From assembly GCA_030068145.1 (NCBI GenBank), contig JAPJBO010000423.1, positions 1 to 64,000 of the forward strand: a stretch of 64,000 bases of DNA. Reading direction: 5' to 3'. The position numbers and the translations under genes were made by a program. Of the stretch, positions 1-64,000 are shown piece after piece (position 1 is the first letter of the stretch; the number at the start of each line of letters is the position of its first letter). The notes beneath the pieces are model-generated. The model did no database searches and had not been told where the DNA came from. It saw only the letters and a list, made by a program, of their open reading frames with translations. Source of the stretch: Diplonema papillatum (lineage: Eukaryota > Euglenozoa > Diplonemea > Diplonemida > Diplonemidae).

Positions 1-198
1 CGTGGTGTACCCGGTGGACGTCGCCTTTCGGAAGGGACTTGCTGCCATGTTTTCTTTAACTTGCGGAACTTTTTGTTGTCCGATTCCTTTGAATCCGGTG
101 CCCAACACCTTCCTAGAGAGTGGTTCGTTACGCGCTTAGCATTCCCACGATGAATCGACATAACCGCTGTAACCACTTGTAACCAGCATGTAACCACT

Positions 199-1046
199 GT
201 TGAGGTTGCACAGTTTTTCAGTCAAATTTGGCTGGTTACATTGAGGTTACACTGTTTTTCAGTAAAATTTGAATGTTTTTCAGTCGAATTCGGCCGGTTA
301 CATTGAGGGTACACTGTTTTTCTGTCAAATTTGGCTGGTTACATTGAGGGTACACTGTTTTTCCGTCAAATTTGGCTGGTTACATTGAGGTTACACTGTT
401 TTTCAGTCAAATTAGGCTGGTTACATTGAGGTTACACTGTTTTTGACTCGGATTCTGCTGGTTACATTGAGGGTACACTGTTTTTCAGTCAAATTAGGCT
501 GGTTACATTGAGGTTACACTGTTTTTCAGTCAAATTTGAATGTTTTTCAGTCAAATTTGGCTGGTTACATTGAGGTTACACTGTTTTTGACTCGGATTCT
601 GCTGGTTACATTGAGGTTGCACTGTTTTTCAGTCAAATTTGGCTGGTTACATTGAGGTTACACTGTTTTTCAGTCAAAATTTGTGTTTTTCAGTCGAATT
701 CGGCCGGTTACATTGAGGGTACACTGTTTTTCTGTCAAATTTGGCTGGTTACATTGAGGTGCACTGTTTTTCAGTCAAATTTGGCTGGTTACATTGAGGG
801 CACACTGTTTTTCAGTCAAATTTGGCTGGTTACATTGAGGTTACACTGTTTTTCAGTCAAATTTGGCTGGTTACATTGAGGTTACACTGTTTTTCAGTCA
901 AATTTGGCTGGTTACATTGAGGGCACACTGTTTTTCAGTCAAATTAGGCTGGTTACATTGAGGTTACACTGTTTTTCAGTCGGATTCTGCTGGCTACATT
1001 GAGGTTACACTGTTTTTCAGTCAAATTTGGCTGGGTACATTGAGGG
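199..1046. repeat. 41-bp minisatellite array
   Basis: About 20 imperfect copies of a roughly 41-bp unit that contains GGCTGGTTACATTGAGG followed by ACTGTTTTTCAGTCAAATT. Some units are shortened or carry a GACTCGGATTCTGC variant. No reading frame runs through it convincingly; the short ORFs it gives are repeat translations. The 198 bases before it hold nothing I recognise. Confidence 0.93.
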
Positions 1047-1179
1047 CAGTTGCGTTTCCGCGTTGGTGTTGTTGCTTCGCTTTTGGACTCCTTCTTCGAC
1101 TTTGCACGGTCCCAACGTCCTGGTCTGCCCTTGGCACGTCTTGCGCTCAGTCTGCGCAGTTCGTCTCTCCTGCTTGACT

Positions 1180-1824
1180 TCATGCTTCCATCGAGCCTGC
1201 TTGCGCTCCCATCCCGACGGGTATTGCGTCTGCGGTCGAAAACTGCCATTCAGTGTTGCAGCTTTGCGGAGCTCCGGCTCGCACCTTGTCGCCGGCCTTC
1301 TTCGCCGTCTGCTCTTGTGCGGCGGCTTCGTAGGCGCGCATCACAGCTTCAAACGGCTGGTTTGCTATTTGTGGTCTCTTGTTGAGTCTGGCCATGTTCC
1401 CGCCTCCGAGAGACGTCAGGACGTTGACTTGCATCTCAAGCGCCGGGTGCATCGGCGTCTGCACGATACTCGTCAGCCGTCGCATCGCGCTCTTCATCGC
1501 GTACGATTTCGAGGTCGCCGAGTCCCGATACTCGGCTGTCGCTCGTCTCTGAACCTCATCCATCGCGCGATTCGAAAGAGCATCGGCGTCGATATTCTGC
1601 TCGCGCGGCACGTGCTCCAACTTGATGTCGGTGCCTTTCTGCCGCAGTTCCGCCACCTCTGCCTGCGCCCTCGTCTTGTACGGTCGCCGAGCTTCGGAAC
1701 AGCGCGCGTTTCCTGTCATCTGGTCAACGACAACTCCGCTGTCCCCCCGAACAACCAGCTCTCCGCTCAGCCCTGGCTGGTCCGCCAACGCAGCTACCTC
1801 ATCGCCTGGGCAGCAGCCGAAAGC
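1180..1824 (-). pseudogene. RNase H-like fragment of a decayed retroelement
   Basis: The minus-strand frame contains GELVVRGDSGVVVDQMTG followed about 35 residues later by LEHVPREQNIDADALSNRAM. This is the middle and end of an RNase HI fold as found in reverse transcriptase-linked or plant-type RNase H domains: the catalytic Asp of GDS and the last Asp of the NxxAD motif. The first catalytic strand (D-G/A-S) is missing because the frame is closed by a stop at about 1825. The C-terminal half (after about residue 75) is not recognised. No reverse transcriptase is visible next to it, so I read it as a broken retroelement piece rather than a working gene. Confidence 0.6.
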
Positions 1825-2690
1825 TCAAAGCACCCCTTCCGCGGGTGCTCGATCACAAGTTGCCCCGGCTGCCAAAGCATCTACCGCGTCGCAGCCCATC
1901 GCCACCCTAAGAAGCACCCCTTCCGCGGGTGCTCGTTCACGAGTTACCCCAGCCGCCAACGCAGCTACGTCGTCGCCTGCCATCACTGCTCAATCAAGAC
2001 CTGCCCCTTCTCGGCCAAGAGGGTCCATATCAGCCTCTGCAGCGCCGTCTGCCGTAGCAGCTCCATAGCAGCCTGCATCTGCTTCGCCTATTCTGCTCCC
2101 TGTTGTTACGGCTTCAGCGAAATTTCATTTTTTTGGTAAAAACAAAGACGGCTTGCTTGCTAGGACTTTTCACTTTGGTTCTCACCCTGACCTGGAACTG
2201 GGGAAAACTGAAAGCACAGCTTCGGAGTTTCTTTCCTTGTCTTGCCATTCGGGACGTTGTCCGCAAGCATACTCTGCGTCTGATGATAGATAATGTTGAA
2301 TATTCCGGCTATCCCATACGAGTTGAAGGTTCGGAGGGGTAACTTGCGGGGAATGATTGTATTTTGATATTCCCGCAAATATATGCCACATACTGTAATA
2401 TATTGTATAGTCCGAGACTAGAGGTATGCTAATAGCTCTATCGAGCCAACCCCACTTTTTAGGGGGTCTGCGGGCGAAGCCCGGGGGCACTTTTTTATAG
2501 TGTCGTTTCGTAAAGGGTCTCCTTAGGAAGTTTTCCCCCCTTGGAACTGAGGGATTGGCTCCTGAATGCAACTCCTAGCCCAGTCTCTGTAAAAAACGGC
2601 TGCACAGGTTGACCGTGTGGGTGCCAAAGTGGCCCAAATACGATCCAGGGAGAGGCGACTACCATAGAAAATGGGGTACCCTGAGACGTT
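1825..2690. other. no gene recognised; short internal duplication
   Basis: Nothing convincing is encoded. Two copies of an approximately 80-bp segment starting GCACCCCTTCCGCGGGTGCTC occur at about 1831 and 1914. The short ORFs on both strands lack any family signature. Confidence 0.5.
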
Positions 2691-2693
2691 TAC

Positions 2694-2800
2694 CCAAAAA
2701 AAAAAAAAAAAAAAAAAACTGGTACCGAAATGGCAGAGTGAACGGTGCACGTCTTCGGGGCTTGAAGACCCCGGTTCGAACCCGGCCGAGGACACTTTTC
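2694..2800 (+). repeat. A-run plus tRNA-like promoter boxes (possible SINE)
   Basis: A run of over 20 A is followed by TGGCAGAGTGAACGG (about 2732-2746, an A-box-like sequence) and GGTTCGAACCC (2774-2784, a perfect B box). A short hairpin (GTCTTC/GAAGAC) lies between them. The would-be acceptor stem does not pair, the loop lacks U33 and the T-stem has one mismatch, so this is not a functional tRNA. A tRNA-derived retroposon head is the simplest reading. The sequence from 2800 to 3220 has no gene and contains long C runs. Confidence 0.4.
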
Positions 2801-3221
2801 CGGTCGATAATGATTTTTCGGGGTTTGTTGGTTTTCAGGTCTAATGTGCCCTTTACTTTAACTGCTGCCTCTAGTCTCGCTGGGCGCCGGTCTTTACCGG
2901 CGCAAATGTACTTTTTGGGACAACCACTAGAAGCACTGGGTTTCCGAAGATCAACGCGAAAAAACGCCGAAGGCGTACCTTGGCGTACCGTACCGGACCC
3001 CCCATTCTTCAAACTTTCACAAAATCCGTGAGGTGGGCCTCGAATTCTTCTAAGTACAAACGCTGGTGTCCTGGACAAGCCACCCCCCCCAGGAAACATA
3101 AAACCCAAAACCCAGACGGGCCAGATTCAGTTTCCACCCCTGCCCCCCCCCCCCCCCCCCCCCTGGAGCTGTTTTGAACGAATTCCATCCCATCCTCGAC
3201 TGCACCCCCCCCCCTTACGTA

Positions 3222-3405
3222 CACGGCGGACTCCCCCGCCGGATGGGGGAGTGTTTGTGCGGTCGTTTGCGCGATGGGGGTCACTCCCGCATTGCGGGAG
3301 TGGCACTCCCGCAATGCGGGAGTCCCACTCCCGCAATGCCACTCCCGCAATGCGGGAGTCCCACTCCCGCATTTATAGGTAAAATACAAGGAAAGTGAGG
3401 CACTT
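3222..3405 (+). repeat. left terminal inverted repeat with subterminal palindromes
   Basis: Begins CACGGCGGACTCCCCC, continues with a CCGG-centred inner palindrome and four or five copies of ACTCCCGCA...TGCGGGAGT, then ATACAAGGAAAGTGAGGCACTT. It matches the inverted right end (8636-8768). In CACTA elements such subterminal repeats bind the element's accessory protein; here that role is inferred. Confidence 0.85.
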
Positions 3406-4123
3406 CCGCATCTCTGTAAGCCAACCTGTAGTGAACTCAACAAATGGGCACCTGGGGAGTTGCCGCTTCACTTTTGTTTATTACAGCAGCCCAGAAAAGT
3501 TCCAAGACTTTGTCTGCGGTCTGGCACGACCTGCTCCCACCCAGCAGCTCGCAGCGAGAAGACTCTGGTTGTGGTCCAGCTACAATTGAGAAGAGCACCA
3601 ATTGTCCCCCGAGCGAATGAGATACCGCCCACCCGACTTCCTGCACTCGAGTTGCTCTGACAACTGGGCCAAAGTCGAAGACAGATGTTCAAGCGGGGGC
3701 TGCAGACGTCCTTGCGTCTGCAATGCGGGAGTGTCCTTGCGGAAAAGCGGGTACTTCTCGGTTTGAGAGCGGTTGAGTACCGCCTAAAGCTCCGATACGA
3801 TGTCTCCGTTACAGTCTTGCTAAGCCAGGGCTCCCTGTCGCTGTTTTGCGTCTTGGCCTGCTACAGGCTTCACCTTTCTGCAGAAACGGGAACCTCCTAC
3901 AAACGATCTTCGGTTTTTTGCCACACATTCATCGTGGCACCTGGACACGAATGGTGGCGCCTGGGCACAAAAGCTAGGGGTTGGGGTGGGCAGCACAAGC
4001 AAGAACGAAGCGGATGTGTTTGAATCCGAAAGAGAGAAGCCGCCAACGACACCAACGCCAATCACAGAAGAAGGAAAGTGGCGCGGAATCCTCAGAGGGG
4101 GTTAACTCCGCATCCTAGCAGTA

Positions 4124-6079
4124 TCATTTGTGCTGTTCAATGTGTGCATGCCATTGTGTCTTGTTCTGCACGCGTACGAAGCACAGCCTGCATCTGAACG
4201 TTTCGTTAAAGAAGGCGGGATGCTTGTGGTGCATGTGCTGAGATAGACCGTTGGCACTGATGGTGGCACTACACTTTGGGCACTTCATCTTGCAGACGCA
4301 TTTCACCAGCGCTCGGTGACGCGCATCGAGGTGGGCTGCAAGGGCTGCTGTACCCAGCTTCTTTTTGCAGAGGGGACACTCTTGGTCGTCAGAACTGCTA
4401 ACCTCTTCCATCTCTTCCTCTTCCTCCTCTTCTTCTTCCTCCTCCTCTTCCTCTTCTTCATCTTCAGAACCGTCGTCTTCAGTCTCCGTCTGTTCCAACT
4501 CCGCACGCGCCTCACTTTCCAATTTCTGAGGAGACATACGGCCAAAAGGTGTGTCAACAAACAGCTTAAGCCCTTGAGTGCGGAATTGCTTGCCGCAAGT
4601 GCAGACTCGGACCGATCCATTTCCCTCCGGGAATTGGAACATCGTACATCCCGAACCACGAAAAACAAACGCATGTCGCGCAACGATGTGAAGCTGGCAG
4701 CAGAGAGTGTGCAGTGCGAGCTTCTTGCGGGCAGACTTGTCCTGCACGCAGTCACAAACAAAAATGCTCTGGTACTCCCGCAATCCGCTCTGAGACTCCA
4801 CAGAAATACGCTCAGTGGGGAGGGACCATTTCTGCTGCTCCATCATCGCTTGGTCCAGTTCGTACGTTTGCGGACTCGTCACAGTGGCAGTCCTCTTCCT
4901 CCTTCCGTTTTCAGCCTCACTGGGCTCATCCGAGAGGCCGAAAGGCAGCGCATCCAGTGGGTCCCACCAATGCTCCAGACTGTGACAGTATGCATTGCGA
5001 GTCGACCCAGGCTTTGTCTTTTCCATTAACATCAGAAAGACATGCCCTGCAACCCTGGCTCGGAGGAAGGGGATGCGGTAGGATGCTTCTTTTTTGCCCC
5101 AGAAACCCCAGGGGATGTCCGAGTACCGAAAGTCGATCAGCTCAGCAAGGCAGATAAAAAGCCACCTGGATACCGTTGCATACCCTTTCTCCGATGACAT
5201 GTTTCTTACAACGTCTCGCACATGACCTCCTTTGGCGTTTTGCGAGATGTCAACGCAGAGTCGTTTGCATACCGCCTGCAGTACCGTGTTTGCTTCGGAG
5301 TCCAGCACACTAATCAATTTCATAGCCATCCCCTTACAATCGTGGAGGGCAGGGCTAACCCACCTGGCCCCAGGCGCAACACCCCCCAAAATCGATCCAA
5401 AACCGGCCACCTGCATTTCCCCCAGGCTCAGATGCGGGAAGCGGTGGGTGTTCAACGACCATTCTGAAGTCGGAATGTTGCAAACACAACACCGGTGCCC
5501 ATTTCCGCCACACCTTTCCATCGTGCACCACCTCTCCAGGTGATCTCCTGTCAGGGTGGTGATGTACACCCGCACCTCGTATCCGCATGTCACAACCCTC
5601 GTGTTGTGCAGTCCGTCGACAGATTCGATGAGCTGGAAGCTCTCGTACAGCCTGTACGCCGCCTTCTTCCGATCGACCACGGTAATGGCTGGGAGATATT
5701 TCCCAGTGGTGGCGTTGATGAGACCGAATGACAGGCGCACACGTGCGTTTCTTGACCGCAGTCCGTTGTAGGGGCTGTAGCCGTCCGAGTACAGAACGCC
5801 CATGAGCGGCAGCTCGGAGCGTGTCTCACCACCTCGACCCTTTTGCTCAAGAAACAGGAATGCCCCCAGAAGCCCGCGAGACAGCCTCTTCTCCGCGGCC
5901 TTCTTCTGAGGCATCTCCATCTTCGTCACATGCCCCTTTGAAATGCGCATGGACTTGCCTGTACGTAGCTTGTGCGTGGCATTGAGTTGCCCGCACTTGT
6001 TCTTGCTGAGGCCGCTGTTTATCCGCGAGGCCACCAGCGTCTTTCCCACCTCCGCAACATGCTTCGACGACTTTCCCAT
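4124..6079 (-). CDS. CACTA/tnp2-like transposase with C-terminal zinc fingers
   Basis: This 651-residue protein opens with ATG at 6079 and fills the middle of the element. Near residues 95-105 it has YSDGYSPYNGLRSR, then AGLIN-like FGLINATTG, then LTGDHLERWC followed by GGNGHRCCVCN, and later ALHDCKGMAMKLISVL. The order D-G-(F/Y)-x-P...GD...C-x-x-C...D/LH...KG matches the catalytic core of tnp2-type transposases (CACTA, Plavaka relatives). The C-terminus has a run of more than 20 acidic residues and then three C2H2 zinc fingers (CPLC...H-x4-H, CPKC...H, CRLC...H), probably for DNA binding. Residues are complete with no frame break, so this copy may be, or recently was, active. Upstream exons cannot be excluded. 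Confidence 0.75.
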   Translation of the reverse strand: MGKSSKHVAEVGKTLVASRINSGLSKNKCGQLNATHKLRTGKSMRISKGHVTKMEMPQKKAAEKRLSRGLLGAFLFLEQKGRGGETRSELPLMGVLYSDGYSPYNGLRSRNARVRLSFGLINATTGKYLPAITVVDRKKAAYRLYESFQLIESVDGLHNTRVVTCGYEVRVYITTLTGDHLERWCTMERCGGNGHRCCVCNIPTSEWSLNTHRFPHLSLGEMQVAGFGSILGGVAPGARWVSPALHDCKGMAMKLISVLDSEANTVLQAVCKRLCVDISQNAKGGHVRDVVRNMSSEKGYATVSRWLFICLAELIDFRYSDIPWGFWGKKEASYRIPFLRARVAGHVFLMLMEKTKPGSTRNAYCHSLEHWWDPLDALPFGLSDEPSEAENGRRKRTATVTSPQTYELDQAMMEQQKWSLPTERISVESQSGLREYQSIFVCDCVQDKSARKKLALHTLCCQLHIVARHAFVFRGSGCTMFQFPEGNGSVRVCTCGKQFRTQGLKLFVDTPFGRMSPQKLESEARAELEQTETEDDGSEDEEEEEEEEEEEEEEEEMEEVSSSDDQECPLCKKKLGTAALAAHLDARHRALVKCVCKMKCPKCSATISANGLSQHMHHKHPAFFNETFRCRLCFVRVQNKTQWHAHIEQHK

Positions 6080-6559
6080 TACCCCCTGTGCCTTTCGTGG
6101 TGAGATTGTAGCGTATCACGGATGATATTTCCTTGAGCTCATGAATCTCGCTGTATGGAGTGACCCTATTAATCGAAGACGAACTGAGGACAACGTGCTA
6201 GGGGACGACGCATTTGCGGATGAAAAGTCAGCAGGCGAGGTTGCAATGCACAGCCGATCCTCGCAGAAGTATTCCTTTCGGGAGAATACCCGATTGTCAC
6301 TTGAGAATGGCACTTAAGAAGGGAAAGAGCAGAAACAAGCTGATCATGAAAAAGCAGATGACCAGGCAAAGATAAAACCGGAAGATGTTGATGCAATGAA
6401 AGACAGGCGAAGCTTCAGCAACCGCGAATCACAGGGAAAAAGGCGCCGCTGAAGAAGTACAAAAAATGAACGAGGACAAGGCGCATCGACAGTTCCCGCA
6501 TAAAGGTTCCGAGGAACAGGGCGAGGAGCAGATTGTCGAACAAAGAGTTAGCGGCGACA

Positions 6560-7615
6560 TCACTGAGAAAGCTCCATGATGTCGTTGCCCTGAATGAGGA
6601 GAGCCTCGGGCTGTCCGTCTTCACTCCCCGCGGCTCCCTCACTCTCTGCGTTTTCCTCCACAGCCAGGTCGACACCGAGGATTCTCCGGTATTCTTCCTG
6701 CAAATTGGGCAGGGGAATTCCATCACTACCCTCCTCCGCGCGCACGGGCTCCAGCACCATTGTAACCCGCCAGAGGGCAAGACTTTCCTGCCGGACGGTG
6801 TGCAGAGAAGCTGGCTGGAGTGCGGGCCTCGGCAGGGTGAACTGCGCGTGGTATTTCCCCGAGGGGACGTTGCTCCCCTCGTTGACGTCCCGCTGGCACA
6901 CCAGTGTCACCACGTTCCCTTGGTAACGCAGCGTTATCCCTCGGAAAATGCCTTCCACCCCCACGCTGTACTCGTCGGGGCCCGTGCCGAGCAACGGGGT
7001 AATGGGCGGGAAGCGGGGGTTGCTCACCGGCTTCAGCTTCTCGTCGTTCGCCGAAGCCAGTGCTGTGTACACGGACGCCATGTCCGCGCACTTGTATTTT
7101 GCATGAAGGGCGGCCTTCATGCGGACGTACAACCCGTTCTTGGTATGACTAGCGACTGCCCAAGCCGGTAACATTTTGGACCTGAGTGCTAAGCCACCCA
7201 AGAGCGTGTCTTGGACACCTTGCCTGCGGGTTTCAGTGCGATAGCACTCCGGCAGGGTGCCGTCCTTCTTCATCAGCGGCACCTGGGAGCTGGCTAGCTT
7301 ACCCATGTCGAACTTTTCTTTCAACCGCTTCACCAAGCGGGAGTCGTTTTTTGTTACATCGGTGTCGGTCACGGTCGCGAACGTTGACCGCAGCTTGCCG
7401 AGGATTAAGACGCCCCCCGGCTTTTTCATGACGAAGCTTTCAACGAAGTCTGCCAGAACGCAGACCTGGGAATCATCTTCTGAACTGTCGCTTGCAGCCC
7501 TCTTCCGTTTGTTCGGCGTCGACTTTGGTGTCTTCGGCGTCTTCGGCGGCATTTCTTCCTCGTTTTTGTTGCTTTTTCGGAGTCCCCTTGAATTAATTTG
7601 TCGTAGCAATAGCAT
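6560..7615 (-). CDS. second CACTA-like element protein (basic, TnpA-like role?)
   Basis: A 351-residue ORF with ATG at 7613-7615, upstream of the transposase on the same strand. An alternative in-frame start is the MPPKTPKTPK segment at about residue 22. Its N-terminus is Pro/Lys/Ser rich with a nuclear-localisation-like NKRKR and an acidic SSEDDS patch, followed by a folded-looking region of about 270 residues without a known domain. By position and composition it could be the accessory DNA-binding protein that CACTA elements carry beside the transposase; this is inference. Its basic start resembles in style the cargo protein at 41981-42331 (TP-x-KRKR...S/D-rich). Confidence 0.6.
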   Translation of the reverse strand: MLLLRQINSRGLRKSNKNEEEMPPKTPKTPKSTPNKRKRAASDSSEDDSQVCVLADFVESFVMKKPGGVLILGKLRSTFATVTDTDVTKNDSRLVKRLKEKFDMGKLASSQVPLMKKDGTLPECYRTETRRQGVQDTLLGGLALRSKMLPAWAVASHTKNGLYVRMKAALHAKYKCADMASVYTALASANDEKLKPVSNPRFPPITPLLGTGPDEYSVGVEGIFRGITLRYQGNVVTLVCQRDVNEGSNVPSGKYHAQFTLPRPALQPASLHTVRQESLALWRVTMVLEPVRAEEGSDGIPLPNLQEEYRRILGVDLAVEENAESEGAAGSEDGQPEALLIQGNDIMELSQ

Positions 7616-7796
7616 GACGCCTCAGCATTTGCGATGCATATTTGCATCCGAAGTACGGTTCCGCGAGGGGGTGCCGTTCGGCGGTGCTCTAGTTGGCACG
7701 ACACGCAAATGTCTCGAATCATCCGGGGCCTGTGGACATGGTCAACAGGATCGTCAATGTGTCACCACTTCAGATCCGCATCCGGTTGCGGAATGT

Positions 7797-8651
7797 TCAG
7801 TTCTCATATTCCCTTTCGGCAATCCTGCACGTCCGAGCATGCTCGTCAGTGGCAGCATTGAGGCGAGCAATGTCACCTTGCCTTAGGACCGACTGACCTG
7901 TTGACACCTTGCTGACCCCGACCCGCCATCTCGCTAAAGCTTTCTGGCCATGCTTTTGCCCCCAGGAATGCGACACAAACGTGGCCAGGACGCGGAACAG
8001 AGGTCTTCCTCGGTGCAAAACCTTAGTACTTCTAGGATGAATCTGCAAACTGTGCGGTGCAGCAGGCTTCTTCAGGAAGGTCTCGTTTGTGTTGCAATCG
8101 ATCCCCAGACGAATTGTCGCATTCAGTGAAGTTCTTGCTTCGAGGTCGATGACCTTGAAGCAAATGAGCAAAGCGAAATGAGTTTTGTTCTTTCGTGCAG
8201 CGAAGCGACGAGGTTGATGCTGTAGCAACCACCCACGCGCATGCAAATCCTCCGAGAGCGCCACTCCAATCGACATACCCGATACGCGGCCTTGCATAGA
8301 GACACCAACGAGCTGGCCCAACTTTACAGCTGCTTCTGTGATAGCAAAACTGACCAGGTTGTCAAAGTCAGAAATGTTGCCACCGTGGTCTATTTGATTC
8401 AAAAAAGCCACATCACGAAAATTCAAAACCCATGTTCTTACCGACGTACGTTGTTGATGACCCGAGGTTTCTGCTCTCCACACCTGCCACGGCAGAGTTT
8501 TCTTGCTGCGCGTTGCTGGGTGGGACACAGCAGGTTCAGTTCTCTGGCGGGCAGGGGTATGCGCGATCTGCTGATAAACAATTGGGCCCACTGTTGTTTG
8601 GCTTGCCGTATCTTGGTCCGAGATTCCCAGAAAACGGTGTAAGTGCCTCAT
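7797..8651 (-). CDS. possible third ORF of the CACTA-like element
   Basis: An open frame of about 284 codons (from an ATG at 8651) that starts inside the right terminal repeat. Parts of it (around LNFRDVAFLNQIDHGG) look protein-like, but no domain is recognised, and its first 60 residues overlap sequence also present at the left end of the element. It may be only terminal non-coding sequence that happens to be open. Confidence 0.25.
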   Translation of the reverse strand: MRHLHRFLGISDQDTASQTTVGPIVYQQIAHTPARQRTEPAVSHPATRSKKTLPWQVWRAETSGHQQRTSVRTWVLNFRDVAFLNQIDHGGNISDFDNLVSFAITEAAVKLGQLVGVSMQGRVSGMSIGVALSEDLHARGWLLQHQPRRFAARKNKTHFALLICFKVIDLEARTSLNATIRLGIDCNTNETFLKKPAAPHSLQIHPRSTKVLHRGRPLFRVLATFVSHSWGQKHGQKALARWRVGVSKVSTGQSVLRQGDIARLNAATDEHARTCRIAEREYEN

Positions 8652-8768
8652 TTTCTTTGTATTATTGCCTAGGAATGCGGGAGTGGGACTCCCGCATTGC
8701 GGGAGTCCCACTCCCGCACTTTTTCACTCCCGCATTCACTCCCCCAACCGGTGGGGGAGTCCGCCGTG
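8636..8768 (-). repeat. right terminal inverted repeat of the CACTA-like element
   Basis: Read on the minus strand it starts CACGGCGGACTCCCCC at 8768 and repeats the left end, including ACTCCCGCAATGCGGGAGT palindromes and the GAGGCACTT block. It is followed by TA. Confidence 0.85.
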
Positions 8769-8799
8769 TAGGCTATTTTCACTGTGGAGGGGGGAGACG

Positions 8800-8950
8800 C
8801 TACCTGTCACACTCTAAGGTGGTCACCACGGTGGGCGGTCAGAATTTCCTTTTTTTTTTTTTTTGCCCCAAATACCCCAAATACCACACTTTGGAAAATT
8901 TTGTGGGCCCACTTTTGGCAGAGAATTTTGACCATTTCACCTTAGAGAAT
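8800..8950 (+). repeat. copy of a dispersed repeat with T-run (inverted copy at 12420-12575)
   Basis: Contains a T-run and then GACCATTTCACCTTAGAG. The reverse complement CTCTAAGGTGAAATGGTC recurs at about 12424, followed by a similar A/T-run and CACC-rich end. The two copies face each other across the satellite-flanked gene at 10535. From 8951 to 9065 there is only G/C-run sequence. Confidence 0.55.
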
Positions 8951-9065
8951 TTGACCACCCAGCCTCCAAGGCAACTGCACTGTAGAGGGGGGGGGGAGGG
9001 GGTCTGGTTTATCCGGCCATCCGGCCAAAGTGGCTGATCCTTAACAAGAGCGCTGCCCCCCCCCC

Positions 9066-9515
9066 GGGTCCGCTTCGTTTACTTTTGGAATCGGTTCGTT
9101 TCTAGTTTTGGAATCGGTTCGTTTCTAGTTTTGGAATCGGTTCGTTTACTTTTGGAAACTTCGTTTCTAGTTTTGGAATCGGTTCGTTTCTGGGCTCTTT
9201 TTGGGCTGATTTAGCTTGGGGAGTGCTTCGTTTACTTTTGGAACGTTCGAAACTAGTTTTGGAAGGTTCGTTTCTAGTTTTGGGTGGCTCGTTTACTTTT
9301 GGAACCGGTTCGTTTACTTTTGGAACCGGTTCGTTTCTAGTTTTGGAATCGGTTCGTTTACTTTTGGAATCGGTTCGTTTACTTTTGGAATCGGTTCGTT
9401 TACTTTTGGAATCGGTTCGTTTACTTTTGGAAACTTCGTTTCTAGTTTTGGAATCGGTTCGTTTACTTTTGGAATCGGTTCGTTTACTTTTGGAATCGGT
9501 TCGTTCACTTTTGGC
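9066..9515 (+). repeat. GGTTCGTTT minisatellite (about 21-22 bp unit)
   Basis: About 20 copies of GGTTCGTTTACTTTTGGAATC or its TTTCTAGTTTTGG variant. The same family returns at 11624-12165. Open frames on both strands here are translations of the repeat. Confidence 0.93.
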
Positions 9516-9534
9516 TGAGTTACCACAGTTTTCC

Positions 9535-10015
9535 ACAATTTCCATACTTTTCAGATTTTGGCCATATTTGCCAGATTTTGGCCATTTTTTGCCAAATTTT
9601 CCAGATTTTGGCCATTTTTGCCGGATTTTGGCCATTTTGCCAAATGTTCCAGATTTTGGCCATTTTTGCCGGATTTTGGCCATTTTGGCCAAATTTTCCA
9701 GATTTTGGCCATTTTTGCCAAATTTTCCAGATTTTGGCCATTTTGGCCAAATTTTCCAAATGGCCATATTTGCCAGATTTTGGCCATTTTGGCCAAATTT
9801 TCCAAATGGCCATATTTGCCAGATTTTGGCCATTTTTTGCCAAATTTTCCAGATTTTGGCCATTTTTGCCGGATTTTGGCCATTTTGGCCAAATTTTCCA
9901 GATTTTGGCCATTTTGGCCAAATTTTCCAAATTTTGGCCATTTTTGCCATTTTTCCGATTCTGGCCATTTTTGGCAGATTTTTTTTTTTGGCCATTTTTT
10001 GCCAAATCCATTATT
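9535..10015 (+). repeat. TTTTGGCCATTTTTGCC minisatellite
   Basis: Over 20 copies of an approximately 21-bp unit of the form CCAGATTTTGGCCATTTTTG. The same family forms the arms of the 41.1-43.3 kb element, which suggests shared ancestry of the two loci. From 10016 to 10534 there is no recognisable gene. Confidence 0.92.
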
Positions 10016-10534
10016 GCTATGTTTTTCCAAATTTTCACACACACACAGAGCTAGCCGATGTCTTGTCAAATGAGTGTCACTATGCCAACCCTTCGCTTGG
10101 TTGGACTCCCGTTTTGTCGTGAACCCGTCGGTTGCATCTGCTGCTGTTACTGACATTCGTAAATTGAAAAGGAATCGGAATCTTCGCTCTTCCGTTTTGT
10201 GCCGAGGAAGGGCACGAGTAGCCGGGAAGAGTCGGCTGGATTCATATCGTTCGAATAAAACAAAACTACGCGGTTCTTTCCATTTTACCTGAGTTTTTCC
10301 AATGAATGACTATCGGCCCTTCCTTTCGAACTTCGAACCGAACCATATTTACTTTGTGTGCGACATAACCCATGACCTGTCTCTAACTTGCGTCGTGATA
10401 TAGTCGATTGTTGAAAGATGAATGCCTAGTGGAACTCATTCAGCTTGTACTAATTGCATATTCCTTGTTTCGATCCGGTACGAAGCCTTTAAGCATGAAA
10501 ACGAAATCTAGTCTCACCCCAAAAAGGAAACAAG

Positions 10535-10987
10535 ATGTCCACTTCTTCAATGGAGGCTTTGCTTCGGCTCGTGGAGTTGAAGCAGGCGGGTTACGTGAGC
10601 GAGTCTGAATTTCAGATCATGAAATCGGACATAATGACAAATGCTGCGCGCAACAACGCCGGCCTGCCAGCCGCACTCGGACCGCCCCCTGTCTTCGAAA
10701 CGCCACCGCCCATGCCTGATCCGGTCGTTCCACCACCTCCACCTGCACCATCGCCAGTCACCCCCGCGCCTGTTGTCACACCACAACCATCACCAATCAC
10801 ACCAGCGCCTGTCATCCCACCATCACCAGTCACCCCTGCGCCTGTCCCACAGACACCAGCGCCCATGCCAAGCACCCAGGCACAGGAAGGGAGTGCCACA
10901 GAGACGGAAACACAAAAAAAAGGGGGAAAACGCCACCCAGGGTCACAAGGCCTGGGCGCATGCTGCAAGGCCGTTGCGAGCTGTTGA
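10535..10987 (+). CDS. small SHOCT-like/proline-rich protein
   Basis: A 150-residue protein beginning at an ATG preceded by AAACAAG. Residues 6-32 (LLRLVELKQAGYVSESEF and following IMKSDIM) resemble the SHOCT motif, a short helical segment of the pattern LxxLxxLxxxGxIsxxEFxxxK. Residues about 45-115 are a PxP/TPAP-rich linker, followed by a short basic segment and a CC...C tail. Function is unknown; SHOCT motifs are usually oligomerisation or regulatory tails, and here one sits at the N-terminus. The gene lies between satellite arrays, the same layout as the cargo gene at 41981. It could be a gene carried by a non-autonomous element. Confidence 0.5.
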   Translation: MSTSSMEALLRLVELKQAGYVSESEFQIMKSDIMTNAARNNAGLPAALGPPPVFETPPPMPDPVVPPPPPAPSPVTPAPVVTPQPSPITPAPVIPPSPVTPAPVPQTPAPMPSTQAQEGSATETETQKKGGKRHPGSQGLGACCKAVASC

Positions 10988-11623
10988 GTGACCCTGGGTC
11001 GGAGGAATATTTCTGATGGATGCTAGCTGGTTGTGTACTGGATCGAAACAAGCATTGTAGCTATTTTAGACTATTAACACTGCATTCTTATAACTAACTA
11101 AATTCTTTCTATCCTAGCGGCTATTAGCATACACGATAACCGGATGACATAAAATTGTCCGCAAATACACACAGCAGATCAAAGAAAGGGGGGCAAAGGT
11201 GGAAAATGCAGATCAAACGGGAGTAGAATGTGCACACGCTTATCCGACTCTTGACTTACTATGCCGTGTTCTGAAAGCTGTCGAGGGGCCCCTCCATAGG
11301 TTCTCGCATGATTCGTTCGCCTTTGTAACACTATCCGTTTGTAGTACGCTTCGCAATTGTGTTCTTGCACTCTAGCCGAATGGCGGGTGGCGGATTTCCG
11401 CGCTCGGGCGCAAGACACGATTATGCTGCTTTTGCAGTGCAAGCCGAACCCGGTTCGCGACTTCGGTTGCGGTAAAGTGTTACGAAGTCTTCGGCTTTCA
11501 GATCCGGATACGCGTATGCAACAGATAGTTAGAGGTCACTTGAAGGATACCCGTGTGCAGCGTTCGAAAGAGTTTGCGTATCTGGCGTCTTTTTTTTGGG
11601 GGGAACTCTTTCGACCCTCTTCG
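10988..11623. other. no gene recognised
   Basis: AT-richer spacer after the SHOCT-like gene. Short ORFs without any signature; nothing else seen. Confidence 0.5.
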
Positions 11624-12165
11624 CAGGTTCGTTTCTAGTCTTGGAAGGTTCGCTTCTAGTTTTGGAAGGTTCGTTTCTAGTTTTGGAAGGTTCGAAACTA
11701 GTTTTGGAAGGTTCGTTTCTAGTTTTGGAAAGGTTCGTTTCTGGTGGTCGCAGTCGATTTTTGACACGATTCCCTTGGAATTTCGGCCGATCTCGTTTTA
11801 GTTTTGGAAGAGGTTCGTTTCTAGTTTTGGAATCGGTTCGTTTCTAGTTTTGGAATCGGTTCGTTTCTAGTTTTGGAAGTGGTTCGTAACTTTTCGAAAA
11901 AGTAAACGAACCACTTCCAAAAGTAAACGAAGCGATTCCAAAAGTAAACGAACCGATTCCAAAAGTAAACGAACCGATTCCAAAACCAGAAACGAAGTTT
12001 CCAAAAGTAAACGAACCGATTCCAAAAGTAAACGAACCGATTCCAAAAGTAAACGAACCGATTCCAAAAGTAAACGAACCGATTCCAAAACTAGAAACGA
12101 AGTTTCCAAAAGTAAACGAACCGATTCCAAAACTAGAAACGAACCTTCCAAAAGTAAACGAACCC
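11624..12165. repeat. GGTTCGTTT minisatellite, two opposed arms
   Basis: From about 11624 to 11890 the unit GGTTCGTTTCTAGTTTTGGAA runs on the plus strand. From about 11905 to 12165 the same family runs inverted (TTCCAAAAGTAAACGAACC). The centre near 11895 is a switch point, so the locus could fold into a large imperfect hairpin. Confidence 0.9.
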
Positions 12166-12180
12166 CACACCCCCCCCCAA

Positions 12181-12826
12181 GGGTACCTGTAAATCCAGGG
12201 TCTCCGGGGCCCGGGCCCCGGGCCCCGGGCCCCGGGTTAGCGCTAGGGTCCAGATAGGGTCCAGGCCCACGGTAATCACGCCATCCAAGGATGGAATCGT
12301 CAATATTGCAGCTTCCACAACAAGCGGAGAGCAAGACGAGAAAAAATCAAGAAATAAACTTGATAAAATTTGATAAAAAAAGCTCACAGTCGTGCATTTA
12401 CCATAGGGGCTGAGCGGGCGGAGGCTCTAAGGTGAAATGGTCAAAATGCCCTGGGAAAAATGTGGGACAAAAACTTTCCGAAATGCGAGTTTTTAGGGAT
12501 TCCGGCCCAAAAAAAAAATTTTTTTTTTCAACACCCACCTTGCCACCTGTGACCTTGGGTGACTGAGCCGTGGTACCCTTTAGACAGCCAGCTAGACCTG
12601 CCAGAACCTGAAAACCTCCTTCAGGTTTCGTGGCTGTGTCGAAAAATACATTCCGAGGACGTTTTTGAACGCTTTTGAATCCGTTGAGCTCAAGGACAGT
12701 CTGGGGCCCTGGAGTGGAATTGTAAACGAATTGCATCTCGTACCAGAGAGTTTTTCCTTTGGTAATCGTTCAGGGCCAAAACCCTGGAAAATTTTCCAGG
12801 GCCCGGGCCCCGAGTTACAGGTACCC
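12181..12826. mobile_element. 0.65-kb inverted-repeat element (MITE-like)
   Basis: Starts GGGTACCTGTAA and ends with the reverse complement TTACAGGTACCC, with GGGCCC-rich sequence just inside both ends (left end has several GGGCCCCGGG units at 12211-12236). Both sides are bordered by C runs, so no target duplication can be read. It contains the inverted copy of the 8800-8950 repeat and no gene. Confidence 0.55.
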
Positions 12827-12852
12827 CTGCCCCCCCCATGAAACATTTTCCC

Positions 12853-12931
12853 CCCGTGTTAGTGTCGCCTCCGTTTCTCCCTTGTCAGTGTCGCCTTTTG
12901 TCCTGGAGACGCGAGGCGACACTAACACGGG
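12853..12931. repeat. perfect 19-bp inverted repeat
   Basis: The arm CCCGTGTTAGTGTCGCCTC at 12853-12871 pairs perfectly with 12913-12931 across a 41-nt loop that holds another partial copy (GTCAGTGTCGCC). Confidence 0.9.
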
Positions 12932-13616
12932 AATACGGTTTTCAATAGGGTTCCCCGTATTTCTCCGAATGTCTCCTCCTCACCTAAGCAACAGAGCTAC
13001 GGCACCTAAAAGAATTGACACCGATTGACTGAAGCTTGTGGCAGAAAGCAGCATCCCGCTTCTCATGACTGCGAGAGTCATTAACCTAGATTCGACTGAT
13101 CCGATACTGAACCAGCAGGAAACAAGACGGGCAAGAAACCCGTCTTGCACCATCTATAAACATGCATGACCAAAGCACAGCCTGCAGAGGTGGAGGCTGA
13201 TCTACGAACGCAGAGTGCGGTTGCTGGTACCCCACACGTCATGAAGAAGTTGAAAGCTTCCTCGCGTGATCGACTAGTGGTGATTTCACCTCGCCAATGT
13301 AAATCTGTGCTCAACAACGCCTCCATGCAAACTTAGAAAAATGGTCGTCTTTCGCCGACTGAATGGGATTTCAACACGATATTGGTAGCCGGTCGAGTAG
13401 TGTTGTTGCGTCAAACGATCATCTCATTCCGAAGCCAGACAGTACCTCCACTGGTCCTCGAAGAGTGGGGAGGGAGGTACAACCGCACACTTGCCACGGA
13501 CGAGTCGACAGTGTTTCCCCGGGCACAGTTTGCCAGAAGAGGAAAAAAAGGAAATCGAAAATCCCGCAGGTAGTAATATTTTCCGAAAAAACACAAGTCT
13601 CACGAACGTGACAACA
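12932..13616. other. no gene recognised; upstream region of the first Cys-rich gene
   Basis: No supported gene. The last 50 bases (AGTAATATTTTC... TCTCACGAACGTGACAACA) correspond to the sequence upstream of copies 2 and 3, so the duplicated unit begins at about 13570 here; further upstream is unique. Confidence 0.5.
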
Positions 13617-14609
13617 ATGTTCTCTCGCGCTATGTTGCTGGCTGCATGCTTCGCCGTTGCGGCGGGGACGACTTACAACCTGCAGTGCACCCCTGCCAGT
13701 GCGACGTGCGGCGGCAAGTGCTGCGCTGTTTCATGGAAGCTGGAGGGCACCGACGGATCGTTCTCGTGCTCTCAGGCGGGACACACCACGTGCGGGCTGT
13801 GCGGACAGAGCAGTCTGCCAGCGTGCGACTTCACCGTGAAGAACAGCGGAGTGCCTGTGGCGACACTTGCTGACTCGAACGGGGACCTTGTCGCCGCCAA
13901 AGAGTCTGTCGGCGGAGCTGCTGGTGGCCCTCTTCTGCCAACGAGTCCTTCGAGCGGAGTGACGCTGACGCTGGGTACTTACAACGGCATGAAGGGGTGG
14001 CTCGACATCCCGGCGTCGTCGTTCTCCGGGTTCACTGAGTTCCTGCTAGGGTTGACTGCGACGGTGCCGTCGTTCTACACGGAGACGGGGTTCACTGTTC
14101 AGTACTCGTGCGAGAGGACGGCGATCAGCGGAGCCCCTGTTGGCTTCAAGGGCTGCGACATCTTCTTCTTCGTGTACAAGTGCCCGCCTTGCCAAAGACT
14201 GGACGGTGGCGTCCACGCCCAGCTGATGGCAATGGACGAGCCGCAGTGGTACGCTGGCCAGTGCGGACCGACGTTCAAGCTGAACACGGACTTGGGAGTT
14301 GACCACGAGTTCGCTGTGTGGCAGGCGGAGATGAAGGACGGTACTGAAGTGGCTCTGAAGATGACGAGCCCGATTGAGTTCATCTTCTGGGCGATGGTTG
14401 GTAAGAGCGTTGTGTGCGCTGCAAGATTGACGGAGGACATTTGCAATGCAGCGTCTGACAACTGCGTGTGGCTCGACGAAGGTGTGTGCCGCCCGAGAGG
14501 CTGCCCGAAGCCGTCGCCGTACCAGGGAGCGGCCCAGCCGAGATGTGAAATCTGCGTTGATGATGAGGAGGAGTTCATCCCGGAGGTTGTCATGAAGAAG
14601 ACCCTGTAG
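13617..14609 (+). CDS. secreted Cys-rich protein, tandem copy 1
   Basis: A 330-residue protein. The ATG at 13617 is chosen because it gives a clean signal peptide (MFSRAMLLAACFAVAAG) and is shared by all three copies; in-frame sequence further upstream is not conserved. The mature protein has many cysteines in pairs (CGGKCC, CGLCGQ, CPPC, CRPRGC, CEIC) and ends in an acidic/basic tail CVDDEEEFIPEVVMKKTL. I do not recognise the family. The many paired Cys imply an extracellular disulfide-rich fold, perhaps a surface or matrix protein. Copy 1 differs from copies 2 and 3 at only a few residues (GGPLLPT; YNGMKGW). No intron is seen. Confidence 0.85.
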   Translation: MFSRAMLLAACFAVAAGTTYNLQCTPASATCGGKCCAVSWKLEGTDGSFSCSQAGHTTCGLCGQSSLPACDFTVKNSGVPVATLADSNGDLVAAKESVGGAAGGPLLPTSPSSGVTLTLGTYNGMKGWLDIPASSFSGFTEFLLGLTATVPSFYTETGFTVQYSCERTAISGAPVGFKGCDIFFFVYKCPPCQRLDGGVHAQLMAMDEPQWYAGQCGPTFKLNTDLGVDHEFAVWQAEMKDGTEVALKMTSPIEFIFWAMVGKSVVCAARLTEDICNAASDNCVWLDEGVCRPRGCPKPSPYQGAAQPRCEICVDDEEEFIPEVVMKKTL

Positions 14610-14680
14610 ATCGATATGTAATCTAGAATAACCCTCTGTCGGTTCGGCTGATCAGGGGCGTCGGGTCTGCCCGACTACAA

Positions 14681-14686
14681 AATAAA
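14681..14686 (+). terminator. AATAAA polyadenylation signal of copy 1
   Basis: AATAAA lies 72 bases after the stop codon and is repeated at the same place after copies 2 (16620-16625) and 3 (18559-18564). Confidence 0.55.
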
Positions 14687-15555
14687 CAACAAAAGTTAGA
14701 TCGACATTTTCAGCACAAGTTCAAGGGGAAGGCGCGAATCGCTGTCCGAGGGAGCAACGAGCCTCGAGTGGGCACGACTCGTTTTCTGCTGCTAGCCTTC
14801 ACAACAACGGCATCTCAGAAAGTAGCGTGGCTTTGGCTCGCTTCTTTTTTTTGCGCCACATTGTCAGGAGACTTGTTGTGTCCGCCCGCTCTCGCCCAGC
14901 CGGCAGCCTTTTACACGCTTCCCGTGCTGTCATGTCGTTAGGTTCTCCTGTTTTTTTTCTTCCCGTCGAAGTGACGGCCAGTTCTCGTTGCGCGAGAAGG
15001 CCGCTGTTGCTGACGGTGATTCCCCGATGGTCCTGCTTTCGCCACTGCGATCGCAGCGCCGTAACCCTTTGAAGTGCCAAAGAAGATCATCGTCTTGTTC
15101 GTGGTCCGCCACCTCAGACGAGGCGTTCACCGCCTGATCCGCTACTCCTTCATGCCCCCTTTTCACTCCGTCCCACCTCTCAGTTCAACGAATCGTACCA
15201 ACATCGGCTTTTTCTCACCTTTTGATAGATCTGTGCGTGCGTGCTGGAGAGTGGGTGTTGCGACGTCGGTCGAAAAGGTGGCTGTTTGCTCGGTACCAAA
15301 CACTACCGCACTTGTTTGCGCTGGTCCGACGGCAGTGGTTTCCACACAGACTGCTACTGACAGCTGCTTTTGAAAGTTGCGAAGAATCAAATGAAGGAAG
15401 GATGTGATGCGCGCCTGCTCAGAAATGAACGTTTGCTGCGCTACGGTTTTCCTGCCAGGCTCGCTTACGGGTGTCAACGCAACACGATTAACTGCCACAT
15501 TTCCTGAAGTAGTAATATTTACAAACTAAAAATAAGTCTCACGGACGTGACAACT

Positions 15556-16548
15556 ATGTTCTCTCGCGCTATGTTGCTGGCTGCGTGCTTTGCCGTTGCG
15601 GCGGGGACGACTTACAACCTGCAGTGCACCCCTGCCAGTGCGACGTGCGGCGGCAAGTGCTGCGCTGTTTCATGGAAGCTGGAGGGCACCGACGGATCGT
15701 TCTCGTGCTCTCAGGCGGGACACACTACGTGCGGGCTGTGCGGACAGAGCAGTCTGCCAGCGTGCGACTTCACCGTGAAGAACAGCGGAGTGCCTGTGGC
15801 GACACTTGCTGACTCGAACGGGGACCTTGTCGCCGCCAAAGAGTCTGTCGGCGGAGCTGCTGGTGGCTCCCTTATGCCAACGAGTCCTTCGAGCGGAGTG
15901 ACGCTGACGCTGGGTACTTACAACGGCATGAATGGGTGGCTCGACATCCCGGCGTCGTCGTTCTCCGGGTTCACTGAGTTCCTGCTAGGGTTGACTGCGA
16001 CGGTGCCGTCGTTCTACACGGAGACGGGGTTCACTGTTCAGTACTCGTGCGAGAGGACGGCGATCAGCGGAGCCCCTGTTGGCTTCAAGGGCTGCGACAT
16101 CTTCTTCTTCGTGTACAAGTGCCCGCCTTGCCAAAGACTGGACGGTGGCGTCCACGCCCAGCTGATGGCAATGGACGAGCCGCAGTGGTACGCTGGCCAG
16201 TGCGGACCGACGTTCAAGCTGAACACGGACTTGGGAGTTGACCACGAGTTCGCTGTGTGGCAGGCGGAGATGAAGGACGGTACTGAAGTGGCTCTGAAGA
16301 TGACGAGCCCGATTGAGTTCATCTTCTGGGCGATGGTTGGTAAGAGCGTTGTGTGCGCTGCAAGATTGACGGAGGACATTTGCAATGCAGCGTCTGACAA
16401 CTGCGTGTGGCTCGACGAAGGTGTGTGCCGCCCGAGAGGCTGCCCGAAGCCGTCGCCGTACCAGGGAGCGGCCCAGCCGAGATGTGAAATCTGCGTTGAT
16501 GATGAGGAGGAGTTCATCCCGGAGGTTGTCATGAAGAAGACCCTGTAG
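15556..16548 (+). CDS. secreted Cys-rich protein, tandem copy 2
   Basis: A 330-residue protein starting at the ATG of MFSRAMLLAAC, exactly 1,939 bp after copy 1. Same signal peptide and Cys pattern as copy 1. Coding differences are limited to GGSLMPT and YNGMNGW. The 946-bp spacer before it looks identical to the spacer before copy 3. Its promoter should lie in this spacer, upstream of the shared TAGTAATATTTACAAAC stretch; no clear TATA box is seen. Confidence 0.87.
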   Translation: MFSRAMLLAACFAVAAGTTYNLQCTPASATCGGKCCAVSWKLEGTDGSFSCSQAGHTTCGLCGQSSLPACDFTVKNSGVPVATLADSNGDLVAAKESVGGAAGGSLMPTSPSSGVTLTLGTYNGMNGWLDIPASSFSGFTEFLLGLTATVPSFYTETGFTVQYSCERTAISGAPVGFKGCDIFFFVYKCPPCQRLDGGVHAQLMAMDEPQWYAGQCGPTFKLNTDLGVDHEFAVWQAEMKDGTEVALKMTSPIEFIFWAMVGKSVVCAARLTEDICNAASDNCVWLDEGVCRPRGCPKPSPYQGAAQPRCEICVDDEEEFIPEVVMKKTL

Positions 16549-16619
16549 ATCGATATGTAATCTAGAATAACCCTCTGTCGGTTCGGCTGATCAGGGGCGT
16601 CGGGTCTGCCCGACTACAA

Positions 16620-16625
16620 AATAAA
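16620..16625 (+). terminator. AATAAA polyadenylation signal of copy 2
   Basis: Same position relative to the stop codon as in the other copies. Confidence 0.55.
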
Positions 16626-17494
16626 CAACAAAAGTTAGATCGACATTTTCAGCACAAGTTCAAGGGGAAGGCGCGAATCGCTGTCCGAGGGAGCAACGAG
16701 CCTCGAGTGGGCACGACTCGTTTTCTGCTGCTAGCCTTCACAACAACGGCATCTCAGAAAGTAGCGTGGCTTTGGCTCGCTTCTTTTTTTTGCGCCACAT
16801 TGTCAGGAGACTTGTTGTGTCCGCCCGCTCTCGCCCAGCCGGCAGCCTTTTACACGCTTCCCGTGCTGTCATGTCGTTAGGTTCTCCTGTTTTTTTTCTT
16901 CCCGTCGAAGTGACGGCCAGTTCTCGTTGCGCGAGAAGGCCGCTGTTGCTGACGGTGATTCCCCGATGGTCCTGCTTTCGCCACTGCGATCGCAGCGCCG
17001 TAACCCTTTGAAGTGCCAAAGAAGATCATCGTCTTGTTCGTGGTCCGCCACCTCAGACGAGGCGTTCACCGCCTGATCCGCTACTCCTTCATGCCCCCTT
17101 TTCACTCCGTCCCACCTCTCAGTTCAACGAATCGTACCAACATCGGCTTTTTCTCACCTTTTGATAGATCTGTGCGTGCGTGCTGGAGAGTGGGTGTTGC
17201 GACGTCGGTCGAAAAGGTGGCTGTTTGCTCGGTACCAAACACTACCGCACTTGTTTGCGCTGGTCCGACGGCAGTGGTTTCCACACAGACTGCTACTGAC
17301 AGCTGCTTTTGAAAGTTGCGAAGAATCAAATGAAGGAAGGATGTGATGCGCGCCTGCTCAGAAATGAACGTTTGCTGCGCTACGGTTTTCCTGCCAGGCT
17401 CGCTTACGGGTGTCAACGCAACACGATTAACTGCCACATTTCCTGAAGTAGTAATATTTACAAACTAAAAATAAGTCTCACGGACGTGACAACT

Positions 17495-18487
17495 ATGTTC
17501 TCTCGCGCTATGTTGCTGGCTGCGTGCTTTGCCGTTGCGGCGGGGACGACTTACAACCTGCAGTGCACCCCTGCCAGTGCGACGTGCGGCGGCAAGTGCT
17601 GCGCTGTTTCATGGAAGCTGGAGGGCACCGACGGATCGTTCTCGTGCTCTCAGGCGGGACACACTACGTGCGGGCTGTGCGGACAGAGCAGTCTGCCAGC
17701 GTGCGACTTCACCGTGAAGAACAGCGGAGTGCCTGTGGCGACACTTGCTGACTCGAACGGGGACCTTGTCGCCGCCAAAGAGTCTGTCGGCGGAGCTGCT
17801 GGTGGCTCCCTTGAGCCAACGAGTCCTTCGAGCGGAGTGACGCTGACGCTGGGTACTTACAACGGCATGAATGGGTGGCTCGACATCCCGGCGTCGTCGT
17901 TCTCCGGGTTCACTGAGTTCCTGCTAGGGTTGACTGCGACGGTGCCGTCGTTCTACACGGAGACGGGGTTCACTGTTCAGTACTCGTGCGAGAGGACGGC
18001 GATCAGCGGAGCCCCTGTTGGCTTCAAGGGCTGCGACATCTTCTTCTTCGTGTACAAGTGCCCGCCGTGCCAGAGACTGGACGGTGGCGTCCACGCCCAG
18101 CTGATGGCAATGGACGAGCCGCAGTGGTACGCTGGCCAGTGCGGACCGACGTTCAAGCTGAACACGGACTTGGGAGTTGACCACGAGTTCGCTGTGTGGC
18201 AGGCGGAGATGAAGGACGGTACTGAAGTGGCTCTGAAGATGACGAGCCCGATTGAGTTCATCTTCTGGGCGATGGTTGGTAAGAGCGTTGTGTGCGCTGC
18301 AAGATTGACGGAGGACATTTGCAATGCAGCGTCTGACAACTGCGTGTGGCTCGACGAAGGTGTGTGCCGCCCGAGAGGCTGCCCGAAGCCGTCGCCGTAC
18401 CAGGGAGCGGCCCAGCCGAGATGTGAAATCTGCGTTGATGATGAGGAGGAGTTCATCCCGGAGGTTGTCATGAAGAAGACCCTGTAG
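17495..18487 (+). CDS. secreted Cys-rich protein, tandem copy 3
   Basis: A 330-residue protein, again 1,939 bp after the previous copy. It differs from copy 2 by GGSLEPT in the variable site and by two silent changes near 18067-18072 (the CPPCQRL codons). Everything else said of copy 1 applies. The same codon (residue about 110: Leu, Met, Glu) differs in all three copies, a hint of diversification or of simple drift at one tolerant site. Confidence 0.87.
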   Translation: MFSRAMLLAACFAVAAGTTYNLQCTPASATCGGKCCAVSWKLEGTDGSFSCSQAGHTTCGLCGQSSLPACDFTVKNSGVPVATLADSNGDLVAAKESVGGAAGGSLEPTSPSSGVTLTLGTYNGMNGWLDIPASSFSGFTEFLLGLTATVPSFYTETGFTVQYSCERTAISGAPVGFKGCDIFFFVYKCPPCQRLDGGVHAQLMAMDEPQWYAGQCGPTFKLNTDLGVDHEFAVWQAEMKDGTEVALKMTSPIEFIFWAMVGKSVVCAARLTEDICNAASDNCVWLDEGVCRPRGCPKPSPYQGAAQPRCEICVDDEEEFIPEVVMKKTL

Positions 18488-18558
18488 ATCGATATGTAAT
18501 CTAGAATAACCCTCTGTCGGTTCGGCTGATCAGGGGCGTCGTGTCTGCCCGACTACAA

Positions 18559-18564
18559 AATAAA
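18559..18564 (+). terminator. AATAAA polyadenylation signal of copy 3
   Basis: AATAAA 72 bases after the stop codon of copy 3, conserved with copies 1 and 2. Confidence 0.55.
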
Positions 18565-19090
18565 CAACAAAAGTTAGATCGACATTTTCAGCACAAGTTC
18601 AAGGGGAAGGCGCGAATCGCTGTCCGAGGGGGGCGACGAGCCTCGAGTGGGCACGACTTGTTTTCTGCTGCTAGCCTTTACGCGGAAGGCCTCTCGAGAT
18701 GCCAGCGGACATGGCTTCTGCTCGCTCCTTCGCCGCCTTTCGACAGAAACCTTGTTATGCCCGCCCACTCTTGCCCGGCAGGCTGCCTTTTGCGCGCTTT
18801 CCCTTTGCCATTTCGATGCTGGTTTGTTTCCCCTATCCGATTTAGTGTGCACCGCTTGGGTGCTCACCTCGTGGCCACTTCACGTTCTTCGAGAGAAAGG
18901 ACGCGCATTGCTTAATCCTGCTTTCGCCGCCGCGATAGTGGTTGCCCGATTCGTTTCTTCGTTTTTTTTCTCTTTCGGATTGAACAGGAGGAACACCGAA
19001 GATCAGCGTCTGTCGTGGTGCAGGGGTAGACGGCTTTGGCCGGCACCTCAGACGAGGCGTTCACCGCCTGATCCGTCACTCCTTCATTCC

Positions 19091-20080
19091 TCTCCTTCAG
19101 TTTTTTTTTAGCCATCCCTCCCGGTTCGAATTCCTTTCGCGCTCTGTCCCTTTCAGGTACGTTTCACGTTGGTATGCTGGCCGAGGCGGCTCCCACTACA
19201 CTCTTCAATTGAGCACTCCACCCCGGAGCTTCAAGCAGGTTTTGTGGCCTCGGAAACCCGAAGTGAGAAAATAGGCCCACTCCAGGAACATCTTCAGCTT
19301 CAAGTGAGCGGTCGAAGTAAACCTCCCAAGAACTGCGGGCCGGCGTCGGCCGCATTCGTATCTAGAAAACACGCGTCTTTGTTCAACCCGAGCGATTGAT
19401 GCTGACGGGCATTGATACATTTCGAAGGGCTCGGTGCACTGCATCTACACCGCCAGTTGCTTCAGATTCTGGCGTGGGGAACAACAGCTCGGAACGCTGG
19501 GGAGGTGTTGCTGGGTCGGAGGGTTCGCCCCTGATCCAAGGATTACGTTCACTGCGCGTTCAGTCCGCAGCCCCCTCGGCTCTGTCGGGCTTGGTTCTTT
19601 TCAAACCAGGAAAAGCTCGTTGCGAACGGTCTCCAGCGACGTTCTGAGCCACGGGACTCTAAACGAGCATGCATCACCGAAGTCTCCCCTCTCCCCCAAT
19701 ACTGCTCGGGCAACACAGCGTGTGTCGGCTGCTTTGGCGTTGGCTTAAAAAAAAAGGTCCCAAAGCCGCCGTCTTCCTGATCTGACCCTTTGCTGTCAAG
19801 AAATGCTTGGGACTTGTGGCTGGTTTCCGAGCTTGCACCACCGGGTCGGGTTTCTGGCTCCGACAGGAGCTGCTGGGGGGGGCTTCTCTTCGGCCGTCGG
19901 GGGGGTGGGACGAGCGTGGCGTCACCCACGATTTGTGAGGGTCTATGTCTATTCATGTCCACGCCGTTGCGTTCCCCGGGCCATCCCGTCGTTGTCTCCG
20001 TCGGTGTCTCGCTGTCGAGATGGGGGGACTGTAAGCCACAGACAAGGAGGCGACTGCTGGGGGCTACTAGTCTTCCGAAG
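19091..20080. other. no gene recognised
   Basis: Both strands have moderate ORFs (the longest on the minus strand at 19549-20130), but none has a family signature, and the codon pattern is unlike the neighbouring GC-rich genes. Confidence 0.45.
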
Positions 20081-20083
20081 CCG

Positions 20084-20385
20084 GAAGATGTACAGTGCTG
20101 GACGGGTGCCTGCATCTCTTGCAGGTGCATGCAAAGAGATACTATTTCCGCTGTGCAGATCCGAGACTATTTTCCCGGTGCCGGATGATGTACAGTGCTG
20201 GACGGGTGCCTGCATCTCTTGCAGGTGCATGCAAAGAGATACTATTTCCGCTGTGCAGATCCGAGACTATTCTCCCGGTGTACGGTGCTCGACAGGTACC
20301 TGCATTTCGTGCAGGCATGCAAAGGATACGGTTTCCGCTGTGCAGATCCGAGACTAATCGTCCGGCGCCGGATGATGTATAGCCT
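20084..20385. repeat. about 100-bp direct tandem repeat, 3-4 copies
   Basis: Units contain GATGTACAGTGCTGGACGGG, GCATGCAAAGAGATACTATT and GTGCAGATCCGAGACTA. The first two copies are nearly identical (100-bp period); the last one or two are shorter and diverged. The array ends about 120 bp before the HAD gene and could be part of its upstream region. Confidence 0.85.
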
Positions 20386-20505
20386 GGCACTTCCGGAAAC
20401 TTGCGGGAAAGCACCAGCAATCACGCCCCCGTATAATCTACGTACATAAGGAGGACTGCGTCGACACTTGCGCGGTGTTTTTTGGGTTGGGAAAGGGGGC
20501 AGTCC

Positions 20506-21282
20506 ATGGTACGGAGGCTGGTGGTGCTCGACTACTGCGGCACCCTTTGCCCGTCGGTGTGCCGATTCGACGTCGGGTACTGGCTCAAGCGAAGCGGGTT
20601 GTCGACGCTCGGGTTCACGGAGAAGAGCTACTGGAAGTTCGTCTCGGACACGTGGGAGGACGCTGCCGTGGCGGGAACCCCGTTCCAGGCCCTGCTGCGC
20701 GCCGAAGCGGCCGGCGGGGCGAAGGCCGCGGCCGGCGCCGACGTCGACGCCGCGGTCTCGTCGTTCGTCGAGGCGTACTGGAACGCGCACATCGTCCACC
20801 CCTTGTGGTTCGAAGCCGGGGCGCTGCCGCCGGCGGCGCGCGTGCTGCTGGCGGTGTCCGCCGTGCTCCGGGCGCCGAAGAAGAGCCCGGCCTTCTGGGA
20901 AACCCTGCTGTACCACGAGGCCCTGCAGACCAACGCGATTGTAGTGGCCACCGACCACTACTCCGACGCGTGCGAGCCGCTGGCGAGGCACCTTGGCTCC
21001 GACCGGACCGAGGTGTTGTCGCGTGTGCACCGCACGCCGGCAAGAGCGGACCAGTTCCCGTACGACGAAGTCGTCGTCGTCGACGACTTCGGCGCGGCTG
21101 AGCGGCCTGCGGCGTGCTACCCGGAACGATCCGCTGAAACCGAACGTGTCTTGCGAAGCGTGCTGCCGGCTGGGGTCACCCTGCGCATCGTCCGCTTCAC
21201 GCCTGGCAACCTTGACAACGTGGGCGGTGCCATCGAGGAGGCCATGGCTCAGCTGAATCCCCACAACGGGTGTTCCGGCTAA
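20506..21282 (+). CDS. HAD-superfamily protein (haloacid dehalogenase-like fold)
   Basis: A 258-residue protein. The ATG at 20506 is the first ATG of the frame and starts directly at the fold (MVRRLVVLDYCGTL). Motif I is DYCGTL at residues 9-14, motif II is VVATD with Thr149, and motif IV is VVVVDDF with Asp193-Asp194. These lie in the right order and spacing for a HAD hydrolase with a helical cap between motifs I and II (residues about 20-140). The second motif I Asp (D+2), the acid/base of HAD phosphatases, is Cys11, so a classic phosphatase reaction is doubtful; dehalogenase-type members also lack that Asp. The substrate cannot be told. Codon use is strongly G/C in third positions, like the CFAP52 gene downstream. 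Confidence 0.75.
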   Translation: MVRRLVVLDYCGTLCPSVCRFDVGYWLKRSGLSTLGFTEKSYWKFVSDTWEDAAVAGTPFQALLRAEAAGGAKAAAGADVDAAVSSFVEAYWNAHIVHPLWFEAGALPPAARVLLAVSAVLRAPKKSPAFWETLLYHEALQTNAIVVATDHYSDACEPLARHLGSDRTEVLSRVHRTPARADQFPYDEVVVVDDFGAAERPAACYPERSAETERVLRSVLPAGVTLRIVRFTPGNLDNVGGAIEEAMAQLNPHNGCSG

Positions 21283-22190
21283 ACACACTACCGCTTTTGG
21301 CCCCCGAGGTTTGAAGCTACCGTCTTGGAATAGTGCTGTTGCGCTGGAGCTCTGCAGCCTTCCCAAGCAAGATCAAACTAAAAAATGGTCCAGCCCACCA
21401 ACCAGAACCGGATCGGTACAGGCAGCGCTTGAGAGAAGACTACGCGACGGAGCAGACGGCTACATGCAGTTTCTAACACACCGAAGTGATCCTAAGTTGC
21501 CTTGGCGAAACGAATGCTTGTGGAGCTGAACTCAGGCCACCGGTCAGCAAGTAAACGTATCCGACCTGGCACAGAAGGCACACGGTGGCTATCGGTTAAC
21601 TGCGTCGCGCACTCACAGAATTAACAGCATGCACTTGGAACCCAGTGTCCTGGACAAGAATAATGCTGCACGAACGCAGGAAGTGACGAATATCCTCGGG
21701 CTGTTTCAAAAGCTCTCTCCAAGTTCCAGGTGCAGTTTGCAGACAACGACGGTAACACGAACTGCACTGTGCGCATGACGCTTTGAATCCAACTGGCGCC
21801 CGTTGCTTTTAGCCCCTCCCGTAGCGTCCTTGGAGTAGGCTGCCACATGAGTTGCCAGTCGCGCGTTCGACCAGTTTGAATGGGTTCTCGTAGATGTGCG
21901 TCTCTCCGCAATGAGCGCCATCAGGGTATCTTTGAATACAACTGTTTTTGCACAGTACAATCAATTCTTACTACCCCATGGGTTTCCGTGCCCCCGTACA
22001 CACAGGGAACCGATTTCAAGCGGCACTGCAAGAGTTTTCGCGCTGCCCCCAGTTTTCGATTCGTTACTTTCCGTGGGATTCCGGTGCTTGCGTGACACAA
22101 GAAAATAGTCGGGAAGTTCGTTCTCTCAACACAAGAGTAATGGAATCGACTATATGTTTGTACTTGTCGATGCGCCGGAGTGCGTTCACT
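21283..22190. other. no gene recognised between HAD gene and CFAP52
   Basis: No supported gene. ORFs under 120 codons on both strands have no signature. Confidence 0.5.
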
Positions 22191-22194
22191 GCAA

Positions 22195-22370
22195 GCTACA
22201 CTGCGAAGTTCGGCACCTGCGTTGCGGAAAGACGACTGGGACTTCTTTGCCGCCGGCGGCAGCGCCGACGCGGCCGACATCCCCAGCGGTCACCTTTGCG
22301 TGAGGCGGTTGGACTGCTGTGTGTGTTTCCTCGAGCGGCCGGTGACTTGTTCCTGCTCGGCCGGGCGTAA
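22195..22370 (+). pseudogene. decayed copy of CFAP52 exon 1
   Basis: The segment from GCGAAGTTCGGCACCTGCGTTGCGG to about 22370 follows exon 1 (22665-22845) closely: AAGTTCGGCA-CTGCGTTGCGG, GCGGCCGACATCC, GGCGGTTGGACTGCTGTGT and CGGCCGGTG all recur, but with frame-breaking changes. It sits about 470 bp upstream of the real exon, so it is a relic of a partial tandem duplication. Confidence 0.7.
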
Positions 22371-22598
22371 GTCCGTACGTGGTGTATGAGACTTGGTGAA
22401 CGACGGGTCAGCCTCGGGGCAGAACGTACTGGCACCAACAGGTAAGTTGCGCTACACAAGATCAAACTGTTAGCCTTGACCGAGCAGAAAAGGCCCCCGA
22501 ACTCACAACCCCAACTCCAGACCGTGCCTGCAAAGGAAGTCGCCACCTCAGGGTGGGCCAGTCCGACACTTGCCATCGTTGGGCAAACGGACAGCAAA

Positions 22599-24086
22599 AT
22601 GTTGCAGCAAGGCGGGGTGCGTCCGCTGCCAGCTATCGAGCTTGAGCACACGATCGGGTACAACGCGAAGTTCGGCAACTGCGTTGCGGGGAAAGGTGGC
22701 CGGTATTTCTATGCCGCGGGCGGCAGCGTGGTCGGGACCGATGCGGCGGACATCCACAGCGAGCAGCTCTTCCTGAGAGCGACCGAAGAGGCGGTCGGCC
22801 TGCTGTGTCTTTCTTCCAGCGGCCGGTGGCTGGTCGCTGCGCAGACGGCGGGCGCGAATCCGGACGTGGTCCTGTGGGACATGGAAACCAAGGCGCTGGC
22901 CTTTCGCATTACCGAGCACGAGGGCGGCGTCTCTGCGGTCTCGATGACAGCCGACGAGTATCTCCTCCTCACCGTCGGAGTAGACCGGCGCGTCATCGTG
23001 TGGGATGTCGCTACCGGCCAGATCGTGTCCATCACGTCCCTGCCAGCAACGAGTGACAACCCCGAGGTGTGTTGAGCTTTGTCGACAACAAACAGCTATA
23101 CAAAAGAAGCAGGAGTTTCTGCTCTTCGTATTGTCTGACGAGAACTGCCTAGAAGAAAGGGAGAAGTAAGAACACGTCTTCGTAACTGATAGCACTAGCG
23201 CAAGGGAATGTTGAGTCACTGCCTTAACCCGGGAAAACTTGAGTTTTTCTTTGAACCCACCACACCCTGAAGGCTGTGTTAAGTTCTCTAATCGACTTTT
23301 CGTGGTGCATCAACTCCCTCAGTGAAACTGTGAAAGTCCGTGGTTCTGTCTTTGTTCTTAGGGGGAATCTTGTCAAAAAACCAGCATCTTTTGAGGTTAA
23401 GTCGGCAGAATGGCCACCAGCTTTCCGGAATGTGTCAGAAAGTGTCAGAATGTACCAGAATGACCACCAACTGTTCAGAAATAGTCAACCCGCCTAAAGC
23501 ATACCACATGCTCGAAAGACATGGAGGGAACGGTCATGTGCCAATGAAAATGCAAAAGTCAAGTCCGTTCCTCTGTTCCAGATCCGAGTTAGCATACTCG
23601 TATGCGCTCGATCAAATGGTCAAGGTAATCGGGAAGACACGATGGTGGAAGTCATGTTGACAAGGTTCCCGGAAAAGACGCGGCCCTGTCCAGATTTTGC
23701 TATTCTAAGGCTTGCGTGTCTTGCCTGCAACTTTCACGCTCCCACGCACCCACACAGGTGACCTCGTGCGCGTGGGGCGGGCTTATTGAGAACGTGAAAC
23801 GGCAGAAGACGGGCGTGTACCAATTCGCGGTGACCGTCAGCGACAGCATCCTGCGGTACAGCCTTGACCCGTCCGACCCGGTTGCGCAGGTGAAGCTCGC
23901 GCGGACGAACATGGGCAACGTCGTCCGCCACTGGACCTGCTGCTGCTACTCGGCGGACGGTGACCTTCTCTTCGTCGGCTCCACGACGGGCGATCTCGTC
24001 GTGATACCCACCGCCGACGGCACCTCGTCAAAGACCATCTCCGTCTGCCAGTCGGGCATCCGGTTCTTAACCACCAGCCCGCCCCC

Positions 24087-24120
<34 letters not shown>

Positions 24121-26880
24121 CAGCCCCCCCAGCAAGCCCCCGGCTCCTTCCAGTACGCACGGTTCGGAGAAAACTCCCGGCGGTCGACGACGCTCTTCGT
24201 CGGCGGGCACGCGGGAGAAGTGCTCAAGTGCGCCGTGGCGGACCACGCGCAGCCGCAGGAGATCCGCGTGGCCGCGCGGGCCACTGTGTCCGGGCCGGTG
24301 AACAGCCTGGCTTGCTTCGCGGCCGCCGGCGGCGGTTTGCTGGCCGGCACCGCGACTGGTGATGTGTTCGCACTGTCTGATCAGCTCGAGCCGCGTCGGC
24401 TGTCGGCGGCGCCGCAGGGCGGCGTGACGTGCCTCGCGCCGCACCCGTACCAAGGCGACCGCTTCGCCACCGGCTCCGCGGACGGATCTTTCCGGATCTG
24501 GGACCTCTCGACGTACCTCGAGGTCTGCAAGAGCGGCATCGTGACGGGGGCTGGCCGGCGGGCGCGGGGCTCCGCGGCCAAGCAGGGGTCCGGGGCATTC
24601 GTGTCGGCGGGCGCGCCCGCGGCGCCGGCCCACCCGACCGCGCTGGAATACGTCGGGCAGACCGATACCGCGATCACGGGCTGGTCCGACGGCGCCTTCC
24701 GGTGCTTCGACACGGTCCACGACGAGCTGCACTGGGAAACCCGAGACCGCCACCGCGGCGCCGTGACCGGCATCGTCATTCCGTCAACGCTTCGGTACGC
24801 GCGTCTTTTTTTTATGGTAACAAGCTTGCTTGTCTATATCAAAAAGTGTCGGATGGCAGCGTGCTGTGTTAAATCACTCAAAACAGGGTTTACACACGTA
24901 CGCACAAACAAAGCACCTGCTTTGTAGGAAATGCTTGAGGAGACTGCCAGTTGCGGTAGATCAAAGGAGGTAAATGTGCTGTAGCCCACACGAAACACAG
25001 GTAAATCTGGGTTTAGTGGCGGGCGTAAGCGTTCAACAATGTGTGAGGAAACTGAACCGCCCAAGTAGGACCTTCTGATCATGATCATTTGCCAAATTTG
25101 CCACCTGAAACCACGTCCAGGATTTGGGCTCAGGGTAGTGCGGTCAACAAAAAACATTATGTCGTTCGAACGAACTGATGCGGTCGCCCTCGAAAAGAAA
25201 GGTGATGGGGGTGGACGTTCCGTCCGCTTTCTTCTTCGAGAGGAAGAACCCGGCTGCCCAACAGGTCGTCGATTGGGCGGAACGCGCCACGGGCCTGAAG
25301 GAGCAAGCGCTCAGGGCCCTCCTCGAAGCCCCTGCTTTGTAGAAAATGCTTGAGAATACTGCGAGTTGCGTTAGATCAAAGGAGGTAAATGTGCTGTAGC
25401 CCACACGAAACACAGGTAAATCTGGGTTTAGTGGCGGGCGTAAGCGTTCAACAAAAAAGACCCACTTTCTAGTTGTATTGTTTTCTCCCCCTTCGAAATG
25501 AGCACAAGGCAGTCCCTCGAGTATTTTACATAAGCGCCAGCTTGAAAAGAAATGCTCGACGATGCTGCCCGACGAAGAACAGAAGGGATCCCAACGTGCT
25601 GCACGGACGTGAGGTCATGCGGGTCTACCCCTACACGGCAAATCACACAAACACAACAGGTCAAAGTCCTGAGAGAGAAAACAACACACGGTGGTGTGAG
25701 CGAAGAACAAATCAGATTGTGTTTGTATTGTATTTGCCCCTTACCTCTATATTTCCTCCATTCCATTCGGAGTCGAAGCAGCTACGTCGTGTATTTCGTA
25801 GTGACAATGCATTGTAAACACGAAAGAGAACGCCGGCAGCGTGTTTGGGAGAAGATTAGCTTAACGAGCATATTCCCTCACTATCATCCACTAGCAGGCT
25901 AATCCTCCCCCGGCACGTACAAACACACACACGCCTATTCTTTTTTCATTTTGTATAAGCACCTGCTTTGTAGGAAATACTTGAGGAGACTGCCATGCCT
26001 TGCGAAATCTCAAAGGCTGACTCCCCACTATCGCAACAATATTCCAATCTCAAAGGAGGTAAATGCTGTAGCCCACACGAACCACAGGTATATCCGGGTT
26101 TAGAGGCGGGGGTAAGCGCTCAACAACGAGACATTGCAATGTGTTCCAAAAATGTAAGCCTGAGCAATGAGCGAACCAACACCATACTCAAGATCATGTC
26201 ACTGCCACAGTTTACGTGTCCGTGCTTCACATGGAGATCCCTAACTCAAGACATACCAGGCGCTAGCATCAGTTCCCACAGCACCCAAATTCCACACCGC
26301 CAGGTTCTTTGTCACCTCCGACTCGACGGGCGAAGTCAAGATGTGGGACATGAAGAACCGCGTCCTGGCGCGGGAGTTCAAGCAGCACCAGTCAGCGATT
26401 ACAGGGCTCGAGATGTTCGCGGACGGGGCGCACGTGATGTCCGCTTCGCGGGACCGGTCAGTGCTGTCGTGGAACGTCGAGACGGGCCAAAGAGTCGCGA
26501 CGAACATGCTGCCAAACGGACAGATCCACAGCCTGTTCCTCTGTGCGAACCAGCAGAACTTCATCACCGTCGGCTCCGACAAGCGGGTGTCGCTGTGGGA
26601 CACCCGCCAGCACGAACCCTGCCGCCAAGTCGCGGTTTGCGAGTCGCAGACGGCGGACGTGACGCCGCATGCCGTCGCCGGGTCGCCTTGCGGCCGGTAC
26701 TTCGCCGTCGGCGGCACCGACCAAGCGGTTACGCTGTGGGACTTCGCGGCGTTCTGCCCGGTGCAGGTTGCCGCGGGGCACTCCGGCACCGTCAGCCGCA
26801 TCCGGTTTTCGCCGGACAACAAGCAGATCCTGTCGTGCGCCGCCGACGCGTGCGTCAACGTGTGGAACTTCTACACGTAG
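22599..26880 (+). CDS. CFAP52: cilia- and flagella-associated protein 52 (WD40 repeat), 3 exons
   Basis: Proposed exons are 22599-23066, 23758-24794 and 26304-26880, joined by GT-AG introns (phases 0 and 2) to 693 codons plus stop. ATG 22599 gives MLQQGGVRPLP followed by IELEHTIGYNA, matching the family start. Successive WD-type blades include VVLWDMETKAL, VIVWDVATG, FRIWDLSTYLEV, TAITGWSDGAFRCFDTVH, GEVKMWDMKNRVLAREF, VSLWDTRQHE, VTLWDFAAF, and the terminal GHSGTVSRIRFSPDNK followed by CVNVWNFYT. The blade order, the GWSDG blade and the end agree with CFAP52/WDR16, a microtubule inner protein of the axonemal doublet. The human protein is about 620 residues; the extra length here is mostly a Gln/Pro insertion (CAG run at 24088-24120) and a Gly/Ala insertion in exon 2. 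The gene implies the organism builds motile cilia. Confidence 0.85.
23067..23757 (+). other. CFAP52 intron 1
   Basis: Donor GAG|GTGTGT and acceptor CACACAG|GTG keep the frame (phase 0) and join two parts that are contiguous in the family (NPE|VTSCAWGG). No gene inside. Confidence 0.75.
24909..25050 (+). repeat. dispersed repeat copy a
   Basis: AGCACCTGCTTTGTAGGAAATGC... through GGTAAATCTGGGTTTAGTGG and GGCGTAAGCGTTCAACAA. Truncated at its 3' side compared with the copy at 37147. Confidence 0.85.
25328..25600 (+). repeat. dispersed repeat copy b plus a diverged relative
   Basis: A nearly full-length copy from AGCCCCTGCTTTGTAG to GTCCCTCGAGTATTTT (about 25515), followed at once by a diverged start (ATAAGCGCCAGCTTGAAAAG) of another copy. 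Confidence 0.8.
25954..26125 (+). repeat. dispersed repeat copy c
   Basis: TTGTATAAGCACCTGCTTTG start followed by a rearranged body (insertion around 26000-26050) and GGCGGGGGTAAGCGCTCAAC. Confidence 0.8.
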
Positions 26881-27108
26881 CTGCGGAGCCAAGGTCGCAG
26901 GCAGTCTTTGTCCTGCGGCCGATACTTCGCCGTCGGCGGCACCGACTAGGCGGTTACGCTGTGGGACTTCGCGGCGTTCTGCCCGGTGCAGGTTGCCGCG
27001 GGGCACTCGGGCACCGTCAGCCGCATCCGGTTTTCGCCGGACAACAAGCAAATCCTGTCGTGCGCCGCCGACGCGTGCGTCAACGTGTGGAACTTCTACA
27101 CGTAGCGG
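26881..27108 (+). pseudogene. decayed copy 1 of the CFAP52 last exon
   Basis: Repeats the end of exon 3 from CTGCGGCCGATACTTCGCCG to AACTTCTACACGTAG, with an in-frame TAG inside (GGCACCGACTAGGCG). It follows the real stop codon directly. Confidence 0.85.
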
Positions 27109-27558
27109 CGGAGCCAAGCGGTGTCCCACACCAAACTCCCCCGCGGCTACTTCGCGAAACAAAGGTGCAGCCTTCACGCGCGGACCTACAGGTGGTTGTC
27201 GATCCACAGCCTGTTCCTCTGCGCGAACCAGCAGAACTTCATCACCGTTGGCTCCGACAAGCGGGTGTCGCTGTGGGACACCCGCCAGCACGAACCCTGC
27301 CGCCAAGTCGCGGTTTGCGAGTCGCAGACGGCGGACGTGACGCCGCATGCCGTCGCCGGGTCGCCTTGCGGCCGGTACTTCGCCGTCGGCGGCACCGACC
27401 AAGCGGTTGCGCTGTGGGACTTCGCGGCGTTCTGCCCGGTGCAGGTTGCCGCGGGGCACTCCGGCACCGTCAGCCGCATTCGGTTTTCGCCGGACAACAA
27501 GCAAATCCTGTCGTGCGCCGCCGACGCGTGCGTCAACGTGTGGAACTTCTATACGTAG
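27109..27558 (+). pseudogene. copy 2 of the CFAP52 last exon (intact frame, no head)
   Basis: The segment corresponding to about the last 120 residues (HSLFLCANQQNFITVGSDKR to CVNVWNFYT) is intact and ends in TAG. It is preceded by a spacer unrelated to the gene (CCCCCGCGGCTACTTCGCG). It could in theory serve as an alternative last exon, but no acceptor is obvious. Confidence 0.75.
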
Positions 27559-27870
27559 CGGCGGAGCCAAGCGGTGTTGCCTCTGCCACACCCCCCAAAC
27601 TCCCCCGCGGCTACTTCGCGAAACGAAGGCGCAGCCTTCACGCTGGACCTACATGCACAGCCTGTTCCTCTGCGCGAACTAGCAGAACTTCATCACCGTC
27701 GGCTCTAACAGCTGTGGGATACCCGCCAGCACGAACCTTGCCGCCAAGTCGCGGTTTGCGAGTCGCAGACGGCGGACGTGACGCCGCACGCGGCGGCCGA
27801 GTCGCCCTGCGGCCGAAACTTCGCCGTCGGCGGCACCGACCAAGCCGTTTCTTGCCTGGCTTTGTGATAC
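27559..27870 (+). pseudogene. copy 3 of the CFAP52 last exon, truncated
   Basis: Same spacer (CTCCCCCGCGGCTACTTCGCG), then a copy with a stop (GCGAACTAGCAG) and a deletion, breaking off at CAAGCCGTTTCTTGCC. From there to 28190 nothing is recognised. Confidence 0.8.
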
Positions 27871-28189
27871 CAGTACGCGGCAAACCATGGGCGGATCGTT
27901 TGAGCATCATCCATTTTCGGGGTCGGCGCATTTGGCAGATGTGTTGTGACGCACTCAATTGCCGGATGCCCCTTCCAACGGCCACCGTCCGGTGGATCTG
28001 AGCAATCACTCGGACACCTTACAGTCGGCTCTCCGTACCGTTAACCGCAATGGGTCTCTTAGGCTAAAAGCTCTGGCCGGCAGAACAATGTGGGTAAGGA
28101 AGTCGGCAACCTGGATCCGTAACTTCGAGAAAAGGATTGGCTCTGATGACACATCCGGGCTCAGATTGTAGGTGCTGTGAGTGGTTTAT

Positions 28190-29300
28190 CCCGTCGCCAG
28201 CCCTGCCGAGTTGAACGACGCCCTTCGTGGACGAGTCGACAACTTTGGGATCTGATGAGCGATCACTTGCTTAAGTCAGGTCTCGGTTCATCCCGCGTTC
28301 GCCATGGACCGGTCGACACCTTTGTGGAATTTTTATGAGCGATCAACTGAATGCCTTAAGGCAGCTCTCGGTTGTCCTGCGTCCGCATGGACGAGTCAAC
28401 ACCTTTTTGGGATCTGATGAGCGATCACTCGGATGCCTTAAGCCAGCTCTCGGTTCATCCCGCGTTCGCCATGGACCGGTCGACACCTTTGTGGAATTTT
28501 TATGAGCGATCAACTGAATGCCTTAAGGCAGCTCTCGGTTGTCCTGCGTCCGCATGGACGAGTCAACACCTTTTTGGGATCTGATGAGCGATCACTCGGA
28601 TGCCTTAAGCCAGCTCTCGGTTCATCCCGCGTTCGCCATGGACCGGTCGACACCTTTGTGGAATTTTTATGAGCGATCAACTGAATGCCTTAAGGCAGCT
28701 CTCGGTTGTCCTGCGTCCGCATGGACGAGTCAACACCTTTTTGGGATCTGATGAGCGATCACTCGGATGCCTTAAGCCAGCTCTCGGTTCATCCCGCGTT
28801 CGCCATGGACCGGTCGACACCTTTGTGGAATTTTTATGAGCGATCAACTGAATGCCTTAAGGCAGCTCTCGGTTGTCCTGCGTCCGCATGGACGAGTCAA
28901 CACCTTTTTGGGATCTGATGAGCGATCACTCGGATGCCTTAAGCCAGCTCTCGGTTCATCCCGCGTTCGCCATGGACCGGTCGACACCTTTGTGGAATTT
29001 TTATGAGCGATCAACTGAATGCCTTAAGGCAGCTCTCGGTTGTCCTGCGTCCGCATGGACGAGCCAACACCTTTTTGGGATCTGATGAGCTATCACTCGG
29101 ATGCCTTAAGCCAGCTCTCGGTTCATCCCGCATCCGCCGTGGACGAGTCGACACCTTTTTGGGATCTGATGAGCGATCACTCGGATGCCTTAAGCCAGCT
29201 CTCGGTTCATCCCGCATCCGCCGTGGACGAGTCGACACCTTTTTGGGATCTGATGAGCGATCACTCGGACACCTCTAAGTCAGCTCTCGGTCCGTCCCGC
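28190..29300. repeat. 167-bp satellite, about 6 units
   Basis: Exact period 167 bp over several units, each made of two related halves of about 83 bp (GAGCGATCACTCGGATGCCTTAA and GAGCGATCAACTGAATGCCTTAA). The end units (after about 29060) carry only the first half type. Repeated 70-codon ORFs are by-products. Confidence 0.93.
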
Positions 29301-30179
29301 GTCGCCAGTCTTGCTGGCGTGCGCGGGGCCGACGTCCGGATCTCAAAGGACCACAAATAGAAACCTACCACGCCGTTTGGGACTTCCACCTCACGCAGCC
29401 AACCGCGCGCGGCCGTTGTCCACCACACAAAGCGCGGCAAGCCGCAGTCCAGCAAAAGAAAAAGCTTCGGATTCCGCACCTCGAATCTTCAAACAAGGGT
29501 ATCCTGATCACCCGGGTGAACCTAGAACGATAGTAACCAGCATGAAAACAAAACTACGGGCCAGCCTGCAGGAGACGACCGCGCCACGTGTAAATATTAA
29601 GACAGTCGGCGCGCGCAAAAAGTACGGCCCCGTGGACTGGACGATTATTTCGCTTTCTTTTGTTTTTTCCGTTCTCTCCGGTGCTGCGTATCGCGGGGGC
29701 AGCTATTGTGTGTGAGCCAGGGGAGATGACACAGGCTTGCGTAATGATCGGCCAGAGCAAACTCGCATTTTTTCCGGATCGCGGATGGTACCACCTGGCT
29801 CTTAAGCTGTATGTTCTCTGGGTTCTGAGCCTGGGGGAGTGACAATCTTCAGTGGTTGCAGAAGCACACCGGCACGTGTATGTGTCTTTGCTACTCTTTC
29901 ACGGCGGAGTGTACGACCGTGAACCGTCATAGAAAGGAGGATTCCAGGCCCGATTCAGGCAGCCTATTCCGTAAGAAAGTTGTCGGAAAGCAACCGCCTG
30001 ACATCCCCCCTTACGCACTGTGAATAAGGAAGCACATTCGTTGCCGAGGGTCGACCCTTGGAGTTTGGCTTCCCCTTTCCAAGATACGATCAACACACCC
30101 CTCTCGACAGCACAAATAAAGAGAAAAATAATAACCGGCGTCACTCCCCTCCCAGCCGCTCTCGCCCCATACCCTGGGC
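29301..30179. other. no gene recognised
   Basis: Several ORFs of 60-140 codons on both strands, none with a signature. It includes the upstream region of the membrane-protein gene; an AATAAAG and A-rich stretch at about 30113-30135 precedes the ATG. Confidence 0.45.
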
Positions 30180-31226
30180 ATGCTGGATGCCAAGGGTCGC
30201 TGCGCCTGGATTGCCTCCGCGCTGGTGGTGTGCGTTGTTGTGAACGGGGACGATGAACCCGCCGACTCGAGCATTTGCTCGTCGGTCTGCATCCCGCAGG
30301 ACCGATGGAACGGCACTCATTGCCTCTTGCCAAACGACGGCGACAGCGGCAGCTCCGACCAGGTCTACCCGGGCTTCGTAGTGCTCGGGGTGCTGGCAGC
30401 TTTTTCGGTCGTCATCATCGCGGCGTACATTACTGACTACCTGCTCGACCCCGTGGACTCCCTGCCGAAACTCCCGCTGGGGATGGACCCGAACGAGCCC
30501 ACGGGCAGTTGGAAGCCGCCGAAGGCGGCGTATGTTGTGGCGGGAGATGAGGCATCGGTCTTTCCGCAGCTGAGGGAGCACTGGGAAGAGCTTGCCCGGG
30601 TGGCTCCGCCGGGGTTGGATCTGGCGGGGTTCTACAAGAGGCACCTGGGGGGCACCGGGATGCGGATCGAAGGCGACCCGCAGAGGGGCCTGCAGCTGCT
30701 CGAAATGCAGAACGGCGACCGGTTGTGGTTCCCGTCCAGCTCCCTGCGCCCGGCCGCGGCGGGCGGCGGGCCGGCGGCGGCGGTGGCGTCGGACGGCAAC
30801 CCGCACGAAGCGGTCGGCTCGTCGCACGCGTCGCCGCTTGCGGCTGGTCCGCTGAGTGCGCTGGGCGGGCTGTCGGACCAGCAGTCCACGCCCGTGGTGG
30901 CCCCTTCGGCGGGCCCCGACGGCTTGATCTCGCGCCTCCGGCAGCAACAGCTGCAGGCAGTGCAACAACAACAACCACAGCTGCAGCAACAGCTGCAGCA
31001 GCAACTACAACAACAGCAACCAGGGGAACAGCAGCAGCAGCAGCAGCAGCAGCGGGTGCGTACGATCCCTTCGCCGCCGCCTGGGTCGCCGCCGCTGCAG
31101 GTGCACAGCCCGTCGGCGGTGCGTCTGTCGGCGTCCCCAATATCTGCGACGCAGCCCGACCCGGCGAAGCCGCCTCGCGTCCGCGTGAAGAGAGACCTGG
31201 CCGAAGACACGGACAGCGACGACTGA
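30180..31226 (+). CDS. single-pass membrane protein with poly-Q cytoplasmic tail
   Basis: A 348-residue protein, ATG at 30180. Residues 1-23 form a signal peptide (WIASALVVCVVVNG). A short extracellular part has SSICSSVCIP and an NGT glycosylation site. A transmembrane helix lies at about residues 63-84 (FVVLGVLAAFSVVIIAAYI). The following 120 residues look folded and include LREHWEELARVAPP and GLDLAGFYKRHLGG. Residues about 250-290 are Gln-rich, and the end is Pro/Ser-rich then basic-acidic (RVRVKRDLAEDTDSDD). No family is recognised. Codon use is G/C-rich as in CFAP52, supporting a host gene. The predicted topology is type I. Confidence 0.75.
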   Translation: MLDAKGRCAWIASALVVCVVVNGDDEPADSSICSSVCIPQDRWNGTHCLLPNDGDSGSSDQVYPGFVVLGVLAAFSVVIIAAYITDYLLDPVDSLPKLPLGMDPNEPTGSWKPPKAAYVVAGDEASVFPQLREHWEELARVAPPGLDLAGFYKRHLGGTGMRIEGDPQRGLQLLEMQNGDRLWFPSSSLRPAAAGGGPAAAVASDGNPHEAVGSSHASPLAAGPLSALGGLSDQQSTPVVAPSAGPDGLISRLRQQQLQAVQQQQPQLQQQLQQQLQQQQPGEQQQQQQQQRVRTIPSPPPGSPPLQVHSPSAVRLSASPISATQPDPAKPPRVRVKRDLAEDTDSDD

Positions 31227-33782
31227 CGGGCTGAACCGCGCACACCGTTCCGGCAGTGTGATTGGAAGCCGCCCACCCAGCAATAGCAGAGAATAAAACT
31301 GCAGTTTTCCCGAAGCTTGGGGAGCCCTGGGTCAATTTGTGCTTCGCTACTGCCGCCACTACTCATGTACAACTCTTCGATTTTCCGGTCGTAGGCGTTT
31401 CTAGTATCGCAGGCCGAATTGGTGAAGTCGTCTACGTGTGTGTGTGTGTGTGTGTGTATTTGATACCGTAAGCCTGAACAAACAAGACTGTCTGCATCGT
31501 GACAGAGGATGAGCCCGCAGTGACGCTGTGACGCTGCCACCCCTTTGTTTCTGCAAGTGCAAGTGTACAACTCTTGGCGAGTGCGTTTGTGGGCGTCTCT
31601 ATTATAAAGTCGTCTGGCCGGAGACACGGAACCAGAAGCTTCATACGCCGGCCGCGGTTAAAAGTGGCAGGCACTTGCCAACCGCACATGTCACCTGCCC
31701 GGCAGTATCGTGGGACAACACAATATGCATCGTGCAGCTTCTCTGAAGGTTCCCGCAGCTTCTCTGAAGCTGAGGGAGCAATGGGGCGTACTTGCATGCA
31801 TAACGCCGCCAGGCGCCGCCATACCTTCGCCGCTGCCCTCGGTCGCCGCGCAAACTCTTCGGTTATGCCGATATCTGCCCCTTGCTGACATTTGCTGCAC
31901 GGGCTGCCTAGCAATCGCTCACGAAGGGGCGCCTCGGGTTCCTTTCAACAGGCGGACCCATACGTCTTCACCTCTCTTGCCTCCGGGAATCCAATTAGAG
32001 CTGTATCTGGCTTCCTGCACGTTTCCTTGCTCTCTTCAACCAAACTGCATTCTTTTGTTCAGCGCATGCAAGTGCTACTGCGGATCGTGCTGATCACGGT
32101 TGCGGGGAGTTGGAGTCTCATACCTTTGAGTTTTTCCCCGGCTGTAGGAGCCGTCTCCGACGGGTCTGCTCTCGTTGCATGGTCCTGGTTGTGACGAGCT
32201 ACGAACAGCCACCCAACAAACCAGACTCACGCAGGTGTTCTGTTTGCACACTCAGGTTCCGCGCTGATGATGGTCCGCTGTGTGTCCACGGCTTGAAACA
32301 CGGCACCACGAACGTACCCTTCGTGCTTCCGTGGAAGCTGCTGTAGAAGCACGGGGGAAGTGAAGCGACAGGAAACCCTTCAGTGATGTCCCTGCACTCT
32401 AACTCGCCTCTCCCTCCCTCTTTCTTTTCTATCAAACTTGATTGAGCACCTTCGGTGCGTGTAGGGGGGTCGAGTGAGGACCTAAAGAGAGACAAGAGGT
32501 CGCGATGTGACGGCCCGAATGACGAGGAAACAACAATCAGGCCGATATACTGCCAGAGGTCGAATCTTGTAGCCTCGAGTGCGGTCTCATGCGTCTTCCT
32601 GACTTCGAGAACAGGGTAAACATTTAGTCGTCATCGGTCGGGGTTTGACGAGAGCGAACCGAAAAGAGAAGATGCGCACGAGGAGACGGGATGTTATTTC
32701 TTCTCAAGTTCCGTGGTCGAACATAGGCTGAACCACGCCCACCACCGACGACGCTGCGTAAGAGCGCGCAAGGCGGCGATGGACGCAGCGGACGCAATGA
32801 AGAGAAAGCGCGCCCCGGACAGCAACAGGGATCGAAGAGGCCCCGATGGCAGTTTCGACCAACCCCCAATACGGGGGTTTCACACTCGCACACAACCCGA
32901 GGAGTTTCGAAAACGAAGGAGACGGGCGAACATGCCCTGCACGCACAGACCATACGAGGCCAGGGCGGTGTGCGGCATTTCCACCCCAGAACGAGTACGC
33001 ACAAGACCAGAGAGCCAATCCAAGGCCAAAGCGGAGTGCAGGAAGTCTCACCCTACTGCCAGTTTGCACGAGACGGGAAAGCCAATACAACGCCAAGGCG
33101 GGCGAAAATTCCATCTACGCACAAGACCAGAGAGCCGATACAAAGCCAGGGTAGTGTGCCCAACGAGAAGAGCGATGACGAGCGAGCGTGCGACCTCGTG
33201 TCGCGTGTGCTCGGAGTGAAGAAGAGACTGGCATAAGAGGAATTCATGGAAGTGCCTCCAGGAGTTTGGTGCCACATACACCTTCGGACGAAGTGCATGG
33301 GGAAGTTCATATGACTACGACTGCAGCGGCAACAACTACGACTGCAAGGTGCAATGTTCCAAACAACGACGGCAAAGACTTCAAGCTGCCCGAATTGGAT
33401 GCTCGTTGTAAATGCTCCTATCTATGCACTCCCCGGAAGTCTCTGCTTCGGATGCTACAAAGCGTGCCTTTCAGCGGAGCAGAACCAACCTGCCTCTCGA
33501 TACCCTCTGGAGGTTGCACAGGGGCCACACTCGACGAACTTGCTACCAGGAGAGTGAAGATTCAAGTGATTCTGGCACTGTTGCTCAGAAATAGAAGGAA
33601 GACGGGGCTGTGGCGGTCCAAGGGAGTTGGGGCGTGTATGTTTTGAACAGAAGGGGATCAATGCCTGGAGAAGTGGAGACAGAAACAGGGGTTTGAGTTG
33701 CGGGGCTTGCGCGATCTTATGCAGGCCACCTCGCTCCCTTCGATCGACTTTGCGATAATCTTATAATTTTGAACTGGACGAA
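31227..33782. other. no gene recognised; TG run and weak repeats
   Basis: Contains a (TG)n run at about 31434-31458. At 32980-33150 lie three diverged copies of a segment with CGCACAAGACCAGAGAGCC. ORFs at 32713-33219 (plus) and 32704-33114 (minus) overlap each other and neither has a signature. Confidence 0.4.
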
Positions 33783-33843
33783 AGCTGGAACGGGTATATA
33801 AAATCTGGGACACCTGGGGGTCCGTCAGTAACCCGTTCCAGCT
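33783..33843. promoter_or_regulatory. 13-bp inverted repeat containing a TATA-like sequence
   Basis: AGCTGGAACGGGT at 33783-33795 pairs perfectly with ACCCGTTCCAGCT at 33831-33843. TATATAAAA (33795-33803) lies at the edge of the loop. No clear gene follows within 300 bp. It may be a small promoter or a hairpin element; the role is open. Confidence 0.4.
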
Positions 33844-35009
33844 ATAATCCGCCGTTGTTCACGTCAAATGCAGCTTTGGCCTGTTGTTGAAGTCACATTT
33901 CACGGCGACTCACGCTTACCAAAACAACGAGCTGCGGTGTGGTGCGGGTGAAACTGTCTCAACGCAACGCAAAAGTTCCCGATCGAGCAAAGGCCACAGA
34001 AAAGAAGAAGGAAGTGAAGGCCGCCGAAGCGGGAAGTGTGACATCTGGCAGTGGCTTATACCAAGCATCAGGTTCCACCTGCAAAACGGAGAGAAATGGG
34101 GAGCTGCCGTCCAGGATATGCTGTCGCGTGCTGTCAGAGTTTTGCGCAACAGCGCCTTGACCCTCGTTCTTAGAAAAGCCCTGGTCAGAGGAGTGGACAG
34201 TCGCCCGTACTAAAGACTGAACCACAGCGCACTCGTTATCATTGGAGCACGGTTGCGACCAGTTTCTGACCATTACTGCCCTAAGACGAAGACAACGACG
34301 TGCGTAAACAGAACTTGCCCCCGTACTTTGGCTCAAGCACTTCGATGTATTTGACGCTAGCAGCTCGAGAGGTCCTGTGTGACCAGAAGACTAGGAGGAC
34401 AGGAAGTAACCATCGTAAAGTGAGAGGTGCCAAATCCAAAATGAAGCGGCTTGACGAGAGCCAAAGGACAAGGAGAGCGGCTAGAAAACCTTGATGCTCC
34501 AACGACGGATCAGCTGCACGCGATCGGACTCGTAGTGATTGATGGATAAAGAAATGAGGCAGCGCAGATTGATGAGAGTGGACAGTCTAGGCAGGGCCAG
34601 CGCCTTTTGGCATCTTGGACTAAAGCCGCGATGACAGTTGAAAAACTGATCAGGAAGCACATCCTACAGCCCGTGCCGCTATCATAGGATGCAGGATCAC
34701 CACTTCGTAGATACGATGGCATCTTCCCTTGGGTGCATCTAGGGGTCGAGCTGAGTATTGAGCAGGCGAACTTCTCCCAGGCGTGAGGGTCGCGATTCTG
34801 CAACGACGCAACCCCGAAGAAAAAGAAGCCGAACTGGGTAAAACCTGGGGGGGGTCAATTTTCTCACGGGTGTCGAGGTACAATGTCTACGTAAAATGGG
34901 CCCACTCGCGTTCTCCGCGCATGCCCTTGAAACACGTCGTCGGACCTTCTCCAAAAAGAACCCAACAGTAACTTTGAATTACTCTGAAAACACACATACA
35001 CACAAAACG
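33844..35009. other. no gene recognised; upstream of GH16
   Basis: Short ORFs only. The last 60 bases before the GH16 start are A/C-rich (ACACATACACACAAAACG), a likely 5' leader. Confidence 0.45.
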
Positions 35010-36596
35010 ATGTACACCGCGACAGCGATGGCCTTCGTGGCCACTCTGGTGGCGAGCTGCGACGGTGCGTGGCAGCTGGTGTGGAGCGACGAGTTCGACG
35101 GCACCTCGCTGGACACGCAGAAGTGGAACTACGAAGTCGACTGCCTGGGCGGGTACAACAACGAGCAGCAGTGCTACACGTCGAGCAGCGCGAACTCGTG
35201 GGTGTCCGGGGGGCTGCTGACGATCAAGGCGATGCCCACCGCGGGGCAGAGCCTCCCGTACAGCTCGGCGCGGCTGAACACGAAGAACAAGGGAGACTGG
35301 AAATACGGCAAGTTCGTGGCGAGGATGAAGCTTCCGTCCGGGCAAGGGTCGTGGCCCGCGTTTTGGATGCTGCCGACGGAGAGCAAGTACGGGTCGGTGC
35401 CGCTGTCGGGGGAAATCGACATCATGGAGGCGGTGAACCTCAAGGTGAATTCGAAGAGCGAGGCTTACGGCACCGTGCACTACGGCCGGGCCTACCCGAA
35501 CAACGGCATGACCAGCTCCACGTTCCTGCCGCCCAACGGCGTGAACCCCGCCGACGGTTACCACGTGTACGGAGCGGAGTGGGAGGAAGGGGAGATCAGG
35601 CTGTACGTCGACGACACGCACCACGCGACGATCCGGCGGTCCACCGCGAACTACGATTCGGCGGGGAACCCTGTGAGCCTGAAGCACCGCGGGTGGTACC
35701 ACGAGGTCGACGGGAAGCTCGTCTACGGCGATTCGCCGTTCAACGAAAAATTCCACATGCTGCTCAACTTCGCGGTAGGCGGGAGCTGGCCGACGTCGGT
35801 GGACGACAAGGGCATCGACGCGACTGCGTTCGTGAACGGGCAGTTCATGTACGTTGACTACGTGCGCGTGTACGAGTGCTCGGTGGACAAGGCGACCGGG
35901 AGAGGGTGCGCGACGGTGGCGAGCGACTACGTCGAGAAGACGCTGAAGACGGGCCAGGCGCCGGACCTGACCGCGAACTCGGTCGTGATCCCGCCGTCGT
36001 CGACGCCCGCGCCTCCCCCGCCGGCTCCGAGCGTGACCTGCGCGCAGCAGTGGGACAACAACGCGTGCTTCGCCGGGAGCTGCTACACCTGCGGGGCTCG
36101 CATCGAGTACTTGATCAGCACCGGGATGTCCGATGCCGCGTCGCGGAACCAGGTGGCGGCTGAAATCCCGGCTGACTGCGGGGCGTGCGCCACGACGGCG
36201 AGCCCCGTCACGCCGCCGCCGACGCCTGCCCCGCCGACGTGCGCGTCGCAATGGGACGCGAATGCGTGCTACGCCGGGAACTGCTACACCTGCGGCGCCC
36301 GCATCGAGTACTTGATCGGAACCGGGACGTCCGATTCCGCGGCCAGGAACCAGGTGGCGGCCGAGATCCCCGCGGTCTGCGGCGCTTGCGCGGCGGCTGC
36401 CACGCCGCCGCCGACGCCTTCGCCGCCGACGTGCGCCTCGCAGTGGGACAACAACGCGTGCTACGTCGGCAACTGCTACACCTGCGGCGCCCGCATCGAG
36501 TACCTCATCGGCACCGGGTTCACGAGCGCCGCGGCCAGGAACGAGGTGGCAGCGCAGATCCCGTCCGCCTGCGGGGCCTGCGCCGGCACGTCCTGA
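35010..36596 (+). CDS. secreted GH16 beta-glucanase with three Cys modules
   Basis: A 528-residue protein. The ATG at 35010 is preferred over an upstream start in the same frame because it gives a signal peptide (MYTATAMAFVATLVASCDG). The GH16 domain spans residues about 19-290 (WQLVWSDEF start, VDYVRVYEC end). The catalytic motif is GEIDIMEAV with Glu135 (nucleophile), Asp137 and Glu140 (acid/base); this beta-bulge form is typical of laminarinase-type enzymes acting on beta-1,3- or mixed-link glucans. Three C-terminal modules of about 50 residues follow (starting near 344, 411 and 475), each C-x-(Q)-W-D...CYTCGARIEYLI...IP-x-x-CGAC, joined by Pro-rich linkers. They may bind glucan or other wall material; this is inference. 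Codon use is much more G/C-rich than in the two GH16 genes at 54 and 61 kb. Confidence 0.9.
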   Translation: MYTATAMAFVATLVASCDGAWQLVWSDEFDGTSLDTQKWNYEVDCLGGYNNEQQCYTSSSANSWVSGGLLTIKAMPTAGQSLPYSSARLNTKNKGDWKYGKFVARMKLPSGQGSWPAFWMLPTESKYGSVPLSGEIDIMEAVNLKVNSKSEAYGTVHYGRAYPNNGMTSSTFLPPNGVNPADGYHVYGAEWEEGEIRLYVDDTHHATIRRSTANYDSAGNPVSLKHRGWYHEVDGKLVYGDSPFNEKFHMLLNFAVGGSWPTSVDDKGIDATAFVNGQFMYVDYVRVYECSVDKATGRGCATVASDYVEKTLKTGQAPDLTANSVVIPPSSTPAPPPPAPSVTCAQQWDNNACFAGSCYTCGARIEYLISTGMSDAASRNQVAAEIPADCGACATTASPVTPPPTPAPPTCASQWDANACYAGNCYTCGARIEYLIGTGTSDSAARNQVAAEIPAVCGACAAAATPPPTPSPPTCASQWDNNACYVGNCYTCGARIEYLIGTGFTSAAARNEVAAQIPSACGACAGTS

Positions 36597-37145
36597 AAGA
36601 AAGCAGGACAACGGGGGGGGTAGGGGGTTTCACCGCCCGAAGAAGCAAACCGAAGGAAAAAAAGAAAAACGAGAACAGAGTGGGCATCTTGGCAGAAGCA
36701 TGAGTTAAAGTCTCAGCCTCCGTTGGGTCTGGCTGACAAATGTGGCTCCTTTTGCAAATTTATTGGAAAAACTAAAACTGGTATGGATGATAGGGGCCGA
36801 AGCAACTAGTGAAGACACTCTTTGTAGCAAGGAGGCTGCACTGAGCGTCGCTGAGGATTACTTGGCTTGTGTCGCAATGCTGTGCAGCACTGGAGATCGA
36901 CAGCAAGAGCAGCCCCTCAACAAGCCAGGAAGACAACACAAGGCTGCAGATTTGGTTCCCAATCTGGTGTTTTAGCAGATTTATGTCACATTTGGTGTGC
37001 GTCTTCTGCTTCCTCTTTGCGACCCAGTATCGTAACCAGTCGAAGCAAACTTGCATGTAACTCTAAAATTCGCTTGCTTGACAAAGAAAGCTCGGCCCCT
37101 CTTTAAAAGGCCCCTGACCGAGAATTTTTGCAACCTCTTTTGTTG
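36597..37145. other. no gene recognised
   Basis: 3' flank of the GH16 gene. The stretch AGCTCGGCCCCTCTTTAA at about 37089 matches part of the 99-bp satellite that lies inside the following element. Confidence 0.45.
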
Positions 37146-37360
37146 TATAAGCACCTGCTTTGTAGGGAATGCTTGAGAAGACTGCCAGTTGCGAAAGAGC
37201 AAAGGAGGTAAATGTGCTGTGGCCCACACGAAGCACAGGTAAATCTGGGTTCAGTGGCGGGCGTAAGCGTTCAACAAAAGAAGACCCACTTTGTAGTTGT
37301 ATTGTTTTCTCCCCCTCTAGCCCCCTTCGAAATGAGCACAAGGCAGTCCCTCGAGTATTT
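37146..37360 (+). repeat. left inverted repeat of the 2.1-kb element
   Basis: Contains AAAGGAGGTAAATGTGCTGT, AAATCTGGGTTCAGTGGCGG and GAGCACAAGGCAGTCCCTCG; the right end is its near-exact reverse complement. Confidence 0.9.
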
Positions 37361-37527
37361 TGGGATCTGGCCAGCCTCGGCAGGCAGAACCGGCGCTCCG
37401 AAGCCACACTTCCGCATGAAGCACTGTGACAGGGCGCCTTGCGGTCTGAGACGGGTTGATGCACACCGTGAACAGAGCAGCGTGTGCCGCTGGGGTTCCC
37501 AGGCTACTGCCAGCTGCTATGGGAAGC

Positions 37528-38712
37528 GTTACTGGTAACGTTGCTTGCTAATTTTAGACTACCACTGCTAACCGACTTTGACCGAGTTTGGCCAAAACCT
37601 CGCCAGGTCAAGCTCGGCCCCTCTTTAATGCTGGTAACGTTGCTTGCTAATTTTAGACTACCACTGCTGACCGACTTTGACCGAGTTTGGCCAAAACCTC
37701 GCCAGGTCAAGCTCGGCCCCTCTTTAATGCTGGTAACGTTGCTTGCTAATTTTAGACTACCACTGCTGACCGACTTTGACCGAGTTTGGCCAAAACCTCG
37801 CCAGGTCAAGCTCGGCCCCTCTTTAATGCTGGTAACGTTGCTTGCTAATTTTAGACTACCACTGCTGACCGACTTTGACCGAGTTTGGCCAAAACCTCGC
37901 CAGGTCAAGCTCGGCCCCTCTTTAATGCTGGTAACGTTGCTTGCTAATTTTAGACTACCACTGCTGACCGACTTTGACCGAGTTTGGCCAAAACCTCGCC
38001 AGGTCAAGCTCGGCCCCTCTTTAATGCTGGTAACGTTGCTTGCTAATTTTAGACTACCACTGCTGACCGACTTTGACCGAGTTTGGCCAAAACCTCGCCA
38101 GGTCAAGCTCGGCCCCTCTTTAATGCTGGTAACGTTGCTTGCTAATTTTAGACTACCACTGCTGACCGACTTTGACCGAGTTTGGCCAAAACCTCGCCAG
38201 GTCAAGCTCGGCCCCTCTTTAATGCTGGTAACGTTGCTTGCTAATTTTAGACTACCACTGCTGACCGACTTTGACCGAGTTTGGCCAAAACCTCGCCAGG
38301 TCAAGCTCGGCCCCTCTTTAATGCTGGTAACGTTGCTTGCTAATTTTAGACTACCACTGCTGACCGACTTTGACCGAGTTTGGCCAAAACCTCGCCAGGT
38401 CAAGCTCGGCCCCTCTTTAATGCTGGTAACGTTGCTTGCTAATTTTAGACTACCACTGCTGACCGACTTTGACCGAGTTTGGCCAAAACCTCGCCAGGTC
38501 AAGCTCGGCCCCTCTTTAATGCTGGTAACGTTGCTTGCTAATTTTAGACTACCACTGCTGACCGACTTTGACCGAGTTTGGCCAAAACCTCGCCAGGTCA
38601 AGCTCGGCCCCTCTTTAATGCTGGTAACGTTGCTTGCTAATTTTAGACTACCACTGCTGACCGACTTTGACCGAGTTTGGCCAAAACCTCGCCAGGTCAA
38701 GCTCGGGCCCTG
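37528..38712. repeat. 99-bp satellite, 12 tandem units
   Basis: Units are nearly identical (GCTGGTAACGTTGCTTGC, CTAATTTTAGACTACCACTG, ACTTTGACCGAGTTTGGCC, TCAAGCTCGGCCCCTCTTTA). Because 99 is divisible by three, the array is open in one plus-strand and one minus-strand frame (over 400 codons each), but the translations are pure repeat and no start context or domain supports a gene. Confidence 0.95.
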
Positions 38713-39023
38713 AATGTAGCTGAACTCACAAAACAAACAAAAGGACGAAAGACACCAATCTGTACGTCCCACGGGTTCGTCGGAAACACAAAACGAAAGT
38801 CTCCAAAGACACAAACAAGAAAGGCGGACAACTGACAACCGCGCGTTCACCGCCCAACAGCGCACAGAGGGGGGAAATAAGAGTTCGTCACTCGCACAAC
38901 TGCGGCTGACACAACTAATGCTGATGATGATGTGTTTTTTGTTGAACGCGATGCCTGACCGTTTTTGGGCCGCGGGTTTGCGGCGACGTGCTTCTCGTTT
39001 CCTCCAACATTTCATGTTTGGTG

Positions 39024-39239
39024 AAAATACTCGAGGGACTGCCTTGTGCTCATTTCGAAGGAGGCTAGAGGGGGAGAAAACAATACAACTACAAAGTGGG
39101 TCTTTTTTGTTGAACGCTTACGCCCGCCACTAAACCCAGATTTACCTGTGTTTCGTGTGGGCTACAGCACATTTACCTCCTTTGATCTATCGCAACTGGC
39201 AGTCTCCTCAAGCATTTCCTACAAAGCAGGTGCTTATAC
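39024..39239 (-). repeat. right inverted repeat of the 2.1-kb element
   Basis: Reverse complement of 37146-37360, ending CTACAAAGCAGGTGCTTATAC. Confidence 0.9.
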
Positions 39240-41109
39240 AAAAAGAAAAAAATAAGCCCACGGCGACAACAAACGGACTGACTGACTGGACCCGCGCTGC
39301 GAAGAACCCCTCGGAGAAAACTCGAAGGGCAGCAGACAGTCCATCTCCACGCCGCTTTGTTCGTCGGGGACGCCAACCAAGAAGCAAACAAACAAAGCCG
39401 TCGAATGACTGACGCACGCCGGACAAAAGGTTCTGAACCGCGAGAAAAAAAAAAAAAAAACGCCGTCACAGGCAACTGACTGCGCGATAATCGCCGGAAA
39501 CACAAATAACGATGAATGCGCACTTGCCTACTGCAAGCGGGAACAAAACAGTTGGCGAAGGCCCACCCTCCCAAGAATCGGAATTTCCATCCTGCTGCAC
39601 TACTAAGCTGCTGTCGGGCCGCTCCTCCCGTGCCAGCCAACATCCTCGAGGTAGAAGGGCCGTGCCTTCGTTTCCACACCGGCGCCGGCCAAACTCAAGC
39701 AAGGCAGCTAGAAAGCAGTAGGTGTCGAAGGCCGAAGCGGAGGGAATTTCCCGTGTCCACAAAAAACTGAATCCTATAGCGTCTGTGTTGCGCCTGTGCC
39801 CGGAAGCATATTCGCGTTACTACACGACCCTCTTGTTATGAGATTTCACAAGTGAACAATATGTGTGACCCCCATGTGTTCGACAGTTGAAGACCTCTAT
39901 GAAACCGTAATGACCTGTTATTGCCATAACCAGTGGCCGTGTAGTCGTACCACGTTGTTTTTCAAAGCAAAAGATGTTTCCTGAGCGGTTTGAAGCTTAG
40001 TCGACCTTTCCCAGAAACACCAGTGCGGGCAAATACCTCCGCGTGATCGGTCGTTCGCTTGGGGGTAAAAGGTAGGGAAAACCGACCACGCCGTTTCAAT
40101 GCCATTCCTATTCTTCCTTTCAAGAACCGAATATTAAGGCGTTGTTGCTATGGGGATACCCGGAGCCGCAATGACCCTTTTCAAAAAGGTGGTCGTCATT
40201 CTTGTGTTGTGGCAATTTCCCTGCGGGGGGCCCAAGACTAAATTCAAAGCGAAGTTCTTCTTGGTGTCGGTCGCAACACTTACAAACATAGCTAGCCGTA
40301 GTTAAAGTGCAAAATCATGTCTACTACCCGCATCACAGCCTCAATGGTCAACCGGAGACCCTAAAACACCGAACCTCTAAACCACAATAAACGCTAAACG
40401 ATCGAGGAGGCACGGCACACCGGCCAACGAGGAGACGACCGTCGCAAGAACAAGTCGAGTACAGGGAACTTCGAGTTCAACAAGGATGCGGCACGACGGA
40501 TACCACTCCATAGCAACACGCCTTTTTTGGAAGCAGGCGTTTGCACCACACCGCCTCTACAGAATTGAAAATTGAATGCAAGCAGCGCAAGTATCTCAAA
40601 TCTTCGCTTCGACAAAGGAAATCAAAAATGGTTGCATCGCCGTCCTTTGTTGTCTTCGTTTTCAAGAAGCCGAGTATCAATTAAGCGAATCACAAGGTGG
40701 TAGCAGATAACAGTAAATTGAGACAGATACACAGCTCGCTTGCGTTCTATAATTGAATTGCCTTCTCTTTCTGTTTTTCGCAACCAACAAGGACCATCCT
40801 ACGCATTTAGTTTCTCCTTCAAAAGAAGAGGAATATATTGCCGAAGGCCACTGGGGACTTTGAAATTGCGGGGTCTCTGGCGAGCTTTCACTCCAAAGCA
40901 TGGGATCGGGCTTGTCGCTTGCGCTGAACACAAGCCCTTAGACGGTCAGCCACAGGGCAGAGCGGACGGGGTTGTGGCTTTGTGTGCTGACTCCGACTCA
41001 AGCTTTGCATGCTGCGGGTGACGGTCGTGCTCTTGCCCGGCCTTTTATCTCAACAACGTTGCTTCAGCCTTTTTCTTTTTGTGTTAACAATGTCTTGTTG
41101 GCGCTAAAC
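39240..41109. other. no gene recognised
   Basis: No supported gene. The segment 40905-41060 is related to 60895-61060 (shared CACAAGC, GGTCAG-CACA-GGCAGAGCGG, and GACTCAAGCTTTGCA), a dispersed repeat pair. Confidence 0.45.
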
Positions 41110-41121
41110 ATTCATCATAGA

Positions 41122-41430
41122 TGGCCGTTATATAACGTTATATAACGTTATATAACGTTATTCCCGGAGTTATTTGTTACCCCCCCCCTAAATCCAGAAA
41201 AACCGTTATTGACCGTTATAAAACCGTTATTTGCCATTTTTGGTCGAAAAATAACGTTATTTGACCGTTATAACGTTATATAACGTTATAATAACGGTAT
41301 AATAACGTTATATAACGTTATAATAACGTTATATAACGTTATAATAACGTTATATAACGTTATATAACGTTATATAACGTTATATAACGTTATATAACGT
41401 TATATAACGTTATATAACGTTATATAACGG
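41122..41430. repeat. TATAACGT palindromic array (left)
   Basis: Many copies of ATAACGTTAT, itself a palindrome, in tandem, broken at 41160-41230 by a C run and non-repeat sequence. The array could extrude cruciforms. Confidence 0.95.
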
Positions 41431-41457
41431 TTTTTTACCAGTCCATGGGAGGTCACA

Positions 41458-41790
41458 CTGTCCTCCAGATTTTGGTCATTTTTGGCCATTTTTGCCACAT
41501 TTTCCAGATTTTGGCCAATTTTGGTTATTTTTGCCAATTTTTCCAGATTTTGGTCAATGTTGACCAGTTTTGCCGTGTTTTCCAGATTTTGGCCCATTTT
41601 GGCCGTTTTTACCGATTTGGCCAGGATTGGCCATTTTTGCCATGTTTTTCAAAAATTTGGCTATTTTTGCCGATTTTTCCAGGTTTTGGTCATTTTTGGC
41701 CAGTTTTGCCATGTTTTCCAGACTTTGCCCATTTTGGCCGTTTTTGCCGATTTTTCCAGGGTTTTGGTCATTTATGCCCTGCCCCTCACC
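41458..41790 (+). repeat. TTTTGG(C/T)CA minisatellite, left arm
   Basis: About 15 degenerate units of the CAGATTTTGGTCATTTTTGG type. Same family as the array at 9535-10015. Confidence 0.9.
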
Positions 41791-41980
41791 AGAGCTATTC
41801 TTGTCTGAGTTTCTTAAACCCGCACAAGCTCGAACAGGCAGTCCGTGCGCGGAAAAAAAAAAAGGTCGAAAGACACCAATCTGTACGCCCATTCGGGATC
41901 GTCGGAAACACAAAAACACGTGTACCGCCCCACCCGCTTCGATTTCAGCCACACTAGTCTTTCCAAAGGGAATATCGACT

Positions 41981-42331
41981 ATGCCTGCGAAAAGCTCCCC
42001 GAAGGTCCAGCCGAAGCCGAAGGCTCAACCTAAAGCTCAGCCGAAAGCTCAGCCGAAGACCCCAGGTACACAGCGCAAACGGCCTCGCGCCGAAAGTACG
42101 GATAGCAACAGCAGCAGCAGCAGCGCCTCGGTTGCAAAGGCGCGACGCGGAAGGAAGAAGGTGGCGGAAACGCTGCGCGTCGAGGCCTTGTCCCGCGACC
42201 TGGCATTGACTGGCCCCAGCGTTCTCCCTGTCACGAAACCACCAAGTAAGAGCCCGGAACAACGATTCATCGACCGGATCAAGAAAACCGACCCCGGGCT
42301 GGCTGGGTTCTACGGGAAGCGCCAGCTGTGA
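41981..42331 (+). CDS. small basic protein, cargo of the 2.2-kb element
   Basis: A 116-residue protein with ATG at 41981. Residues 5-30 are KPKAQ/PKAQ repeats, followed by RKRPRAESTD (nuclear-localisation-like), a Ser run, KARRGRKK, and a C-terminal KSPEQRFIDRIKKTDPGLAGFY. It has no catalytic domain. The last segment resembles PGLDLAGFYKRHL in the membrane protein at 30180, and the N-terminal composition resembles the second protein of the CACTA-like element. The role is unknown; it could be a DNA-binding protein of the element or a captured host gene fragment. The strong basic bias suggests DNA or RNA binding. Confidence 0.6.
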   Translation: MPAKSSPKVQPKPKAQPKAQPKAQPKTPGTQRKRPRAESTDSNSSSSSASVAKARRGRKKVAETLRVEALSRDLALTGPSVLPVTKPPSKSPEQRFIDRIKKTDPGLAGFYGKRQL

Positions 42332-42764
42332 CTGCTCGACTTTGCATGTCTCGTGCTCATCATGCACCCATATTTGGTACTGGGACCTTGTCTGACTGGC
42401 ATAGTACGCAACGGTCTGCCGAGTGGACAAGCTTGGACAAGTTGGACTCCAGTGGCCGGATCATGCTGGTGACATCTGCTGCCTCACGAAGGACACTGCA
42501 AACGACCGTTACGGGCCACCGACTGAGGGACACGCGCCGGAAACCCAAAACTGCAGACATCCACATCCCAAGAACAACATCGCACAGTGAAAGAGTCATG
42601 TGAATCCGGAAGGATCGCGTTTGTCGCGCTTGGGTGGAAGTCCGCAAGAAAATAAGTAAAAGAGAAAAAGCTCTGGGGAGGGGCTATACGGACCCCTGAG
42701 GACCGGTTACTACGAATTCTTTTCGGACCAGGGTTTGTTTCCGAACAGTTTTTGTGACCGGGAT

Positions 42765-43155
42765 CCAAAAATCGGCAAAAGTCTGGAAAAATTGGCAAAA
42801 ATGGCCGAAATTGACCAAAATCTGGAAAATCGGGAAATCTGGAAAAATCGGAAAAAATGGCCGAAATTGACTGATCTGGATAAATCGGCCAGAGTGGCCA
42901 AAATCTCAAAATTGTCCAAAATCTTGAAAAATCGGCAAAAATGGCCGAAATCTGGAAAAATCGGCAAAAATTGCCGAAATCTGGAAAAAATCGGCAAAAT
43001 GGCCAAAACCTGAAAAAATCGGCAAAAGTCTGGAAAAATTGGCTAAGATTGACCAAAATCTGGCAAAAATGGCCAAAATCGGAAAAAATGGCCGAAATGG
43101 ACCAAAATGAGGAAAAAATGACAAAAATCTGGAAACATGGCCAAAATCGGAAAAA
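42765..43155 (-). repeat. TTTTGGCCA minisatellite, right arm (inverted)
   Basis: Units such as AAAATCGGCAAAAATGGCC are the reverse complement family of the left arm, so the element has hairpin-like symmetry outside its gene. Confidence 0.9.
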
Positions 43156-43202
43156 TTCTAAAAACCGTTATTTGCGTTATTTTTTCCGTTATTTTGCGTT
43201 TT

Positions 43203-43280
43203 CGACCGTTATATAACGTTATATAACGTTATATAACGTTATCACCGTTATAACGTTATATAACGTTATATAACGTTATC
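43203..43280. repeat. TATAACGT palindromic array (right)
   Basis: Shorter counterpart of the left array, directly inside the right terminal repeat. Confidence 0.92.
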
Positions 43281-43301
43281 AACCGGCCATCTATGATTCA
43301 T

Positions 43302-44756
43302 AGTCGGCAAACGTACTGCATGAAACTTACCAAAGCAGGTGAGTTCCGCTAGTGCGCACAAACAAAAGAAAGGGACTTTAACTCTAAAAGAAAGCGCCCA
43401 CTACTAATTTTTCCCGTCAACCGCACAGTGCCGGAGGACGTCTGCAGCTCACCAACGCCACAAGCGGCGTTTTTTTTTCTCTTTGAGTCGAAACTTGCAG
43501 CAACGAACACATCTCTTCCTTTTTCGTCTCCTCTCCATCGGGTCCCGGCACGAGCCACAGAAGTGCTCCTCCTATTCTAACCGAAAAAGTCGGCATCCTG
43601 CGAAGCCCGTTCCTCCTCCTGGTACCGAGCAAGGGATGGCATGGCTCTGAGATACAGTGGTGTGCTGCAGAGTGCGATAGCAATGGGGGCTGTACTGTAT
43701 ACTATATGCACCACTAGATGGCAATGTTTATCAATCGCCTACGACGCAACGACTTACGCCGCCGTAGTAGTACGGAACAGTAGTGGGGCGACCGGATCCT
43801 CCCCGGAGAGATGGTCCCTGCACTCCACCTCGTCTCTCTCTCTCTCTCAATCGTGGTGCTACAGGATCCATACACCTTTAGTGGAATGCGATGTGCAGTA
43901 GCGCCACAGAAGCTCGTTATGTACTCAAGAGACGCACATTCCTTCATATCCGAGCCCAGGCGAGGTGGAAGAACAAGAATCGTTTGCCTGCCGCTTGCCG
44001 AATACTCCCTCTCTCTCTTCATTGCGCCGTTAGCTCTGCGCGTCTTTTGCACGTTTCAATTGAGCAACTTTCTTGTTTCCTTTGCATTCGACTATATGCT
44101 TTCGCCGACCCTGGGTGTCAGCCCCGGCTTCACAAGGCCACCCTCACAGAGGACACGTAAACTTGTGCGCCTCCTAGGTCAGAGTCAACAGATTCCGCAT
44201 TCAGGCTGAGGTTTGCTAGCCTCGGTTACACGCACACCGCGAATTCTAGCGAGTCCACGACTGGACCAACATTATTACGTTAATTTAACTTGCAAAACCC
44301 ATGCCCCTAAGACAGCGTCTTCTCGATGATGAACGCCATGGAGAAGATACGCTGTCATGGATCCGCAGACATTCGTCAACCGACTGTTTTTCTGCATGGA
44401 GGTGACACTTTTGTCGCCGACGACAACGACACCGACGATGAACTGGAAGCTCCCGACATGTGCATTGTGTGAGGGCACCTTCACCAGGCAATATTCTGCC
44501 AAAACATCAAACTAGGGTCTTCTCGCCCCAACCCTTCTCCTGCACTGGTGTTACACATGCACCGTAACAGGATTGGCAGCCCCTCGGGCTTCTTGAGCAC
44601 CGTGACAGCAGCCAGAATCGAGGCGGAGTGCGCTTCGACGTGTGTGGCCCACGGAGGGCGAGTCTGGGGCGACTGAGGCGGGTCGAAGGGCGAGTTGGGC
44701 GAATGGGGCGAGTCGCTCGCCACCTATGCCTAGGGGGTCAGAAGCCCCTTGGTCCT
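43302..44756. other. no gene recognised
   Basis: Short ORFs on both strands, a CT run at about 43833-43850. Nothing recognisable. Confidence 0.45.
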
Positions 44757-45482
44757 GTATCGGAGGCTCTGGCGGAGTAGGCCTACAGCAGAACTAGACG
44801 GATGCTGAAGGCAGCTTGGTGCACGCATACTCTCCTCGAAAGTGTGAACCTTGTTTTGCCCCGGTACAGTGAAAGAAGTTTTAGGCACCGTCTCGGGAAG
44901 CCGCACCAAGGACGTCCTTAGCGACGCAGAAAACGTCGAGGCCGGGGACACAGAGAGGAGGCCCAATCATGGCGACGTTGGGGTAGCGCGACCAAACAGA
45001 AGGTTTTTGCGGTGTCGCGTGTGTGGCCCAAGCCGCCTTGATGTACTCTTTCTCCTCGTCGGAGAACTTGTCGGGAAGGGATCCCGTTATGCCTTCCAAG
45101 GGCATGGCCGTTCCACACTTCTTTTCAGACTTTCATCCCGCACGGGTCGAGGTGGCGAACTGCACACCAGAACCAGTATCAGCTTTCCTCCGCCACCACA
45201 GCCTAGTACCCTTTGTATGAGTCCAGAAAAGTGCTTGCGAGGGGGGCAGCTGCTGGTAGGGTTATCCTGGGGTTAGGGTCTTCGGATCCGACACTGCGTG
45301 TTTCTGTGTTTCACAATCAGGTGCAGTAGCGGTGCCGTCACCACCAACGTCAAGAACCAACGTCAAGAGCCAACGTCAAGAACCAACGTCAAGAACCAAC
45401 GTCAAGAACGACCCTTCAATGGCTAACAGCTGCACTGATACTAGCAAGCGTGTTTGTCCTATCGATAAACCGAATCGATACC
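44757..45482 (+). repeat. left inverted terminal repeat of the DIRS-like element
   Basis: Begins GTATCGGAGGCTCTGGCGG and ends with an ACGTCAAGAACCA tandem run and ATCGATAAACCGAATCGATA. It has small indels relative to the right copy (extra CCCAATCATG and GGCATGGCC). Confidence 0.88.
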
Positions 45483-45523
45483 TTTCGACACATCGAGCTG
45501 GCGAGTAACCCATAGGTAGCAGG

Positions 45524-46048
45524 TTAACTCGGCTTCGAAGGCCCGACTCTGAACGAGAAAAACCTTCTCACTGAGGCCGGCAGCAAAAACTGATAAAAGA
45601 AACCCTTCGCGTCATTCTCGCAAACGAAGTTACATTGCATGAGTTTCAGCAGCATTGAGTTGTACGAGGGAAGGTGGCATGGCGGAACCGGGTGTCCCGA
45701 CATTCTCACCGCTTCATTCACACCCTTGCAGGAGAGAATGAACCTGAGTACCCCGGCCTTCTTTTTGGCAACTGTGAAGGCGCCGTGGAACCAGGATCTT
45801 TCCGCCTCCGACCGGGGAACCGCCTCACAGAGACTGATTTCCTCTAGTATTTTAAGGTGCTGTTCCAACTTAGTGTTAGGGGGGCCTGGGGCGTTCTTGA
45901 ACTCGGTCGACAGGATATCCTCAAGGAAAGCGGGATTTTGAAACCACTTCAAATTGATCTCTAAGGCAGGGAAGTCTCGTAGCAACAAGTCAGTGTCCAC
46001 CCACGATTCAGTGATGCTGTCGACGAGGCACTCTCGTGGTCCACCCAC
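45524..46048 (-). pseudogene. truncated reverse transcriptase of the DIRS-like element
   Basis: About 174 codons with SWFHGAFTVAKKKAGVLRFI, LSCKGVNEAVR, LPSYNSMLLKLMQCNFVCEN and DAKGFFYQFLLPASVRRFF. This is the fingers/palm start of a reverse transcriptase: the K-x-R-F-I strand, the N of the RxxN helix, and motif A (ENDAKGFFYQ with the first catalytic Asp). The frame stops just before the terminal repeat; motif C (YxDD) and RNase H are missing. The frame lies directly downstream of the recombinase, with a frame change between them. Confidence 0.7.
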
Positions 46049-46096
46049 CTCATGGCGTAATCGTATGTATGCAGTTTACTTAAGCTGCGGGCCACA

Positions 46097-47030
46097 TTAG
46101 GAGCCCAGAAGGGGCGGTCGAAACCTACTGCAGAATTCCGGCCCCCTGGATTGTTCCGCTCGTCGACTCCCAAGTCTCCATCGGGGTATAGACCTCACGT
46201 TCTTCACGTCTACGTGTCTCCCCATTGCTTGTGCCGCTTGTTCGCCACCCACCCGGGCGATCTCGGTGAGTGCACTGTGGCGAATCATGTGACTGGTGAT
46301 CCCAAGATGGTGTCTGAGCCACTTGTTGTAGGCTGCGATGCTTAGGCCCGGAAGTAGGAGAGTTGATCTTTGTCGTCTCCACCAGCTGATCACGGTCTGG
46401 AACACCCATCCCGTCTTCGGTATGAGGATCCCTTGACCTTGGTGCGTAGGGTCGGTCTTCCCCCCTACGAGAAGTACGAGGAAAAACTCTTGTTTCTCCT
46501 TTATGTGTCCGACCTGTAGACGTTCCAGGTCCACAAAACGAGACGCGAGGCTCCATTGGGTGGCCAACGCCACCTTGTATAACCCTGTGGATTTCGCCAC
46601 CAGTCCAAGAACCTGGCTCTTGGAGACCAGTTTCGTCTCCAGGAGCTCCCTTCTCTCGAGCTCTCTCTCCTTCAAGTGCAGTGCTTTTCGAAAAGCCTTT
46701 AGAGGGGGGATATCGGCCATCATCCAGTATGTCACGTACTGGCTGGCTGAGCCTGGTTGGATTTCCTTCGCATCGATCTTTCGTTGCAGCCGCATGAGGA
46801 AACCTGAGGTTTCCGGGTCCAACTGTCGTAGCTGCTGAATGAATAACTGAGCCCGAGTTACCACCGACGTCATAGCCGAGGAGGTGGTGTCTTTGTAACA
46901 CTCGGCCAGCGTTCCCAACGTCTCTTGACGCAGCCCCTGGACAGCCTCGGGGCTGATCAGGTAGTCGGCCTTCTGGGGGCGGCCCCGACTCCGCTTCAGC
47001 GGTTGGAAAGGACTCGGCGCGGGGGGTGTC
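46097..47030 (-). pseudogene. tyrosine recombinase of the DIRS-like element (frame damaged at the end)
   Basis: The open frame runs about 310 codons after the gag stop. It starts with a basic KRSRGRPQKADYL (AT-hook-like), then a helical N-terminal part, then the catalytic part: Arg in SLASRFVDLERLQ, Lys in LLVGGKTDP, H-x-x-R in TSHMIRHSALTEIARVGG, and His in QAMGRHVDVKNV. The nucleophilic Tyr is not in this frame; the next frame reads EVYTPMETW at the right place, so a one-base change near 46200 probably removed it. It has the same reading frame as the gag-like ORF upstream. Confidence 0.7.
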
Positions 47031-47032
47031 GT

Positions 47033-47464
47033 TCATACGGACTTCCGCCCGTTTCCCGACTTCGAGAGGGTTTCGGTCCTTCTCCTCTTGGAGAATTCAC
47101 CTTCGGACGAGGCTCTCTTGAGCCCGTCCGTGTTCCTCCTCCTCCTGTCCTCCTCGTTGGCCACCTCGACAGCTCGCAGGGCGTTTCTTAACACTGTGCG
47201 AGAGAACTCAGAGGCATCTACCAACTGCAGCTTGGACTCCCAAGCCAGTTGTTGAGGCATACCCTGCAGCTTGCGGATTCTTAGGGCCTCGAGGCGAACC
47301 AGCAGTTGATGGGCAACCTGTAGGATTTGTCTCGAGTCCTTCGGCACAGGGAAGAGTCTGTCCAAGACAGAAAACAGGACACGGGTCTCGTGCACGTACG
47401 CAGGTACACTGGCCTTGAAGTCTTCTTCAATGGGCCCGTATCGGTAGCGCACTTCGGCCATCAT
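47033..47464 (-). CDS. gag-like ORF of the DIRS-like element
   Basis: A 143-residue protein from ATG 47464 (MMAEVRYRYGPIEEDF), starting just inside the right terminal repeat; the frame is open further into the repeat. It is helical and charged, and ends in a basic RRRRNTDGLKR...KRRRTETLSKSGNGRK tail. No sequence family is seen; the gag-like role is inferred from position. A single TGA (47033-47035) separates it in frame from the recombinase, so readthrough could give a fusion. Confidence 0.5.
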   Translation of the reverse strand: MMAEVRYRYGPIEEDFKASVPAYVHETRVLFSVLDRLFPVPKDSRQILQVAHQLLVRLEALRIRKLQGMPQQLAWESKLQLVDASEFSRTVLRNALRAVEVANEEDRRRRNTDGLKRASSEGEFSKRRRTETLSKSGNGRKSV

Positions 47465-47482
47465 CTGACTCTTCTGGCTAGC

Positions 47483-48177
47483 GGTATCGATTCGGTTTAT
47501 CGATAGGACAAACACGCTTGCTAGTATCAGTGCAGCTGTTAGCCATTGAAGGGTCGTTCTTGACGTTGGTTCTTGACGTTGGTTCTTGACGTTGGTTCTT
47601 GACGTTGGTGGTGACGGCACCGCTACTGCACCTGATTGTGAAACACAGAAACACGCAGTGTCGGATCCGAAGACCCTAACCCCAGGATAACCCTACCAGC
47701 AGCTGCCCCCCTCGCAAGCACTTTTCTGGACTCATACAAAGGGTACTAGGCTGTCGTGGCGGAGGAAAGCTGATACTGGTTCTGGTGTGCAGTTCGCCAC
47801 CTCGACCCGTGCGGGATGAAAGTCTGAAAAGAAGTGTGGAACGCTTGGAAGGCATAACGGGATCCCTTCCCGACAAGTTCTCCGACGAGGAGAAAGAGTA
47901 CATCAAGGCGGCTTGGGCCACACACGCGACACCGCAAAAACCTTCTGTTTGGTCGCGCTACCCCAACGTCGCCCTCCTCTCTGTGTCCCCGGCCTCGACG
48001 TTTTCTGCGTCGCCAAGGACGTCCTTGGTGCGGCTTCCCGAGACGGTGCCTAAAACTTCTTTCACTGTACCGGGGCAAAACAAGGTTCACACTTTCGAGG
48101 AGAGTATGCGTGCACCAAGCTGCCTTCAGCATCCGTCTAGTTCTGCTGTAGGCCTACTCCGCCAGAGCCTCCGATAC
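47483..48177 (-). repeat. right inverted terminal repeat of the DIRS-like element
   Basis: Reverse complement of 44757-45482 with minor indels. Confidence 0.88.
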
Positions 48178-48955
48178 CCCTGTCAACAAACATTCCTCCG
48201 TTCTGTTCTTGTTCCAGGAGGCATTGGTTCGCAGCGGTGGTTTGGGTTAGAATGCAAATAATATGGGCGATAATCTGCATCGCCGGCGTCACGGTTATAT
48301 CTCTTCGCACGTGATGTGTCATGCTTTCATCTTCATGTATTCATTTTCATCTTGTCTTGATCGTCGCGTTCAGGAGCACGCTCGGTGCTTTGCTTCTCCT
48401 TCGACTGCTCGTCCAGGTTCGGTTGCGTGTCGATAGCTCTTTTTTCACGGCGCGAGCGATGGCCGAGTTGTCCTGTGTGGGGTCGTCTGCCCGCGCGACT
48501 GGATGGATTCTCCTTCACGTCTTTCAGATTCCGACTTCGATGCGAACGCGGAGATCGTTTGTCGCGTATTCGCTTGCGTCGGTGCCGTCTTTCCGACCTT
48601 CGCTTGATGCCAGTGATGCAGGTTCCCACTCGTCCTCTGCTGCTTCCGGCAGCACCAACACCATGTTTTCACAGCAGTAGAACCAGGCGTGCAGGCATAG
48701 ATACTCGTCCAGGCACAACCTTCATCGAGGCAGGTCAGATACGGAGCGCACAGTGCTCCAAAAACGGACCCGGACACAGCTCCGTGCAGCACTTCAAACA
48801 ATCAGCACACACCAGTCGCAGATCCAACAACGAGCCTTGTGCACATATTCACACTTCGATAGTTCTTTCGATATCTTTTGATATATCGTTAAATTCTCTT
48901 GAGAGGCTCATGTCAATTTAATGGAAGTTTAATGCCAGCTAATTTCGTGCAAGCG
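48178..48955. other. no supported gene
   Basis: A minus-strand ORF at 48333-48629 gives an Arg/Ser/Lys-rich protein of about 98 codons, overlapped by plus-strand ORFs. No family is recognisable and I do not call it. Confidence 0.4.
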
Positions 48956-48958
48956 TCG

Positions 48959-49741
48959 TCAGGAGCGAAGCGTACCAAACAGTATCCTTCGATTTTGTTT
49001 TGGTGTCTCGCGACTGTCGCTTCCCGGAACTGACTTCGACCGGGAGCAGAGTACCGGGTGCAGCGGGTGTTCTCGGCTGCATCTCTTGAGGCCGGCGTGG
49101 TTTCTGTGACTCTGACTGAATACCCATTGATGTGAGCGCGCTTCGGCGTGACTGCTTTGGGATACCCATTGACTGTGAGCGCGCTTCGGCGTGACTGCTT
49201 TGGAAGAGGTACGCTGCTTGACACTCTCTAAAAACTCTTTGACTGCGATCCGCTTCGGCACCGTATGGCTTTCTTCGTCCTGGCAAGGACATCCTGCTGA
49301 CGCGCCAGGAGTTCTTACCGAAAGCTCCGGTGTGGTCGCCGGCCCTCTCTCATAGATGGCGTCATAGGACAAAACACCCGACATGGGAAAACCGTCTTTC
49401 AGGTGCGTTATCAGGTCATCCATGCCTTCGATCCCGGTGTACCGCATCATCTCTGACAGAAGCGTCACGTTGCACGGTCCCTTCGGCTCGCCCCCCATCT
49501 CCAAGGCCCGCCTCCTCCACCTCAAGAGGAACTCCGAGCGATACCTTTGGCTTTCTTCCACCGAGTTCGAGGCATTGAATGATATCGCCGATCTCAGCTC
49601 CGGGTCCAGAGTGGCAACCGATGGTGAAGGTGGCTCAGCGTCAAGGGAGGAAAGAAAGAACCGCATTTTCGAGTCCGCCCCCCCCGCGTCCAGTGACTTG
49701 AGCGGCGAGGGGGAGGGAGGGGTGTCCGCTCCTGCTGACAC
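48959..49741 (-). pseudogene. pol-like remnant (region before a reverse transcriptase?)
   Basis: About 260 codons. The middle (SEFLLRWRRRALEMGGEPKG, ITHLKDGFPMSGVLSYDAIY) resembles the segment that precedes the reverse transcriptase in retroelements, but no catalytic core follows. The C-terminal 80 residues are encoded by a short tandem repeat (GAGCGCGCTTCGGCGTGACTGC at about 49133 and 49180), so the original end is lost. A frame change separates it from the gag-like ORF upstream. Confidence 0.4.
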
Positions 49742-49751
49742 GGGAAGTCAC

Positions 49752-50735
49752 TTACCAGTGTCGGCCCTGGCCCTCTTCGTTGGTGGGCCGTGCTGTGCCT
49801 CGCGTCCCTTCCTTGAGGGGTCGGCCTGCGGCGGCTTGCCGAAGAAAATTCTCTGCCTGCGGATGGAGAAAGCCTTTCCAGGGTCTTGCGCAGGGCTGCC
49901 GGTGGCGGTCCTGCTGCTTCTCCAAGGCGAAAGACTGGATACCCAGCAGGATGCCGCTGTTCTCTTGCGTCAGCAGCCGGACGACCTCGGCGTCCGGTTG
50001 CTCGCCCTGCCTCGGCCGTCTGGCGCTGGCGAGCTGAACGCTGCGCAGCCTCCGATCATACTCCCTCGCCACGTGAAGCCTGTACCTGCAGGCGATATTC
50101 GTCACTATGGCAGGGTACGACATAACGAAGATAAGGGGTCTGGGGCCAAGAGCTCCCGTCAATGCGGCCGCCACCAAAAGCCGCTGCAGGGAGACTGCCA
50201 GGTGGGACAGGGGTGCGTCCTCCCTGCCCCTAGCCTCCTTCCTCTGCAAAGCTCCCGACTCGGTCAAGACGAAGCCGCTCTCCTCCGTCTCACCGCCGTG
50301 GGTCCAGCCATCCTGTGAGAAAGGGGGTCGTGAGACGTCCACAAAGGGGAGGAGCAGGTCAGGGGCGTCCTCCCCTTTCTTCTGAAAGGCGTTGAGCTGC
50401 GTGTATGTGGGTTTTAAAAAATCTGGCAAGGCGGACAGCCCGTACACGTCGAGCTGCGTCTCGACGTCCAGGACCCTCCTGGGAAGTTGGGCCGGCCGAG
50501 AAGACGCCTCCTCCTTACTCCGCCTCGCCCTCGCGCACTCTACCGACTCCTGCTGGCGAAGCCACTTCTTCGCCGCCGTCTTCAGCTTCGGGGGAATCCT
50601 GGCGGGCAGGTTGGCGGCACCTTCGGTGTGTGCGCAGTCCAGAAGGAGTCCGGGATCGCCATCCTCCTTATCGCCTTCTGAGATCGTACCTTTCTTTTTC
50701 CTGTCCGTTTGGTCACATAAACACTACGATCATCC
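49752..50735 (-). pseudogene. gag-like ORF of a second retroelement remnant
   Basis: Open for about 325 codons, from a stop near 50735. It includes LPARIPPKLKTAAKKWLRQQ, DVYGLSALPDFLKPTYTQLN, and CRYRLHVAREYDRRLRSVQL near its end. Helical, basic, without zinc knuckles. Similar in style, not in clear sequence, to the gag-like ORF at 47033. Gag identity is inferred from the order gag-pol on the same strand. Confidence 0.4.
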
Positions 50736-51004
50736 AGCGGGCAGACGTGCGACTCGACGTCGGGACCCGCGGTGGACACGACATCCGCCGCCGAGTAAAT
50801 AAACGAGTGGGCGGGCTTCCGTGTGCACTCGTGGCGCGTAGCGGTCCCCTCTCGCGCCACAGGATGCTAGTCGCCGTTCCGAACTGGAGGGAAGAAGAGA
50901 AAACGAAGAGAGAAAGAAAGGTCACCCACGCTCTCCGGGCGTGGGGCGGCTAGGTGTTGCACAGCGGGGAGTTCGACACGGGCACCGTGCCTCGACTGAG
51001 CGTC

Positions 51005-51470
51005 CTCAAATTCTTCTTGCGAAGTGTTCTCAGTGCCGCAGGCGGGCCATCCAGGCGTGCTTCTTGCGGAGTGTTCTCAACTCAGCATGCAGGGCATCCG
51101 TTTTGCTTCTTGCGGAGTGTTCTCAACGCAGCACGTGTGGGGCATCCGTTTGCTTTTCGCGGAGTATTCTCAACACAGCAGGTGGGCATCCAACGTGTGC
51201 GGAGTGTTTTCAACGCAACAGGTGGGGCATCCAGACGTGCTTCTTGCGGAGTGTTCTCAACGCAGCACGTGTGGGGCATCCGTTTGCTTTTCGCGGAGTG
51301 TTCTCAACGCAGCAGGTGGGCATCCGACGTGTGCGGAGTGTTCTCAACGCAACAGGTGGGGCATTCAGACGTGCTTCTTGCGGAGTGTTCTCAACGCAGC
51401 ACGTGTGGGGCATCCGTTTGCTTTTCGCGGAGTATTCTCAACGCAGCAGGTGGGGCATCGCCTACGTTCG
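51005..51470. repeat. about 45-bp tandem repeat with higher-order pattern
   Basis: About ten units built on GCGGAGTGTTCTCAACGCAGCA then GTGGGGCATCC and a variable tail (GACGTGCTTCTT or GTTTGCTTTTC). Composite periods of 135 and 182 bp are visible. It lies between the retroelement remnant and the recombinase element. Confidence 0.9.
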
Positions 51471-51668
51471 CAGGTGGTTAGACAGATCGCGCATCCGTCC
51501 TCTTCGTGCTCGCTCTCACATCAGTTCCGCTAAAGCGCTCGCCGGACAAAACGAGAATTACTCCTGTTTGTGTCGAATTGCGAAGCCCACGAAGGCTTTG
51601 GTCGGATTTAGCTGACATAAAACTCCAGATAATATCGAGAAAAAATATTTCGATATCGAAAAAAGGTT
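51471..51668. other. spacer with a short AT hairpin
   Basis: ATATCGAGAAAAAATATTTCGATAT type palindrome at about 51632-51657, directly outside the left end of the recombinase element. Confidence 0.5.
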
Positions 51669-53249
51669 TTTACTGCCTGTCACCTGACTTTTCTGCATCC
51701 TCGAGAGCTACTTTTCTTGCACGCATAACTACTTTTCTTGCACGCATAACTACTTTTCTTGCACGCAAAGCAGTTTTGGTTTCCAGGTGGATTCGTGGGC
51801 AATCAGTGGGCAACCCGGGTGGATTCGTGGGCAACCAGGTGGATTCTGGGGCAACCCAGGTGCATTCGTGGACAACCCGGGTGCATTCGCGTGAAGATTA
51901 CAGGCCAAGAACAGAAACGGAGAAGGTTGAAGCGGTATTATGATCTGGCTCAAGTGAGCTAAATGAAGAAGAATTTGAAAGGCAGGGAGTCTGGCGGGGA
52001 GACCGGCTTATTCGCTGCAGGAATCGGAGGGGTCAGCGACCTCTTCTGCCAAGGAAACCTGGCTGGCTTCCGAAGTTCAGCGTGCATTGCGAACCGACCG
52101 TGATGTTGTACACAACAGGGGCTTGGACTGAAGCTGGGGCTGTTGTTGGTACTGTGGGTGGCACACAAGCAGTAGATTGGTTTGTCAGAGCGATGGATTG
52201 GTGATTACCACCAAGCAGAGTACCAGCAATCTGAGTTGCGGCCTTGGCAGTCTGGTCGATGTACTCTTGGGCAGTTTTGGTGCTCTGCCAACCGAAGAAT
52301 GCTTGGAGCTCAGGGATAGTTTTGCCACCCTCACTTAGATAACATGCAGCCGATCGGCGCAACGCATGACCTGTGAACCGAGAGGTGTCTTCGACACCCA
52401 GACGCACAGCCAACTTTCGTGGAACCTCTCTCATGAGGTTGACCCCCAGAGGCGCCTTCTTGAAACCTTTGCTGATTCCTTTCGCAGATGTGCTCCAGTT
52501 CACAGCGCAAAACAGAGGATCTTCCGGTTTGAGCAACGTCTTGACTGCTGACAGGTAGTCGGAAAGGCGTCCTGAAGGCCCGGCAGGCACGAGAAACCTG
52601 GTCGTCTTGGGGGCGGTTTTCTGCTTCCCCCTCTTCACAACCACCCAGTAGCCACCAAAGCCAGAATCGCACTCTTCGATGTCGCGGAGACGCAGATCAT
52701 GGGCCTCTCCCATTCTTAGGCCGCCGAAGTAGACGACTGTGGCCAAGGCAAGGTCGCGAATCCAGGAATGATCGTCAGCAGCAGCAGGCGTCGAAAATAT
52801 TGTCGTCAGGTCACTCTGCTTGAATGGCTCCGCCTTCGTCGGAGCAGCGCCCTCTCTCTCGTACTTCTTGAGCTGGTCCTGCAGCCTTGGCCAGTCTTTG
52901 ATAGAAATGCTGTGTCGGAGGAGGAGGATCTTCCCCCGATCATGCTGTAGCAAGACCACAAGCTCTTAGGCTTGTATGCCCGCTTGTCGGAGATGCTTCA
53001 AGAAGAGACATATGTCATCTTCAGTAGGCCGTGGGTCCTTGGCTCTCACCCGTCTCTTCGAGCGCGTGAACGCGACAAGCTCGTTGTATTTTCGTTCGTA
53101 CTTGTCCCGACTTGCTGAGGCGAGGATATCCTCACGAGCCAGTTGGGCTTCGTCTGCGACATCTTTCTTAGCCTTCGGCATCCCCCCCCCCGTTACCCCC
53201 TGTGTGTAGCTCTCTCGGACGCATAAAAGTCAGGTGATGCGGCAGTAAA
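51669..53249 (-). mobile_element. tyrosine-recombinase (Crypton-like) element with TIRs
   Basis: Ends are imperfect inverted repeats of about 45 bp: TTTACTGCC at 51669, then CACCTGACTTTT and GAGAGCTAC; the right end, read on the minus strand from 53249, is TTTACTGCC, ATCACCTGACTTTT, GAGAGCTAC. It carries one gene, a tyrosine recombinase. Near the left end are three direct copies of CTTTTCTTGCACGCATAACT-like sequence. Cryptons classically lack terminal inverted repeats, so the combination is unusual. Confidence 0.65.
52033..53181 (-). pseudogene. tyrosine recombinase with one in-frame stop
   Basis: The frame opens at ATG 53181 (MPKAKKDVADEAQ) and is read for 71 codons to TAA at 52966-52968, then continues open in the same frame for 311 codons to 52033. 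The first part (SASRDKYERKYNELVAF, DICLFLKHLRQ) is the helical core-binding domain. The second part has the full catalytic set: Arg in YFGGLRMGEAHDL, Lys in the VVKRGKQKTAP hairpin, H-x-x-R in FTGHALRRSAACYL, Trp in FFGWQSTKTAQ, and Tyr in EYID. Everything except the TAA is intact, so the stop is either a recent lesion, a readthrough site, or a sequencing error. The family is Crypton-like or DIRS-type recombinase; without a reverse transcriptase nearby, Crypton-like is preferred. Confidence 0.75.
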
Positions 53250-53386
53250 GCAATCTTCTTACCTCGAGCAGTTGTTTTCTTGCACTCGGGTTTTCCAGAT
53301 TGCCACTCGAGCCCTACGGGCTCTCGTGGCAATCTGGAAAACCCTCGTGCAAGAAAACAACTTTTCTCTCGGTGAATAAATAGCTA
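53243..53386. repeat. hairpin block 1
   Basis: Block from CAGTAAAGCAATCTTCTTACC to CTCTCGGTGAATAAATAGCT. Its core, 53271-53361, is a hairpin with two 44-nt arms (40 of 44 pairs) and a 3-nt loop (TAC). The mismatches are two TC/GA pairs at symmetric spacing. The arms contain GTTTTCTTGCAC and GGTTTTCCAGATTGCCAC. Confidence 0.95.
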
Positions 53387-53906
53387 TTACTGCCGGGCAA
53401 TTTACTTTTCTGCATCACCGTGAGCTACTTTTCTACACTCCAAGCTTACTTTTCTTACACTCCAAGCTACTTTTCTTGCACTCCAAGCTACTTTTCTTAC
53501 ACTCCAAGCTACTTTTCTTACACTCCAAGCAAAACTGGTTTCCAGTGGTAAATAGCCTGTCATACTGACATCTTAAGGGGGAAAAAGCGGGCAATCCGCG
53601 AAGAATCTACCTCAACGAGAGCATTTTTTGCCACACCATGCTCCCCGCCTGCAGACCTGCCGGGCCCGCAAACATGGACCAAATGCGAAGAATGAGTGAT
53701 AAGTTTGACAATCGGAAGAGAAAACAGGCCAAGTCCACGAGGTTGCTACTTGAAATTGGAAAGCACATCTGTACATCAACCTGGCAAGCAGATTTGCAAA
53801 AGCTAGGAGTCAAACCTGCACCTACTACGATGTTGTCGACACAGCGTTGGCTGGCCGTGTAGCTCACTCGTGGTGCAGAAAAGTAAGTTGCCCCTGGCAG
53901 TAAAGC
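53386..53906. mobile_element. short non-autonomous relative between the hairpins
   Basis: Bounded by inverted ends related to those of the recombinase element: ATTACTGCCGGGCAA then TTTACTTTTCTGCATCAC on the left, and the inverted TTTACTGCCAGGGGCAAC then TTACTTTTCTGCACCAC on the right. Five direct copies of CTACTTTTCTTACACTCCAAG lie inside the left end. The body has no recombinase. Confidence 0.65.
53638..53862 (+). CDS. possible small ORF in the short element
   Basis: 74 codons, MLPACRPAGPANMDQMRRMS start, then a basic helical stretch (DNRKRKQAKSTRLLLEIGK). No homology recognised. An ORF on the other strand (53607-53867) overlaps it. It may not be translated. Confidence 0.2.
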   Translation: MLPACRPAGPANMDQMRRMSDKFDNRKRKQAKSTRLLLEIGKHICTSTWQADLQKLGVKPAPTTMLSTQRWLAV

Positions 53907-54042
53907 TATCTTCTTACCTCGAGAACGTTGTTTTCTTGCACTCGGGTTTTCCAGATTGCCACTCGAGCCCTACGGGCTCTCGTGGCAATCTGGAAAACCC
54001 TCGTGCAAGAAAACAACTTTTCTCTCGGTGAATAAATAGCTA
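53898..54042. repeat. hairpin block 2
   Basis: A second copy of hairpin block 1, 656 bp downstream. The hairpin 53927-54017 is identical in sequence to the first across both arms and loop; only the flanks differ slightly (CTCGAGAACG instead of CTCGAGCA before the hairpin). Confidence 0.95.
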
Positions 54043-54414
54043 TTTCCGACCGATTGATATCTGACCGCTGCTGGGATATCGACATAACCATGTTTATGTG
54101 GACGGGTCGAAGGGGCGAAATCACATGTTTGACACAGTTCTGGGCACCTCCAGGCTGGTTCTTATGCTCTGGCCTTAAACCACCCTTACTGAGGATATGA
54201 GAAAACAGCCATTCGTTCCGCTTTCTGGCCCCTCCCAACCCCCTAATGCGTATTAGCTGCCCGGAGACTCTAAAGTCCCGGATTCTCAAGCGAAATTTAA
54301 CTCTGAAAACCTTGAAACTAGGACTCCCGGGGAGGCCCTACCTAGCAGGAGAGACGCACATTCCAGCGTATACTTGGGTGTCGATTCGACGTAAAAGACG
54401 TCTATCCACACAAA
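54043..54414. other. upstream region of the large GH16 gene
   Basis: No gene. The ATG is preceded by an ATCCACACAAA leader similar in place to the ACACAAAACG leader of the 35-kb GH16 gene. No convincing TATA box. Confidence 0.4.
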
Positions 54415-57400
54415 ATGAACCAAGCCCGAAAAAGCCATGCAGCGTTTTTCTTCTGCCTTGCAGCGTGGGTGGCTGACAGTTTGGCCGCATGGGAGCTGGT
54501 TTGGAGCGACGAGTTCAGCGGCACGGCAATCAACACTTCCAATTGGAATCACGAAGTGAACTGCGACGGCGGCGGCAACCAAGAGCAGCAATGTTACACA
54601 TTGAGCACTGATAACTCGTTTGTGTCGAATGGCTTGCTGACGATCAAGGCAATGCCTGCTACGGGACAGTCACTTCCGTATAGCTCGGCTAGACTTAACT
54701 CGAAGAACAACGGAGACTGGACGTACGGCAAGTTCGAAGCAAGAATGAAACTTCCATCCGGACAAGGGTCGTGGCCCGCGTTTTGGATGCTGCCGACTGA
54801 CAACGAATACGGAGCCTGGCCTCTGTCGGGGGAGATCGACATCATGGAGGCAGTGAACTTGAAAGTCGGCGGGGAAAGAAATGTCCTCGGAACGTTGCAC
54901 TACGGAAACCCGTGGCCCAACAACAAGCACAGTGGCGCGACATACTTGCTGCCGAACGGGGCGAATCCTGCTGATGATTTCCACACGTACACTGTAGAGT
55001 GGGAGGAAGGAGAGATTCGTTGGTACGTGGATGGCGCGCACTTCCAGACGCAGCAAAGATCCACAGCCAACTACGACAGCAACGGGAACCCTGTGAGCCT
55101 GAAGCACCGTGGGTGGTTCCACCAGGTTAACGGGAAGCCGACATACGCGGATTCGCCGTACGACAAAAAGTTCCACTTGTTGCTAAACTTAGCTGTCGGC
55201 GGAGACTGGCCGAGCAACGCTAACGACGGAGGTATCGACGCTTCCGCCTTTGCGAATGGTCAGTTCATGTACGTTGACTACGTGCGTGTTTATCAGTGCA
55301 ACCCCTCCACATCGACCGGAAGAGGGTGTGCAACGGTAGCAAGCAACTACCTGTCAACTACGTTAGTGAGCGGAGCTGCTCCCGACTTGACGTCGGATTC
55401 CGTGGTCGTATCGCCGTCGTCTTCGCCACCTCCTGCGCCGCCTTCACCTAGTGGAACGACGTGCAATGATCAATGGAACAATCAAGCGTGCGAGAACCCT
55501 CAATTGTGCTACACGTGTGGTGCTCGCATTGAGTACTTGATGACCCAAGGCTACACAGAAGCCTTTTCAAAGTCTACCGTCGGAGATGATTTTCCCGCTG
55601 AGTGTGGTGCTTGTAGAAATTCGAACCCGCCGCCGTCATCACCTGCAACACCAGCACCACCTTCGCCGCCTTCATCACCTGCAACAGCAGCACCGCCTTC
55701 ATCACCTGCAACACCAGCACCACCTGCACCACCGCCACCGTCATCTCCTAGTGGAACGACATGCGATGATCAATGGAACAACCAAGCGTGCGAGAACCCG
55801 CAATTGTGCTACACGTGTGGTGCTCGCATTGAGTACTTGATGACCCAAGGCTACACAGAAGCCTTTTCAAGGTCTACTATAGGAGATGATTTTCCCGCTG
55901 AGTGTGGCGCTTGTAAAAATTTGAACCCGCCGCCGTCATCACCTGCAACACCAGCACCACCTGCGCCACCGACGCCACCGACGCCACCGTCACCTCCTAG
56001 TGGAACGACATGCGATGATCAATGGAACAACCAAGCGTGTGAGAACCCGCAATTGTGCTACACGTGTGGTGCTCGCATCGAGTACTTGATGACCCAAGGC
56101 TACACAGAAGCCTTTTCAAAGTCTACCATAGGAGATGATTTCCCCGCTGAGTGTGGTGCTTGTAGATCTTCGAACCCGCCGCCGCCAGCACCTGCAACAG
56201 CAGCACCGTCGTCTGCACCTGCAACAGCAGCACCGTCGTCAGCACCTGCAACAGCAACACCGTCGTCAGCACCTGCAACAGCAGAACCGTCGTCAGCACT
56301 TGCAACAGCAACACCGTCGTCAGCACCTGCAACAGCAACACCGTCGTCAGCACCTGCAACAGCAACACCGTCGTCTGCACCTGCAACAGCAGCACCGTCG
56401 TCTGCACCTGCAACAGCAGAACCGTCGTCAGCACCTGCAACAGCAACACCGTCGTCAGCACCTGCAACAGCAGAACCGTCGTCAGCACTTGCAACAGCAA
56501 CACCGTCGTCAGCACCTGCAACAGCAGCACCGTCGTCTGCACCTGCAACAACAACACCGTCGTCTGCACCTGCAACAGCAGCACCGTCGTCAGCACCTGC
56601 AACAGCAACACCGTCGTCAGCACCTGCAACAGCAACACCGTCGTCTGCACCTGCAACAGCAGCACCGTCGTCTGCACCTGCAACAGCAGAACCGTCGTCA
56701 GCACTTGCAACAGCAACACCGTCGTCAGCACCTGCAACAGCAGAACCGTCGTCAGCACTTGCAACAGCAACACCGTCGTCAGCACCTGCAACAGCAGCAC
56801 CGTCGTCTGCACCTGCAACAACAACACCGTCGTCTGCACCTGCAACAGCAGCACCGTCGTCAGCACCTGCAACAGCAGCACCGTCGTCTGCACCTGCAAC
56901 AACAACACCGTCGTCTGCACCTGCAACAGCAGCACCGTCGTCTGCACCTGCAACAACAACACCGTCGTCAGCACCTGCAACAGCAGCACCGTCGTCAGCA
57001 CCTGCAACAGCAGCACCGTCGTCTGCACCTGCAACAACAACACCGTCGTCTGCACCTGCAACAGCAGCACCGTCGTCTGCACCTGCAACAACAACACCGT
57101 CGTCAGCACCTGCAACAGCAGCACCGTCGTCAGCACCTGCAACAGCAACACCGTCGTCTGCACCTGCAACAACAACACCGTCGTCAGCACCTGCAACAGC
57201 AGCACCGTCGTCTGCACCTGCAACAACAACACCGTCGTCAGCACCTGCAACAGCAGCACCGTCGTCAGCACCTGCAACAGCAACACCGTCGTCTGCACCT
57301 GCAACAGCAGCACCGTCGTCAGCACCTGCAACAGCAGCACCGTCGTCAGCACCTGCAACAGCAACACCGTCGTCAGCACCTGCAACAGCAACACCGTCGT

Positions 57401-58980
57401 CAGCACCTGCAACAGCAGCACCGTCGTCTGCACCTGCAACAGCAGCACCGTCGTCAGCACCTGCAACAGCAACACCGTCGTCAGCACCTGCAACAGCAGC
57501 ACCGTCGTCAGCACCTGCAACAGCAACACCGTCGTCAGCACCTGCAACAGCAACACCGTCGTCTGCACCTGCAACAGCAACACCGTCGTCAGCACCTGCA
57601 ACAGCAGCACCGTCGTCTGCACCTGCAACAGCAACACCGTCGTCAGCACCTGCAACAGCAACACCGTCGTCAGCACCTGCAACAGCAGCACCGTCGTCAG
57701 CACCTGCAACAGCAGCACCGTCGTCTGCACCTGCAACAGCAGCACCGTCGTCAGCACCTGCAACAGCAGCACCGTCGTCTGCACCTGCAACAACAGCACC
57801 GTCGTCAGCACCTGCAACAGCAGAACCGTCGTCAGCACCTGCAACAGCAGCACCGTCGTCTGCACCTGCAACAACAGCACCGTCGTCAGCACCTGCAACA
57901 GCAGAACCGTCGGCATCACCTGCACCACCAGTACTTCCACCGCCGTCGCCTGCAACGCCGACACCATCTTCAACCCCGACGCCAGCTTCACCGTCGCTTC
58001 CAGCTGAGTGGAAGGTGGTTTGGAGTGACGAGTTCAGCGGCACATCGATCGACACTGACAAGTGGACTCACGAAGTGAACTGCGATGGCGGTCGCCTCTA
58101 CGCGCAACAGTGTTATACATCGAGCACTAACAACTCGTTTGTGTCAAACGGCGTGCTGACGATCAAGGCCATGCCTGCTACGGGGCAGTCACTTCCGTAT
58201 AGCTCGGCTAGACTTCACTCGAAGCACAAGGGTGACTGGACCTACGGCAAATTCGAAGCGAGAATGAAGCTTCCTTTTGGACAAGGGTCGTGGCCCGCGT
58301 TTTGGATGCTGCCGACTGACAACGAATACGGAGCCTGGCCTCTGTCGGGGGAGATCGACATCATGGAGGCAGTGAACTTGAAAGTTGGCGGGGAAGGAAA
58401 TCTCCACGGAACGTTGAGCTATGGAAACCCGTGGCCCCACAACAAGTACAGTGGCTCGACGTACTTGCTGCCGAATGATGAGAATCCTGCTGATGATTAC
58501 CACGTGTACAGCATCGAGTGGGAGGAGGGAGAGATTCGCTGGTACGTGGATGGCACGCACTACCAGACACAGCGGCGGTCGACAGTCACATCCGGCAACG
58601 GGAACTCTTTGAGCCTGAAGCACCGTGGGTGGTTTCACGAGGTTGACGGGAAGCCGACGTACGCGAATTCTCCGTTCAACAAGAAGTTCCACTTGTTGCT
58701 GAGCTTCGCCGTCGGCGGAGAGTGGGCGAGCAACGCCCACGACAGGGGGATCGACGCTACTGCGTTCGAGAATGGCCAGTTCATGTCCGTTGACTACGTG
58801 CGTGTTTACCAGTGCCCGACCGACCCCGTGACTGGAAAAGGTTGTGCAACCGTGGCAAGCGTAGTTGACGGCACCGCCCCCGATGTCTTTGCACCCCCGT
58901 CGAGCGCTGCCGCGCAGCCGGTCTTCCACCTTCTCCCAGCCCTCGCTGCAGCTCTTCTCATTGTGTTGTCCTGGTTCTGA
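54415..58980 (+). CDS. twin-domain GH16 glucanase with giant Ser/Pro/Ala/Thr linker
   Basis: A 1521-residue protein. Signal peptide at residues 1-25 (AAFFFCLAAWVADSLA). First GH16 domain at about 25-295 with GEIDIMEAV (Glu140, Asp142, Glu145). Three Cys modules follow at about 350, 450 and 533 (C-x-DQWNNQACENPQLCYTCG type, each ending CGAC). Residues about 585-1170 are a linker of some 70 PSSAPAT(A/T) octads, probably heavily O-glycosylated. Second GH16 domain at about 1198-1470 (Glu1313, Asp1315, Glu1318). The C-terminus ends in a hydrophobic segment (LLPALAAALLIVLSWF) with no basic tail, as in GPI-anchor signals. I infer a cell-surface enzyme acting on beta-1,3-type glucans. Both catalytic triads are intact. 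Confidence 0.9.
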   Translation: MNQARKSHAAFFFCLAAWVADSLAAWELVWSDEFSGTAINTSNWNHEVNCDGGGNQEQQCYTLSTDNSFVSNGLLTIKAMPATGQSLPYSSARLNSKNNGDWTYGKFEARMKLPSGQGSWPAFWMLPTDNEYGAWPLSGEIDIMEAVNLKVGGERNVLGTLHYGNPWPNNKHSGATYLLPNGANPADDFHTYTVEWEEGEIRWYVDGAHFQTQQRSTANYDSNGNPVSLKHRGWFHQVNGKPTYADSPYDKKFHLLLNLAVGGDWPSNANDGGIDASAFANGQFMYVDYVRVYQCNPSTSTGRGCATVASNYLSTTLVSGAAPDLTSDSVVVSPSSSPPPAPPSPSGTTCNDQWNNQACENPQLCYTCGARIEYLMTQGYTEAFSKSTVGDDFPAECGACRNSNPPPSSPATPAPPSPPSSPATAAPPSSPATPAPPAPPPPSSPSGTTCDDQWNNQACENPQLCYTCGARIEYLMTQGYTEAFSRSTIGDDFPAECGACKNLNPPPSSPATPAPPAPPTPPTPPSPPSGTTCDDQWNNQACENPQLCYTCGARIEYLMTQGYTEAFSKSTIGDDFPAECGACRSSNPPPPAPATAAPSSAPATAAPSSAPATATPSSAPATAEPSSALATATPSSAPATATPSSAPATATPSSAPATAAPSSAPATAEPSSAPATATPSSAPATAEPSSALATATPSSAPATAAPSSAPATTTPSSAPATAAPSSAPATATPSSAPATATPSSAPATAAPSSAPATAEPSSALATATPSSAPATAEPSSALATATPSSAPATAAPSSAPATTTPSSAPATAAPSSAPATAAPSSAPATTTPSSAPATAAPSSAPATTTPSSAPATAAPSSAPATAAPSSAPATTTPSSAPATAAPSSAPATTTPSSAPATAAPSSAPATATPSSAPATTTPSSAPATAAPSSAPATTTPSSAPATAAPSSAPATATPSSAPATAAPSSAPATAAPSSAPATATPSSAPATATPSSAPATAAPSSAPATAAPSSAPATATPSSAPATAAPSSAPATATPSSAPATATPSSAPATATPSSAPATAAPSSAPATATPSSAPATATPSSAPATAAPSSAPATAAPSSAPATAAPSSAPATAAPSSAPATTAPSSAPATAEPSSAPATAAPSSAPATTAPSSAPATAEPSASPAPPVLPPPSPATPTPSSTPTPASPSLPAEWKVVWSDEFSGTSIDTDKWTHEVNCDGGRLYAQQCYTSSTNNSFVSNGVLTIKAMPATGQSLPYSSARLHSKHKGDWTYGKFEARMKLPFGQGSWPAFWMLPTDNEYGAWPLSGEIDIMEAVNLKVGGEGNLHGTLSYGNPWPHNKYSGSTYLLPNDENPADDYHVYSIEWEEGEIRWYVDGTHYQTQRRSTVTSGNGNSLSLKHRGWFHEVDGKPTYANSPFNKKFHLLLSFAVGGEWASNAHDRGIDATAFENGQFMSVDYVRVYQCPTDPVTGKGCATVASVVDGTAPDVFAPPSSAAAQPVFHLLPALAAALLIVLSWF
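56200..57915 (+). repeat. 24-bp coding minisatellite (PSSAPATA octads)
   Basis: About 70 units of CCGTCGTCAGCACCTGCAAC plus a four-base end, differing mainly at a few synonymous and A/T/E-coding positions. The period is a multiple of three, so other frames on both strands also stay open for over 600 codons; these are not genes. Confidence 0.95.
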
Positions 58981-61285
58981 GCCTGTCTCGGAGAGGTGCG
59001 GTGTACCGTTCCGCCCTGTCCCGAGACGTCTTAGAAACAACAACACGGCGGAGTCCGGCCTCAGAGGCTGGAGTTAGAGCTGGAGTCAGAAAGGCGGGTA
59101 TCGCACCCGCTTTTCGGATGTGGATTTCCACACGTTCTGGTAGCACACCCGCTTTTCGGGTGTGACTCGGGCACACCCTCTTTCTCTCCAGCTTCTGAGG
59201 CTGGACCTCGCCGTATATAAATGCCGCGAAACGTCGGTGCGCACATACCTTTCGCAGAAGAGCCGAATGCAGCAATGTCCACACGTGATTCTCATCCCGT
59301 GCACAGCGAGCCCGTTAACGTAAACGTGTTTCCATTTATTTTGAAACATGCATCCTCCCGGAGGCCAGGGGTATGCATATCAGAAGCAAGGGGGCAGTTG
59401 AGTTCCATTTTGTGATGCTCACCCCCTCGTGCGTACCTGCCTTCGTGTCTTCGCCACCTCTCCCAGTTTCAGAAAAAAGAGCAGAGGGGCTTGAGTTCCA
59501 TTTTATAGTGCTCACGTAGTGCGTGCCTGCCTTCGTTCGCCACCGGTTTCACCATTTCCGCGCTCTACTGCGCTTGCCTTCCACCTCCAATTCCAATTTC
59601 AGACTGCAACCGCGTCTTTCTAGACGCAGTTCGTGCTTGCTTTCCTGTCTTTGCCGCCTCCCCGTTTCCCGTCTTTTTTCGACCCGAGTGCGTGCTTGCC
59701 ATCTGGTCCTTTCCACCTTCCGATTGAGTCAGTTTCCGAGTTCTCCAGTCTCTGATGACATGAAAGCAAGAAGGAAAAATGGACGAAGATACTGTCGGCG
59801 ACATTGACCCATTCCCATTCCATGACGTGATCAATTGACAGCGAAACGCAGCCCTCTATGAGACTAGAGCATCGAGAGTGCACGAGCGACAAAACGTCGG
59901 TCCCCCACTGCGGCGATGCTCGTGCAACTTCCTGCTTGGCACCAGGGGCAGTTGGGGGCTCCAGCCATTTTAGGTGGGGGTTCGTGTGGAGTTTATCATT
60001 GGCGTTATTCCGCGCTTTCAGGGATTCCCGGGGTGGCTTTGGACCCGCGCACCTGCGTATGACGCCAAAATTGGTGAAAATGGCGCCCAGAACGACCACC
60101 GAATGCAAAATGAGCAAGTAATGGGCCTGGGGGGGGATTACTCAAGTCCCAAGGTGGGAGAAGGACCTTCTAGGGTCGCCACGACTCCTTCTCGACGACG
60201 CACGTTGCACTGCCAATTCACACCGCGGCATAGCGACTTTACAGGCCTTGCAAAGGAAAGGTAGTGCCGCAGCAAGCCGTTTTTCCAGATGCAAGTTGAG
60301 CTGCAAGACGACCTGTCATGACCTCTGCCCCCTTGCGCCCATTCGGGCAGTTCTGTAGGATTTCAATAGGAGGTCAAAATGGCTTAACTTCGTGATGAGG
60401 AGTATGAGTTGGATACTCACACTTCCAGTAACCCGTGGTAGGTTTGAAGTCAGATCGAACATCTGAGTCTTGAGGTACTGGTTAACAAACAGGGGCTTGT
60501 CGAGGGTGAAGCAGAACCCAGAGGTATGCCTGGAGCAGGGAGAAGACTTGACCGTCGTTCGCCTGATTGTTGTACGAACAGAGGCTTCTCGTGGCAAGAT
60601 CTTGATCTCACGCAGGCGCTGAATCTTCTTGTGCAGTTTCTTCGTAGTCGTGTTCAAGCAGTCTACAGACGGACAAGGACATAAGTGCAGCGGCGCCCAA
60701 TTATTTCAGAGGAGAAATGAGTTGCAGCCCACTACGGAACAGAAGGAAATCTGGGCTCACTTGCACTCCTTTCTTTTCTTTTCTCTTCGGCGACGTGTAC
60801 CGGGGAAAGCCTGCTACAGGGAAGCCAAGCTCGGCGGTACTGCAGAGCCACGGTCCTTTGGGTCAGGTGGCCACCAACCATCATCAAACTCAAGCATCAA
60901 GTCGTGGTGCTCGTGCTGAGCACAAGCTCGTCGAGATGGTCAGTCACATGGCAGAGCGGGCACTGTGCTGCCTTCGACTCAAGCTTTGCAAGCTGTGGTT
61001 GACTGTCACGTTCTTGGACCCGGAGCGGTCTTTTTCTTCATTTTTTGCGACAACCAATTTCTGCTTCCCTGGAGACAGTATTTGTTACAGCTAAAAGGAT
61101 CGGCATTTTCTCTGCAGATGACTTGATATCCTAGCATCAAACATGCATGAGAGACAATGCCCTGCTAAACATCAAGCTAACATTATTCCCCGGCAGCAAA
61201 GTATAAACTTTCGAATGCCCTGAACTAGGTGAGACGATACTCCTATCTCGGACGTCGATTCGAGTTTTTGAAAAAAAGTCACAAA
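58981..61285. other. spacer with repeats and a possible promoter, no clear gene
   Basis: Contains the promoter-like block at 59059-59220. It also holds repeated segments with TTGAGTTCCATTTT and GTGCCTGCCTTCG (about 59396 and 59488), a minus-strand ORF of 113 codons (60316-60657, basic, starts MNTTTKKLHKKIQRL) without known domains, and a dispersed repeat at 60895-61060 related to 40905-41060. Confidence 0.45.
59059..59220 (+). promoter_or_regulatory. inverted repeat plus TATA box
   Basis: CCTCAGAGGCTGGAG (59059-59073) and its near-complement CTCCAGCTTCTGAGG (59186-59200) flank two copies of CACCCGCTTTTCGG, one forming a small palindrome. TATATAA follows at 59214-59220. No large gene follows, only a 64-codon ORF from 59221; a non-coding transcript is possible. 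Confidence 0.4.
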
Positions 61286-64000
61286 ATGAGACACGTCCAA
61301 AGAAGTCGTGCGGCGTTTTTGGTCTGTCTTGCAGCGTGGGTAGCCGACGGTCTCGCCGAATGGGACTTGGTTTGGAATGACGAGTTCAGCGGCACATCGA
61401 TTGACACTTCTCAGTGGACTCACGAAGAGAACTGCGACGGCGGCGGCAACCAAGAGAAGCAATGTTACACAGCGAGCTCTGATAACTCGTTTGTGTCGAA
61501 TGGCGTACTGACGATCAAGGCAATGCCTGCAACGGGACAGTCACTTCCGTACAGCTCGGCTAGACTTATCTCGAAGAACAAGGGAGACTGGACCTACGGC
61601 AAGTTCGAAGCGAGAATGAAACTTCCATTCGGTCAAGGGTCGTGGCCCGCGTTCTGGATGCTGCCGACGGACAACGACTATGGGATCTGGCCTCTGTCGG
61701 GGGAGATCGACATCATGGAGGCAGTGAACTTGAAAGTCGGCGGGGAAAGAACTCTCCACGGAACGTTGCACTACGGAAACCGGTGGCCCAACAACAGATA
61801 CAGTGGCACGACGTACTTGCTGCCAAACGATGCGAATCCTGCTGATGGCTACCACACGTACGCTGTGGAGTGGGAGGAAGGAGAGATTCGTTGGTACGTG
61901 GATGGCGCGCACTTCCAGACGCAGAAAAGATCCACTGCCAACTACGACAGCAACGGGAACCCTGTGAGCCTGAAGCACCGTGGGTGGTTCCACCATGTTA
62001 ACGGAAAACCCACATACGCGGATTCGCCGTTCGACAAGAAGTTCCACTTGTTGCTGAACTTAGCTGTCGGCGGAAGTTGGCCAGAGAATGAGAACGACAA
62101 AGGTATCGACGCTGCCGCATTTGCGAATGGGCAGTTCATGCACGTTGACTACGTGCGTGTTTACCAGTGCAACACTTCCACATCGACCGGAAGAGGGTGC
62201 GCGACGGTAGCAAGCAACTACCTGTCAACTACGTTGCTGAGCGGAGCTGCTTCCGACTTGACGCCGGATTCTGTTGTGGTACCGCCGTCGTCTTCGCCGC
62301 CTCCTGCTCCACCTTCAACGCCGTCACCGCCAGGTTCCGAGTGTGCCCAATGGAACAACCAAGCGTGCCAGTCCGACAACGGCGAGTGCTACACGTGCGG
62401 TGCTCGCATCGAGTATTTGATATCTACAGGCCTGCCAGACGCTGCGGCGAAGTCTACTGTAGCATCTGACTTCCCGGGTGAGTGTGGTGGCTGCAGTAGC
62501 TCTTCCATCCCGCCGTCGTCACCACCTTCATCGCCGACACCATCTTCACCTTCACCCGCAACGTCAATGCCACCTTCACCATCACCTGCAACATCAATTC
62601 CACCTTCATCATCACCTGCAACATCGATTCCACCTTCATCATCACCTGCAACATCGATTCTACCTTCACCATCACCTGTAACACCAACGCCATCTCCATC
62701 ATCGTCATCACCTGTAACACCGACGCCATCTCCAACATCGTCAACACCTGCAATACCGTCGTCGTCTTCACCATCGTCATCACCTGCAACGTCAAAGTCA
62801 CCTGCAACATCACCACCCGAAACACCGACGCCATCTTCACCATCGTCATCACCTGCAACGTCAAAGTCACCTGCAACATCACCACCTGAAACACCGACGC
62901 CATCTTCACCATCGTCGCTCCCTGCGACATCAATGCCACCGTCGTCGTCACCTGCAGCATCAATGCCACCTTCGTCGTTACCTGCAGCATCAATGCCACC
63001 TTCGTCGTTACCTGCAGCATCAATGCCACCTTCGTCGTCGTCACCTGCAACACCCACGCCACCTTCACCGCCGTTTCCTCCTCGGACCACTGTCGCATGG
63101 CAGTTGGTTTGGAGTGACGAGTTCAGCGGCACATCGATCGACTCTGACAAGTGGACCCACGAAGTGAACTGCGACGGCGGTGGCAACAACGAGCAGCAGT
63201 GCTACACGATGAGCAGCAACAACTCGTGGGTTTCGAACGGCGTGCTGACGATCAAGGCAATGCCTGCTACGGGGCAGGCACTTCCGTACAGCTCGGCTAG
63301 ACTTAGCTCGAAAAACAACGGAGACTGGACCTACGGCAAGTTCGAAGCGAGAATGAAGCTTCCTTCTGGACAAGGGTCGTGGCCCGCGTTCTGGATGCTG
63401 CCAACTGACAACGAATACGGAGCCTGGCCTCTGTCGGGGGAGATCGACATCATGGAGGCAGTGAACTTGAAAGCCGGCGGGGAAGGAAATATCCACGGAA
63501 CGTTGCACTACGGAAACCCGTGGCCCCACAACAAGTACAGTGGCTCGACGTACTTGCTGCCACACGGTGCGAATCCTGCTGATGATTTCCACACGTACAC
63601 TGTGGAGTGGGAGGAGGGAGAAATTCGCTGGTATGTGGATGGCACGCACTACCAGACGCAGCGGCGGTCCACAGTTGCAATCGACGGCAACGGGAACCCT
63701 GTGGGCCTGAAGCACCGTGGGTGGTTCCACGAGGTTGACGGGAAGCCGACGTTCGCGAATTCGCCGTTCGACAAAAACTTCTACTTGTTGCTGAACTTTG
63801 CCGTCGGCGGAGACTGGCCGAGCAACGCCCACGACAGGGGCATCGACGCTGCCGCATTCGCGAATGGCCAGTTCATGTCCATTGACTACGTACGTGTTTA
63901 CCAGTGCCCAGCCGATCCTGCCACCGGAAAAGGTTGTGGGACTGTGGCAAGCTTGATCGAAGGCACCGCCCCCGACGTCTTGTCGAACGCTGCCGCGCAG
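61286..64000 (+). CDS. twin-domain GH16 glucanase, 3' end beyond the window
   Basis: 905 codons are open from ATG 61286 to the window end, with no stop. Signal peptide MRHVQRSRAAFLVCLAAWVA. First GH16 domain at about 27-295 (Glu140, Asp142, Glu145). One Cys module at about 352-397 (CAQWNNQACQSDNGECYTCG, ending CGGC). A Ser/Pro/Thr linker at about 400-603 with repeats such as SPATSIPPSS and SPETPTPSSP. Second GH16 domain from about 605 (Glu719, Asp721, Glu724) to the end. The last residues (EGTAPDVLSNAAAQ) align with the stretch just before the hydrophobic tail of the 54-kb protein, so only some 20 residues are likely missing. It is a tandem paralogue of that gene. Confidence 0.9.
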   Translation, partial: MRHVQRSRAAFLVCLAAWVADGLAEWDLVWNDEFSGTSIDTSQWTHEENCDGGGNQEKQCYTASSDNSFVSNGVLTIKAMPATGQSLPYSSARLISKNKGDWTYGKFEARMKLPFGQGSWPAFWMLPTDNDYGIWPLSGEIDIMEAVNLKVGGERTLHGTLHYGNRWPNNRYSGTTYLLPNDANPADGYHTYAVEWEEGEIRWYVDGAHFQTQKRSTANYDSNGNPVSLKHRGWFHHVNGKPTYADSPFDKKFHLLLNLAVGGSWPENENDKGIDAAAFANGQFMHVDYVRVYQCNTSTSTGRGCATVASNYLSTTLLSGAASDLTPDSVVVPPSSSPPPAPPSTPSPPGSECAQWNNQACQSDNGECYTCGARIEYLISTGLPDAAAKSTVASDFPGECGGCSSSSIPPSSPPSSPTPSSPSPATSMPPSPSPATSIPPSSSPATSIPPSSSPATSILPSPSPVTPTPSPSSSSPVTPTPSPTSSTPAIPSSSSPSSSPATSKSPATSPPETPTPSSPSSSPATSKSPATSPPETPTPSSPSSLPATSMPPSSSPAASMPPSSLPAASMPPSSLPAASMPPSSSSPATPTPPSPPFPPRTTVAWQLVWSDEFSGTSIDSDKWTHEVNCDGGGNNEQQCYTMSSNNSWVSNGVLTIKAMPATGQALPYSSARLSSKNNGDWTYGKFEARMKLPSGQGSWPAFWMLPTDNEYGAWPLSGEIDIMEAVNLKAGGEGNIHGTLHYGNPWPHNKYSGSTYLLPHGANPADDFHTYTVEWEEGEIRWYVDGTHYQTQRRSTVAIDGNGNPVGLKHRGWFHEVDGKPTFANSPFDKNFYLLLNFAVGGDWPSNAHDRGIDAAAFANGQFMSIDYVRVYQCPADPATGKGCGTVASLIEGTAPDVLSNAAAQ

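Follow-up and report, generated by a model that had tools for sequence, protein, structure and literature searches.

The mobile elements analyzed here, from Diplonema papillatum, are, with a probability of about 0.8, small DNA transposons that are moved by a tyrosine recombinase (YR), resemble Cryptons in their enzyme and insertion chemistry, and possess an end architecture of which we found no description. In autonomous copies, a single YR gene lies between terminal inverted repeats (TIRs), and a palindromic tail, found at one end only, extends past the right TIR and terminates in AATAAATAGCTAT or a variant of it. These elements have fixed ends and a target, insert without target duplication, form tandem joints, include non-autonomous copies, and comprise several divergent families that each harbor a hairpin on one side.

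Anatomy of the window

The window, that is, the whole 64-kb stretch analyzed (contig C423; assembly of 271 Mb in 2910 contigs), contains two copies of one family, family A, in tandem, with a 0.65-kb unit 2 inserted at the right end of a 1.7-kb unit 1 (all coordinates refer to the + strand unless noted). Unit 1 comprises 1716 bp from ACTGCC to GCTAT (51672–53387), as delimited by comparison with copies of differing flanks, and is directly preceded by its target site, an A-run, spacer and TTT (51659–51671) recognized from the sequence and from the consensus of 37 flanks given below. Its left TIR (51672–51711) and right, inner TIR (53206–53248) are defined by the inverted match of 51680–51711 to 53206–53237 (88%), the latter TIR occupying the same position beside 46 of 48 family-A hairpins. 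Direct repeats with a period of 21 bp (CTACTTTTCTTGCACGCATAA) were located with Tandem Repeats Finder at 51708–51767. The open part of the YR gene (308 aa) lies on the − strand (52036–52959) and is identified by its reading frames, by a match to Pfam Phage_integrase (PF00589, E = 1.5e-13), and by R, K, H, R and Y residues that are invariant in seven aligned YRs, six of them relatives that are 22–57% identical to the window YR. The sequence-only reading of this stretch had placed a YR gene inside a TIR-bounded element, and this proved correct. The gene is damaged: an ATG is found near 53181, and the N-terminal part up to that point is interrupted by a stop and by a shifted stretch. A single-sequence AlphaFold prediction of the window YR gave a pLDDT of 33.6.

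Arm-to-arm alignment defines the palindromic tail of unit 1 (53247–53387) as an imperfect inverted repeat with target-like outer bases and a hairpin as its core (53270–53362; fold and sequence). As single-stranded DNA, 53270–53362 is predicted to fold with −46.9 kcal/mol (top strand) and −47.7 kcal/mol (bottom strand), and 0 of 200 shuffles folded as well on either strand. In this fold, two TC/TC mismatches interrupt the stem, 53286–53287 opposite 53345–53346 and 53307–53308 opposite 53324–53325. The right end, AATAAATAGCTAT, occupies 53375–53387 and is followed by the single T (53388) of a tandem joint, GCTAT-T-ACTGCC. Unit 2 (53389–54043, 655 bp) begins directly thereafter and has the same ends as unit 1. 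It contains 21-bp-period direct repeats (53423–53530, Tandem Repeats Finder), an inner right TIR (53870–53903; inverted match of 53395–53418 to 53870–53893, 92%), hairpin core 2 (53924–54020, from sequence comparison) and the right end AATAAATAGCTAT (54031–54043), and no long ORF was found in it. Unit 2 is thus a non-autonomous relative that shares the ends of unit 1, in keeping with the earlier suggestion that the short unit is mobilized by this family. The two hairpin blocks, 53270–53362 and 53924–54020, had been called identical, and they do share 118 identical nucleotides (53271–53388 and 53927–54044). The motif TTTTCTT(G/A)CAC has 11 exact matches in the window, none of them outside the units and hairpins: three in unit 1, four in unit 2, and one in each hairpin arm. 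The counts reported previously for unit 1 and for both arms stand, but the five given for unit 2 reduce to four exact copies, since the first repeat, near 53429, is a degenerate form.

The hairpin end, the target site and the tandem joint

We searched the 271-Mb assembly with a 33-nt hairpin core, allowing up to three mismatches and using the reversed core as control. This search, which the sequence-only reading had proposed for the 91-nt hairpin, returned 145 matches versus 0 for the control; the window hairpins are therefore not a chance occurrence. We retrieved 40 loci, 34 that hold every exact core match outside the window and 6 from the one-mismatch matches, and in these loci and the window (41 sequences) counted 48 family-A hairpins, with up to four core mismatches allowed. 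An inverted copy of the left end adjoins 46 of the 48 (it is absent at L025 and present in a two-mismatch form at L032), TAAATAGCTAT or a one-base variant follows 44 (the exceptions are L020, one of the hairpins of L022, L025 and L028), and a left end is found within 2.6 kb upstream of 42 (the exceptions are L017, L025, L028, L030, L037 and L040). Flanks diverge between copies immediately beyond ACTGCC on the left side and GCTAT on the right side. Rather than a separate module, the hairpin forms the fixed right end of a family of mobile elements. A compact inverted repeat with 145 occurrences does look like an unrelated MITE inserted on two occasions, or like a separate module beside a YR element, but in family A this reading is refuted by the count of the 48 hairpins, 46 with an inverted end and 42 with a left end. 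In addition, genomic flanks start only past AATAGCTAT, and other YR families have hairpins of their own, so that we regard the MITE reading as having a negligible chance of being right. Both cases that had been named as refuting the initial proposal, a hairpin found mostly alone and an unrelated MITE inserted twice, are excluded by the same count.

The 14-mer end AATAAATAGCTATT, which includes the T that follows the unit, occurs 458 times in the genome versus 5 times for the reversed control. Among contigs C1–C144, 23 have a YR match, and the exact 14-mer is found within 1.5 kb of such a match in 9 of these, versus a chance expectation of about 0.1 contigs; the other 14 have no exact 14-mer nearby, which counts against the preferred explanation. 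We also read six more 14-mer ends for hairpins, taken in list order away from the listed core matches (the first 100 of the 145). L061 and L063 are intact hairpins with both TC/TC marks, L064 has a rearranged tip and retains the outer mark, and L059, L060 and L062 are degenerate or truncated.

The insertion target is A-run/N5/TTT. This follows from 37 distinct left flanks, with tandem joints left out and with one flank (L041, minus strand) probably being an inner right repeat missed by the filter. Upstream of ACTGCC, A is found at position −10 in 89% and at −9 in 81% of the flanks, A at −13 to −11 in 54–59%, and T at −3 to −1 in 95–100%, with a free spacer between the A-run and the T's. The right end of the element, GAATAAATAGCTATT, has an A-run and TT spaced as in the target; the A-run/spacer/TT(T) arrangement shared by the left junction and the right end is an imperfect match and not an exact 4–6-bp repeat. 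Empty sites, which the sequence-only reading had recommended looking for, were sought in the fetched sequence and gave 8 matches among 33 copies tested. Four of these are clean (L015, L031, L043 and L047) and reveal no duplication and one additional T at the left or right junction, with nothing beyond this one T in a T-tract that could represent a fixed-length target duplication; a DDE/TIR transposon or MITE was rejected on these grounds. Of the other four, L011 is compatible with one or no additional T depending on the repeat unit chosen, L012 is compatible with two, and the counterparts of L022 and L035 were matched and are not comparable; a second, more diverged counterpart of L015 (L037) is likewise compatible with two. 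These less clean cases count against the preferred explanation. In another family, L053 lies in a host repeat that is present twice, and the second copy of this repeat is empty; the target there is AAAACTTAGTTT, again without duplication.

The tandem joint, ATAGCTATTACTGCC, with its one T, has 12 exact occurrences in the genome versus 0 for the control and directly follows 5 of the 48 family-A hairpins; tandem arrays arise because a copy may be located precisely where another ends on its right side. The T added at clean empty sites is the T of the tandem joints. These junction sequences place the crossover at the outer base of the palindrome, between GCTAT and T, and not in the stem, and the tandem joint reads as a circle joint would. 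Insertion without duplication together with tandem joints is, as judged from sequence, the signature of conservative site-specific recombination and not of a DDE transposase. The suggestion that the hairpins themselves are the recombination sites therefore holds in part: they belong to the family and lie at the recombining right end, but the predicted crossover is at the outer base of the palindrome.

Divergent recombinases and their strand-marked hairpins

A YR search of the genome yielded 117 matches, from which we selected nine further loci for reading: family B (L049–L051), the relic L058 and the distant L052–L056. Pfam Phage_integrase was detected in seven YRs; L054 is slightly under the cut-off (26.3 versus 27.1 bits). 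The YR profile matches Tre/Cre with E-values of 1.1e-11 to 5.8e-9 over most of the chain (wild-type Cre, 5.2e-10), a XerC-like protein with 7.7e-8 and IntI4 with 3.6e-5, and because of these profile matches the enzyme class is firm and the clade is not. Family A and B YRs are 57% identical, and the divergent YR families with their own hairpins are 22–31% identical to the window YR. A long hairpin is found on one side of the YR gene in family B, L053, L054 and L055, and in degenerate form in L056, and the hairpins of the divergent families cannot be aligned with one another. Inverted ends are present in L053 (30 nt, 90%) and L054 (38 nt, 84%), both identified by tool, and in family B by eye; no TIRs could be established in L055 and L056, and L052, whose YR has six equal-scoring matches, had neither TIR nor hairpin in the stretch read. 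Intact YRs among the copies read are 362–405 aa long, and the single YR ORF is the only recognizable enzyme in L051, L053, L054 and L055. Elements with clear ends are ≈1.6–2 kb and have one YR ORF each, and no reverse transcriptase accompanies the YR; an assignment to DIRS or Ngaro was rejected for these reasons. Among viral contigs searched for YR relatives, a phage-type integrase on a single contig (L057, L065) was the only one found.

The YR gene reads away from the hairpin in family A and L055 and toward it in family B, L053, L054 and L056. This variable direction, the damaged window YR, L052 and the lack of established TIRs in L055 and L056 also count against the preferred explanation. 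Since the genes of families A and B point in opposite directions relative to the hairpin, a YR-driven inversion between the TIRs was considered, but simple inversion is not supported: in every A and B copy read, the left side is where the direct repeats are found. The genes directed toward the hairpin, together with an AATAAA 3′ of the hairpin in family A, L053, L055 and others, would also fit a transcription terminator, a poly(A) signal or a small-RNA source with no part in recombination. We consider this quite unlikely, given genes that point away from the hairpin in family A and L055, a family B end, CAAAAAATAGC, that lacks AATAAA, and a motif that is itself the insertion boundary, with its A-run and TT spaced like the target. 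Helitrons have a 3′ hairpin, a T-rich insertion site and no target duplication, and are defined by TC...CTRR ends and a Rep/Helicase. The one-sided hairpin near the 3′ end, the T-rich insertion site, the lack of duplication and the tandem copies observed here could on that basis reflect a Helitron-like element moved by a Rep/Helicase encoded elsewhere, with the YR as passenger. This is very improbable, since the YR accompanies the hairpins of several families, inverted repeats are present, the ends are ACTGCC...GCTAT and not TC...CTRR, and a Rep/Helicase ORF is absent from the YR copies read.

We scanned 334,448 bases for hairpins, comprising the window and loci L009–L056, which had been selected for family-A hairpins or YR genes. 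The scan recovered the 48 family-A hairpins and 27 others, 13 of which have arms of at least 40 nt. Two-base mismatches of TC opposite TC are found in 11 of these 13, the two that lack them being an array of tandem repeats (L036) and, in L047, an inverted repeat of unrelated kind, and by hand count 22 of the 23 two-base mismatch runs in the 13 hairpins are TC/TC, with the exception in L051. Seven of these hairpins lay in flanks by chance (L012, L031, L035, L038, L043, L044 and L046). With TC on top, an A-rich AGCTAT- or GCTTATT-type end lies downstream in 12 of 12 hairpins, including the shorter one of L038. The marked hairpins fall into about five mutually unalignable groups (A/B/C; L012; L031/L053; L043/L046/L054; L055), and the independent sample is therefore about five. 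One-sided, strand-marked hairpins thus recur across divergent recombinases; the sequence-only reading was half right, and in this respect the case is stronger here than it had first claimed.

The stem covaries while the strand-specific TC/TC mismatches persist. In an alignment of 17 A/B/C hairpins hand-picked for diversity, both partners have changed at 13 of the 39 stem pairs and 98% of the cells pair, a result reached by 0 of 500 shuffles. The inner mark is intact in all 17 and the outer in 13 (three paired, one CC), its loss in four being a further point against the preferred explanation; single-base mismatches are also present, in single copies. Tandem G·A mismatches of the CGAG form are unusually stable in DNA. 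In all four families compared, the CGAG strand gives the slightly more stable fold of the core, by 0.4–1.2 kcal/mol. This near-equal folding of both strands speaks for an alternative in which the same transposon uses its palindrome only as duplex, as arm-type binding sites or a bend, with a CTCG motif kept unidirectional giving rise to TC/TC and with no single-strand folding. Also in its favor, duplex DNA is the usual substrate of YRs, the motif TTTTCTTGCAC is present both among the direct repeats and in each hairpin arm, and the 21-bp repeat period fits helically phased protein sites. We place this duplex-only alternative at even odds. Taken alone, it leaves unexplained why TC/TC on one strand is the only regular break in the arms, in five unalignable groups, and it does not explain multiplication by a conservative recombinase.

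Relation to known elements and possible movement

The comparisons that follow refer to the cited portions of each source. Cryptons (CryptonF/S/A/I) share with the elements described here a eukaryotic host, the possibility of a YR as sole enzyme, the lack of target duplication and a proposed circle, and their short target-like end repeats have an imperfect parallel here (PMC3212892). They are described as having neither TIRs nor long direct repeats, with mostly TATGG termini in CryptonS (PMC3212892, Kojima and Jurka 2011), and no hairpin tail appears in the cited portion of the Crypton description. MarCry (with Mariner) has TIRs and Tec a DDE enzyme, and both are moved by a DDE transposase (PMC3212892). 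TIRs are present here (88% and 92% in the window units, 90% in L053 and 84% in L054), and because of them we refer to the family as Crypton-like and not as Crypton.

Integron attC cassettes likewise combine a YR with one imperfect palindrome at one end of the unit, strand-specific stem interruptions and tandem units, and in attC these interruptions choose the strand (PMC2727003). There, the interruptions are single extrahelical bases and an unpaired spacer, in contrast to the two-base TC/TC found here, and integrons have a separate integrase platform, attI and passenger genes, whereas each autonomous copy here has its own YR (PMC2727003). No separate platform was found in the 41 sequences (40 loci and the window), and no passenger genes were seen. 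A strict integron was rejected for these reasons, and the cassette-like system proposed initially is, in the integron sense, not supported: every copy has two ends of its own, as a transposon does. The enzyme of IS200/IS605 elements is the HUH-type TnpA. These bacterial elements also have terminal hairpins important for transposition and lack target duplication (PMC3627910), and they differ from the Cre/Xer-type YR with TIRs described here in using another enzyme. Strand-biased circularizing integrative elements (SE) of Vibrio use a YR and end-to-end joining without target duplication, in a model in which one strand is copied and circularized and the donor is left in place; they differ in being bacterial and 7 kb long, with two YR genes, two further core genes and, in the cited portion, no described hairpin tail (PMC9345347). 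Finally, endogenous phaeoviruses of Ectocarpus show eukaryote-borne YR integration with short attP/attB homology and inverted and direct repeats near the ends, but these are giant-virus genomes with a CC core, and their palindrome is an internal telomere-resolution site and not a crossover tail (PMC13236599). For a curated Ectocarpus transposon library, the terms Crypton and hairpin are both absent from the main text of the publication (PMC12477816). In the main texts of the openly licensed literature, we found no description of a YR element that combines TIRs with a hairpin tail, in agreement with the earlier remark that no eukaryotic system of this layout was known; a repeat library may nevertheless contain such elements without comment.

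We propose that the YR would join the left junction (A-run N5 TTT next to ACTGCC) and the right junction (AATAAATAGCTAT next to T) to release a circle with the joint GCTAT-T-ACTGCC. The circle would then recombine either with a fresh A-run/N5/TTT site or with the right end of an element already in place, an end that is itself target-shaped. The ACTTTTCTTGCAC repeats and the hairpin arms are putative accessory recombinase-binding sites. More speculatively, the one-sided mismatches might let the enzyme choose one strand of the folded hairpin and so move replicatively. A reaction confined to one strand could raise the copy number, as plain YR excision by itself does not, and would account for hundreds of copies; the strand-specific marks suggest recombination of a folded single strand. 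It is possible, if doubtful, that these families represent a eukaryotic YR superfamily that recombines a folded single strand, with the TC/TC-marked hairpin (GA/GA on the other strand) as the counterpart of attC, giving rise to replicative, cassette-like arrays.

A rule published in 2013 holds that transposons with tyrosine or serine recombinases are without TIRs and use either terminal hairpins, as in IS200/605, or short direct repeats, as in Crypton (PMC3627910). Unlike this rule, a long hairpin coexists here with inverted repeats and with short target-like repeats, in more than one divergent lineage. The loose A-run/N5/TTT target and the 362–405-aa enzymes could serve as tools. The strand-marked hairpin at the recombining end suggests one possible way in which an element with a conservative recombinase could multiply, namely eukaryotic single-strand recombination.

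Tandem repeats and a glycosyl hydrolase ORF

Tandem Repeats Finder returned a near-perfect 99-bp repeat at 37532-38711 of the window (11.9 copies, 99% match), dense AT-rich arrays of the TTTTGGCCATTTTTGCC and CGTTATATAA types at 41251-43285, and a 27-bp repeat of ≈65 copies at 56179-57931. The 99-bp repeat is contained in an ORF with a weak match to VMAP-M20, which may be a product of the repeat itself. One of the AT-rich array types recurs in L036, a stretch of the assembly, as a hairpin with arms of 99 nt, in which the hairpin scan found no TC/TC marks (two-base stem mismatches). The 27-bp repeat falls within a large open frame to the right of the tandem elements (54415-58977, + strand), which has a domain of glycosyl hydrolase family 16 (4.6e-41) at its start and cysteine-rich repeats after it; the 27-bp array lies past this domain.

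Tyrosine recombinase families

An alignment of the window tyrosine recombinase (YR) with those of the related loci L051-L056 reveals that most terminate in a short, strand-like segment that fits the pattern VxYNIxV/F...G..LNF and is preceded by a proline-rich linker. Among the YR matches in the assembly, the L052 family is represented by six open matches of equal score (contigs C204, C643, C728, C844, C956, and C1837), and so is the L054 family (C125, C209, C430, C626, C640, and C1053), which suggests that both were recently active. Neither a hairpin nor a TIR was found at L052 within the stretch read.

Elements at the hairpin ends of relatives

In the assembly stretches L044 (2353-3154), L035 (near 2919-3101), and L016 (2428-3094), elements either lie inside the hairpin end of a relative or adjoin it back to back, with joints of the AATAGCTATTTATT type. 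These arrangements look as though the palindromic end served as a two-directional target.
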